From Blastocystis hominis (lineage: Eukaryota; Sar; Bigyra; Opalinata; Blastocystidae): DNA of 64,000 nt. This document shows, one piece after another, positions 1 through 64,000 of this stretch. Position 1 is the first letter of the stretch. Every line of letters begins with the position of its first letter. A program made the position numbers and the translations under genes. The notes below the pieces were generated by a model. That model saw only the letters and a list, made by a program, of their open reading frames with translations. It did not search any database and was not told the DNA's origin. Location: the NCBI RefSeq assembly GCF_000151665.1, contig NW_013171828.1, forward strand, positions 251,469 through 315,468, given 5' to 3'.

Positions 1-16
1 TCTAGTTTATTTGTAG

Positions 17-3000
17 GTGGCAGATGATGCAATTATCGAGGAAGATCCTGTTCCTGGAATGGTCAGCATCTTTGTATCATCGTCCGAAGAAGACCGCCAA
101 ATTTTGCAAAATGCATTAAACGTATTGTATTCGGACCGTGGAGTGATTTTTGCTAGAAAAATCAGCGTGTTGGTGACATTTCTGTGGAACTCCCCAGCTA
201 CTGGTCTTCGCGCCATATCTCGACGTTCTCCACGTGGGCTGTAAAGCTGGGACTGCGTCGTTCCTATTTTGGGATGCAGGTTCGCCTCTCCATTCCACGT
301 GGCCACATCACCAACCTGCGTCGCTGCGTCGCAGCAGCCAGTCGCCTCACGTCCTCAGAAGACACTTCCCGGACCCAGACAACGCTCAACACGTCTTCGT
401 TGCTGCTCACCGAGACATCATCCTCATTGAGTCAATCGCGCGTCTCGGAGCTCTCCGAGCTTTCCTACCTGTCTCTCCGCCAGCTCTGCAAGGACTACCA
501 GATCAAGTCGACCGGCAAGAAACAGGAGCTGATCGACCGCCTTGTGTCTCTGGAGCAGGCCGTTCGCTCGGGTTTGTCCGTCCGCGAGGAGCGATCCATC
601 GGCTCGCGTAGGGCTTCGAGCCGCGTTTTTTTACCTCTAGGAATCCCTTCCGCCTCCCTGGAGTCGCCTGGGTCGCCTGGGTCGCCTGGGTCGATTGGGA
701 GGAGGGCGGTGGGGGGCGTGGGGGGCGTGGGGGTCCGGAATGAGTCGATGAGCGACGAGGAAACGCTGCTGCATCAGCTGCGACGCGAGGAATTCGAGCG
801 GAACCACGAGGGCGAGGACTACTACCGCGATGCGAATGGAAGGTACAATCTCAGCCTCGACGACCAATCCGATTTCAGCGACGCACCCAATCTCAATCCC
901 AACCAATCCACGTGGATGTCCCCCACGCCGTCCAGAATCCAGACGCCTCACAAGATGGTTGGTGAAACTCCTTACAATGCTCACAAGATGGTCAATGAAA
1001 CTCCTTACAGTGCTCACAAGATGGTTGGTGAAACTCCCTATAGTGCTCACAAGATGGTCAATGAAACTCCTTACAGTGCTCACAAGATGGTCAATGAAAC
1101 TCCTTATAGTGCTCACAAGATGGTCAATGAAACTCCCTATACACCTCACAAGACAACTCACCAATCTTCCTACACGCCTCACAAGACAATCAACGAAGCT
1201 CCCTACACGCCTCACAAGAGGGTGGCGTGGTCGTCTCCGGGTCGCAGTGTTTTGGAATCGCCGCATCGGAGTTTGTTGGACTCGTCTTCGTTCCTCGGCG
1301 ATCTTCCTCGCTTCGGTTCGCTTCGCTATTGGCTTCGTTGACGTCTAGCCGAGCTCCAGAAGAAACTGCAGCGTCGTCGAGCCAGCATATTGGAACTGCC
1401 CTTGAATCGTCCCTCCCCAATCCAAAACAAAACCCTAACCAATTCCATTCAATCCATCCCCCCACCGAATTCCATCCAACCACCCCATTCACTTACCACG
1501 GTTTCCACGGTTTCTACTGTTTCTAGAGTTTCTACTCTTACCAAAACCCCTACTGTTTCCACTGTTTCCACTGTTTCCACTCTTACCAAAATCCCTACAA
1601 TCCCTACAACCCCTACGGTTTCCACGGTTTCCACGGTTTCCACGGTTTCCACGTTTCCCTTGCACCCCATTGCGCTTCTGCATCACGTGCTTCCCTTCCT
1701 TTCTCCCGCTTCCCTCGCCGCGCTGCGCCGCGCTTCGCCCGTCGTCCAACTGGCCGTCGACCGCTGGCAGAACGCGCAGACGCTCGCCTCCCTCCATCTC
1801 CTCCGCCCGCCCCCCGCGGTTATCATCCCCCTCCCGCAGTTCCAGCGAGAATTCACCGCGGGGGAGGTCCTGGGCGAGGGCGGATACAAGGTTGTTTTTC
1901 AGGCCGATTTGTGGAATGGCGAAAAACGGGCGCTCGCGGTGATGGATTTGCAGGCTCTCCGCCAAAACGGTGCCAATAACCGCGGTTTTTCACATAGATC
2001 TCGTCGAAGTGGCGCGGCAGGAGCTTCGCGTTTCGCTCCTCTGCTCGCTCTTCGCGTCTCACTCGCTGTCTCCGCATTTCCCGCGGGTTTATCGCATTTT
2101 CCGCGGTTCTTTTCCGCCTCCTTTCAGCCGTCCGCTGGTCGCTTCGACCGACTATTTATTCGTGGAAACCGAGGTCGCGACGCGTCGTGACGTGGAGCAG
2201 GTGCTTCGAACAGGCGATCTGAGCGACGCCGCGACGCTCAGCGTGTTCTTTCAGATGGTTTTGTCGCTCTTCGCAGCCAATGAAACCGTTTCATTGCGCC
2301 GGACGTTTCATCGTAGATCGGATTGGTTCATTACGACGTCAAACTTTCCAATTTTCTGCTCCACGAAACGCCCCAGCGCGGCGCCACGTATTCTCTCCCG
2401 TGGGGCCGATACTCGACTCCCGCGGTGAACGGGCGGGAATGGCTGGTGAAGCTGAGCGACTTCGGAACCGCGGAAATTTCGCAAAACGGGGAAATCAGCG
2501 TCGGCCAGTTCACAACGCTCGAAAACACGCCGATTTTTTGCCTGCTGGAGTCGAAGCCGCCGCGCGGCGCGCACTGCGATCGCTGGGGCCTCGGGCTGAG
2601 CCTGCTCCACCTCCTCACCGGCCAGGTTCCGTCGTGGTGATCGGGTTTTGTCACGTAGATACGAAGAATGGATGGCCGATTGCGCCTGTCCCGCGGCTTT
2701 TCGCGCGCTCGCGCGGTCGTTTTGGACCGCTTCCGGGGCGTTTCCGGCGCTGCGGCAAGTGCTCCGCGAGGACGACGAAGATGTGTTGGCGCGCACGCTG
2801 TACCGCCAGTTGGTGCTGTGGTTTCGACCGGATTTGCCGCGGGGATTGGTGGATTCTGCGGTAGAATCGGAGGAAGGGAATGAGGGAAAGCTGTGGACGC
2901 GGATCTGGTCGATTCTGACGCGAAGAACGGTGCGGACCAAGGCGGAGAAGGCGATTCGGTCGAGCGTAGGGAGTTAAAGGGGTGGGGGTAAATGAAAGTT

Positions 3001-3297
3001 TGAGAAAGATCAGAAGCGATTTTCGTGGCTGTGGGGCGAGGATCCGATGCTGGTGAGGGCGAGGGAGCGGTGTAGGAGGATGAAGGGGATGGAGGAAGTG
3101 CTGATGGATCTGGTGAGGTTTGATTGGGAGCGACAGATGAGTTATGAGGTAGGAGATCGTGATCATGATTGTGATGATGGTAGGATATTTTGAGGAGTGG
3201 TGTATTTGACGCATTGAAGAAAGCGGAGTCGCTGGAAGGAAGTCAGTACAGGATTGATGTGAATAGAATGAGGCAAGTTATGTGCAACTTTCTGTAG
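17..3297 (+). CDS. SAP - ETPY repeat - F-box-like - protein kinase fusion (5' partial)
   Basis: Large multidomain protein, 5' end outside the window; the first exon follows an acceptor at 16. Seven short introns (122-156, 1316-1348, 1970-1997, 2288-2316, 2631-2658, 2966-2998, 3149-3183; 28-35 nt) join one frame of 1019 codons ending at TAG 3295. Order: a SAP DNA-binding motif at about 448-556, an acidic linker, eight 11-residue ETPY repeats, a long Thr-Val-Ser repeat, an F-box-like helix pair at about 1660-1765, then a kinase domain at about 1866-2850. The kinase has a Gly-rich loop (GEGGYKVV), a catalytic loop HYDVKLSN and a DFG. The beta-3 segment reads ALAVMD, with no Lys where the ATP-anchoring one is expected, so activity is doubtful. 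The C-terminal region is helical and charged. SAP suggests a nuclear role; the F-box call is weak. Whether one transcript covers all of this is inferred from frame continuity only. Confidence 0.6.
949..1224 (+). repeat. 33-nt coding tandem repeat (HKMVNETPYSA)
   Basis: Eight in-frame 33-nt units starting at 949, 982, 1015, 1048, 1081, 1114, 1147 and 1180. The first six are nearly identical (consensus HKMVNETPYSA); the last two have diverged to HKTTHQSSYTP and HKTINEAPYTP. Each unit carries a Thr-Pro, a possible phosphorylation site. Confidence 0.95.
1489..1665 (+). repeat. 9-nt coding minisatellite (Thr-Val-Ser)
   Basis: Runs of the 9-mer family GTTTCCAC(G/T) encode TVSTVS repeats, interrupted by TLTKTPT and TLTKIPT stretches. 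The same GTTTCC-type unit recurs in other genes of the window in different frames or strands. Confidence 0.9.
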
Positions 3298-3323
3298 AAT
3301 AACAATAAAAAACTTTTGTTTGG

Positions 3324-3331
3324 TGTTTGTT
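3324..3331 (+). terminator. TGTTTGTT 3'-end motif of the kinase gene
   Basis: TGTTTGTT 26 nt after the TAG at 3295-3297; read as the Blastocystis-type polyadenylation signal. Confidence 0.6.
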
Positions 3332-3364
3332 TGAGTGCAAATCGCTTCGGTTTTGAAAGAGTGG

Positions 3365-4556
3365 ATGGAGAGCACGTTCAGAAACAAGGAAATACCGGAA
3401 GGAAGGGAGGTTTACATACGAAGCTATCTTGATTGCATGTATCAGGAAATTCAGGAAAAATACAAGTTGGACGAACCTGTGGAAAGCCAACATACACAGC
3501 TTGATACGATATCGCTTCTTGTTGGCTGTTTTTGTCTCCTCTTATCTGAATAGCATCAAATGCAAGGCAGTTATTTTGAAAATGCTTCTACATTCATAAC
3601 CGATTTAAAAGTATCCTGTTTTTTCACAGAGTGATGACAAGGCAACTTTGGTTCGATGTCTAGACTATATCCGAAATCCGATTATCGATGCAAGTTGCAA
3701 GGTAGTCTATCAGCCTCGAGTTTCGGTAGGGATTGAGGAAAGCAACTTGATTAAAGACATTTCCTCCCGAAGAGGAATGCCATAACTCCGCAGAGTATAA
3801 TCGACGTGTTTTTGTCAAAAAAGCTCTTCTGGAAGAGGAAGATCCGTTTTGCTTTACCAATTGGGATGCAAAACCACATTTAATGATTGGAGATATTTGT
3901 GTTATTGGATCGAAAGTTCTATCCTCCAAAATCCAGGTAATCAACTTGTGAAGAGTGTTGATAGTACAGCTTTGTGATATGCATTTCCGATACTCTGACA
4001 AGCCGGTTTTCTTCTCAGTCATTGACACGCCGATCGATTTGCCTCCGATTCGGCAAGCGAAGCAATTGATCAAGAAGTTGGTAGCGTCGCTCAATTCTGC
4101 TCAGTGCAATTCACTTGCAGATTTCTGCACTGTAGATTCATCCTTTTTCGTCATTACTCCCAGGTTCTGGCGAACACTTGCCATGCATTAGCAGACATTC
4201 GAAGTTGTTTCGGATATGAAAACAGTGGTGCAAGGAACGCGATCTACGTGGATCTGAATGCAGAGGAAGCAACGAAAGGCGGCTATGAAGTTCGTTATTA
4301 TGTGAGAAATGCGAAACTGTTTGTTGAGGTGGTTTGTCTCCAGAAGGGAGAAAGTCGGGGAGAAATCGTCGTAAAAGACGGCAAAACCTATACAGTGAAG
4401 GAGAAAATAAGTGTAGGCGAGAGAGAGTGGAAAGGAGATGAATGGTAGAAAGAGATTTCTGTGGAGTTTTACGATACGGTGTGTGGACGAATCGAGCGTA
4501 ACTTGCATAAAGCGCGAATGTTGAAGCAGAAGTGTGAAGTGCTGACGACCTTTTAG
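3365..4556 (+). CDS. Unrecognised multi-exon protein, 327 aa
   Basis: The family is not recognised. Seven introns (3521-3553, 3611-3641, 3726-3756, 3937-3969, 4077-4120, 4413-4448 and the frame-consistent joins between them) give one open frame from ATG 3365 to TAG 4554-4556. The spliced length is 984 nt. The product is mixed alpha/beta, without obvious membrane segments or a signal peptide. It has a charged N-terminal helical part and a C-terminal basic helix after a beta-rich stretch (YEVRYYVRN). It starts just after the kinase gene's 3' motif. An in-frame GTG at 3335 and open sequence before the ATG mean the true start could lie upstream. No exact TGTTTGTT follows, only T-rich sequence at 4557-4580. 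Alternative: 3' exons of the kinase gene if the 3' motif is a coincidence. Confidence 0.5.
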
Positions 4557-4582
4557 TTGTACTCTTGTTTCTTTTATGTTTG

Positions 4583-6679
4583 ATGGACAACGGAGAAGAG
4601 AAGAGTGTTGTTTCTAGAGAGCAGTCCGATGCTGTAAATAATGGAACAAGCAAGGCACAAAGGTAGATGAGCGATTCTTAATTTTGATTGCAGAAAACGA
4701 GTAGCTACCGCAAAGAGTAAACAATCCAAAAATCTAGCGCAATCTACTGAAGTCTCGAAAGAATGTGCTTCAGAAACAATCCACCTCCGTTCAGAGCATT
4801 TCATTAGTTTTGTTTCATGATACCTAGATTTGCGTGCAAAGAGAATCCGACTTGCAAGCGATTTGCAGTTTCTGTTATATTTAGCACTTGATTCGACCTC
4901 CACTGTTTCAAAATCCGCAGAATCATCCAATTCCTCTTCTGCTACCACCAAAAAGTACAAGCTAAAGAGATCCAAAACGGATGTGGGTCTGAAGAATCGC
5001 GAAGAATACTATACCCTGGTTGTCTTGTGTGTATCGTCTCATATGCAGTGCAAATTCATAGCTAAAGGCGAGCCTTGCCCGTATGGAGCCGCCTGCAAAT
5101 ACGAGCACGATATTCCCACCTTTTTGAAAAACCGCGGTGAAGACATCGGCCCCGTATGTCCATTTTGGGTACTTCTCGGTTTCTCCTATTCACCACAGAA
5201 CGCACATGGGTACTGTCCCATGGGATTGAATTGCCGATGGGCGATGTCGCACACTTCTGCCTCCTTCGAGCCCATCGAGAAGCCCCAAGCCGAGCAAACG
5301 CCGTACGTCGAGCTGAACACGTTTCGCTCGATCCCCCTGCAAATCCGAAAGAAAACCTACGTATTCCAGTTCGATTCGTGGAAACAAAATGCCAAAAATA
5401 CCCCCGAAATCGACGCTTCCGGCATCGACATCCGTGAAACTCCCTCTTCCCGCTCATTCGCAGCCATCGGCCCGATCCTTCCTCCCGACCGCGCGCCCCT
5501 CGATTTCCGCGGGAAAATCTACATCGCTCCGCTGACAACCGTGGGGAATCTTCCGTTTCGTCGGATCTGCGTGGAGCTGGGTGCGGACATCACGTGCTCG
5601 GAGATGGCGATGTGCGGGAATCTGCTTCATTCCTGCGCGTCGGAGTGGGCGTTACTGCGTCGACACCCGAGCGAGCAGTGCTTCGGCGTGCAAATAACCA
5701 CGGGGAAGGTGGAGGACGCAGGGTACGTCTGCGAGCTGCTGCGGCGCGAAGGGACGGTCGACTTCGTGGATCTGAACGCGGGGTGTCCGATCGACGCGGT
5801 CGAAAAGGCCGGTGCGGGCGCAGGGCTGCTGACGAAGGTGGGAAGGCTGAAAAGAATCGTGCGGTGCATGCTGGGGAGCCTGGAAAACGTGCCGCTGATG
5901 GTGAAAGTGCGGACCGGCGACCACGAGAACACCAGCCATCGCTTGGTGCCGCAGCTGCAGAGGATTCGGGGAAACCGGGGAAACCGGGTGAGCGGGGTGA
6001 TCATTCATGGGCGGACGAAGCAAGGGCGGTATACGAAGAGCGCGGATTGGGAGTCGAACCGCGGGGAAAGTGAGATATAGGTATATTAAGGCGTGTGCGA
6101 AGAGTCAGGATGCGGATTTACCGCGGTTACAGGTGATCGGGAACGGGGATGTGTTTGACAACGAAGTGGAAACCCGCGGGGAATTGAAGGGTAGGATTAC
6201 TGGAATCGCATGGAAGACGGCGTTTTGGACGGGATTATGATCGGGCGCGGCGCGCTGATCAAACCGTGGATCTGCACCGAAATCAAGGAGCGAAGTCGGC
6301 ATTTCCGGGGCGTTTCATTGTAGGGCATTGGGATATTTCCGCGGGGGAGCGTCTGGAGATCGTGAAGCGGTTCTGCGATTATGGGTTGGAGCATTGGGGC
6401 AGCGACGCGCAGGGCGTGGATCGCACGCGGCGATTTCTGCTGGAGTGGCTGTCGTTTCTGTGCAGATATGTACCGATCGGACTGCTGGAGCATCCGCAGA
6501 CGATGCAGCAGCGACCGGTGGCGTATGTGGGGCGGAGCGAGCTGGAGACGCTGCTGGGGAGCAGAAGAGCGGAGGACTGGATCAAGATCTCGGAGATGTT
6601 TTTGGGTCCGGTGGCGGAGGGATTTACGTTCATTCCGAAGCATCGGAGCTCTGCGTGGGTGGAGTCGGAGCCGAAATAA
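4583..6679 (+). CDS. DUS3L: tRNA-dihydrouridine(47) synthase, DUS3-type
   Basis: FMN enzyme that reduces U47 in the tRNA variable loop. It begins with a basic Ser/Lys-rich leader, then two CCCH zinc fingers: C-x8-C-x5-C-x3-H just after 5040, and a second one completed only by removing a 30-nt intron at about 5168-5197 (C-x7-C-x5-C-x5-H). The TIM-barrel domain from about 5500 has [13 protein letters not shown], the catalytic-Cys motif NAGCPID, HGR, and the family hallmarks [22 protein letters not shown] and EHWGSD. About six introns of 26-39 nt are needed, including 6191-6216 and a 29-nt one just before HWDIS. The intron near 4800-4828 has two possible donors (39 or 21 nt), giving about 637 or 643 residues. 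A 9-nt repeat (RGNRGNR, about 5966-5990) is inserted inside the catalytic domain. Identification is firm; the exact N-terminus is less so. Confidence 0.93.
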
Positions 6680-6711
6680 GGTGAATGGAAAGGAAGTGGA
6701 AGATGGGTTGT

Positions 6712-6719
6712 TGTTTGTT
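6712..6719 (+). terminator. TGTTTGTT 3'-end motif of DUS3
   Basis: TGTTTGTT 32 nt after the TAA at 6677-6679. Confidence 0.65.
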
Positions 6720-6909
6720 GTAATATAGTATTATGAAGAAGTTGCTGTTTTGTGTTTGCAGTAGTGGCAGTAGTTGATAATGTAGTAGGGTAGCTTTTTG
6801 GGTATAAAGCCATTTTCTTGATAGATCGATGATCTCTGCATTCAATCCCTTATGGTATATCCTATCCTATGGATTGGAGTGGTATCGATGGGTTGCTGAC
6901 TGTGAAAAT

Positions 6910-7145
6910 ATCGTTATTACTACATTCTCGATGGAGATCGATCATGAATTGTTTTCATAATCACATCCATACAATCTAATACTATATAATGCGGTAGAAT
7001 CATGATAGTAGACCAGTATTCTATTTCAATTCGACTATTATCTTTCCATGTTGACATTAATAATGATAATACTATTAACTCGTACTTAGAATCATGAATC
7101 CAATACTCATCAATGGATTTGTCTACCGAGTTGTCAACAATATTC
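6910..7145 (+). repeat. Left 236-nt inverted repeat
   Basis: Inverted copy of 9040-9275, equal in length, with about ten mismatches by eye. Contains a minus-strand reading frame of 77 codons (6920-7153) that is interrupted by TAA in the right copy. Confidence 0.9.
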
Positions 7146-7923
7146 AGAACCAATACATATTTCTTCCTCTTTTTATGATCAGCATAATCACAGCATTTAG
7201 TACTACTAATATGAAGAAGAATTGTTTTCCTGTACTTTCAAAAGTTAAAAAACGAAATGAAATATATTTATAATTGAACTCACATTTAAGATCCAAGTTT
7301 GATAAATAATAAACAGTGGGTTTGAAGGAATAGATACTACATAAAGGATAATTTAACATATCTCATATTTCTAGATTCATTTGAAATTATTTTGCAAGCA
7401 ACAACCATAAAATCACTACATATAAATCCACTTAGACACGAATAGCGAGAACGGGAGATACATCTATAAATGAAAATAAAAATTAAGAAATACTCCAAAT
7501 AGATTTCGATCGAACATACTCGAATGGACGACGAAAATCAGTATGTAACTTAACAATTTGAATATTTGGAATATCTAGATACTTTTAGTATTCAAATAAT
7601 AATAATACTTTCCAATGTCACCCAACGGGGATATTGAAAACTCTTTCCCTCAGAATTGTCAATTGATGTCAAATTTGGAATATCTATAATCAATCATATT
7701 GAATGATTTCAATATTACTTCGCATTGTCAAGGAACAAGAACCATCATCTTCTATTCCTTCAAGTGAACTCCAACCAAGTTGAATGGATTGTAATGATGG
7801 AAGATCTAGATCCATTATTTCACTCACATTTATTCTATACTTTCAATTATTGTTGATAATGATTCATGGAATGCATTGTAACCTATTGTAATGGATTGCA
7901 AATTAAGAAGATTTATGCATTAT
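7146..7923. other. Decayed LRR 3' region
   Basis: AT-rich, no open gene. About 7500-7910 resembles, in the same order, the sequence following the intact MORN/LRR gene (19640-20040), with phrases such as TTGGAATATCTA and TTTCCAATGTCAC. It is read as an eroded 3' extension of the LRR array. Confidence 0.6.
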
Positions 7924-8956
7924 TCAAATACTCAATATCATATCAATACCTCGAATCACAAATGAACTATAACAAAAATTGTATGAACTACTTCTAATTA
8001 TGCCAATTTGAATGGATTGTAATTGTGGTAGATTCTGTAATTCAAAGTCGCCTCCAAAATCACTGAAACTATAATCACCAATTTGAATGGATTCCAATGA
8101 TTCACAATTCAATATGTGGAATGATTTCGATTCATTAATTCCCCATCTGTTCTTTTTCTGAGTAAATGAATTGCTTCCGATTTTGATAGTTTTCAATCGA
8201 TTCAATCCATCGATTTCGAATGTTTGTACTGATTCAAAACAGTCATTGCCAATTTCAATTGATTCCAAATTATACAACAATGAAACATCCCAATCAACCA
8301 ATGCACAATTGTCACTCAGTTTCAAATGTTTCATTCCGATATTCATTGATTTGCTTCCATCTCCTTCGTATTCAATGTCACATTCAATTCCATTATACCA
8401 TTCACATTCATTCACTAATTTACCATATCGATCATACACTTTTCCAATTCCAAATCGATTATCATCACACCAATATCCTTCATATTCAATACATCCATTA
8501 TTATGATAACTCGTTCCATAGCCAAATCGTTTCCAATTGATCATTATGCCCTTGTACACCAAGAATCCATCATCATTATACATTTCACCATATCCAAATG
8601 GAATTCCAAACTTGTTTTCTGTCAATACCAATCCTTCAAATCGACTTCCATGATCCAAATCCACGATTCCTTCTTCTACTACTGCTATGGATTGTTCTTC
8701 ATCTATATGAAATAGCACCAATTTGATGATTTCCAAACACTTTCAACACTTTCTGCTCATTGAGGACAAATCCTTGATTCATGAATACTCCATTATTGAA
8801 TTGCAATACTACACATTCTCTATTACTCAATATGAGTGAAATCCAGCCATTTGGTTTCATTTCCTTACCCAAGCATCCCTGCACATTTTGAATCATAGAA
8901 CTATCAATATGATAGTTACTAATAGCAGAATTGACAAAATCAACAAACTTTTGCAT
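7924..8956 (-). pseudogene. MORN/leucine-rich-repeat protein, copy A (frameshifted)
   Basis: Near-identical relative of the intact gene at 20045-21079. The N-terminal part (8956-8699, ending GAISYR) and the rest (8736-7924) are in different frames. Comparison with the intact copy shows one extra base near 8702, in the run that reads CATCTATATG here and CATTATATG there. Downstream are MORN-type units (FGYGEMYNDDG, FGYGTSYHNNG, EYEGYWCDDNRFG) and BspA-like LRR units of the ESIQIGDYSF type. Either a recent pseudogene or a base-calling error; flanked by the 236-nt inverted repeats. Confidence 0.8.
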
Positions 8957-9039
8957 CGGAATAAAAAGAAACTACCAAATGAATACAATCTCATTATATA
9001 CCTAATTACAATGTAAAAAATATCATATTCATAGGTTTC

Positions 9040-9275
9040 GAATATTGTTGACAACTTGGTGGACAAATCCATTGATGAGTATTGGATTCATGATTCTAAG
9101 TACGAATAAATAGTATTATCATTATTAATGTCAACATGGAAAGATAATAGTCGCACTGAAATAGAATACTGGTCTACTATCATGATTCTACCGCATTATA
9201 TCGTTTTAGATTGTATGGATGTGATTATGAAAACAATTCATGATCGATCTCCATCGAGAATGTAGTAATAACGAT
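9040..9275 (-). repeat. Right 236-nt inverted repeat
   Basis: Inverted partner of 6910-7145. Confidence 0.9.
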
Positions 9276-9481
9276 GTTTACAGTAGTAGTCAATTAATTA
9301 CGTCTAAGACGCAAAAACATGGCGTCTGATATTGACCACGGAAGTCCATTTTGCGTCTTTCGTGTCGTCTCGGTTGTCCATCACGTCTAAGACGTAATAA
9401 TCCATGGCAGTCAAAATCAGCCGATTTTGACCAGGATCGTCCCCAGGTTGCCCACTCCTCCACTGTTTACCATACCATCTA

Positions 9482-9489
9482 TGGTAAAG
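9482..9489 (+). promoter_or_regulatory. TGGTAAAG box upstream of capsid fragment
   Basis: TGGTAAAG three bases before an ATGCAT start; the same box precedes the two other minor-capsid copies. Confidence 0.4.
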
Positions 9490-9492
9490 TAA

Positions 9493-9657
9493 ATGCATGG
9501 TGAATTTTCAATTCACCTACAAAAGGAACCTTCAATTTTACGACATTTCTCCATGCTCATTCAAGGTTCACCTAGTAACGACACGTTCACCTGGATCAAC
9601 CCGTACAAGTATCGAAACCCCTACATCACTTCCATGAATGTCCTGTTCATACCTTAG
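9493..9657 (+). pseudogene. Minor-capsid-like gene, N-terminal fragment
   Basis: Frame from ATG 9493; from 9553 it matches the start of the intact gene at 28743-27541 (LIQGSPSND, then TWINPYKYRNPYITSMNVLF), and it stops at TAG 9655-9657. A 20-codon stretch precedes the homologous start. Nothing of the remaining 340 codons follows on this strand. Confidence 0.75.
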
Positions 9658-9757
9658 TAAAAACAACTTTTACTTTACATGATTTTCAATTGGTAATGCC
9701 CGACAGACAGATAACGCACATTGTCGTCCAAAATTCATCTCTTGTTGTCTGTGCGAG

Positions 9758-10560
9758 TCATGAATATTTAGGTCTGTTCCTTATTGATGATGACGAAGCC
9801 CTGGTTGTTGATGCGTTTGAAGGAGCCCTCAATGATTGTATCGCCTTCCTCTCTTCCTCAAGAACACACTTGTACAAATCGATGTTCTTTACACTTATTC
9901 TCTCACTATCGATTACAACATTGCGAAGTACTCCCGTTGCTGTGTAGTGTATCACATTCTTCTCATCCACGAAACAGTACATCTTCTGTCTGAGTTTCAC
10001 GAACTTAATAATACGATGTCCATCGTGTTCATCCTTCTAAATAGGTTCCGACAGCTTCTTGTCAAAGTTAAGGAACGAGGACCACGAAGGGAATTAATTA
10101 TTGTCTACTTCCTGATCGTAATAGTTCACATGTTGCTAACAGAAGTAGCTTGTGTTATCCAACTCCGAGTAGTCGAATGATATTACATCTCATACATCTT
10201 GTGAACGATACTGCCCTTGTCATTCGGTTATACGGTGAGTGAGCCATGTTCTGTCCCAGTTATTTCCCGCTATCGAATGTGTTTTTGAGCACATTGTAGT
10301 AGAAATCGTAGATGATGTATTTGGACATGTCGAGAATGGCGAACCCGATGAAGAATGGTATCACCATCTTTTCACAGGTGTATTCAACTTGACACCAATC
10401 AGATTCTCGGAATACATGGTGATTCCCGCAACATTATCATATCCATACTTCTTAATAATAACCTCGCGTTCATTCCATGTGGTGGCGAACTTTACTTTCA
10501 TTCGTTTCAATTTAGTCTCCACGAATTTGCATTATGTTAATTATGCCAATAACTAGAATA
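9758..10560 (-). pseudogene. Polinton-type DNA polymerase B, C-terminal fragment
   Basis: Minus-strand reading from about 10556 gives NEREVIIKKYGYDNVAGI, then IPFFIGFAILDMSKYIIYDF (typical of the polB C-terminal palm/thumb of Polintons), and a last part at 10000-9758 with LRQKMYCFVDEKN and YTATGVLRNVVIDSERIS. Stops and frame changes break it into at least three pieces (in-frame TGA after KRW, TAA after DSGK). The catalytic DTD segment was not recognised. Confidence 0.7.
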
Positions 10561-11242
10561 GGTTTATTTCACAGTGGTGTTGGATTTGGCTCGTTTCTCA
10601 CTTTGCATATTCACATATTCGAATATGAATGAAGCTTGTCTGAAGGGTATGTATGTCATACACTATAAACGAAATCAACCAAAGTAAAATAAATGAATCA
10701 ATGTCGTACATATTCAGCAGCAATGGAAACAATTAAACGTTCAAGAAGCTCGATAACATGCTCATCAATATACCAGAGAACGACGGCAAAGACATATTCG
10801 TACGTGAGACAGTGGATGGCATTCATCAATATTCATGGACGATACCTTCTGGGTGTTTTGTGAAAGTCAATAATGCCACATTGTTTGAACATACACTCAC
10901 ATCCACTCAACCATTCAATAATCAATGCTAATTCGAATTATCTTCTGCTTTATATCTCATAATCACATCGATTCCATGTTACAATGAGAATGATGCCCTT
11001 AATCAAACATTGTGATTCCATCGAATCGATTGTGGATAAGGGATACAAGGTGAGTGTTTCAATGGATGGTGTGTGATTGCTCGATATGCCATTCATCGAT
11101 ATACTCAACAATCTTGTGACCCTTTTCGATACCAAACTGATAAATGGAATCGAATGGACAAATGAGAGTCATATGATCTCTGTATTCACGAATATCCCTT
11201 CTCTTGTATGTCTGAGTGATGTGAAGAGCATCACGATCGTTT
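10561..11242. pseudogene. Element-internal spacer with broken reading frames
   Basis: On the plus strand about 10697-10930 reads as a beta-rich protein piece (for example VRETVDGIHQYSWTIPSG) with an internal TAA and a TAA end, possibly another structural-protein remnant. On the minus strand 11250-11059 is a 63-codon frame. Neither is recognised. Confidence 0.35.
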
Positions 11243-12240
11243 TCAAACACTTGGGCGAGGTTGTTGCTTCTGGGTGCTCGTAATGGGTCGATGTGATCTT
11301 GCTTCCTCTCTCAATGCATTGGGTTCCTTTCGACTCTTGGATCGAGTGATGGGTGGTACTGGTTGTGGTTTACATTTGCTTGCCAGCAGTTCCCAATCAT
11401 AACACTTCTGTGTGCTATCGCTTTCCACATTCTTCACTTCGTACATCAATGGCATGATGTGATCGTCAATGTCAATAACTTCAACCAAGTCCTGAGACCA
11501 TTTGCTTGTCAATGATCGTTTTTCCAGAATGCGAGGTCTTCGTGTCACTCGAACATAATCACCAACATCGAATTGAGGTGTTGTGTCCTTTGCTGTCATG
11601 TTGGATGGTTCTGTTTTCTCCATGTACAAGATATCGTTGTTGTTGTTAAGCCAAAGGTCATTGGGTGTATATCCGATGTCTCTGTTCTTCCTTCCATTAT
11701 GTCTACAAACTGTACCATCGATCAAGTCGAACCATACACCTTTCGATTGATTGAATGGAACCATGATGTCTTCCTTGATATCTCGAATTGTACGTTTATC
11801 TAGTACTGCCCTATTCGCTGAATCCATGTGATACATGGTGATATCATACTTGTCCAAGATGTTGGTACGAAAGATGGCATTGGTGAACTCGGTACTTCGA
11901 TCCGAGCAACTATGCTTTGATGATTCACCATATGTCTGAATGATATCCTTCATCGCATGAGTGACTTCTGTAGCACTCTTGCTTTTCAGTTTCCGAGTCA
12001 TCAAGTATTTCGAATATCCATCAATACATACAAGGACATACTTGTATCCACGATTCTTGTGGAATCCAGTACTCTTTTGTGATCCTAATACTTCCTGTAT
12101 CGATTTGTGTTATTTGGAAAAGAAATCGATGAGATCGATGAAGTATATGTTTCGTTTGAACCCACTGATGATCACTCGATTGGCACCTCTTCGTTTTGCT
12201 GGTTTCCATAGTTCCTTGATCTCATTCATGCTCCCCACAC
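11243..12240 (-). pseudogene. Retrovirus-type integrase (rve) of the Polinton-like element
   Basis: Reads from RRGANRVIISG and YFIDLIDFFSK, through an in-frame TAA, into KYVLVCIDGYSKYLMTRK, CSDRSTEFTN and the 253-codon open part (12004-11243). The first two Asp of the D,D-35-E triad are visible (FIDLID, CSDRSTEF). The usual Glu appears as Asp in AVLDKRTIRDIK. After the core comes a chromo/SH3-like basic tail (VGDYVRVTRRPRIL). The stop and the Glu change argue for an inactive copy. Its N-terminus runs directly into the capsid pseudogene at about 12250, a deletion junction. Confidence 0.75.
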
Positions 12241-12249
12241 ACCTCGATA

Positions 12250-12728
12250 AATGAATCGCTTTATTCAAGGAATGAATAAGTTGTGTCAGAGGAAGAATCA
12301 CAAACTGGTTATAGACTCGAAATGCATTTTCTCCACTATACACTATTTCAAATAGAGCATCACTCGCATTCAACATTGCAATTATCGTTTCGATATCATA
12401 TGTACCTCGCGAAATCGATAGAGTATGGAGACTGGATCCAAATACACTCATAACTTGTAGCCATTGTGGAAATTGAGAATGTAGTATTAATCATAATGTT
12501 CAGAATGGCAATGATTTCACTCAGTGTATAATAACTAGGCGAGATCGTTACCTCTTCACCATTGGTGTTTGTCACCACATTGGTTGAGTCCACATTATTG
12601 AACATGACTTGATTAGGTTTGAATAGAACAGTCATGGAAGTGATCTATGGATTTCTGAACTTGGAAGGATTGATCCAATCGAATGAACCATTGATAGGTG
12701 AATCTTGTATGAGAATGGAATAATGCAT
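12250..12728 (-). pseudogene. Minor-capsid-like gene, internally deleted copy
   Basis: Starts ATGCATTATTCC at 12728, reads the same opening as the gene at 28743 (ILIQDSPINGSFDWINP), meets an in-frame TAG after FRNP, then continues VMFNNVDSTNVVTNTNGEE to about 12400. It then jumps to C-terminal-half sequence (SRGTYDIE) and ends in integrase. So the middle of the gene is missing. Confidence 0.8.
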
Positions 12729-12735
12729 ATTCTCT

Positions 12736-12743
12736 CTTTACCA
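12736..12743 (-). promoter_or_regulatory. TGGTAAAG box upstream of capsid pseudogene
   Basis: TGGTAAAGAGAGAAT immediately before the ATG at 12728; second of three copies of this box. Confidence 0.4.
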
Positions 12744-15153
12744 AAGACATCTATGATTTGAATAGACAACAATAGATGGATTTGTGATGACAATATACAC
12801 ATATTGGGTTTCGGTCATCACAAATAAGCAAACAAACATGTAAATACGAGAGAAATAACAATAATTCACCTTAGCTAGGTATGTCTACTGCTTTCTTGCA
12901 TCCAAGTATAACTGACACCACAAACACAACAATAGAAACGAGCACTAGGTTGATAGTAGAAAGGAATTGGCGTAAGAAAGCACGAAACCTGGTTCCTGAC
13001 CGATGATTGTCGACCAGACAGCCTAGGAACGATAGTCGAGCACTCAGAATCGGTTAATCGATTACAACGATGGACAAATGATCGCAATTGTGGTCATGGT
13101 GCAAAATAGCATATAAAGAAAACTGCCACCAGGTTTCACGCAAATAGTGTCATTCCCTTACTACTATTGTTCCATAGTAATGAGGTTTAAGATAGCTACA
13201 AGTTGATAAAGCATATTATTATTGATCGAAAGAGCTTTTTTTAGAGTGAAAATAGTATCAATTTTGTTATGTGACATGTATCAAATATAGATGAACTCAT
13301 CAATAGAAATAGGAAGGATGAATCATTCATTTACCACAAGTATTGTTGTATTTCCTTTGATATATGACTAATCTGTATACTATAGTCTCGAGATACTTTG
13401 AATCAATACTTGGAAAATGAATATTTGGAATAGAATAACCACAAATGTGTATTGTTTCATTTTTGTGCATATTGTGTGATATGAATTGTATCAAAGCCCA
13501 TAATGAATTCACATTCTAAATGTGACAACTAATAATGTTGTTAGTTCGTGTTATGAGCTGAGAGAAGGAATGAGCAGTATTAACAAACAAGAGTGTTCAC
13601 AATAGTTATTCTCAATAGTATTGATTATGATTAGTTGATGTTTTGTCATTATCATCATGATTATTATTCTGTATGGGAAGATAGAATAATGTGTATTTGT
13701 GATTGATTGTATATTTTGGCTTATTAGTATATTCCATGGAATAGAATACTGTGAAAATAAGATAGGTATGTATGGAATAATCAGAAATGGCCAATATGAA
13801 TGAAAACAACAATACTAGAATGTAATAGTATAGTAGAAAATAACATATGTATGAAGTAGCAATGGAAATGAAGTCATTTTCACAAATTATGACGAACAAT
13901 AGCTGAAATGATGATATTTCACAGGGATCTGTTTTAGCACATCCTGATACGAATTACATAAATCATGCATAGTTTTGCTTCAAAACAAACAAAATCCAGA
14001 CAAACACGATTCTGTCATTTCATTGGTTTAACACAATGTTTGATTCTGTTAAATCCATTTTCATAAAATAACTAATTCTGAGTGGCAGGAACAATACTGT
14101 TGACACTTAGTACTGGAATAACCAATCCATGAATGAATGATTGATTGATTGGAGTTTGTAGTAAATTCCGTTATTGTTAGTTGGAATGCACAATGATTGG
14201 TATATAGTGGTTGGAACTGAATGATTCATAGATATTATCACAGATTGTATGCTATATGTGAATAGAATAGTACTGGAATGATTTGTGTAATTGGTCACAA
14301 TCTATTGAATGAATATGAGTTGGATGTACAAAGATTGCATAGCATGGAGATGGTTTGTACCATGAATGGATGAAAGAAAGGAGAAAAGAATAGAAGAAAT
14401 AGTATTCATTGCTTAAGATCTTAATCCATTCAATGATATGTATTAGTTATTTATTACTGATGTAATACGTGATTATGATAATGAAGAGTGAATGAGAGAG
14501 AATCGAAATGAATGGGAATGTGATTGGTTGTGATATTGGAGTTGGATTCGATTCGATTTCAGCAATTCAACACTGAAAATGAAAACAAATGAATGAATGA
14601 ATGAGTAATCCTACAAACATCGATTTGAATTGAGTCCATACTGTGATTATGTATATTTTGTACCATAAGAATGAATGATGGATTGTTGACAAGGAAATAT
14701 CGTTAAATCTGTATAAAGTGGACCAATAATGTGAATTGCAATGGGATATTTGAATGATTATACGATCAAATCAATGAATGAATGAATGATATCTTATCTA
14801 AGAATTGATTGACAATCTCAATACACTACTCACAACCAATGATCTGTAAATCAGTAACAAGGATCTCATTCATTCATTCATTCAATCAATCTATTCTATT
14901 CTGTTCTATTCTATATTCATTCATAGTATCATATTTGATTCACTTTGGTTTGGATGGCTGATTGAATGATTGAATCAACCAACAAATCATTGAATGAATG
15001 AATGAATGAACAAAAGATTCTCTCTCTGTGGAGTGATTCACAAAACAACAAAGACCTTTATCACAACCAATGAACTGTAATTCTGCATCAATAATGTCAT
15101 CGATTCAATCATTCATTCAATCATTTGTTCATGCTTTTATGACTGTTTAACGC

Positions 15154-15154
<1 letters not shown>

Positions 15155-15189
<35 letters not shown>
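15155..15189. repeat. (GATT)n microsatellite
   Basis: Uninterrupted GATT tetranucleotide run of about nine units. Confidence 0.95.
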
Positions 15190-15191
<2 letters not shown>

Positions 15192-18100
15192 CGATGTCTA
15201 TTCTGTATACTCTTTCATAATATGAATCTATCAAACAACAAAGCAAATAATAACAATAATAACGACAATGAATTCGTTAAAATGGCACAGCAACAATAAT
15301 AACAGTAATATAAATCAATGAGAATAATAATAAGACTATGTGTTCAAAAGCAATGTCTAGAACAGAAATGAAATGAAATGAAGTAATGAGCAGCAACAAC
15401 ATAATAGGAACGAACAATAACATGAGTAATAATCCAAATGGATGAATTGTAGCTCAATGCAGTGTCCGATATCGAATCAATACCAAATTGATGGAGAACA
15501 AACAATGTGTATGTGAATAACAAGCAATAATGAGAATAATAACAGTAAAAGGATTAAGAATAAGAATATCTGAGAACAATCCATAGCTATTGATGATTAA
15601 TAATAATAGTAATCATCATAGAAAGAGATATTGAAACAATCATATGTGTAGTTTAATAAAGAAATAAGGAAAGAACCAAATCCATGATAATAATAGTCAT
15701 ATTATTAGTAATATGAGTCTTATTATTATAGATCAATCAATCAATCAATAATACTTACTGATCGATTCTGAATAATAGATCAATTAGATTGTTATGTGGA
15801 ATGATCGAAATGAAGAACAAACTCGATATGTGAAAACAAACAAATACCAAGAATGCATATCAATTTCAAACAATCCACATAATTGAATGAATCTATGTGA
15901 ATCGATTCAGATTTAAATATAAATGAAGAGAAGATCATTTGATTGTCGGTTTGCATGGAAAGATTGATTGTTGTCATGAAACATCAATCGGATTGATTTG
16001 AAATGATTTCGTATTGTAGGTTCTGATTATTGATTAAATCATTTGGTAGATTGTTTGGTCCATTGCTTACTACAACTATAACTACTACTATTATTGTTGT
16101 TGTTGCTGTGGATGTTGTTGCTGCTATTGCTACTTCTCTCTCTTTCTCCCCTACCATTCATTCATTGATTCCAAACCATCAAAATCGATAACAATATTCC
16201 TTGTCAACAAAAGAAGAAATGGAATCAATGAAAGCAAAGAATCAAGTGTTTCCTTTATGACAATCAATGATCCATTAATCTATGAATGAATGAGTGAGTA
16301 ATGAAGGAAAACAGAATGAATGAATAAATGAATAATAAGGAAAAACAATAATATGTATGTCATATGATATCGGATACTGGAAGGTAGGGGAGAAAGATGG
16401 GATGATGATGATTCAACTTCATTGATACTTCGAAGTAACAATGAATTGATTGGTTATGATTTGCTTTGGATCTTCCAAGTCTAGCATCACTAACTTCTGT
16501 ATAATGGAGTTTCTGTTGTCCTCGTTTTGGTGACATTGGAAAGTGGATCTAAATATTGAATAGAGATGGTAAATAGATATTCCAAATCTGTTTCAAAATG
16601 TCAATCTACTTGTATCATTGGTGTATGTTCAATCGAAATCGATTCGAGTATTGTTGATAAATAGAATGGAATTGATTTCATATGATTTTCATAGATTTCA
16701 ATTCCATTTGGTAAGTTTAAGCTTATCTTATCTTGTTAGGTGATTTGATTTGATTTGATTCATTGTGTTTCATTCGATTCCGTTTGATCATTTGATTTGA
16801 TTTGATTTGATGTGATTTGATTGGTTTAATAGGAACATATATCGATTGATTATGATTGGAACAATTCTATCTGGTTCATTTTACAATGATTTGTGGAATT
16901 TGTATTGTTGTTTCAAACTGATGGCACATGATTGACTCGATTATTGGTTAAAATGGATATATAATAATAATGATGATGATGATAAACATAAAACAAACAG
17001 AAATAAGCAAAACAAAACATGGAACAGTCCAAACAAATAATCACATATTTCCTTATGAGAATTGAATCAATAAGAATCGACACAATCCAATTTGTCTGGT
17101 GGATAGTGAATAATAAGATGAATGTTAGAATATAAAAAAGGAATAATTAAGAAAAAGAAAATACAAAACAGAAAAACTAAAAACAAATTAGAATCATATA
17201 ATACAAAAGAAAAAGACAGAGGAATAAAATGTACAAATGTAAGAAAATAAGAAACAAAGAAAACTAAAGAATAGCAAAACAAACAAGAATAAACTAAAAA
17301 TCAAAATCGAAAATGAAATAATAAAATGAACTACAATCAATTCCAAAAGTTGAAAAACAACAACAACAAATGAAAAATGGGATAATCAAAAATAGATAAG
17401 CAACATCAAAACAAAAACAAAAACAAAAACAAAACAAAAGAACAATGAATCATTGAGTATTATCCAAATTAATACTATCTCAACACACAAATATGGATTG
17501 TGTCGATTCCTATTAATTCAATTGGATTAAGTGCAATGAATCTTGTCAAAACGATTCGATTGAAGTCGTTCGATCAAGATTCATTCGAAATATGTGATTT
17601 GTGGATTCATCGGTGTACAATCACAAACAGCATATTGAATATACAATCAAACAATGGATTCCAAGAAAGCCCATTATCGAAATACTCATATTCAAACCAC
17701 AACACAAATGGTTCTCACAATATGCCTCATTATTGTATTGTGATTATCAAATGCTGATTCCATATTGACTTGTTCGAATGGGATCTAATGATTTGAATGA
17801 TATCAATAATAATGATAATGATAATGATAATAATGATCAGAAAAAAAGAAAGAAAGAATGAAAGAAAGAAAGAAATAAGAGTATTGTTATGCAATACAGT
17901 ACAATGATAGATTCCAGCTAAACCAATGATCGAACATAATGATTTCATGAATCTCGATTGATTCAATTGCAAAACAACCATTGAGACTACAATGTGTTTG
18001 AGTGATTGTTCCATTTGGATTCGATCGAATCAATTGTATAATTCTATCAGTCGATTGGATCGCTATCAATGAATCATTCGATCGATTCTATATCATTGAT

Positions 18101-18705
18101 AATCGAACAAATACAAATACAAATACAAATACTACTACTACTAATAATAATAATCACGAGGATTGATGGTTGAATACTCATCATCAATCTGATTCTGATT
18201 CTGATTCTGATTCTGATTGATCGATCCTATCCAATCATTCTATTCATGATCAACAACACCAAAGTGATCTAATGGTATTCAATATGCTGAAATAGACCGA
18301 TGAATCATGTGGATGATGATACAATCATAATGATAATGATAATGATGATGATGAATGGAAATCGAAAACTAACCAAATACACACCATTCATTCAATCATT
18401 CATTCAATGGATCAATGGATTGAACAGCCTTTCTATTCTTATCAGTATTATTGAGTGTGAATGATGGATTGATTCTTTACGATATTCAACATTCATTTGC
18501 ATTTTGAATCAGCTATCTTTCATCCATTGATTGATTGATTGAATGAGTGGTTTGTGTGATATTGAAGAATACGACATTCCATCCAAATATCGAATTGTGA
18601 AACCACGATTGATATTACTACGAACTACAACTATCAAGTATCAAACACATCCGATTTGATTCCATTATTATCAAATTGATAAATCCATGTTTTGTGACTC
18701 ATTGA

Positions 18706-18741
18706 TAAACAAACAAACAAACAAACAAACAAACAAACAAA
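18706..18741. repeat. (AAAC)n microsatellite
   Basis: About nine AAAC units. It contains the reverse complement of TGTTTGTT by chance and is not taken as a gene end. Confidence 0.95.
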
Positions 18742-18803
18742 TGATAGATAGTTGGATTGACTGAATGGTGAATCCAATATGATTTCCAATGCTATTCAAT
18801 CGG

Positions 18804-18919
18804 ATTCTATTCTATTCTATTCTATTGTAGTTTCATTGCCTTGTTTTATCCATTTCACCTCTATTCTATTCTATTCTATTCTATTCTATTCTATTCTATT
18901 CTATTCTATTCTATTCTAT
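18804..18919. repeat. (TATTC)n pentanucleotide arrays
   Basis: Two arrays of the pentamer TATTC/CTATT, about 18804-18826 and 18860-18919, separated by unrelated sequence; a TGTAT array follows at about 18981-19010. Confidence 0.95.
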
Positions 18920-19639
18920 GTATACAGTGATCGATTCCTATTCAATAAGTCAAAATCAATATCCTAATTCAATATCAATCATTGTATTGTATTGTATTGT
19001 ATTGTATTATCTACCGATTTAACAATGGATTCACAAATGTGAATAATCATCCAATATCAATCGATTCCATCCATTCCATTGTGTCACTATCAAATCCAAT
19101 CTTATTATTCATGATTATTATTATTATTTTGATTATTCGAAGCAAGCAGTTTCCTATCAATATTGAACAAATCCTAGTTCAAACCTATTCAAACCATCAT
19201 TTGTATATTATTATTATTATTATTATTTGTAGATTGGATTCATCATTTGTGAATGTTCAATATGTGATCATTGGGTCATTGGTAATAATAACGATAATGA
19301 TGATAATGATCGAAAACAATGATTGATTGATTGAAACAACAATCATAATTCAGTATCATTGTTAAAATGGTAAAGAAGAACATCATAATAATCAGGCAGG
19401 ATTGATATTTTGATAATTATAGAATCATGAATTGTGATCAAGAATCGGTTTCAAACAAACAATCAAACAATCAATCAATCAATCAATGGAAATGTTCCTA
19501 AACAATGACGAATCACTGAACAAATCAAATCAAATCAAAATTATGGATTTAATGCTTGATTTAGTGGACAAGATTAGCGAGAATGGAAGAAACATCTATG
19601 AATCAAATCAAATCAATCAAACTATACTCGAAATTGATT

Positions 19640-20044
19640 TCGATCGAACTTTATCGAATGAAGGAAATAGATTGACATTTCGAAGATTTGGAATATCTAA
19701 ATACTATCAATATTCAATATTCAGAAATACTTTCTAATGTCACTACACGAGGATAAAAGAAGCTATATCCAACAGATGTTATTGATGTTAGATTTGGAAG
19801 ATCTACAAAACAAATCATTTAACATGAATTCATTATTACTTCGCATTATCAATGAACAAGATTCATTCCAATTTCTTCCTTCAAGTGCATTATAACCAAG
19901 TTGAATGGATTGTAATGATGGAAGATCTACAACAATCATTTCATTCGAATTCATTCAATACTTTCAATTATTGTTGAGAAGGAATAACGGAATGCACGAT
20001 CACCTAATGTAATGGATTGTAGATTTGGAAGATCTAGGCATCAT
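19640..20044. other. Decayed LRR 3' extension of copy B
   Basis: Same order of degenerate LRR-like phrases as after copy A, with stops in every frame. The array was probably longer ancestrally. Confidence 0.55.
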
Positions 20045-21079
20045 TCAAATATTCAATATCATATCAATACCTCGAATCACAAATGAACAATAACTGAAAT
20101 TCCATGATTGACTTCCAATTGTTCCAATTTGAATGGATTGTAATTGTGGTAGATTCTTCAATTCAAAGTCTCCAGCATAATCACTGAAACTATATTCACC
20201 AATTTGAATGGATTCCAATGATTTGCAATTCAATATGTGGAATGATTTCGATTCATCAATTCCCCATCCATTCTTTTTCTGCGTAAATGAATTGTCTCCG
20301 ATTTTGATCGTTTTCAATCGATTCAATCTATCGATTTTGAATGTTTGCACTGATCCAAAACAATCATTGCCGATTTCGATCGATTCCAAATTATACAACA
20401 GTGAAACATCCCAATCAACCAATACACAATAGTCAATCAGTTTCAAATGTTTCATTCCGATATTCAGTGGTTTGCTTCCATCGCCTTCATAAATTTCTTC
20501 AATATCACATTCAATTCCATTATACCATTCACATTCATTCACTAATTTACCATATCGATCATACACTTTTCCAATTCCAAATCGATTATCATCACACCAA
20601 TATCCTTCATATTCAATACATCCATTATTATGATAACTCGTTCCATATCCAAATCGTTTCCAATTGATCATTATGCCCTTGTATACCAATATTCCATCAT
20701 CATCATACATTTCACCATATCCAAATGGAATTCCAAAATTGTTTTCTGTCAATACCAATCCTTCAAATCGACTTCCATGATCCAAATCCACGATTCCTTC
20801 TACTACTTCTATGGATTGTTCTTCATTATATGAAATAGCACCAATTTGATGATTTCCAAACACTTTCAACACTTTCTGCTCATTGACCACAAATCCTTGA
20901 TTCATGAATACTCCATTATTGAATCGCAATACTACACATTCTCTATTACTCAATATGAGTGAAATCCAGCCATTTGGTTTCCATTCTTTACCCAAACATC
21001 CCTGCACACTTTGAATAATGGAACTATCAATACGATAGTTATTAATAGTAGAATTGACAAAATCAGCAATGTTTTGCAT
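20045..21079 (-). CDS. MORN/leucine-rich-repeat protein, intact copy B (344 aa)
   Basis: Single uninterrupted frame from ATG 21079. Residues 1-95 form a conserved N-terminal region (ending VFGNHQIGAISY). About 96-190 are MORN-like units with alternating FGYG/YEGYW patterns, a membrane- or lipid-associated repeat in other proteins. About 200-344 are BspA-type LRR units (consensus LESIQIGxxSF). No signal peptide, membrane segment or introns. Codon use is AT-rich, unlike the genes at 30-55 kb. No TGTTTGTT follows. Copies: A (7924-8956, frameshifted) and a decayed C (56985-58450). The shared family name is by repeat type; no specific function can be given. Confidence 0.75.
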   Translation of the reverse strand: MQNIADFVNSTINNYRIDSSIIQSVQGCLGKEWKPNGWISLILSNRECVVLRFNNGVFMNQGFVVNEQKVLKVFGNHQIGAISYNEEQSIEVVEGIVDLDHGSRFEGLVLTENNFGIPFGYGEMYDDDGILVYKGIMINWKRFGYGTSYHNNGCIEYEGYWCDDNRFGIGKVYDRYGKLVNECEWYNGIECDIEEIYEGDGSKPLNIGMKHLKLIDYCVLVDWDVSLLYNLESIEIGNDCFGSVQTFKIDRLNRLKTIKIGDNSFTQKKNGWGIDESKSFHILNCKSLESIQIGEYSFSDYAGDFELKNLPQLQSIQIGTIGSQSWNFSYCSFVIRGIDMILNI

Positions 21080-21795
21080 GGAAATAGGAAGAAATATGGT
21101 AAAACGGTTTTTTTGGAAACAAGATCTGTTTCATTATTTCTCGATAGAACACACGTCATGAATTATTGTGTATGGCTGTGATATGCTGGTATGTTAAAAA
21201 CTAGAATACATATAATAAAATCTCATTTTCTCCACCCATTTCTATTTTTCTTTATTTCGGTGCATTTCCATCTATTCATTTTTTTTTGTGTTATATTTAG
21301 ATACTTATAGCTATAATTGTAAATTATTACGCATTTTCATCACCTTTATTCTCTCATGTCAGAATGGCTGTTCTATTAAGTCTATAATGGATATATGTTC
21401 TTCAAAATATATCAATTATGTGGTAGTTAATCTTGTTTTGCAACAATCGAACTCACAATAGTGAATACTGTTGGAATGGTCAGATTCGTAATAGAGAGTA
21501 TGGCAGTAGTATGTAGAATGCAAAATCCATCATTTCTATTTGACAAGTGGATTATTGTATTGATTCTCTGTTGATACTTCGATTCTCTTCTGTCACAATG
21601 ATCATCCATATTGAGTACAAAGAATGATATTGCAGAGAAAGGATTGTGGTTCATAGAGTAAAATGGTGAATAGGAATCATAGTATCATTAAACAAAACAA
21701 TCGATTGAATAATATGATGGATGGAATCCATGAATCCTATGAATGAAAACCTTGCTTTCTATTTGATCAACAAAACAATGTGAAATGCAATGTGA
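21080..21795. other. AT-rich spacer
   Basis: No gene, RNA or repeat recognised between the two MORN genes. Confidence 0.6.
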
Positions 21796-22574
21796 TTAAC
21801 ATAGCAATAGTATTAAATAAACAAGTAATATTGAGTGAATGAATGAATGAATATGCCATCCATCATAGAGATCTCTTCCACTCACTTCCACTCCATCTTT
21901 CCATTCCACTTCGCGAGTAGCAATCCGAGTTTCTTCATCGATCCAGTATCCTCGACCATTTCGAAGAAACGATTCTTTCGATTCATCATAAATGAATTCA
22001 CCCACATAGAGGGGAATTCGATTCGAAGCGATGGTGTTGTTACCACTTCGCTTGAACTCGGTCATGATAGTTCCCTCGATTTTGCGAATGATCTCCACCA
22101 GCTTGTTACCCTTCCATATCCCCTCGAGCAGCATGGCGACCCACGTTTTCCTTCGTCATATTGGATGCCCCATCCTTCTCGTTCTCGCTTCTCGTTAAAT
22201 TCACCATGATATATCAGGTGATCACTCGCATGCGAATAGATTTCCATACGCTCGCCTCGGACATGGTTTATTATACGATGAAAATTCTGGTTGTCCCAGA
22301 TTTCGTCAAATGATTGGACAAATGCGACGCATCCTTTTTCAAATCTGGTAAAGTCGCCGATTTCGCTCTCGTCTGCATCCACCTCGTAGTACATTTTCAG
22401 TATGCCATTTTGGAATAGGCAAACCTTCCCAGCTCTCGTCAACGTGTATTCATCCTCGTGATCGCCTTGATAATATTGGAGGCTATACTTGCAGCCTCCA
22501 ATAGTGATTTCCTTTGCTTCACCATGCGTTATGTAACCGTCCAGGAGAAATTCGCTTCCCTTAAGTTCTTGCAT
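21796..22574 (-). pseudogene. MORN-type protein D (frameshifted)
   Basis: Frame 1 from ATG 22574 (MQELKGSEFLLDGYI) runs through YHGEFNEKREREGWGIQYDEG. At about 22145, in the run GGAAAACG, the homologous reading continues in another frame as LLEGIWKGNKL, LYVGEFIYDESKESF and NGRGYWIDEETR. One missing base explains the break. MORN-like G-Y/W-G-x-Y units are visible on both sides. A decayed relative in the same order lies at about 57790-58450. Pseudogene or sequencing error. Confidence 0.65.
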
Positions 22575-23557
22575 TCTACCTATTTGGAATCACATATTCT
22601 TAGCCTCTACTCTTTGAATCCGTAATTTGTAGCCAAATATAAAGAATTTATGAAGAAAACAGAGAGATCAGTTTATTTCCTTACACCTAAGTATTCTTCA
22701 TATTTAAAAATTATGATAAAGTGCTACCATATACACATTGGATCCAAGATTTCCAAGTGAAGTACTCACTTGTGTTTCGCATCATTTTGTTCACATTTTT
22801 GTGGTTGAAATAGTTCGGAGGTATAGATATTTATAATAATAGTATCAGGATTGTTTGGAAACACTCAAAATGGAAAAGTCCATTTTGTTGTCTACTATGT
22901 CTGTATAGGTTGTATATTTATGATATCATAGTGAAATCGTGTTATGAAGCAAGGATTTGGTTGTTCACTCCACTTTGTCTAAATAGTCTATATTATCATT
23001 ATTATTATTCTTTCGATAATCCAATCTATCCATCCATGATTCTAGCCAAATCATTTTGACTTGGGACTGGTTGGGTTTGAAAGCAATTCAAACTAGTAAA
23101 ACTAGTAAATCGAATCAAATGGAATGGAATGGAAATTGGTTTTGGTCCAGTGATTTTCACACAAAGAACCTATCTTCGCACATCGTTAACCATTCACTCC
23201 ATTTTCTATCATTTCCTTATCCTAAACCAACCAACTAACTCTAAATACACTTTCTTTCTATCTTTCTTTCTTTGTTTCAACTATCAACTCACAGCACTCT
23301 ATTACTATTATTGTTATTATCAACTAGAGTCGTTTGGTTCCTCGTTCTGGATTATTCTGTTCATGTTTCTAAATCATTCCAACACCCTACACACTCTAAA
23401 TCTACATTTTCCTTCTTTCCTAAACACATTTTCGATTCTCATTCAAATCCTACAACGCTTCAACCATTCCACATCTCTACAATTCCATCCATCCATCCAT
23501 CCATCCATCTTCCAAACCAAACACCGCAACCATTTCTCTCTTTCTCTCTCTCAGCAA
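22575..23557. other. AT-rich spacer
   Basis: No gene recognised. Short poly-pyrimidine and (ATCC)n stretches at about 23485-23510 border the GC-rich gene to the right. Confidence 0.6.
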
Positions 23558-26330
23558 CTACCAAATCGGTCTGGATCGTGGAAACGTGGAAACATCGCGA
23601 CCCACGGCGCACCAGGCGTGATCGACGAGGTGGGCGCGGATGAGCGCGCCGGTCACGTCGTAGGCGAAGAGGAGGCGGAGGCGGAGGCGGAGGCGGAGGC
23701 GGAGGCGGAGGGGCTGGGTGACGGAGACCACGGTGGCGTTCTGCGCCCAGTTGGACAGGAAGAGATCCAGAGAGCCCGGTCGACTCTGCACACCTTCGTA
23801 GGGAGCCACGGACCCCACCCCATCGCCCACCAGATTCCTGCTCACTCACACCCACACCCACACCCACACCCAGAGCGAACCGGTGAGCGAGGAGGTTGGC
23901 TCACCGTCCACCACCAACACCCAACGAATTCCGACGTGGCCATCGTGGACACTCCGAATTGCCTGCCCATCCACTCGGCACTGCCCACTTCGCTCGGGAC
24001 GCACTCCAGCGTGTAGGAAGTCGCGGGGATCCCACCCTCCAACACGTCCCACACATCGCGTCCCGCGGGGAACCAGACGGTTCGGCGGAAGGAGGAAGGA
24101 GGAAGTGGCGGGAGCGCGAAGCTCGCACGTGGCGGTGCAGAGATCATGGAAGGATCCGGTAATCGCCATCGCACAGTCCCACTCAATGCCCTCCGCCTGA
24201 TTCCACACACACCGCATACAGAACCGCGGGGATCTTCTCTTGGCGGGAGAGATACCCGTTGAACGCGGCCACGCTCAGATAGATGGGCGCGTGCTGCACG
24301 CTCTGCACGCTCTGCACGCTCTGCACGCTCTGCACGCTCTGCACGCTCTGCACGCTCTGCACGCTCTGCAGGTCCAGGAAGCAGTTCGTGCTGGCGACCT
24401 CGCTCTCGCTCTCGCTCTCGCTCTGGATCACGGCCATCGACGCCATCCACGAGCGTCGCACCACGTAGTACCGAATGCTGGCGCCGCCCAGCTCCGCCGG
24501 CTCTGCCCACTGCACGCGCAGCGAGGTCGAGGAGAGCGCGGCCACCTCGAGGTTCTGCACCGCGCCGGGCGCGACGACATACGCGGCGAGGGTGATGGGA
24601 GAGGAGGCCTCGGAGAGGATGGAGCACGCGGCGGAGCACAGCGCCACGCGCACCCAGTAGGCCACGCACGCATCGAGAGAGAGAGAGTTCGGCTTGCTGG
24701 ACGTCGCCCTCTTGGAGGAGCGCGTCGGCGGCGAAGAGCTGGGAGTGGGAGCCAACCAAGGCCTGCACGAAGAGCTCGCACCACCACCAGACCCAGCGCA
24801 CCTGCGTGGCTTCGAAGGCGGCAGCAGCACGACGGGCGCGGAGGCAGGGAGGGAGGCAGGCAGCAGCACGACGGGGCGGTAGACGGAGAAGGACGCGAAG
24901 GCGGACCAGGAGGCGCCCTTGCGGACACGCCAGCTGATGGCCATCACGCTGTTCACAATGGCGCCCGCCACCAACACGGAGCGCGTCTCGAAGAACTGGC
25001 TCTGCACATTGCTGCCCATCAAGGCCATCCATCGGGGCTTCATCGGAGATGCCACTGCTCCAGGGAACCTCCATCTGCACAGACACGCTGCGCTGCGCTG
25101 CGCCTACTCCACTTCCCTCATACCAATCGCGCTCTCCACAATCCGAGCAGGCCACAACCGAACGCCAACCGAACACCAACCGAACGCCAACCGAACGCCA
25201 ACCGAACGCCGGCGCGGGTCGAGAAGGTCGCGATGAGGGTTTCCGCGGGGAAGGGGAGGCCGTTTCGGGACACCAACCTGTTGGCATTGATGTAGAGCGT
25301 GCGTGCCTTCGCAAAACCGCGGGAAGGAGCCATTGAAGGCGAACGCGAAGGCGAACCCAATGGTGTAGTCGGAGATGGAGATCGCGGTGGTGGGATAGGA
25401 GAACGTGGCCTCGGCCAATTCAAACACGATGTGGATGTTCATGGGCTCGAATGGATCGTTCATCACCTCGCCCACGCCCACATTGCTCGTGCAGTACATC
25501 GTGGATTGCTTCCCATCTCCCATCGTCCACAGCGCCACGTCCCTCGCCCCATCGCCCGCCACGCAGCGCAGCGCAGCGCAGCATCGGCAGGATGGGCTGG
25601 CAGGAGCCCGTCCCCTATCGATCGATCGATCGATTCCCACTGCTGATAGGCGTTGCACCCATCCGTGATCATGCCCCACTAGTCCACATCGCACTTCGTA
25701 TCCAACACTTGCCCCAAGTGCCCTTCCGGCTACCCCGCCGCTTCGTCCGCGGGGCACACCACCGCCACGCACCTCACCTCTCTTCCATTCCAACACTTCC
25801 CACACGCCCGCACCACGCACACCCCCACCTTCCCATGCTCCACAGACCCACAAATGCAGAACTGCACCGTCTTGGAACTCGCCTCCTCCCACTGGCCATT
25901 CCAGTTCACTCGGCTCCCATCAATCAGAGGCGAAGACCGTGTCCACAGCAGTTCGCATACTCCGCCTTCTTGTCCCATTCTCCCAAGTTCCACACACGCT
26001 CCGCTTCTACAAACCTACAGCTCTTGCTCCCATAGTTTGTCCTTTCACTCATCGCAAATCCGTTCTCTCTACCACACTCTACCACCTCACAATATGAAAA
26101 TGAAAATACGAGAAACAGAACAGATATCCTAGGCAAGAACGTCGTGCCTGTACCAGATACCTCCCACGTTGCAAGTTATCTCCATGTATCCGCGGTCGCA
26201 CATGGCATGAATGGGTTCGCCACGTTGCACAGTTTGAAGTACAGAAATTCCTCACTCGGAACACATTCCACACAGCAAAAATGGAACCAGGGTCCACCGC
26301 CATTATGGTATTGAATGCGTTCACGATACA
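23558..26330 (-). CDS. Extracellular-type protein with fibronectin III domain
   Basis: GC-rich minus-strand gene whose exons I could only partly join. From the 5' side: Cys-rich segments at about 26310-26140 (CCVECVPSEEF, CDRGYMEITCNVGG); a Trp/Cys-rich stretch at 25990-25735 (NWNGQWEEASSK, then CxCG and CGKCWNG) recalling thrombospondin-1-like folds; a domain at 25500-25330 (NDPFEPMNIHIVFELAEATF); and a clear FN3 domain at 24590-24230 (PGAVQNLEVAALSSTSLRVQ, RYYVVRR, then YLSVAAFNGYLS). The C-terminal part ends near TAG 23558. A 9-nt array encodes Gln-Ser-Val repeats inside FN3, and a CTCCGC-type array encodes Leu-Arg near the end. Introns such as one after 24236 are evident but not all placed. 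Probably a secreted or surface adhesion protein; start and exon structure uncertain. Confidence 0.5.
23671..23709. repeat. (GGCGGA)n coding array
   Basis: Six-base units, encoding Leu-Arg repeats on the minus strand. Confidence 0.9.
24294..24370. repeat. 9-nt array (Gln-Ser-Val on the minus strand)
   Basis: About eight copies of the 9-mer TGCACGCTC, inserted between two FN3 strands. Confidence 0.95.
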
Positions 26331-26342
26331 TATCTCACACAC

Positions 26343-27540
26343 AGTTTAGTCAAAGTAACGATAGCGCACACTACACTAGCTTCTTCAAACACACCAACTT
26401 GACGACAGAACCCATCCCAGCTACAATACTTACACTCCCACAACACAACACACAAAAACACATAGAAGTCCGAAAACAAAACAAAAGACAGGACATACAA
26501 GTCCAATTCCAAATTTTGAATACATTCAAACCCAGTAAGACGAATCTAATAGCTTTGATTGTAAAACAAATGATTTCAAAAATACACAGGAATTGTGCAA
26601 TTGTGAAAATAGTGTTGAAATTGGGTATGAGTGGAAGAATAGATTTCGAATAGGGAGGGAGTTGTTTTTACTGTGAAGTGGAAGGAGATGAGCGGAAATG
26701 GGATATTGTGGAATGAATAGATGGAAGAGTGTTGTTTCCAGTGGAAGCGTTTTGTTTTTCGTTCTATTCATTTGGAATTTTATCTAGATGGGATAGAAAG
26801 AAATAGGGTATGTAGAAGATGATGATAGGAATGAAAATGGAAAAGCTAGCGATAAGCAGTTTTTGGGTTATCATTTATAGTAATAATATGTAATATGTGT
26901 ATAGTAGAATCGAATAGTAGAGTTTGTGAGAAAGGTGGGTGTGTCGTTGAAGAACTGAGCAAAATAAGGTAGAATACATAATATATTTTATACGAACAAA
27001 TAGAGATATATTCATATTCCACTGTTTCTAGGTTTTTGGATAGTTGGTGTCCAGTTTTTGTCGTTTTGATGCACTCTGAACCTATCAGAGATTGTTATAT
27101 TGCCAGAGAATACTATCCCTTATTCTAACCCATATAGTATCCCCCACCTGCCAAATAATGCAGAATATCTCCTATTTAAAGGAAGGATCGAATTGTACAC
27201 CACTTCAATAGGGATACAAAGTGATTCACAATGTTGTTCTATTACGAGCATGAATAACAATAGTATACATAATACTTGCTGTTTGAGTTGGTTGATGAAA
27301 GTGAAATGCTTTGGTTCCCAACTCATTAGAATGAATAGAATTACTCACTAATAGTGATATCAGTATTGTTGATGATAAAGCTGAAATCCATAAGAATGGA
27401 TACTATGGGAATGAGTAGTTGTCCAATATCAAGCTGTGAGACATATCTGGCTGATTATTTGTTGGAGACAACAATCAAACTATTACTTTTCAGATATATA
27501 GATATATATATATATATAGAAGATAGACATTGATATCTAT
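26343..27540. other. AT-rich spacer
   Basis: No gene recognised; a (TA)n/(ATCT)n run at about 27495-27553 abuts the 3' end of the capsid-like gene. Confidence 0.6.
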
Positions 27541-28743
27541 CTATCTATCTATCTTCTTGAATTCCTTACTGAAGTTGTCCTTACAAGATATCGTGAATGA
27601 GATGTACACATTCGAATTCAAGGAGATCGGACGGTCATTCGCATCTGTCAATACCCAATCAATGGAATCCAGATTCGATTGTTCAATCACATCGATCGAT
27701 AGGTTGTCCCAGGTGATCATGTTGTTCAGTCCCATCGATACATGAATCAGGTTATCGATCAGCGGACTCTTCAGACCGAATGTTTGAGCATTGATACTAC
27801 TGTACACTCGGATCACACTCATGCCATTCGTGATGTCGTAGGTTCCTCTGGTTATTAACACCTCGTGTGGGGATGTCCCCGCATCGATTAATATCACTTG
27901 ATCGGATGGGACATTGTGCAACACGAAGTCAGTATACAACGACACAGACGATATGGAACATTGATCGAATGACAGAGGATTGTCCAGCTTCACTTCCTTC
28001 TTCGTAGTATTACCGAACACTTCCATCATACTCAACTGGTTCATCGGTAGAATTGAGGAAGGCACTTGATCAAACACATCTTCGATCGTCAACTGGAGTT
28101 CGAATTCGCCGTTCAATCGCATGATATTACCATCCATATCGCGGAACAGGAACATCAATCGGTCGAATCGGGTTATCATCGGAATGCAGATGTCTTCCAC
28201 GGTGCGGAGGTAATTAACCTCGGGATCGTCAATGATCATTGTGGTGAGCAGGTTGTTGTTCTGGTTGGCAATCTTCAGATCGGAGGAACGCACGAGAGAC
28301 GAGTACACTTGGATCACTTGTCGATTTCGTGTGATATCAATCACGTTCGATCCATAGAACGAAGCAGATAGAATGACCATTCGCCCTTCCAAACCGAGGA
28401 TTTCTCGAATATCCGGAGCATTGGTGAAATCGATGGTATGTGGATACTGGATATAAATACATCCATAACTCGAAGCCTTCGTAGATATCGAGAACGTAGT
28501 ATCGGTCATGGTGTTGAGGATGGCAATGATTTGACCGATCGTGTAGTATCCAGGAGGAATCGTTAGCTCCTCGTCATTGGAGTTCGTGACCACATTCGTA
28601 GAATCCACATTGTTGAACATGACTTGATTGGGTCTGAAGAGGACAGTCATGGAAGTGATGTAGGGATTCCGATACTTAAAAGGTTTGATCCATTCGAACG
28701 TGCCGTTACTAGATGAGCCTTGGATGAGCAAAGAGTAGTGCAT
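27541..28743 (-). CDS. Minor-capsid (penton)-like protein of a Polinton-type element, intact
   Basis: Intronless 400-codon frame from ATG 28743 (ATGCACTAC). The protein is beta-rich with two similar halves: the motif IPPGYYTIGQIIAILN in the first is echoed by ITRGTYDI in the second, and each is followed by a VYSS strand (QVIQVYSSLV, RVYSSINAQ). This G-Y-Y...LN and N-LL arrangement is typical of the single-jelly-roll minor capsid/penton of Polintons and relatives; the assignment is by pattern. Two broken homologues lie at 9493-9657 and 12250-12728. No other element genes were found around it, so it is a solo copy, yet open over its full length. A TGGTAAAG box lies 10 nt upstream of the ATG. 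No TGTTTGTT follows. Confidence 0.6.
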   Translation of the reverse strand: MHYSLLIQGSSSNGTFEWIKPFKYRNPYITSMTVLFRPNQVMFNNVDSTNVVTNSNDEELTIPPGYYTIGQIIAILNTMTDTTFSISTKASSYGCIYIQYPHTIDFTNAPDIREILGLEGRMVILSASFYGSNVIDITRNRQVIQVYSSLVRSSDLKIANQNNNLLTTMIIDDPEVNYLRTVEDICIPMITRFDRLMFLFRDMDGNIMRLNGEFELQLTIEDVFDQVPSSILPMNQLSMMEVFGNTTKKEVKLDNPLSFDQCSISSVSLYTDFVLHNVPSDQVILIDAGTSPHEVLITRGTYDITNGMSVIRVYSSINAQTFGLKSPLIDNLIHVSMGLNNMITWDNLSIDVIEQSNLDSIDWVLTDANDRPISLNSNVYISFTISCKDNFSKEFKKIDR

Positions 28744-28753
28744 GGCTTACTCT

Positions 28754-28761
28754 CTTTACCA
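28754..28761 (-). promoter_or_regulatory. TGGTAAAG box upstream of intact capsid-like gene
   Basis: TGGTAAAGAGAGTAAGCC precedes the ATG; third of three copies of the box. Confidence 0.4.
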
Positions 28762-29778
28762 TAGAGAGCAGGGCAAACAGAAGGAATCTATGAATACCCG
28801 AGTAGTTAGTAATTGGCGTGGTTATGCGCGAAAATTGGATCCCTACAGACGTGCGGCATCAGGGGGTGGCTCGGATGCCATGGAGACGAGGGGTGGAGGG
28901 GCGGATTAGCATGGCCGACCAAGTTGACAGGCAAAAATGGCCATTTTGGCGCGAAAAAGGTGGCCATAATTTTCTCGCAATACACTCCAATTCCCAACTA
29001 CTACATCAGTATACTTGTTAAATCATAATGACTTTCTCTAATGTTCATTTACCAAGCGATTGTAAGTTATTAAGCGTAACACTCATAGTTATTAAATTCC
29101 ATCACTATTTTTATTTCACATGTTCATACATATCATCACCTAGTACTAGATATCAGAGAAAATGATTGTAATAGACTACAGTAACGCATTCTACCTAAAA
29201 GCCAAACTATACGATATGCATCTCGCATATACATTCCTAGCATTAGCATTATTAACAATTCAAATGATCCATTATTCCTCGTGTATAAATCAAAAATGAA
29301 AACAAGTCACATCAAATTCTATTCTTCAAAATATCAAAACCATTATATTAGGATAGCGAATATCATTCCACCACAAAACTTTACCAATTATCAGCATACC
29401 TTCTCCAATCGAAACTATACGATTTCCCTATCTATCAACCCATTTCCCTAAACCAACCAACCTACACACAAAAATCAACCCTCCTATGTAAGTTTCAAAA
29501 GTAAAACCACCATGTGACCTTCAACCTTCAAATTCCACCATCAATCCTTCTCCATCGCAACAATTTTCCTATTTAATCATCTACACTTTGTAAGTCGTTT
29601 GTTCATTGCGTATCTGACAAAAGCACTTCTCTGCACCTCTGCCTTTTCACAATCCATTACTCTACGAGGCAGTACCTAACCATTGCAATTTCAGCAACAA
29701 TCTCTCAAAGTACCTCGATCGCCCAAAAACCCACTCACTTACCCCAATTCCACCCACCTTCTCTCACAGCATTGCTCA
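28762..29778. other. Spacer with GC-rich patch
   Basis: About 28815-28985 is GC-richer, with repeated AAAATGGCCATTTTGG-like words and no credible protein. The rest is AT-rich and empty. Confidence 0.5.
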
Positions 29779-29786
29779 AACAAACA
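29779..29786 (-). terminator. TGTTTGTT 3'-end motif of katanin gene
   Basis: Minus-strand TGTTTGTT 43 nt after the stop codon at 29830. Confidence 0.65.
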
Positions 29787-29829
29787 ACGTCCACCCACTT
29801 CTCACTTTCTCCACCCACATTTTTACACT

Positions 29830-31575
<1,746 letters not shown>

Positions 31576-31675
31576 CACGGATCGCAACAGGATTCGGAAA
31601 TTCTTATTTGTTATTGAGAATCACTCGAGCATCCATTTTCCCGTTTTCATTGGGTGCTTTTCAGAACTGACAGAA

Positions 31676-32398
31676 ATGGTTCAGAGTTCTGTCGATAGAA
31701 AGTCTTCTTATCGATCGATGACGCTACGTCTTTTGGACGTGTTGCTCTTTGAGGTTGTTGTACTGGCTCTGATTTGTGGTGTTATTGTATTGATTTTTCA
31801 CGTCTACGACATATCCTTTTTTGCAATCTGAGAGTATTCAATTGTTTCCTTCACATGGTTACTTTTCATCGGTTCTGACTCTCATCAAATACGTGGCACA
31901 GTTGTTCGTTGCTATTCGATTTTCTGTGTTCGTTGTACGCGCCACTTTCTTCATCACTACGCTTTACGTGCATCAAGGTGGCTCAATGGTGGTTTTCTCA
32001 TTTCCAGACCTGATCATTGCCTTTATATTTTTGCTCGTTGGTGTGTTCTATGTGTTCATTAAGGAAGACGTTATTCAGTCGCTGTAGCTCTTTTTGTTGT
32101 GAATGAATGGAATAGGATTCAACGTCTGGACTACTATGTCGACCCAGTGGTGCTGGTGATTGTACAGAAAGGATTCAAAACTGTGAAGCGTGAATTTTCT
32201 GTTTTTTTGGTCTATTTTACTTACCTGCTGATCGCAGTTCTTGTATGTACCCTCGTCGAGTTGGCAGGACGTGCTCTTTGGAGAAACCTCGTGGACGACC
32301 TTCAGTTGCACGCATTTAACAAGAAGCAGTTGATAGATGGACTAAAGCAGTTTGGTATTGGGATCGGTGTTGCCAATGAGAAGGAAAAGCAAGATTAG
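31676..32398 (+). CDS. Small multi-pass membrane protein, unknown (209 aa)
   Basis: Four exons, introns of 31, 30 and 32 nt (first 31802-31832), open from ATG 31676 to TAG 32396-32398. About four hydrophobic segments are visible: LLFEVVVLALICGVIVLIFH, the YVAQLFVAIRFSVFVVRATF region, LIIAFIFLLVGVFYVFI, and FLVYFTYLLIAVLVCTLVEL. A short amphipathic C-terminal tail follows (KKQLIDGLKQFGIGIG). The family is not recognised. Divergent promoter region shared with katanin. Confidence 0.75.
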
Positions 32399-32407
32399 TT
32401 TTTCGGT

Positions 32408-32415
32408 TGTTTGTT
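32408..32415 (+). terminator. TGTTTGTT 3'-end motif
   Basis: Only 9 nt after the TAG at 32398, so the 3' untranslated region would be almost absent. Confidence 0.65.
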
Positions 32416-32617
32416 TCAAACCCACAGGATGGACCTTTCCGATGATGGAATAAGTTTCGCAGCATCCGATTTTGGATTAATGATTGAATGAGAGATCGGC
32501 CATTCAAATGAGAGAAGCATGATAATAGTGCGCACCAGTTAAGTTCCGCGGATTTCGTGCATTCCTAGCGCCTATTGAAGATTCGAATCACACTTACCAG
32601 AAAACATTAATAAATAG

Positions 32618-34258
32618 ATGGCTGCTTTAACGGAGTATACCTGGATTCCTTGGTGCTGTGCAGTTGTTGCATTCTTCTGTGCCTTCGGAATTGGTAGGCT
32701 CTGACTTCCCTACGTTTGATGTGTAGGAGCTAACGATGTCGCTAATGCATTCGCTACTTCGGTTGGTTCGGGTGCACTCTCTCTAAAGGCGGCTATTATT
32801 ATTGCTGCAGTGATGGAGTTTAGTGGAGCTTTTCTCCTTGGAGGAAATGTGGCTACCACCATCATGAGGGGTATTACAAATCCTGATTTGTTCGTTGACA
32901 CTCCTGAAGTGTTGATGTTGGGAATGTTTGTAGTTGTTTTGTGTGTTGCTGCCTGGTTGATTTTGGCTACCGTGTATGGTCTGCCCGTGTCTACAACACA
33001 CTCCTGCATTGGAGGACTTGTCGGAATGGCGGTGGTTGCGAAGGGATGGAAGGCCGTGTACTGGGGCAAGGTGGGACAGGTTGCGCTCTCCTGGATCATC
33101 ACCCCGGTCATCTCCAGTCTTCTCTCCTCTTTTGTTTTTTGGCTGGTTCGCAAGTACGTCCTCCGCTCGAAGGAGCCGCTTCGTCGCGGGTTCCAAGTGT
33201 ACCCGTCGATCATCGGTCTCACGATCGGTATCAACCTCTTCCTCGTTCTCTACACGAGCGAGTCTCTGGACATCCCTCTGGCCTGGTACTACATCCTGCT
33301 CATCTGCGTGGCGGTGGCGGTGGTGATCGGTCTCTTCGTGAACTTCGCGATCCTCCCTCGCCAGAAGCGCGCCATCGAGCGCGAGCAGAACCGCAAGGAG
33401 CTCGAGCTGCACGAGAAGGACATCGTTGTGGACGTGGACGTGGTGAAGAAGACCGTGGAGGTGCCGGTGACCATCGAGACGGTCCCCGAAGTCCCCAACG
33501 AGTCGCACGCCGCGGCGGAGTCGACGCCGGTCACCGCGCCGAGCGCGACCACGCCGGAGCCTGCAAAAGAAGCGGCGAGCGAGGCTGCGAGCGACGTGGA
33601 GAAGGAGCCTGTGAAGGAGGGAGCGAAGGAGCACGGGAAGGAAAGCAAGTTCGAGCACCTGATGGAGAAGCAGAACATCCACGCGGAGCTGGAGGACGAG
33701 AAGTCGAAGGTGTACCAGCTGCACAAGAACGCGGAGGTCTTCGACGAGCGCACGGAGAAGCTCTTCACCTACCTGCAGATCATCACGGCCATCTTCAACT
33801 CCTTCGCGCACGGCGCGAACGACGTGGCGAACGCGATCGGCCCCTTCGCGGCGTGCATCTCCATCTACGAGACCGGCGTCGCCTCGCCCAAAGCCACGCC
33901 CGAGACTTGGTGCCTCGTCCTCGGAGGAGCCGGCATCGTCGTCGGACTGGCCTGTCTGGGATACAAGGTCATGGCCGCCATTGGAGTCAATATGGTGAAG
34001 GTCACGCCGTCCAGAGGATTCTCCATCGAGATCGCCTCATCGCTGGTGGTGCTGTTTGGGTCTGCGCTGGGACTGCCGCTGTCGACCACGCATTGTAAGG
34101 TGGGATCCACGGTCGGAGTGGGACTCGTGGAAGGAAAGAGCGGAGTTAATTGGTCGCTGTTGTATGGAGTGTTCGCGGGATGGATCTTCACACTGTTTAT
34201 TTGTGCAGTGTCCACGGGGCTGATTTACGCGTTTGCATTGTTCTCTCCAAAGCTGTAG
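32618..34258 (+). CDS. PiT-family Na+/phosphate symporter (535 aa)
   Basis: SLC20/Pho4 inorganic phosphate transporter. A 33-nt intron at 32694-32726 splits the first signature GIGANDVANAF; the duplicated signature GANDVANAIGPFAA lies in the second half. Each half also has the STTH segment (PVSTTHSCIGG, LPLSTTHCKVGS). About ten membrane segments flank a long acidic/basic cytoplasmic loop (about residues 240-375, rich in Lys, Glu and Ala). Ends at TAG 34256; no exact TGTTTGTT follows, only TGTGTTTGAG at about 34290. Sits beside the NhaC gene in the same orientation, so two Na+-linked carriers are adjacent. Sodium coupling is inferred from the family. Confidence 0.93.
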
Positions 34259-34422
34259 TTTTATGATAAAAAATAAATAGTAACGATTTTTGTGTTTGAG
34301 ACTATTAAACTGGTGCGGCCAATCAGAGCGCGCGAAGGTCTGATGAATCTAAAAAGTCGTGCTTAGCAATCGCAAGTCGATTCTTTGTTCATCGTAACCT
34401 TGTTCTTAACTGATTGAATTAA

Positions 34423-36252
34423 ATGGCTTTTGGTAACTACGTTGCTGTATCTGTTGGCTGGCTTTCTCTGATCCCGCCTATTCTTGCTATGGTACTCGCG
34501 CTCATTACGAAAGAGGTGGTTTCATCTCTTTTACTCGGTTGTATTTCCGCCTGCATCATCTATTCTGTTGCTGTCCTTATGGGTAAAGCTCCGGGCCTGG
34601 AAAAGGCAAATCCAGTAGATGTCCTATTTATCACCATGGGTACCAAAATTGGAGAAAACATTTATATCTGTTTATTCCTACTCTTTATGGGTGGGCTGAT
34701 CACTCTGCTGACCGTATCTGGCGGATCGAAGGCGTATGGTCGATTGGCTCACAAGTATATCCATGGAAAGCGCCCCGCACTGATTTCGACGGTGGTCCTG
34801 GGCGTTCTCATGTTTCTAGATGACTATTTTAATGCGATCACTACAGGTACTGTCATGCGCACGGTGGCGGAAGTCAACAACGTTTCGAAACCGAAACTTG
34901 CCTATCTGGTCCACACGATCGCCACCAACATGTGTATCACCATCCCTCTCACCTCGTGGGCTGCTGCCATTGTGGCTCAGATCAATGACTCGGGTGTGGA
35001 GAACGGCCTCGTGGTGTTTCTCAACACAGTGCCCTACAATATCTACAGTATCCTTTCGTTTTTGATGATCCTCATCACGATCATTTTCGATTTTGACTAT
35101 GGCAAAATGAAATTCTATGAAGACAACGCGAAGTTGGGGCTCAGTGCCACCGACGGATCCATTGACAAATCCTCCATCGTTCAAACCAACGAACAAACCG
35201 ACAAGGGCTCCGTCTGGGACCTGCTGGCGCCCATTCTCGCGCTGGTTCTCCTCTCTCTCTACTTCATGTTCTATCTTGGCGGCTTTTTCAACGGCGGAAT
35301 CTCCGTCACCGACGCGCTGCACGAAACCTCCGCTCCCAACGCGCTGCTCTACGCGTGCTTCTTCGCCCTCCTGCTCACGCTGCTTCTCTACGTGCCTCGC
35401 AAGCTGATGAGCTTCTTGGACTGGATCGAGAACCTGAAGGAGGGAATGAAGACCATGATTCCGACCCTGATGATCCTCGTGTTGGCTTGGACCATCAGCG
35501 GAACCAGCGGCGACCTCCTTCAAACCGGCGACTACGTCGGCCAGCTCATCCAGAACTCCCCGATTCCGCAGATGATGATCCCCGCGGTAGTGTTTATCGT
35601 GGGCATGGCGCTGTCGTTCAGCATGGGCACGGCGTGGGGCACGTTCGGCGTGCTGATTCCGATCGTCGTGAAGATTTGCAGCGGAGACAACGCAAAATAT
35701 TTAGAGCCTGCGATCTCCGCGTGTCTCTGCGGCAGTGTCTTCGGAGACAACACGTCGCCGATTTCCGATACCACCGTCTTGGTTTCCTCGTCCACGCAAT
35801 GCTCGTTCTTGGTACACGTGTCCACACAACTGCCCTACGCGATTACCGTCGCGGGAATCAGCATCATCGGGTATTTAATCGCGGGGTTCACGTGCAATCC
35901 GTGGATCTCGCTGGGCGCTTCGGTTGTGTTGCTGCTGCTGGTGCTGGGAGGCGTGTGGTACTGGCAGAAGAAGCACGTGGTGAGCAGCGCGGCGTTCGAA
36001 GTGGAGATGCAGGACTTGGACAAAGAGAAGAAGAAGGGCGAGGAAGGAAAAGGAGAAGGCGAGGAAGGCGTCGAGCAGCAGCAGCAGCAGCAGACGATCG
36101 CGATGGTGGACGACGAAGAGCTGAAGAAGCTGGAAGAGAACGAGCGGGATGTGGAGAATAGCGAGTTGGATATTGAAGTGGGGTCGAGTGTGACGCATCG
36201 CGTGTCGCCACAGCCCGTGCCTCCGCTGCCGATTCCGGTGGCGAATGAATAA
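34423..36252 (+). CDS. NhaC-family Na+/H+ antiporter (609 aa)
   Basis: Intronless single frame. About twelve membrane segments, with the NhaC-type motifs MFLDDYFNAITTGTVMR, SGTSGDLLQTGDY, GTAWGTFGVLIPI and GSVFGDNTSPISDTT. The family (PF03553 type) is mainly bacterial; it exchanges Na+ for H+, and some members exchange malate or amino-acid-related substrates. A hydrophilic C-terminal tail of about 85 residues, with Glu/Lys runs and a run of six Gln, is a eukaryote-style addition. Lack of introns in an intron-rich neighbourhood and the bacterial family suggest lateral acquisition, but GC content matches the neighbours. Start ATG 34423 fits the first membrane segment. Confidence 0.88.
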   Translation: MAFGNYVAVSVGWLSLIPPILAMVLALITKEVVSSLLLGCISACIIYSVAVLMGKAPGLEKANPVDVLFITMGTKIGENIYICLFLLFMGGLITLLTVSGGSKAYGRLAHKYIHGKRPALISTVVLGVLMFLDDYFNAITTGTVMRTVAEVNNVSKPKLAYLVHTIATNMCITIPLTSWAAAIVAQINDSGVENGLVVFLNTVPYNIYSILSFLMILITIIFDFDYGKMKFYEDNAKLGLSATDGSIDKSSIVQTNEQTDKGSVWDLLAPILALVLLSLYFMFYLGGFFNGGISVTDALHETSAPNALLYACFFALLLTLLLYVPRKLMSFLDWIENLKEGMKTMIPTLMILVLAWTISGTSGDLLQTGDYVGQLIQNSPIPQMMIPAVVFIVGMALSFSMGTAWGTFGVLIPIVVKICSGDNAKYLEPAISACLCGSVFGDNTSPISDTTVLVSSSTQCSFLVHVSTQLPYAITVAGISIIGYLIAGFTCNPWISLGASVVLLLLVLGGVWYWQKKHVVSSAAFEVEMQDLDKEKKKGEEGKGEGEEGVEQQQQQQTIAMVDDEELKKLEENERDVENSELDIEVGSSVTHRVSPQPVPPLPIPVANE

Positions 36253-36328
36253 GCGAACGATGTGTGGAGAAAAAGGATTAGCTGAAAAGGCTTCTTAAGA
36301 AGAGTGAAATCGTTTTCAGTTGGTGAGG

Positions 36329-36336
36329 TGTTTGTT
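36329..36336 (+). terminator. TGTTTGTT 3'-end motif of NhaC gene
   Basis: 76 nt after the TAA at 36250-36252. Confidence 0.6.
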
Positions 36337-36558
36337 GGAACGAAAGAAAGAAGTGTTTCAAGTAAAAAGCGATGTGTTTCAAGTAGTAATGAGAGTGTTT
36401 AGTGAGTACATGAGATTCTATAAAGAAAGATGGATTAATTAATCAGCGTTAGATGTGTTTTTGCTTATTCCTAATGAATCCAATAGATCCATCACACACA
36501 CACACACACATTTCTCTTTGTTTGCTTCGCCATTTCTCTTTTCCCTCTCCTTTCTCCC

Positions 36559-36566
36559 AACAAACA
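36559..36566 (-). terminator. TGTTTGTT 3'-end motif of CAF-1 p60 gene
   Basis: Minus strand, 15 nt after the TGA at 36582. Confidence 0.65.
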
Positions 36567-36581
36567 CTCCCTATTCTACAA

Positions 36582-38369
36582 TCATCTACCCACACCGTCC
36601 AAATCTCCCTTCTCGAACTGGAACAGCGTGCAGTACCCGTCCGACGACGCCGTCATCGCGAACCTCCCGTCCGCGCTCCTACTCCTCACCTCTCCGCCTC
36701 TCCCTCACCACGCGAAGTCGCAGATCTGCGCGTAGTGGATGTTCCCCACGTAGAACCGCGGGGCCGCCTCGTCCGTCCGGTACAGGAACACTTCCTCCGT
36801 CGTCGTCACCGCCAGCACGTGCGCGTACCTACCTCGCAACCCTCCGGTGAGCCCACTCGCAGCCCAGCACCTCCGCCACGCTCCCCGCACTCGACGCCCC
36901 GCGGGAATCGCGCGCGTACCGCAGAGGCGAGAAGCGACACACCACCGTGGGGAACGAGAAAACGGGCAGACAGGAAAGGGGCCTATTTCTGGAATGCCAA
37001 AAATACCCACTTCTCGAAAACACCGTTCAGGTAAAGATACGTGCAGTTCCGCGGGACGCCGCCTTCCTTGTCCAGAGTGACCCCTAATTGGGACAGGCTC
37101 CACAATATGTACCACAAGGAATCGCGGTTAAAAGACCGTCGAAACTGCTGTGCGGACGCCGGTAAAACGAAGGAACCGTGTCCCCGAGAAACATAAAATA
37201 ACCGCGGGCACCGCTCTTCCCAACAGTCCCTTCCTCCCCCGGATTCTCCCCCGCGTTTCCACTGTTTCCCTGGTTTCCACTATGGTTCTCCAATTGGTTT
37301 CCACTGTTTCCCTGATTCCCCATTTGGTTTCCACCTTGGTTCTCCAATTGGTTACCACAGTTTCCCCGGTTTCCACAGTTTCCCCGATTCCCCGATTGGT
37401 TTCCCCGTTGTGGCGGGGGCGTTACAATGGGTGCGTCGGGGGTGGAAATAACCGCGGCCAGCGCGTCTTCCTCGGCCGCGTCGGTTTCTCCCTCTGCGAA
37501 AAGGCGTTTCTTGAGCACGGCGCGGCAGCCCACTACATGCAACCCCGCTCCCTGGCTCACGAGGCTTGTTATGCACCACGCTGCGGCTGATGCGGAACTC
37601 GCTGCGCAGCGCGGCGGCGGCCAGCGCGGTCCAATCCTCGGTCTGCAGACTCGGATTCACGCGGCCGCGCGCGTAGCTGTACACGCGCGCCGTGCGGTCG
37701 TTCGCCACGCTCACGATCGAAACGTCGTCGCGCGACCAGTCGATGCCCTGGATGTAGCCCGAGTGGTCGTGCAGACGCACGTATTGCGTGCCGTCGATGC
37801 CCCAGATGATGATGTTCGAGTCCGTCCCGCTGCTGACCAGGAATTGGCTTGTGGGGCTCCAGCTGATGTCGTAGATGTCCATCGCGTGGCCGCTGGGGTG
37901 AAGGGAGGGAAGGGAGCCTACCGGATGATCTTCTTCTCGAAACAGTTCTCTTTGGTGATCTCGCACCAGTTGTGACAGACGGAGGGACGAAGCTTCCAGA
38001 TGATGATGCAGCCGTCTACAAATGAGACAAGGGGGAGGAGAATCCACCATCTCCCGCGGAGGCGAGCAGCTTTCCTAGAAGAATGACACGTTTGCAAAGC
38101 ACCTACGATCGGGTGAAAATCGAACGACATTGACGGATTGTGTGTGGCCCCTGAGCGAATAGCAAAATTCAACGACGGGTTCTTCCCCAGAGGTGTTCAA
38201 CTTCCAGATCTAGCAATTAGCTAATGGCAACGAGTCCCACCTTCACTTCGTGGTCTCCTCCTCCGGTTGCAAATACAGTCTCATTCAAAAAGTCAACCGA
38301 CAGCACCGGATCATTATGGGTCGCTTCGGGTCTCCGGTGCCACGCAATCTCAACTGTCTTCACCTTCAT
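36582..38369 (-). CDS. CHAF1B: Chromatin assembly factor 1 subunit B (p60), 506 aa
   Basis: WD40 histone chaperone subunit that deposits H3-H4 at replication. Nine introns of 28-32 nt leave exactly 507 codons. Starts MKVKTVEIAWH like its homologues. WD repeats follow: GGGDHEVKIWKL, RGHTQSVNVVRFSPD, SAGDDGCIIIWKL, GHAMDIYDISWSP, GTDSNIIIWGIDG, SGYIQGIDWSRDD, NDRTARVYS. After an Asn/Gly-rich insertion (9-nt repeats, about 37255-37400) come the CAF-1-specific GDTVPSFYRRPHSSFDG, PTVVCRFSPLRY, FYVGNIHYAQICDFAWS and SSDGYCTLFQFE. The short C-terminus lacks the extended tail of animal p60. H3 and H4 genes lie 5.2 kb further on. Confidence 0.95.
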
Positions 38370-38502
38370 CTGCCCCAAACTTTGTAATCACGAGCGATCG
38401 AAGACAATTCTGTTTTCAAGTCTCTCATCACTCTCGTTGCGCACACTCCTGCATTCCTGCACTCCTACACTCCCATTCCCCTCCCACTGCATCCTTTTGT
38501 CC

Positions 38503-38510
38503 AACAAACA
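38503..38510 (-). terminator. TGTTTGTT 3'-end motif of bHLH-PAS gene
   Basis: Minus-strand TGTTTGTT; no in-frame stop codon precedes it in the reading frame of the upstream exon. Confidence 0.5.
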
Positions 38511-40082
38511 CCCCATGCACATCCACCTTTACATTTCTCCTCCTGCCCGGTCTCCGCATCGGCAATCGCGCCCACCAGCCGGCTACAGCACGGAATGGTA
38601 TCGGGCGGGTTACAAATCAAGTAATACTGCCCCTCCTTGCTCCTCAACTGCCCCGAGCATTTCCTGCTACAACTCACGCGATCCCCGCGATCCCACCTCC
38701 CATTGCAGTTCCCCGTGCAGTCACACGACAGTACCGGCAGGATGGTGCACGTGAACCCCGCGGGGAGCCGCTGCCGGTCGCGAATCAGCGTGAGCGAGAA
38801 GTAAACGGGCTGCACGACGCCGCCCATCACGCAGTGCCGAATAATGCACTGCGACGGCGCCGCCAGCTGGCTGTGCAGCATGTAGCTGTAGCTCCTACCG
38901 CTGATTCCACGGTTCTACGATTACCCGAAGGCGCAGGGCAGGTCTTCCGGGTGCGTGAAGCGGAAGAGCGTCATCGTTTTGAGGTCGTCCAGCGTGCAGC
39001 GCGTCAGTCTACCCAACAGTGGAAACGTGGAAACCGACGTGCAGAACTGGGAGTTGGCGTCGATGAATTGGCCGTCGGTGCTGAGGATGGCCATGGGCAC
39101 CGGAGACTGCAGGAAGAGCACGTGGTAGTTGATCTTCTGCTGCGCGACGATCTCTTTGACTTGGCCCAGACGCTTGTTCGCTTTGGCTTCGGCGGTCTGG
39201 ACCTGCTCGCGCAGCGTGGAGATCTGATGTTGCAGATGGCGGAGGAACTTGATGGACTCCATCAGGATGTTGATCTTGCTCTTGTTGATCACGGAGCCAG
39301 TCGACTGCGGTGGTGAGACAGGGCATGGAGAGTACCGAGATGATCGAGTACAGCTCTTCGATCTTCGCGTTGAGACGCTCCACACGGCGCTTTTCGGACG
39401 TGTTGTGAACTAAAAGTCAAGAAAAACCAGGGAAATGAACGCTTCTTACGAGAGCCAGGTTTCACCCCAGATTCAAGGGGATAATTATTTGGACTCTACG
39501 TTGTGATGAAACCTAAAAAACGAGATACGTTGGCTGCTATGAAACTACTATTATTAGGATTTTGCACAAGCGGGGGAAACTGCGTGGAAATGGGTAGGGA
39601 GAGCGAGGGCTTGCTTTGCAGTTGAGCATAGTCCACAGAGCTCTCCACTGGCATGGTATCTAGATTCGAAAAAGATACACGCGGCTGGAGATATTGATCA
39701 GCACTAGGGTTTCTAGAAATAAGCGGGGGAATGGAAAGTCCAACGCTTGAAAATTCATGTTATTTCCTTCCAAGGCATCAGTGGGAGATAATAGAACGGG
39801 AGACGCTTCGTCTACAAATTCGATGCAACTGGGCATTATTATACCTGGAAGAAACACTTCTGTATCATGAGAAGCACTCGTGCCCCATTCTGTTCCTGTT
39901 ATCACACTTTCTTCTTCTTTTGAAGCTCCACTGACTCCAAAAGAGGAGTAATCGTCATGCGGATCGAACATCATGTCTCCAAAAGAGTTGGTCATGTCTG
40001 TTGATCCAAACAACAGATGATTCAACGTATCGGGGTCACTCTGCTCTGCTCCAACCGTACTCCAACCAAAACTCGCTAACAT
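38511..40082 (-). CDS. bHLH-PAS-like transcription factor
   Basis: Starts at ATG 40082 with an acidic Asp/Ser/Phe-rich region of about 120 residues (possible activation domain). After two or more introns comes the basic region HNTSEKRRVERLNAKIEELY, interrupted by a 31-nt intron before STGSVINKSKINILMESIKF (helix 2); a leucine-zipper-like coiled coil follows. A PAS-like fold (VPMAILSTDGQFIDANSQF, then TLFRFTHPEDLP) is split by a 30-nt intron. The downstream exon (SYSYMLHSQLAAPSQ to about 38511) is Cys-rich in its last third, where more introns are likely. Exon joins between 39480 and 39720 are uncertain. The His and Glu expected for E-box contact are present. No encoded stop was found before the 3' motif. 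Confidence 0.7.
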
Positions 40083-40138
40083 TAAAAAATGTTGAAGAAA
40101 CCTAAAGACATTATTCTTCTTCTTCCGCGATTATTGCT

Positions 40139-40146
40139 AACAAACA
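40139..40146 (-). terminator. TGTTTGTT 3'-end motif of TACC gene
   Basis: Minus strand, 25 nt after the TGA at 40172. Confidence 0.65.
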
Positions 40147-40171
40147 TACTTTAATTTGACATGTTTTTTCC

Positions 40172-43100
40172 TCACCGGCGCAGCAACTTCTCCACGTATG
40201 ACATCAGCTCTGCGACCTGTCCTTCCTTGGCACCCAATTCCTTCTACACCTCCCATCCCCTCCATCTCTCCCACCTTCAGCGACTGAATCTGCTCCGCCT
40301 GGAACTGCAGCTGCTTCGCCACATTCGTTCCCGACGGTCCTTCCTCCTCCCTCTCCATCATCGCCGATTCGATCTTCGCTGTCTGCAACTGGCTTCGCAG
40401 CGAGGCCAGCTGCTCTTCATACTGTTTCTGCATCGCGTCCATCCGCTCCTGCAGACTCGCACTGAACGATTCGAACTGCGCCTGCGCCTGTTTCGCCTGG
40501 TCCCCCAGCACGTCATTCTGCCGCTCAATTTCCCCGCCAATTTTCCACTTTGTGCATCAAATTGTGTACCGCCAGAGTCAAGCCCTGCTTCTCCTGCTCC
40601 AGCCGCGCGATTTCCTCCTCTCGCTGCCTCACCGCTTCCTGCTGCGCACTCAGCTCCTTTCGCGCCTCTTCCAGCGTCTTCCCCGCGGTTTCCGCCTGGA
40701 TCTGCGACGCTCCCGCGGTTCGCGCGGCCTCCTCGATCTGCCCGCGCAGCCGCGTCTGCTGCTGCTTCTCGTCCTCGATGAGTCTTCGATAGAGTTCGAT
40801 TCGCTGCGCGTATTCGCTTTCGAGCGTCTTCTGCGTCTGTTCGCGTTGATTCAATTCGTCTTTGGCGCTCTGCAGCGCACACTGCGCGCCTCTAGAGAGC
40901 ATCGACGTGAGTTCTGAGGGCTACGATAACGTCTCGCGGAGCTGCGCCAGCTCTGCGTTTCTGTGCTCGATTTCGAGTTTGGCGTCGCGCGTCTGCTGCT
41001 GCGCGGCGTGGAGCGCGAGCTGCGATTTCAAGAAATGAAAGAGAGCTACGTTGACGGAGTCCAGCTGCCGTTTGCTGAGAATGAGCTGGTCCTGGAGGGA
41101 CTTGAGCTCGATCTGGCTGTTGGAAACCACTTCGTTCATCGCGGTTTTCCACTGGGCTTCCTTGTTGGTGATCGCTTCCTCGACGATCTTGGGAATCGTC
41201 TGGTCGTATTCGTTCAGCACCTGGAACATTCGCTCGTTCTCCGCTTCCAGCTGCACGCGAAGCTTCCGCAACTCCGTCTAGTGGTGACGTTCTCAGCGCG
41301 CACTACGACTTGGCTCTCTGTTTTCTTCAGAGAATCGGTGAGTAACGCGATCACTTTCTCGCTCTCCGCTTTGGCCGCCAATTCCACGCGTTTGCGCTCG
41401 ATTATCAAGTCGGACTCGGTGTATTTCGGCTTCTCGCTGGTGAGGCGCGTGATGAGCGACGGCGGGATGGGGACGGAGGAGTAGTAGAGAAGGGAGTGCG
41501 AGGGCGTCGGGGAATCGGAGGTCCGGAGGTCGAAGAGGGCGCTCTGGCGGCGATTGGCGGCGTGGAGTTGGCGGATTTGTTGGAGGGGCTGCGAAGAAGA
41601 GGAGGGAGAAAGGGAGGGAGAAAGGGAGGGAGAGGGAGAAAGGAAGGAGTCGTTGGATGGATTGGATGGATTGGGAGGGAGCGAGGACACGGTTTGCTCC
41701 ACGATGGTTTGCAACTCGGAGGAGAGAGTTGGGTCAATGGGAGCAGTGGATTCAATAGGGACAGTGGAATCAATGGGGACATTCGATTCAATAGGGACAT
41801 TCGATTCAATGGGGACATTAGATTCAATGGGGACATTGGATTCAATTGGCTCAGCTGATTCACAATGAATGATTGGTTCGATGGTGTGAGTTTCTCCCAA
41901 TTGCTTGTGGGATTTATTCATTTGATTTGACTCTTCCACTTCATTTGATTCAATGTGATGTTCTTCTTCTTCCATTGAAGCATTCACTTCTTCAAGAACC
42001 TTCGAATCATTTACATCATTCGAATCGTTTGAATCATTTCCATCCAATTGAACATCTTCCTGTGGAACATCAGCAGATTTCGTGTCGATCTCCACTTCCA
42101 TGAGCTCGTTCGACTCAATAGGGATTTCTAATTCTTCCTGCTTGATTTCATTCTGATCGATGGGCTCAATAGGTTCATTCGGCTCAATGATGACTTTCGA
42201 TTCGATTGGTTCATTGGAGTCCACACGATTGTTCGACTCCTCAACAGTATTCAGCTCATTGGAAAAATCTTCTTCCGTCAAATCATTTGATTTTACAACA
42301 ATATTGGATTTCTCATTCACATTGGATTCGACGGACTTGATAGATTCAATAGGTTTATTCGATTGGTCTGGTTCAACGGAATCAACAACATTATCATTTG
42401 ATTCAGCGAGCTCATTCATTTGATTCACAATATCTGACTCTTTTGGTTCACTCGATTCTTTGAGTTCCTTTGTGTCAACAAGATCGCTTGATTCCGGATT
42501 CATTTCTTCCTTCGATTCATTCAACTCCTTCCGAGTCTCCAATTCTTTTTCACTCTTTGCTTCGTGTTGTTCATTTGTTTCATTCCGTTGATTCATTTCC
42601 ACAGAAATCTCATCCACTGCTTCCCTATTCAATGACTCACATCCCTTCATTTCCCCTTCATTTTCATTTTCATTGAATTCCTTTCCTTCTTCCTTCGATT
42701 CATCCGTTTGTTTTGATTCTTCCACCATTTCCTTCGAATTCTCTTCGAACTCTTCTGCCTTATTCACACTTTCCTTTTCAATCTTCTCAGCTTCTTCTTC
42801 TTCTTCCATCCTTTCCTCCTCTTTCTCTGCCCTCTCCAAAATAGCCGCATTTTCCGGAATTCCAAACAGATCTTCATTCTTTGATATCTCATTGATTTTA
42901 CTTTCCTGTTGATTCTTTTCGGATTTCTTTTCGACCTCCTCCTTAGTTTCATACTCTTTTTCACTCTTTATTATGATTGGAGGTATTACAGTTCCCTCCC
43001 CAGACTCAGCAGCTTTACTCTCTTCTTTCTTTGCAATTTCCCCATTTGAATCATTCAGTGCAACTCGCTTATCACTAAATATCTCTATCTCAGGCTCAGA

Positions 43101-43453
43101 TTGTGTCGCAAAATGACTATTCTGCAAAAACCGAGAAAAACGACTTTCATAACGGCTTTTCCTCTTTACTGAAGAAGGTGTAGTAAAATCAAAACACAAA
43201 ACTCCATCTGTATTCGCATTCTCATCTACCATCGATAATTCAACTAAAATTCAAACTCCTTGGCACCTCTGTATGAGAGGAATTCACTGGAGTGGAATCT
43301 ACTTGTATAGCGGAAGAGGTTGATTCCATTCGGCTGTTTTCGTTTTCATTTATACTACAGGTCTCTACAATCTCATCTCGAATCCGTTCACGCACTATGA
43401 TCGCCTTCAGAAACTCCCTCCTTAATGAGCGGCACTGTTGCCTCTAGATTCAT
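40172..43453 (-). CDS. TACC-domain coiled-coil protein (1020 aa)
   Basis: Seven introns of 25-39 nt leave 1021 codons. Residues 1-about 600 are low complexity: Glu/Ser/Asn-rich, with imperfect SNxPIES repeats near 41760-41840. The C-terminal 400 residues are a continuous coiled coil resembling the TACC domain: LRVQLEAENERMFQVLNEYD then QTIPKIVEEAITNKE (compare the Tyr-x-x-Thr-Ile segment of animal TACCs), a long heptad region, and the terminal AELMSYVEKLLRR, matching the family's closing Glu-Leu-x-x-x-Leu element. TACC proteins dock on the XMAP215 microtubule polymerase at centrosomes and spindles; this function is inferred from the family. Start from the first ATG of a small N-terminal exon. 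Some coiled-coil similarity could be generic, so the family call is moderately sure. Confidence 0.7.
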
Positions 43454-43526
43454 ATCTTATTATCGACCACTGCAGTGAAAATAAAAAATCGAGATCGAAT
43501 CAATTCAACAAAAATGAGTATATCAA

Positions 43527-43534
43527 AACAAACA
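43527..43534 (-). terminator. TGTTTGTT 3'-end motif of histone H3
   Basis: Minus strand, 41 nt after the TAA at 43576; implies a polyadenylated histone message. Confidence 0.65.
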
Positions 43535-43575
43535 GCAATGAAGGAAAACCATAGTACATTTTATAAAACACTTCT

Positions 43576-43983
43576 TTACTTTTCGTTGCGAATGCGGCGA
43601 GCCAGCTGCATATCTCTCGGCATAATCGTCACACGCTTGGCGTGGATGGCGCACAGGTTGGTATCTTCGAACAGAGAAACCAGGTAAGCCTCAGCAGCCT
43701 CCTGAAGAGCCATCACAGCAGATCCCTGGAAACGGAGATCGTTCTTGAAGTCCTGGGCAACTTCGCGCACCAATCTCTGGAAGGGCAATTTGCGAATCAG
43801 AAGCTCGGTGCTCTTCTGATACTTGCGGATCTCACGCAGAGCCACAGTTCCGGGGCGATAACGATGGGGCTTCTTCACAGCTCCAGCAGCGGGCGAACTT
43901 TTACGAGCAGCCTTGGTAGCCAGTTGCTTACGAGGAACCTTTCCTCCAGTGCTTTTACGAGCAGTTTGCTTAGTACGAGCCAT
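43576..43983 (-). CDS. Histone H3 (135 aa)
   Basis: Core nucleosome histone, intronless. The tail keeps [14 protein letters not shown] with Lys4, 9, 14, 18, 23, 27 and 36. Differences from the usual tail include Val after Lys14 and [10 protein letters not shown] around 28-37. The fold helices are standard ([35 protein letters not shown]), with SAVM in helix 2 as in canonical rather than H3.3-type histones. The C-terminus is RRIRNEK, one residue shorter than usual. The ATG at 43983 is chosen over an upstream in-frame ATG because MARTKQ is invariant. Divergent from H4. Confidence 0.98.
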
Positions 43984-44505
<522 letters not shown>

Positions 44506-44528
44506 ATTTAAACTGCTGTATCATATAT

Positions 44529-45040
44529 TTAAGCATGTTTGTTGAAAACAGGACACAAAGGAAGAGGAACTTCGATTGTCTTTCCCGCGAACTTCTCACT
44601 CACCTTCACCATGCAGGCAAGTCTGGAACTACATATCAAAATGCCGAAGAGAAGCATTACGTGGGCTTCGCCCCAAACACGACATTGCTCAGGAGATCTT
44701 GCTCCTGCTCCTTGGCGGGAGGAATCGCAGCGAAAAGGTCCTCAGGAAGGATAATGTGGCAACTTCCGCAGCTACCACCTCCACCGCAGACCGCTATCGA
44801 ATAATTCACGAATTTAGGACGCACCAGTGATATCTACGGCTTCATTCTGACAGACCTCGAGGAGCGTAGTTCCCTTGTCGGCTTCCACTTCAATTGTGTC
44901 TTCATCGGCTACGGAGTGGAGGGCGAACTCGACTAGTGCAAAAACGCAAAATGGTTTAACAAACCTCCAAAGCAGCGCGAAAAGAGAGCACCGTGGCTTC
45001 TCTTGAGAAGAGAGGACGTAGCACGCACAAGGAAAGACAT
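44529..45040 (-). CDS. Mitochondrial-type [2Fe-2S] ferredoxin (138 aa)
   Basis: Adrenodoxin-family electron carrier for Fe-S assembly. Three introns (32, 31 and 32 nt) give 139 codons. Residues 1-25 (MSFLVRATSSLLKRSHGALF) are a basic, acid-free, Ser/Arg-rich presequence, so import into the mitochondrion or mitochondrion-related organelle is likely. The mature part has TLLEVCQNEAVDIT, the cluster motif CGGGGSCGSCHI (C-x5-C-x2-C), ILPEDLFAAIPPAKEQEQDL, and the fourth Cys in SRLACMVKV. Stop TAA at 44529-44531. The last codons FNKHA are the antisense of the H4 TGTTTGTT motif. No own TGTTTGTT is seen beyond the stop. Confidence 0.93.
44536..44543 (+). terminator. TGTTTGTT 3'-end motif of H4, inside ferredoxin codons
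   Basis: 30 nt after the H4 stop; read on the other strand it is AAC AAA CA, coding Asn-Lys-His of the ferredoxin C-terminus. Confidence 0.65.
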
Positions 45041-45067
45041 GGGAGAAAAACCAAAAAAACTGTATGA

Positions 45068-45075
45068 AACAAACA
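45068..45075 (-). terminator. TGTTTGTT 3'-end motif of KATNIP-like gene
   Basis: Minus strand, 80 nt after the TGA at 45156 and only 27 nt before the ferredoxin start codon. Confidence 0.55.
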
Positions 45076-45155
45076 GAGAGGAGACGATAACCAAAGAAAG
45101 ACAATTCTATTTTATTATTATTTCCGACAGATCGTCTCCACACGTGACATCCCCT

Positions 45156-47853
45156 TCATGTCCTTTCCTCTCTCCTTGGCTCACCCTCTTTCTCCAACAG
45201 TCCAATCCCGTTCACAAACAGAATCGTCTGGTAGTCGCGCTCGTTGGCGCGCAGAAAGCTCAGCTCTCCCACAAAGAGCACAAAATCATCCAGCGTCACG
45301 CGCACCTTCTTCGCTCTCCACTCCTCCACATCGTGGCAGTTCCAGATCTATCTCACAGCCCTCCTTCTCCCCTACTCGCATGAAAGCGATCATCACCGGC
45401 GTATCAAACAGAACAAACAGCGAGCTCCTCTTATTCCTCAACGACGCCGAGCCCTCACGCACCGCGCTGCTATCCAGGTACAACGACCTCCACGGTTTCC
45501 ACGATTTCTCCGGACTGTCGGTTCTGTTCACGACGAGGCCTTCGATTTTGTGCCGGTACGGCCGGCCGTCGTCGTCCAGCGGCAGCGGATCGGAGAAGAG
45601 GCGACAGTAGGAAGACGGGATGACGCGGCCGAGGGGATCGACGAACTGGATGCGATCGAGCGCCACGAAGCGCGACGCTCTCCACGTGGAGAGGATCTCG
45701 ATGCGGAGAATCGACCCGAAGGGCGAGCGATCGGCGAGAAAGCTGCTCAGCGAGGTGAACGTGTTGGTCGCGTTCATCATGGGAGGAGCGGGCTGCTGCC
45801 CGGGGAACTGGAAGCGGAGGTACGGCCAGGAGAAGGGCGGCTCGGGCTGGTAAAAGGGAACCATCTGCCCGAAGTCGAACTGCGCGACGCCTGGAGCGGG
45901 CCGGAGCAACACGGGCTAGCTGTGAGGGGAGGGGGAAACGGGGAACCAGTCGGAACGAGTTCTGCCGGAGGGCGATGAGGAGGTAGCGAACGCCGCAGCG
46001 ACGGTCTTTGAAGTTGCCGTTGTAGTTGTAGAAGCGCAGGCCCTTGACACGCGTCTGATGGCGCAGATGGATCTGATGGATGAGGCAGAGAGAGGAACGG
46101 ATACGACGAGGTGCGGGCAGTAGTAGCCCGGGATGAGAGGGAAGCGGAACATGGACGACGGCTCGAGCGTGATGAAGGGAGGCTGGAAGAGCGTGTCGAG
46201 GTCGGATTCGGAGAGAATGGCCCAGGACTTCCCGTTGGTTATGAGCATGCAGGAGCGAGCGCGGCTGACGGGGACCACATCGTCGTTCTCGCCGATGACT
46301 TCGATGCCGCTGAGCCCGAAGAAGTTGTCGTCGCCCCAAGTTTGGAGGATGAACAAGTCGATCTCTTCGAGGAAGAGACAGGGATTGGCTTTGCTGAGGA
46401 TCGGATAGCTCGACGGGCTTCGGGCGTTGAGGAAGAAGCTCCAGGACGAATCGCCGAGGCCTGAGGGGCCAAAGACAGACTGGAAGGAATCGTCGAACCC
46501 TGAGTGATGAAAAAAGAGGGATAACAACGTACTGGAATCGGAGTAGGAGTCGGAGTCGGAGGAAGGCTCCATAGGAAAGTCAAACGGGAGGTTGAAGGGA
46601 GAGTTCGCAGGAGGAATGGGTGAGGGATTGGAAGGCGAATGAAAGGAAGAAGGAGATGGAGGTTTGCAAGGTGTAATGAGAGGAGGATCACGTGGTGGAA
46701 AGGGAGGAACCTTCAGCGGCGAAATAAAAGGAGAACCAGATGGTGAAGTGCAGGGAGAATCCGTCGGCGAAATGGGAGGCGACTCGAGGAGAGGAACGGG
46801 ATTGGGCTCAGGACGCGAAACGCAGGGAGGATTAATCAGGGAAATAAAGGGAAGATTAACCGGGGAAGTACCAGAAGGATTCACCGGAGAAATAGCAGGC
46901 GAAGTCACCGGTGAAATAACAGGCGAAGTCACCGGAGAAATAAGAGGAGTATCGACCGGTGAAAGAATAAGAGGAGAATCAGAAGAAGGAGCATCGACCG
47001 GTGCAATGGGAGACAACTCAGAAGGAGAATCGGAAGAAGAATCGAGCTGAGTATCAACGAGAGAAGGCAGATCCGATGAGTTGTCAACAGGGGAATCATG
47101 AGATGCATTGGCGGGAGAATCCATAGGTAAATCGACAGACAAGTCCTGTGAGGGCTCAGTTACCCCATCACATGGTGAATTACAGAGTGCAATGGAGGGA
47201 GGAGCATGAGAAGAATCATGGTCATGAGAAGACTCCGAGAAAGAAGGTGAATCAGTTGGAGCACTGGCTTGCAAGTTGGATGCTAAAGCAGGCTGAGAAA
47301 GGGAAGTGGAATCAGTCAAGGAGTGAAGAGGCGGGTGGAGCGGGAGACGAGGAGACAGAGAAGACGAAGTAGCAGGCGAATCAACAAAAGAATCAACAGG
47401 TGAATCAGAAGATGAAACATCAGAGGAATCGGATGATGAGCCAGCAAACAACTCAATAAACGAATCAACCAAAGAAGAAACAGACAAATCAGTGGGCGAG
47501 TGAAGCAGCGAAGACAACGAAGAAGAAGTGGGGTGAGAACAACTTCGAGGCTTCCGGTTTTGGATCGAAAACGAGGGCTGCACGGAGAAAGAAGGGCAAA
47601 GCGGGGGACTGAAAACATTTCTCTCATTCGCAGCACTCATCGAACTCATCGAACTCATTCCATTGAAAACGTTCAGCACGTTCAGCACATTCATCGCATT
47701 CAAAACACGTAGAACAATGCGAGTCACTGCAGGAAGCAATTCGAACAAGCGATTCAAAACACAGAGCGAACACGGATAGCGAAGCAGACAGGCCCGTTCA
47801 GCATCTCCCAGGCCGTTCGGAGCCGTTTTCAAGCCTCTCCGGGCCGACGACAT
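45156..47853 (-). CDS. Katanin-interacting protein-like (KATNIP/DUF4457), about 868 aa
   Basis: The N-terminal half is low-complexity Ser/Pro/Asp sequence with drifting SPV/DSP repeats (VISPVTSPAISPVNPSG). The C-terminal half carries KATNIP-domain features: LFILQTWGDDNFFGLSGIEV, ITNGKSWAILSES, KGLRFYNYNGNFKDRRCGVR, then a second WG/jelly-roll unit (TFTSLSSFLADRSPFGSILR region) ending MRIWNCHDVEEWRAKKVR and YQTILFVNGIGLL. Introns of 32, 31 and 28 nt leave 869 codons. Known KATNIPs bind katanin and act at ciliary bases; this organism's use is unknown. The start is uncertain: the frame is open further upstream into the preceding gene. I chose the ATG at 47853 because a TGTTTGTT lies above it at 48078-48085. 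Confidence 0.75.
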
Positions 47854-48077
47854 CTCTTCGGATATGTTGGGAACCTCGCGAGTTTCGCTTGAGAAATTCG
47901 AGGAACCGGGCAGAGAGGCGAGCGAGATGGGAGAGACTGGGCGGAAGGGTTGATTGGAGAAAGACAAGGAAGAGAAGAAAAGGTTGAAGAAGAAAAAGAA
48001 CAAGAAAGGAGCGAACGAGAGACGTGACGACAAATTCTGAGGACTGCAGGGACACAACGCAGATTCAGAGGCAGACA

Positions 48078-48085
48078 AACAAACA
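48078..48085 (-). terminator. TGTTTGTT, possible 3' end of the upstream gene
   Basis: Minus strand; lies in an open frame continuous with both neighbours, so it either marks a gene end without an encoded stop or is coding by chance. Confidence 0.4.
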
Positions 48086-48790
48086 ATTGCACAGGAGGGA
48101 ACGCTCTCGGAGTGTCTGGGAAGCGGAAAGAAGAAGAAAATGCGACGCTTTGGAACGACTTCCCGCTCACTCGAGATGAAAATAGCAAATCCTAGAAACG
48201 ACATAAATAAGAAATGATAAGTCTAGATGTGAGATACCTAAGACACACACTCTTTCCCGATGGTAATCTTGACAATGCGGTAAACTTGTGACAGGTAACG
48301 TGGTCACTGATCGAAAAACAAATGTATGTAGTGCGTAGTTAGTTTCCTGTTTCGAAAATATAAATTAAACCTACAAAGGGTGCGTGAGGATAAGTTGCCA
48401 GATCCTCCATTTTCAGCGGCTCGTTACACCTGCCAAGCATGGTACTACCTCCACAAAATGCATTGTCGTAATTGAAGCAATAATATCTGACATATAGTCC
48501 GTTTAATGAATCTTCCCGTTGCATCTCTCTCCTATCTCCCAACTGCCTTTCAGATTCTGCAGAACCACATGGGAGTAGCGATTGACTTGTATTCAGAAGA
48601 TGTATCGTCATGGATTGTTCATTTATATCCATATTCCCTTCTCTATCTAATGAACGACAAAACTCAACACGGTACTTGTCAAATGAACTTGGCGAGTAAA
48701 TTTGTTTACTGTCCATTTGACTCCCATTCCAAAAAATATACGCCTCTAGAGACTAAGAGGAAAACAAAGTCTTATATACCTGCCGGCATG
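48086..48790 (-). CDS. Unrecognised protein
   Basis: A minus-strand frame from about ATG 48790 (MPAEAYIFWNGSQ), after a 34-nt intron near 48740-48773, runs through MDSKQIYSPSSFDKYRVEF, YYCFNYDNAFCGGSTMLGRC and MEDLATYPHAPF. A 28-nt intron near 48344-48371 follows, then ETNYALHTFVFRS and a last intron of about 46 nt into GFAIFISSERE. Several Cys and aromatic residues; a hydrophobic stretch before the ATG could be part of a signal peptide if the true start is upstream. Family not recognised. May be the N-terminal part of the KATNIP-like protein instead. Confidence 0.4.
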
Positions 48791-49194
48791 AATAGAATCA
48801 AAAAAATAGTGAGCAGTTAAACAACAACCATATTCATCAATCAAAATACTAAATATATAAAAATGTATAAACTTTCCCAAGCAAAAAGAGCCAATACTCG
48901 ATCTGCATCGCCAATGGAGACATAGAATCTACGACAAAAACACAATATTTCCTTTTGTTAGGCTTCAAACAACTTTTTTATAAAACGATCGTAAGCAAAA
49001 CCGAGCCCTGACAGTATTTCTCATACTTGAAACTACCGAATAGACATATGATTCCGGCGCTATTTAGCGTTTTTTTAGTTTCTCATGCTTAGAAACGCGA
49101 TGTACATGATCATGTGATCATCATGAGCCTTCAGACGGGACGAATTTTGGCTCATGACACGATCTGGGCAGGATATTCACATATATTTATTGTT
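48791..49194. other. Spacer
   Basis: AT-rich, no gene seen. Confidence 0.5.
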
Positions 49195-49876
49195 TCATAT
49201 CACTCCAGTACTCGGTACCCACAGAAAGAAACAATCATATGCATCATAGTGCCTGATAATAGCAAGAAGAATACTGTTCTGCAACGCACAAGCGATTACC
49301 GAATGGCATTCTTTTCCTAATCAACAATTCGAAAAGCGATATTTACCATTATGCAAGGAAGATGGAACTCGAATTCGAATTGATAAACCTTTGCTTAGAA
49401 CTTGGGGACCTCCCTGACTTATTTCTATTATTTCGGATAGTAAAGACTCTGTCATTGCTACTGAAGAGCTGCTAGGAGGGTCATGTGACAAAACACGAAA
49501 AGGGAAGTTTTCAGACCTCTCAGTAATTCCCAGGTTACTCTAAGAGCAAGTGGTTTGTAAGCATATATTCCTATATTCGTTCTGCGATAACTTACGCAGG
49601 TAAATATAGCCAAGATTTTTGGAATTCGAGAAATACTTTTTTTCTCATTGGTCAGCCTTTCGTAGGTCTCATTTGTCGGAAGAAGAATGGGAACATTAGC
49701 TACACAGAATGGAACAAACGATCTCTCTTTTACATTTATCAATATTGATCTTGTTGTTCTATAGGCAAATAGAGATAATAAGACAAAGAATAGAAATTGC
49801 AGTGATTATTGAAGTTAAATATTGTTTGCCTATGCGAGGAGGCGGAACTGAATCCTTGTATTCGTGAACCATCCAT
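49195..49876 (-). CDS. Unrecognised small multi-exon protein
   Basis: From ATG 49876 (MDGSRIQGFSSASSHRQT), introns of about 26, 25, 22 and 30 nt keep one frame through SFVPFCVANVPILLPTNETY, ENFPFRVLSHDPPSSSSVAM, LLSEIIEISQGGPQVLSKG, IRVPSSLHNGKECHS and AIIRHYDAYDCFFLW, to TGA at 49195. Four consecutive introns agreeing in frame support a real gene. No motif, signal or family recognised. No TGTTTGTT follows, so the last exon may be wrong. Confidence 0.5.
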
Positions 49877-50255
49877 GAAGAAGCACTCTATTATAATGCT
49901 TCTGTTAAAAAGATAATGTTTCTATTGTCTTTTTTGTTAATATTTCTAGACGCTAGGGAATTGGTACCAAGATCATCCTGTTTGTTCGCCGAAAACGCGC
50001 AAAATTCGCATTTGAGTTTAAGTGCACATAACACGTGAGGTCAAAATCAGGTGAGCGAAAAATCCACGTGCACGCAGTATAAGAACACAGCAGTAGCACT
50101 CAGATTGATCTTTCCTCGCCTCTGAACATCACACAAGAAAAAGTCGGAAAATAATAGGGAGAAAAATAGGAAACGACCTTCGTTAACAAAAAGCCAGTCT
50201 CAGTATTTATCGTCAATATTCTATTTTGGGTTTGATTTTGATTATTTTTCGCAAA

Positions 50256-50354
50256 ATGACTCGTGTTACGCTCGAGAAGCGATTGGCTCTCTCTCCAATG
50301 CCTCCTTCTCCCTCCATCACTCCCTTCGTTGATCGGCCGAACTCTGCGAAATAG
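50256..50354 (+). CDS. Possible 32-aa small protein
   Basis: ATG 50256 to TAG 50352, basic and Pro/Ser-rich (MTRVTLEKRLALSPMPPSPS). Preceded by about 200 bp with a possible TATA-like TATAAG near 50078. GC content and codon use look coding. It could be a first exon or a chance frame. Confidence 0.3.
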   Translation: MTRVTLEKRLALSPMPPSPSITPFVDRPNSAK

Positions 50355-50415
50355 GAAATACTCACTCAGCTCAAACCCAAAACTACGGCGTCACATCGCA
50401 GAAGTGTGTGTTATC

Positions 50416-50423
50416 AACAAACA
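50416..50423 (-). terminator. TGTTTGTT overlapping the encoded stop of the SANT gene
   Basis: Minus-strand TGTTTGTT at 50423-50416; the first in-frame stop (TGA, 50416-50414) shares its first base with the last base of the motif. Confidence 0.6.
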
Positions 50424-51340
50424 AGATAATAATCGTGAATATTGAAATCTGGATCCACAAAATCAGGGTCGAGTCCTCGCTGTCTTCGACTCTGTCTCTT
50501 CGGCATATTCGAGAAATCGAAGTTTAAAACATCGTCATCGGTTGAGTCATCCATGTCATCACTATATGTGTACTTTCTTCTCTTCTTGGAGGATAATCGG
50601 CGACGCTTCAAGGAACCCTTTCTCTAAGAAAACAAGAAAAAGGGATACGTCTGAGCCGTTTTGGCGAACTTGAAGAGCCGAGCGGAGCATGGCTAATCGA
50701 GAGAGCAACTGCTGACGCTCAAGTTGTTGGTTTGTGCGTTTATCAAACACCTCGCTGGTTTGTTTTTCGGTAAGTACGGGAATCACAACGCGGTCAATCT
50801 CTTCCTGGGACAAGCCATACTTCCTTAGGTTATATTCGCGCTTTTCTTTAATTTCCTCGGTGGTCATATTATCTACGCCTCGTTCCCAATGAAGAAACTC
50901 ACGTCCATCATTAATTATGATGCCATTCTTTCTGCACACGCCCGTGCGTTTTGCATTTTCCCTTCCGATCACACACACGTCCACGTGCAGTTTTAGAAAT
51001 TCTACCAAGTCAAAACCCCTCTCACCACAAAAAACCTTTCAGAGACTGCTGTCCGATCATTCGCTGCACCTGGCAAACAATCTGGGACACTGTCTTTCCA
51101 GGCAATACCTTCAGAGTCGTTAGTTGCTTCCAGCAACCAATTCCATACTTCATGATCGAACAGCGAAGTACTTCGGCCTCCTGCTTTGTCCATCCTATTC
51201 AGTGGAAATATCAAAAGATGGATACCTGGAGCGAATGTGACATTCCACAAGGACTTGCTATCCGATCCAAAGATTTTGGTGATACGATCTACTCATCATT
51301 GCCTTGCAGAGAGTGCCACTCTTTGACATTTCACTCGGAC
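50417..51340 (-). CDS. SANT/Myb-like nuclear protein
   Basis: Exons with introns of 35, 31, 34, 30 and 25 nt read EWHSLQGNDDKSLWNV, then a SANT/Myb repeat with the expected Trp spacing (WTKQEAEVLRCSIMKYGIGC, WKQLTTLKVLPGKTVSQIVC) and QVQRMIGQQSLKEFLKLHVD. Then come TGVCRKNGIIINDG, MTTEEIKEKREYNLRKYGLS and a coiled segment. After a 25-nt intron a basic tail (KRRRLSSKKRRK, a nuclear localisation signal) and an acidic patch (DDMDDSTDDD) end NIHDYY before the 3' motif. The family looks like chromatin or transcription SANT proteins but no specific name is offered. The first exon and start codon were not resolved. Confidence 0.65.
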
Positions 51341-51410
51341 TCGAAAGTTCTAAAGAAAGAGAGGCAATCCAAAAAAGGCGGCAAAACGAGTTTCGTTCCT
51401 TTTTTTCTCA

Positions 51411-51418
51411 AACAAACA
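51411..51418 (-). terminator. TGTTTGTT 3'-end motif of ABCC gene
   Basis: Minus strand, 66 nt after the stop codon. Confidence 0.6.
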
Positions 51419-51484
51419 ACCAATCAATTTATCATTAAATCAATCATATTTTTAATAATCAAATGCACTATCAGTATTAGTAGA

Positions 51485-54400
51485 TTATATAGACGATTTC
51501 ACGTCACCTTGCTCAGTCTGCTCAGTCTGCTCAGTCTGCTCAGTCTGCTCCGACTTCTTCGTATCCTCACCCTTCGCTAAATTATACTCGTCCAACTCCT
51601 TCTTCATCTCCTCACATCCCGGAACCAAATCGAACAGGTTGGGATCGTTGGCAGCCAACACCATTCCCTTGAAGATACCGTTCTTGTGAAGCAGATTATA
51701 AGGCGTATCGTACTCCGCCACCTTACCAGCGTCCATCACACACACACGATCCGCATCCATAATCGTGTTCAGTCTGTGCGCGATCGTCAGCGTGGTGCAG
51801 TTCGAGAACTGCTTACGAATCATCTGCTGCAGGAAAGCATCCGTCTCGTTATCCAACGACGCGGTGGCCTCGTCCATAATCAGAATCTTCGGCTTCTTCA
51901 GCAGCGCACGCGCCATGCAGATCAGCTGACGCTCTCCCACCGAGAAGTTAGTGCCTCCCTCCTGCACGTCGTCCTCCAGCTTGCGAGGCATGTTGTCGAT
52001 TACATCCTTCAACTCCACCTGCTCCAGCACCGACCAGATCTCCTCATCGGTGGACTCGTTGAACGGATCCAGGTTGAAGCGCACCGAGGCCGAGAACAGC
52101 ACGGGGTCCTGCGGAATGATGCACAGCGCGCGACGGACATCCTCCAGACCCAGCTTGCCCAGGTCGATTCCATCGATCGAGATGGAACCCTCGCACAGAT
52201 CGGTGATTCGGAACAGAGCGATCATCATCGTCGACTTGCCAGCGCCAGTACGGCCGACCACACCCACCTTCTCGTGCGGCTTGACCGAGAGATTCACTCC
52301 CTTCATGACCAGCGGGCCATCGCGGTATCGCAGTTTCGCGTCCTTGATTTCGATGGCTCCCTCCGAAGGCCAGTTCTCCGGAGGATGAACGTCCGTGTGC
52401 ATGGGAGGCTCCGGCTTGACCGTATCCACGTACTCCTTGATACGCTCCACTCCGTTCATCTGCGACTCCATCTGCGCCAGCATTCGTACCATCTGCTTCA
52501 TGAAATTCGAAAGGGCCGAACAGGCAGACAGGGCAACGCCCAGCAGACCCGGACTCATCCAGCTCTCGCTGTTCTCGTCCGTGAACTTGATCACTAAAAT
52601 GGTGATCAAACCGATCGAGGCGCTCATGATGGCGGTAATCACATCGGAACGGAGCGACAGCCAGGACTGCTGACTCCACTGCAGAATCATCATGCAGTTG
52701 TTGTTACGGTCCAGCTTCTTCTCGATTCCGGAGATGAAGCGCTTCTGATGTCCGTAGGCACGGATCGACGGAGATCCAGCCAGCACGGCCTGGAAATCGG
52801 AGAAAATAGGAGTACGCGTGAGGGACTCGATACGCTGAATATCGATGTTGGATCGGCGGAAATTGTGCTGCCAGATGTAGAACACCGCTCCCACAATGAT
52901 GATCACAATGGCCATCAGACCGCGCGTCGACACGATGATGCACACCACTTCCACAAGCAGCATGAACATCTGGTGGTAGAACATGGACATCGAACGCGGC
53001 ATTTCGAAGTCCACCATGGCCATATCACGGTTGAATCGGTTCAGCACACGACCCACGGGCGTCACATCGTGGAACGACACCGGAGCGTCCAAAATCACAT
53101 TGGCCAGATCATCGTGCAGCAGCTGCGCGGCACGAATACGACCCGGAATGAAAATGCAGATACGGATCACGGTAAGCACGCAGTACGCCAGAATGTATCC
53201 AGAATACGTCCAGATATAGCTGTTGGTACGCTCGGTGCATTCCTCCTGGGTCACATTTGGCAGATTGCAGAAGTTGTCGTCCGACCAGTTCGACAGCACG
53301 AACTGCGAGATGATGTTGAACACCGAAGCGATCACGAAGAACAGCAGCACCGTGGCCATCAGCCAGTTGCCGAAGGACTTGAAGTAGTACTGGTACACCT
53401 TCCACGAGATTCCTCCCGTCACCTTCGTCTCCGTCGTGGTCAGCGATCCGTCCTCGTGGCTCACGTCCGTTTCCGGCTGTTTCACCTTCGACTGGCGCTT
53501 CTCCTCGTCCTCCTTCTCCTTCATCGAGCGGCGCGAGGCGGCGAACGACGAAGAGCCGTCCTCCTCGGTCAGCAGACTCATCAAATCGATGTTCTGAGCC
53601 TTCAGCTCCTCGTAGGTTCCCTGGTGCAGAATGGTCTGGTTCTCCAGCACGATGATGTAGTCGCACTTGTGCAGATACTGCGTGGCGTTGGTGACCAGAA
53701 TACGCGTACGACCGGCCATGTACTTGTGAATGCACTTGTTGAACAGGGCCTTGCCCACGTGCGAATCCACAGCCGCAATGGGATCATCCATCACCACGAT
53801 ATCCGAGTCCGAATAGCAGCAACGAGCCAGCGAGATACGGGCCTTCTGACCTCCAGACACGTTGATTCCACGATCTCCAATCTCGCACTCATCGCCTCCC
53901 TGCAGCATCTTCAGATCGTCCTTCAGAGAGCACACATCGATGATCTCCTTGTACTTCTTCTCGTCGTACGGCTTGCCGAAGAGAATGTTGTTCTTCACCG
54001 TCTCGTTGACCAGCCAGGCCTGCTGCGCGGACAGCGACATGCTTCCGTTCACCATCACCACACCCGCGTTTCGCGTCATCTCACCCACCAGCGTGGACAC
54101 GAAGGAGGTCTTGCCGCTTCCTACACGACCCACAACGGCCACCAGCGAGCCCTTCTTGATGCGCGTCGTGATGTTCTTCAGGCAGTTCTCGTGGTCGCCC
54201 CACGCGAAATAACCGTCGCGGATCAGCACGGCGTCCGTCGCCGCGTCGTAATCCTCCACCACCTTCTCGTTTCCGTTGATGTCCTTGTAGGTGACCTTGC
54301 TGCCAGCGGGCAGATTCTTCTCCACAATGGACTCATCGCACTCGTCCAGATTGAGGAAGTTGGTGATACGGTTCACAGACACGGTGAACTCCACCAGGAT

Positions 54401-55688
54401 CATCAGCACCATGGGCAGCATGGCGAACGGCATCTGCATGATCTTGAACAGCGAGAGCGAGGTGAACGCATTCGACGAAGTCAGCGGCTGGCCCATCACG
54501 GAGGGGTACAGAGCGAAGCACACCATAGGAACGATGTTGGGAACCAGCGTCAGCAGACAGTCCAAGCCCAAGTTCATCATCCAGGTCATTTGCTTGTGGT
54601 AACCGAGCTCCTTGTGACGAATGTCGTGGAGCTTGGCCTTGAACGGCTTCTCCCAGCAGTAGTACTTGATCACACGAATTCCAGTAAGCACTTCGTTCAT
54701 CAGCTTCACACGAGCATCGGTGGTGTTCATCACATTTCTTCGAACCGGTCGCGACACGCCCACAACACAGAATTGGATGATCAGCATCACAAAATAAATG
54801 GCAATGGCAACCCATGTCAGGACGCCCATCATACTTGCAACTAACACAACGCAGATGACCAGCTAGACATAAGAACCCTTCCACAGAGCATCCTACCATA
54901 AAGGGAACCATGATGATGACAGTGACCATCATCATGAACATCAGCAACGAGTTGGTATCGTTACTCATGATGTTCACGAGCTGACCGGTAGACGTCGATC
55001 CCTTTGCTGTAGAAGTCAAACGCAGAGCCTTTCGGTAAATTGCCTCAGACACCATTGACTTCATACCAACTCCAATCTTCACAATCATCATCATCACTGC
55101 CGAATTGATCAGGGCAGTAAAGATAGGAACTACTAACAGAATTGCAGTATACACCCAAAGAATGCCCTCATCTACAAATCAAATCAAGCACAAAAAACAC
55201 ACTCTCAGCACCATTCTCAATTTCAGCTACAAAATATTTCAAAACCAAAGTAGGGACAAAGGACAGGAAAATGGCCACTATATTCAAGATCATTGCCACA
55301 CTCCAATAGCCAAGACCATTGGCATCAATAATTGCCGTCACCAAACTTCGGTGCTTCGGATCCTTCTTCAACTGCTTATTCCATTCCTTCTCAAAGTTGG
55401 CATACAGATGTTTAGGTTTCATAGTGATTGAACTGTAACCCAAATCAGATTCAACTAAAGGACTTTTTCCACCCTTTTGGATCAACTTGGAAAGGAAGGA
55501 CACACTAAAAGTCAAAGCTGGAATATAATATTACGTAATCCACGACCAAAAGTTCGATCTATCCAACAAAGAGAAATGATCTTCGTCCTAAAGTGAAGAG
55601 AAGGCAAAATGCTTACGTTTACATAAGACGGCATACGATTGTGAAGATCAATCTGCTCCAGGTTTTCCTCCTTAGCAGAGGGTGTCAT
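51485..55688 (-). CDS. ABC transporter, ABCC (MRP) subfamily, 1359 aa
   Basis: Full ATP-driven exporter, layout TMD1-NBD1-TMD2-NBD2, without the extra TMD0 of long MRPs. Introns of 29, 30, 31 and 34 nt lie only in the first kilobase (55688 to 54845); spliced length 4080 nt. NBD1: Walker A GRVGSGKTS, signature VSGGQKARISLARCC, Walker B IVVMDDPIAAVDSHVG (Asp where many ABC proteins have catalytic Glu, usual in ABCC NBD1). NBD2: Walker A GRTGAGKST, signature FSVGERQLICMARALL, Walker B ILIMDEATASLDNETD. About twelve membrane segments. The C-terminal tail has a 9-nt repeat (EQT)n at about 51512-51550. Substrates are unknown; the subfamily exports organic anions and conjugates. Confidence 0.95.
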
Positions 55689-56520
55689 TTCAATCTAGAC
55701 ATAAGAACAAGAGTGTTGCCATACATTCTTAGACATTGAAACTAAAAATAATACTGAAATATATGGTTGTGTTGAGGGGTTTCACCGTTCTTTCAGAATT
55801 CTATCATACTTCTTCCAGAACAAATATTAAAAATCATGTACGGAAAAGAATGGCGATGTTTTCATGATGCCCAGAGGTTTGTGGATGCATACATAGTCGC
55901 AAGAAGAAAAATCTACCAAAACAGTTGTGTCTCATCTTTTGTCTAATATTAGCTATTTGAAATTCTGCATGCACTTGAAAAGAAAAATAGGTTACTATGC
56001 CAAATTGTCGACTTTACTTGTGTTTCCTTCTGATCTTCGTTCATATTCACCTCTAGAATAGCAGAAATGCATGTTGTCAGGAGTTGTAGGCAATCCTTAG
56101 AGAATCGAAGCATTCTACGGATGGAAAGGTTGCCTGTTTATGATAATTTCCAGCGTAGAGTTGCAGCGAATCCATTTTTCAAGTTCTATTAATGCTGAAA
56201 TCCGTAAAAGATGGGTAGAAGAAATGGATGGAGAAATTGTACGAGAATGTGTATGCTTCTATTAATTTCGGAGTGAGCGTATGATAGGTAGAGTTAATGT
56301 AGAACTTTTCAAAATAGGATTACAAAGATAGGGATTTGAAGTGGTTTAATTTATTCTTCTCAGATTGTTGATCAAGAGCAATGATTTCCGTAAACTGTTG
56401 AGGTCGTCTTCACATTCGCTTTCTCAACCATAAATCCATTCTTTTCATATTCTATACAACTCAAATTGGGTCGTTTCTTTCGCGTTTTTATCACAATCCA
56501 TATTTCGTTTTCATTTATTC
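55689..56520. other. Spacer
   Basis: AT-rich; no gene, tRNA or repeat recognised. Confidence 0.5.
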
Positions 56521-56811
56521 ATGGCTGAAGTTTGCAATACATTTTTAGTGTCTAAATATATAGGCAGCTGTTCTAAAAGACAACACAGAAGTGAACAAGG
56601 TATATTTGTTGTGGTAATGTGAGTAATAACACAGGGAGCGAACGCTCGACTTGATTCGTTCGTTGGAGCTACTGCGGTTGCAGATTTGTTGAAATCGACT
56701 TTAGGTCCTAAAGGTATGGACAAAATTATTCAAAATGTGTTATTTGAGAACAGGTGCGATGTTTAGGTAACGGTGACAAATGGTTCGCTGCTTCTACTTC
56801 ATGATGGTTGA
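56521..56811 (+). pseudogene. CCT2: 5' fragment of chaperonin CCT beta subunit
   Basis: ATG 56521 and three introns (56530-56563, 56600-56634, 56737-56766; 34, 35 and 30 nt) give [46 protein letters not shown] and VTVTN. This is the start of the CCT2/TCP-1-beta subunit, a cytosolic actin/tubulin folding chaperonin, up to the TNDGAT motif. The match breaks after TN, and the frame ends at TGA 56809-56811. The remaining about 470 residues are absent. Introns are retained, so this is a truncated genomic copy, not a retrocopy; a complete gene must exist elsewhere. Confidence 0.85.
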
Positions 56812-56984
56812 ATGAAAAGTGGTTGTTCTTGAAATTCATGGTATTTATGTGTGAATATCAGAACTACGAAATGGAATTCGGATGGTGTGAGAAATGTGAA
56901 CCACTAAGTGCAAAAAGCATTAAGCAGTAACAAATACTAAAGATATAGAATATATCAAATTAATCTTTAATATTCCACTTTCCA

Positions 56985-58450
56985 ATGTCACCATAGAGTA
57001 CAAGCGAAGCCATGCCTTCTGGAGCTGATAGATGTTAATACTGGATGATCTACATTTACAAATATCAAATCAATTCAATTTTGCTCCGTAATATCAATGA
57101 ACATGACAAATCATCGCTTATTCCGCCAAGTGTGCATTGAGCCAGTCGAATGGATTGGAATGATGGAAGATCCATATCAATCATTTTACTCAAATTCATT
57201 CAATACTTTCAATTACTGTTAATTTTGAAATTCTTATCATTCAGGTGTTCAATATCAGATCAATATTTCCAGCCACAATGGTACTGTAAATTCACCCGAA
57301 CAACTTCCATTTGTACCAGTTTAAGTGTATTATTATTATTGTAGAATAGTCTTCAATCCCAAGTCTCCTCCATAATCAATGAAACTGGATTGACCGATTT
57401 GAATCGATCCCAATGATTCACAATTCATAATGCAATATGATTTCGAGTGGTTCTTTGCTTCTTCGTTGTTTTAGTTTGATTCCTTCACTTGAATAGATGG
57501 ATTTCTGCCGATTATCAATGTTTTCAATCGATTCATATTTCAATATTGAGTGTTTTCACGAATCCGAAGCAATTATTACGAACATCAATTGATTCAGATC
57601 CAGTTTATTCTAATTGTGGCGATATTTCGAATAATCACACGATTCGTCACTTTTAAACTCATTATCTTCAAATCCATCGATTCATTGATCGTTCTGTAAT
57701 ATCAGGCATAGAACCAGGTTTATGACTCATGGCTGTTGCTAAATTGCACTTTAATACTGCATTGTGTCAATTATTACTCAGAATTATATAGCTTAATACC
57801 ATTCATTTCCTCTCCATCTTTCCATGTACCATCCCGTAAAACAATTTAAGTCTTTTCATCAATCAAATATCCTTTCCCTTCACAAACAAAGCGTTCATTG
57901 ACTTCGTGATAGTAAAATCCACACACATAAATTGAGATTCGTTTCATTATATCCGAACGATCTGCTCTACTTGGCTTCACTTCACTTCACTTCAGTCCTT
58001 GTATCTTCACTGAAACATCGAATCACTTCTTTCAATGCTCCTTTGAATCAGATTCTTTCTACAACCGTGTTTCCATTTTCTTCGCCATATTCGATATTCC
58101 ATTTTTCTTTCATCTCCTTTCGTTGTATTTCCCATGATACATCATATGCCCCATTTTGGCATACCAGATTTCCATTTGAAGTCCTTGCGTGTGATAAACA
58201 ACGTTCTGACTGGATTTCCTTCCTTATCTATTTTCGAATCGATGACTGAAATCAACTCGACCATTCTTGAATCGAATAAACTCCTCTGCTTCCTTTCTTT
58301 CTCTCCAATGCTACTATTATCCATTACTCTCATATAGATATACCTCCCCAATTTCGCTATGCAATTCAAAGTCATTCCTTTGTATTTCCTCAGTATCGCT
58401 GAACAGTGTTTTGCTTATTATTCTTTTCTGGGATTTCAGAATGGCCTACT
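56985..58450 (-). pseudogene. MORN/LRR gene region, decayed copy C
   Basis: Minus strand, from right: 58375-57790 resembles MORN protein D (KDFKWKSGMPKWG, ISIYVCGFYYHEVNERFV, GKGYLIDEKT) with many stops. 57700-56985 resembles the LRR part and 3' extension of copies A and B, with the same TTGAATGGATTG and CAATACTTTCAATTA phrases. The order MORN then LRR equals that of D then B at 22574-20045. Older and much more eroded than the other copies. Confidence 0.65.
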
Positions 58451-59648
58451 GAAGCATATCCATTGGATAGATGCTCTGCTCTGTGAATTTCAATTAACGA
58501 AGTTGTTCATAAGAGTAGAACATAGAAACACTCTTTTCATCCATTTTTGTGAAATCAATAGTAAAACCCTATGGGATAAACGTGTCAATCAATTTGCTTT
58601 GTTCTGTTCTATCCTAACATGATTCTATACAATTCATTGATTAGTGATTGTATTCTATATTTATTCGTTGTGAATAATGAAAAGCAGAATGGGAGTGACA
58701 AATCTAGTATTTTGAGGCTTTGAATATTCCTCCTTGTAACACATGTCAATTCAAATCGATTCGATTCTCCCAATAAATCGGATTCTATCCATAACATACT
58801 ACGAATCGAATAGCAAAGCTCTTAATTGATTACACATATCTGATTTCAAAATGTGGCTATTATTCTACTTACTATTGGTCAATAGGAATTCAAATTTGGG
58901 TTTCATTGAAAACACGATGACAATATTAATTCCCTGATTTCTGCAATCTTAATGTCTTTTGTATAAACATGATGAAGTGAGTATTGGACGAAGATAGGAG
59001 AATGTTTGATATTTGAATTGGCATACAAATAACATGTCTATTTTGTATAAGCAGCTATATTGAAAGTACTTTTTCTATACAGCCATACGTTATGCATCAT
59101 ATTGTCTATTTTCTGCCAAACAAGTAGATTCCTAAGTAAATTCTTAAACAACCAGAATTAGTGAGATGTTATGTATAATTGTAAATTCTCGATTCATTTA
59201 GAGGAGTATAATTGTGTTGAAATGAGAGTGTATTTCAAGCGATACTCATTATTCTATTCATGCTTCTCATAGTCACCTGTCGAATTACATTATTCAGTAA
59301 ACGATATAGAGAATAACATTCACTTTATCGAATTCACTAAAACAACAATGAGATTGTAAAGCATTAAAACACAAAACATCGTTATTCTTCCACACATCTC
59401 CCCTAATACTTAAACCAATTCTAGTTATCCAAATACAATAGATCTGGGAATGGAACATTGGACTGTTGCCATTTTCTCAGAAATCAATGAGTAACAGTGG
59501 ATTGAATTTAATCGTCAAACTCTTAGCTAAAACAGTGAAATAGGCATAGCCAACGAAAACTATCAGTAGTGTGTTCAATAAAAGAAATAGAATACAAGAA
59601 ATGTGTTTATACTGTTACGTTACTAATGTTTATTACCTGAGAAATGAG
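58451..59648. other. AT-rich spacer
   Basis: No gene recognised. Confidence 0.6.
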
Positions 59649-62600
59649 TCAATAATGAACTGGAACAACTTCAACTCTAATCTCATTATCGACATCATTA
59701 GATTCATTATTGAGCGGTAGAACTTCAATATCAGAATCAACAATATCGAACATTCTTTCTTCATTCTCAACATTGACAACAATAGGTTCTCTTCTAGGTT
59801 CCACATTAACTGGTATCACTTCATCATCTGAATCAGATTTTCCTATTACTCTTTCTCTCTTATTCTTAGTATTGACAACAAGGAATTCTCTTCTAGGTTC
59901 CATATTAACTGGCGTCACTTGAGGAAGAGAAGAAGATCTCTCAGATATTCTTTCTTCTCCCCTGTCAGCATCGACATTAATAGGCTTTTTTATAGGTTCC
60001 ACTCTGTGTTCTGGTTTCACACGAACAGGTTCTAGTTTACGCACAGTACGATTTAAGGAGAGATGATTTTGATTTTTTGTAGAATTTTGTGGTTTTGTTT
60101 TCAAATACTTTTTTTCTCGTCCATGAATTACCTTTTGAAGACTAATACTCGCTTTTTTACATAGATTAATTATAATTAAAACAATACTAAAAAGAACTAT
60201 AAGCGCAGCAATAACAATAACATGGATCAAATTATGAGATATGCAGAATCCATTGATTTCGCCCCATTCTCCATCCTTTTCTCCAAGTACACAAGCTCTT
60301 GTTTTTTCTCCTATATACCGTCCATTCCATGAGCATTGATAAACATAAACATCACCAACGTTTGTGGCTTCAAAGATTCCGTCAGCTTCGCATCTTCCTT
60401 TTCTAACAGTCATTGTGATAGTTGTAGAAATATAACCGACCTGATTCTTTCCATAGATCGTGATCCTTCTTTCATAACATGTTTCAGTTGGTACTCCAGT
60501 GATTTCTCCATTCTTAGAATTCAATGATAATCCAGCAGGAAGAACCATTTCATAACCCAAATAAAACTCTTCGATAATGTTACTATGAGTTGGAGCTTTA
60601 ATACGAACTTCCTTATCTAAGATAAATTCATACACACTATTTTCATAATGTAAATTAGCGGGCGGCTTTAGTTTACAATACTCAGAGTGAATTTCTCCCA
60701 ATTGGCCGTTCGAGCAAATACGATATTTGTTTCCATAATATCCACTTTCACATTCACCCAAAGAATACTCTCCTTCTCTAGCAGAGGCATAACCATCAAT
60801 TCCAGGACAAACGTCCGTTCCATTAGATTTGCAGTACAAGAGCATATACGAACTCACATACACATTGTCCGATGCTGGAATATCCACTTGAAACTTGATT
60901 TGTCTGAATCCAAATGTTCCCCGAGGAATCGACCAACTACTTCGTCCCAGTTCCTTTACAGTTTCGTTGGTAACTACCAGTATATTATCAAAAATAGAGG
61001 AGGTAACCTTCATGGCAAACAGAGAAAATCCATAATGGTCTCTATTATACACAGTCTGCATACCAAAAGCATTGAATCGAGTTCCTTCCAAATTATCTAC
61101 TTTCCAATCAAGAAATGTTCCCACAGAATTTGGTTGATATCCATAGATTGTAGGATTCAAATCAAGCAATGTATCGAAGGTTCCCATAAAAGGACTCGTT
61201 CCAATAATTGATGAATAACTATCCAATACAATCGAACATTCATTTACTCCAAATACTCCACTGGCATCAAACACAACATTATGAGAGCATGAACTACTCA
61301 AACAACAGACTTCAAATGCTATTATGTTCTTTCCGCTCACTCCTCCAACAATGCTTAGAATCACATGAAACTTTGAGAATTTTGTTCCACTATATTGAGA
61401 AATGGATAATGCTTCTAAATCGAAATTCTCATTCAGATTGAATCGAGCGACCACCCTGCCATTGAAATATGCAATGATGCCTCCTTCATACTTCACAAGA
61501 ATATTCAACACTTGATAAATGTCAATATCAGGAAGATCCACTTCTTTGCGAAGGTAGGTTATGATTCTTTCGTTTTTTCCAATTGCAGCCGCTTTCTTCG
61601 ACACCCATTCAGAATCATCAAAACTTACGGTATTCCAATTCTCCACATATTCGTAACTGATCTTCCATTCAGTATATTCCATCTGGAATGGCAAATAGGA
61701 AGAGAACATCGTACTTACAGAAGCCACCCCGCTGGGAACCTGACCCATTTCAAAGATCATCTCACCCTTTTCAACAGTGAGATAATAACCAGCAGGATTC
61801 GACCAACCATCACCAGCAGAATCGAATAGTTCTAGAGTGTAGATTCCATTCTCTAAACAAATGTCTACATAGTTCAGAGAAGTAGACAACTCAAAATGAT
61901 CATTCGATCTTATTACAGATCCACTTGTCCCAATTCCTTGATAGAGTTTGTAGGAGGATTGCTCAGGAAACTCATCTGTACGAACCACCAGACTGATTAA
62001 CCCACGACTTTCTGTGCAAACCTCGACAGTAATAGAGAAGGTAGCTGTGGAAGTACCTCCAGTTAGCTTATTGGCAGTGATTGAATAAGTGGTAGTTCCC
62101 ATCTCATTCCTTGGAGTTCCAGAAATAATGCCAATGTTAGGATCGAAAGTAATTCCATCAGGTAGAGCAGAACTGATCTGGAAATTGTAGTAATATTCGG
62201 AGTTAGGATACAGTATATCCATAATATAATCCTTGGGAATTACGATAGAATTATATTCGAGTTCGGGAATTGTCATCGATGTATCTATCGAATTCAAGTT
62301 TATGGTATTCAGTTTCCATCCACACTTCGAATTATCACCTGTTGCAAAGTCCTCAAAACGGTATTCATGATATGCTATGCTGTTGGCAAAATAGATTGTG
62401 CGTGACCCGCCAATTTGACTCCAAGTAAGATCAAATACAGTAGTCAAAACTGTCCAATCATCATTTCCACTTCGAGCCTTCAATACAAACTCATGTGGTT
62501 GTTGATCATTCTGCGTGTAGTACAATTTGAGAGTCACAGAGTTGATCCATTCATGACGATCATTATTGAAAGCGATATTCAAATAGTTTTCAGTACAGGT

Positions 62601-64000
62601 TGATGAATAAATAGAAGAATCATAATATTGAGTAAATATAGATGAAGAATCACCATTGATTCCACTGTAACTAACTGCATAGTCAAAAACACGAGATTCA
62701 GTTTCGTCACTCATCAATCGAAGAGCACAATCGAAGATTGCTTCTTTCTGGTTTGCATCGGCAGCAACGATTCCAATAGCAATGGTATTCAATCCTTGCT
62801 GAATATAATTCACAGCAAGAGTATTTCCAATTTGAACCGTCTTGATAGGAAGGGAAACTTGACGATATATAGCAGATGAGTAGCTGTTGTTATCCGAATA
62901 ACTCGAAGTAGTGATCGTGGCATCCGTCAAGCCCTTTCTATATGCTTCATGTCCATTCAAATAGACAATGCATCCATACTTGAACTTCAGAGAAAGAACG
63001 AATCCAATCGAATTGTTCATATCCAAAATAGAAAATGTCCTCTTGTACAGCTGAATCTGATTGGACGAATCGGGAAAATTGCTTTCATTTCCTTCGTTCC
63101 ATCCTTCAGTGGAAGTCGATGAATACCAATCTGCTGGAATTGTTCCAAGCTTGTAATACCAGTTAGAACGAGGATGAATAGTGTATCGAGCATTGAAAGT
63201 ACGAGTTGCAGCAGAACCACTTCTCATATCATATCTCATACGAAGAATCGTTTCCATTTCATTACCATACAGATAAGAATATATGTATAAATAAGATTCT
63301 AGATACCAAGAATCAGTAGTGGATCCAAGCGCCACTTCATACTTCGATCCACTGACACAAACATTTGTTGTCTAGTCTTCATTATTCGTCTGAATCGAAT
63401 TGAAAGCAATAGACATAACCACTTCCTGAGTCAAAGCATCCTTGATTTCGAAACTCTCATAAGCAGCATTAAATTTGTAAGTACGAAGAATATGAAGCAT
63501 TGTACCAGCACATTCTTGAACTGTAAGAATAAACGATCCAGTGTATGTTCTGCCACTCATAGTCGATGTTACAGTAATCGTCTGGTTTGACACAACGACA
63601 TTCGCAAATCCAGAAATCACACAAGTGGAAGAATCGATTGTAAGACCTTCAGGAAGGTTTTCCGCTGAACATGAAGAGAATCCATCGAGATCAGGTTGAA
63701 TATGTACCTCTTCGTATTTTGCCCAAATAGTGTAATTGTTAGGAGTGAAAGTGATTGAAGGAGGAATTGATACGTGACAAATCATAGGATGCAATTCATA
63801 TGCCGTTACATAAGTAGAATTAACACTACTAGCAATTCGGACACGATAGTGGTTAAATAAAGAAGCTTGGTAATAGCCAGTAAACCAGCCGAACACTTCG
63901 CCATCATACGATGCATTTTCAATACTAATCACATCCATCCATTCCGAATTGTCATTCGATCCTTGCCAATAGACTTCACTTGGTGCTGATAAAATCGATG
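59649..64000 (-). CDS. Large cell-surface protein with putative-Ig domains (5' partial, in-frame stop)
   Basis: Intronless frame running off the right edge. It is open from 64000 to 63375, then an in-frame TAG (63372-63374), then the same frame open for 1228 codons to 59649. It has several putative-Ig (He_PIG) type modules (LPDGITFDPNIGIISGTP, LPAGLSLNSKNGEITGVP, LPEGLTIDSSTCVISG) and jelly-roll-like sections with INGxxV patterns (GGIIAYFNGRVVARFNL). Cys-rich units before the membrane (CESGYYGNKYRICSNGQLG, CSWNGRYIGEKTRACV) resemble sushi or hormone-receptor modules. One membrane segment (VIVIAALIVLFSIVLIIINL) and a cytoplasmic tail with VNVEPRREPIVVNV-like repeats follow. Type I topology is likely. 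The TAG means a pseudogene, an allele, readthrough or an error. Confidence 0.6.

What the first reader, a model, noticed from the sequence alone, without database searches (positions are those of the whole stretch)
50414..50430. Encoded stop codon collides with the polyadenylation motif: a stop probably made by poly(A)
In the SANT gene the frame ends ...GAT TAT TAT CTT GTT TGT TGA, and the only encoded stop shares a base with the TGTTTGTT motif. In Blastocystis, cleavage is known to occur just before TGTTTGTT, and the poly(A) tail completes UAA or UGA. Cleavage after any T or TA of the two TAT codons would give UAA here, and the encoded TGA would never reach the mRNA.
Basis: partly seen in the sequence, partly recalled or inferred. 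Interest (0 to 1): 0.75.

Follow-up and report, generated by a model that had tools for sequence, protein, structure and literature searches.

The report
Stop codon completed by poly(A) tail
In this gut protist gene the DNA probably does not supply the stop codon that is used: the RNA is cut after a single U and the added poly(A) tail turns it into UAA, a trick already known in Blastocystis, and relatives of the gene fit the same reading.

Summary
The window lies in an 18.7 Mb assembly, very probably Blastocystis subtype 7. Published ESTs there put the poly(A) site exactly four nucleotides before the motif in about 96% of 2,419 genes (PMC4159000). Here that gives GAT TAT T|AA: UAA after residue 251, with the encoded TGA absent from the mRNA. 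Relatives agree. Of 20 fetched proteins that cover the C-terminus, 9 run past it; in 8 of those 9 the first place whose residues permit the motif is the place that makes a stop. One relative, 97% identical over 30 residues, lacks the TGA. The collision of stop and motif looks like chance: GA follows the motif equally often with or without T at the cleavage place (397 of 4298; 278 of 3006). This is a new, well-supported instance of a published mechanism; no transcript was available.

The parts
50428..51329 (-). SANT/Myb-like gene, ATG to predicted last templated base (T at 50428). Exons 51329-51286, 51257-51226, 51194-51036, 51001-50903, 50872-50649, 50623-50428; 251 aa with the poly(A)-made stop
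   Evidence: gene model; relatives; Pfam
50873..50902 (-). 30-nt in-frame intron, recognised because P0001 and P0002 lack its residues
50426..50428 (-). Tyr codon TAT predicted to become UAA: last templated base 50428, then the tail
   Evidence: 4-nt rule of PMC4159000 applied
50416..50423 (-). TGTTTGTT polyadenylation motif, starting at codon position 3
50411..50416 (-). encoded in-frame TGA TAA, predicted not to be in the mRNA; the T of TGA is the last base of the motif

Best explanation
The transcript of this SANT/Myb-like gene is cleaved four nucleotides upstream of UGUUUGUU, after the first U of the second of two Tyr codons (50428). The poly(A) tail supplies AA and makes UAA. The protein is 251 aa, ends ...DPDFNIHDY and has no 3'UTR. 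The encoded TGA and TAA lie in the discarded downstream RNA. They overlap the motif because, when cleavage is after T at codon position 1, the last T of the motif is also at codon position 1, so any GA, AA or AG that follows reads as a stop. Shown here: sequence, frame, gene model, motif, phase, agreement of relatives. Taken from print: the 4-nt rule and the mechanism. Inferred: the actual cleavage in this gene.
For: Gap 4 gives T|AA. In subtype 7, 2,333 of 2,419 genes have the motif exactly 4 nt after the poly(A) site (PMC4159000). Of 20 fetched proteins that cover the C-terminus, 9 run past it, and in 8 of these 9 the first place that permits the motif (at most one mismatch) makes a stop; the same test passes at 26 of 12,158 positions of 69 proteins, true sites included. 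P0064, 29 of 30 residues identical, lacks the encoded TGA. P0037 reads NDF then W M C L L, which allows TG|G ATG TGTTTGTT and so a poly(A)-made UGA, where P0002, P0058 and P0066 end at NDF. Predicted ends, 13-14 residues after RQRGL (window 14), match the 10-14 of nine records that end by themselves. Mutating the motif and two upstream Ts in a reporter 3'UTR cut expression 324-fold (PMC6395660).
Against: No transcript of this gene was seen. The DNA of the relatives was not seen, only residues, and they are related, so they are not independent tests. P0056 needs two mismatches in the motif. Some read-through relatives permit further weak motif matches downstream, stop-making or not. A single open frame meets the rule by chance fairly often: 22 of 81 frames open for 30 codons or more. 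P0001 ends one residue before the end predicted for its close kin P0059, unexplained. P0055 ends one codon earlier, at HD.
Confidence: 0.88

Rival explanations
1. The encoded TGA is used: TGTTTGTT at 50423-50416 is not the cleavage signal of this gene and the mRNA ends further downstream; the protein is 255 aa, ...HDYYLVC.
For: An in-frame TGA followed by TAA is present. About 4% of genes in print depart from the exact rule.
Against: The nearest further minus-strand motif with at most one mismatch is TTTTTGTT at 50192-50185, more than 220 bases on. P0064 lacks the TGA and would gain 47 residues after HDY. Nine records end 10-14 residues after RQRGL, against 18 for this reading.
Confidence: 0.07
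2. Cleavage is shifted two or three bases upstream (50430/50431), so the first TAT becomes UAA and the protein ends ...NIHD.
For: Gaps 6 and 7 also give UAA; relative P0055 ends at HD.
Against: PMC4159000 gives gap 4 in about 96% of genes and 3 or 5 in part of the rest; 6 or 7 are not mentioned. P0063 ends at HDY.
Confidence: 0.03
3. The encoded TGA TAA directly behind the motif is a selected fail-safe stop for transcripts that escape cleavage.
For: Two in-frame stops sit directly behind the motif.
Against: Genome-wide, GA after the motif is independent of T at the cleavage place: 397 of 4298 (9.2%) against 278 of 3006 (9.2%); these counts include all sites, not only genes with poly(A)-made stops. 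The stop is not kept in P0064.
Confidence: 0.02

Closest known systems
Polyadenylation-created termination codons of Blastocystis nuclear genes (Klimes et al. 2014, PMC4159000; Gentekaki et al. 2017, PMC5608401)
   Same: Same genus, very probably the same subtype; TGTTTGTT four nucleotides after the predicted site; T|AA makes UAA; no encoded stop at or before the site
   Different: Here an encoded in-frame stop overlaps the motif, which can mislead annotation; no transcript evidence for this gene was seen
Encoded UAG/UGA turned into UAA by polyadenylation in Blastocystis (90 genes in PMC4159000)
   Same: The tail supplies the A's of the final UAA
   Different: There a stop is encoded at the cleavage codon; here that codon is TAT, Tyr
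PAY*, Tyr-to-stop conversion in mammals (as described in the introduction of PMC4159000)
   Same: A Tyr codon UAU becomes UAA through cleavage and polyadenylation
   Different: PAY* makes an alternative truncated isoform; here it is predicted to be the ordinary 3' end
UAA completed by polyadenylation in mammalian mitochondria (as described in PMC4159000)
   Same: U or UA completed to UAA, no 3'UTR
   Different: Organelle genes; here a nuclear-type gene with introns and a downstream GU-rich motif

Membership tests
Blastocystis polyadenylation-created termination codons | Coding frame runs to the poly(A) place with no encoded in-frame stop | tested here: met
   first in-frame stop is the TGA at 50416-50414, downstream of the predicted site at 50428
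Blastocystis polyadenylation-created termination codons | TGTTTGTT (up to two substitutions) four nucleotides after the site | tested here: inconclusive
   exact motif present at 50423-50416, and a 4-nt gap makes a stop; the real site is not known
Blastocystis polyadenylation-created termination codons | Last templated base(s) are T, TA or TG in the right codon position | tested here: met
   T at codon position 1 under the 4-nt rule
Blastocystis polyadenylation-created termination codons | Shortened protein fits its homologues | tested here: met
   predicted end 14 residues after RQRGL; nine self-ending relatives 10-14; two more (P0009, P0033) only 3
Blastocystis polyadenylation-created termination codons | Transcript with the tail at that base | not testable with these tools
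   no ESTs or RNA reads at hand
Encoded UAG/UGA turned into UAA | A stop encoded at the cleavage codon | tested here: not met
   the cleavage codon is TAT
PAY* alternative isoform | A longer main isoform with an encoded stop also exists | not testable with these tools
   needs transcripts

The most novel reading that the evidence does not exclude
At one gene, relatives within Blastocystis have moved among three states, an encoded stop, a poly(A)-made UAA from T|, and a poly(A)-made UGA from TG| (P0037), while the protein end stays nearly fixed. The motif, not the encoded stop, would then be the conserved terminator, and encoded stops would come and go almost neutrally.
Probability: 0.5. Interest if true: 0.45.

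Novelty: new member of a known kind. Interest (0 to 1): 0.3.

Why it matters
It adds one gene with comparative support to a mechanism shown so far mainly by ESTs and RNA-Seq, and shows that read-through ORFs in public protein collections can test it without transcripts. It also warns that an encoded in-frame stop beside the motif, which a gene finder would accept, is not evidence that it is used: by the 4-nt rule the protein would then carry four false residues.

Tried and rejected
Counting open frames that run into exact motifs in 264 kb was too blunt: codon scores were weak and short introns break frames. Among the 8 listed frames (open for at least 40 codons) with score at least 10, 6 make a stop by the rule, 1 has an encoded TAG at the place and 1 makes none; the cut-off was chosen after seeing the table, so I do not lean on it.

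A look-alike at 40146 (minus), TGT TAG overlapping the motif, was rejected as a case: with a 31-nt GT..AG intron (40274-40244) removed, the frame ends at an encoded TGA, 40174-40172, 25 bases before the motif.

Scans for related loci in viral contigs and genome contigs confirmed none, so the DNA of relatives could not be read. Selection for a fail-safe stop was tested and found no support. P0065, which stops before the C-terminal motif, was dropped; P0009 and P0033, which end 3 residues after it, are counted among the eleven that do not run past. Whether a short-contig record ends at an encoded stop or at the contig end is not known.

Full report
What is there. The finding lies at the 3' end of a minus-strand gene. 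The last codons are GAT TAT TAT CTT GTT TGT TGA TAA, with TGTTTGTT at 50423-50416 and the TGA at 50416-50414. A gene model with five short GT..AG introns (25-34 nt) from ATG 51329 gives 255 aa to the encoded TGA. One intron (50902-50873) is in frame and was recognised only because relatives P0001 and P0002 lack its residues. The protein has a weak Myb-like match, PF00249, 22.4 bits against a cut-off of 24.4; PF00249 is also precomputed on relatives such as P0001.

Organism. The window is part of an 18,707,701-bp, 40-contig assembly. The named Blastocystis relatives, Nand II, NMH, subtype 4 and Blastoise, are 68, 66, 69 and 45% identical, so it is none of those. Subtype 7 (18.8 Mb in print) is the natural reading but is inferred. 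The motif count, 7304 with overlaps, is of the order of the 6,732 (3,329 + 3,403) printed for subtype 7 (PMC5608401, passages).

The rule and its result. I read parts 1 and 2 of 3 of PMC4159000, that is, the text up to the acknowledgments. In subtype 7, 2,333 of 2,419 genes have the motif (up to two substitutions) exactly four nucleotides after the poly(A) site; the rest have more substitutions and/or a distance of three or five; 372 genes get their stop from the tail (359 UAA, 13 UGA). Applied here, the last templated base is 50428, the first T of the second TAT, and the tail makes UAA after residue 251. Gaps 3, 4, 6 and 7 give UAA; gaps 0, 1, 2, 5 and 8 give a nonstop message.

Relatives. 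Two searches with C-terminal alignments brought ORFs, mostly without names, from metagenome sources. Many look mechanically called: they read on to the next encoded stop and so show what the DNA encodes past the real end. Of the 69 proteins fetched, 20 cover the C-terminal end (plus P0069, which starts just after RQRGL). Nine run past it: P0037, P0054, P0056, P0057, P0059, P0060, P0062, P0064, P0069. Eleven do not: nine end 10-14 residues after RQRGL, and P0009 and P0033 end 3 after it. Back-translating the residues after RQRGL, in 8 of the 9 the first place that permits TGTTTGTT with at most one mismatch is a place at which the 4-nt rule makes a stop; P0056, a sibling of P0057 that diverges from it just past the end, needs two mismatches there, and its first place with at most one lies further on and makes no stop. 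Five of these eight permit further weak matches downstream, two of which (P0064, P0059) could also make a stop and the others not. The eight fall into five sequence types: YAVCE, CIICL, SAVCV, SLVWL, WMCLL. The first four use T|, the last TG|. The same test passes at 26 of 12,158 positions in 69 proteins, true sites included. The predicted ends lie 13-14 residues after RQRGL. The DNA of the relatives was not seen, and the records are related, so the eight are not independent.

Two relatives are most telling. P0064, identical at 29 of 30 residues up to this point, has YAVCEKSQ where the window has YLVC and then the TGA: the encoded stop is absent there. P0037 has NDF followed by Trp, Met, Cys, Leu, Leu. 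Trp and Met have one codon each, so the DNA is TGG ATG TGY then two Leu codons, which allows TGTTTGTT four nucleotides after TG and so a UGA; P0002, P0058 and P0066 end at NDF.

The collision. If cleavage is after T at codon position 1, the last T of the motif is also at codon position 1, so GA, AA or AG behind the motif always reads as a stop. Genome-wide, GA follows the motif in 397 of 4298 sites with T at the cleavage place and in 278 of 3006 without (the second pair by subtraction; overlapping tandem copies counted; all sites, not only genes of this class). AA or AG follow in 261 of the 4298. So the overlap is ordinary and shows no sign of selection.

Against. No transcript was available. 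A lone frame meets the rule by chance fairly often: 22 of 81 frames open for 30 codons or more. P0001, whose source name says partial, ends one residue before the end predicted for its close kin P0059; I have no explanation. 'Partial' would fit the absence of an encoded stop but can have other causes. P0055 ends one codon earlier, at HD.

Function of the motif. In a reporter assay, mutating the motif and two upstream Ts in the legumain 3'UTR lowered expression 324-fold (PMC6395660, passages). A 2026 annotation paper lists missing encoded stops in Blastocystis as a cause of merged gene models (PMC12817076, passages).

Novelty. The mechanism is published. My literature searches (listings of 7 of 7, 6 of 6, 3 of 3 and 20 of 110 papers) showed no title about this gene; none of them searched for the gene itself. 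The comparative series at one gene, with encoded stop, UAA and UGA states, is the part I would put forward, at moderate confidence.

Noticed in passing
40137-40174, minus strand: A second TGTTTGTT overlapped by an apparent stop (TGT TAG). With a 31-nt intron removed the gene ends at an encoded TGA 40174-40172, so it is not a case; it shows that the overlap arises by chance.
   Followed up: yes
whole genome, positions -5 and -4 before TGTTTGTT: G stands at -4 in 1573 of 4298 sites with T at -5 but in 717 of 3006 without: a mild U|G preference at the predicted cleavage place.
   Followed up: partly
264 kb of contig C14 (200 kb fetched plus the window), 91 motifs: A is enriched 10-13 bases after the motif start (0.45, 0.40, 0.51, 0.46 against 0.27 overall) and T is common just before it (0.58), perhaps a wider signal than the eight-base motif.
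   Followed up: no
18708-18739, minus strand: Seven overlapping TGTTTGTT copies form a TGTT microsatellite, which inflates motif counts.
   Followed up: no
P0001 (Blastocystis Nand II): Named partial by its source and one residue shorter than the end that the 4-nt rule predicts for its close kin P0059.
   Followed up: partly
59652-63371, minus strand: A 1240-codon open frame with putative Ig domains (He_PIG, PF05345, E 1.4e-16).
   Followed up: no
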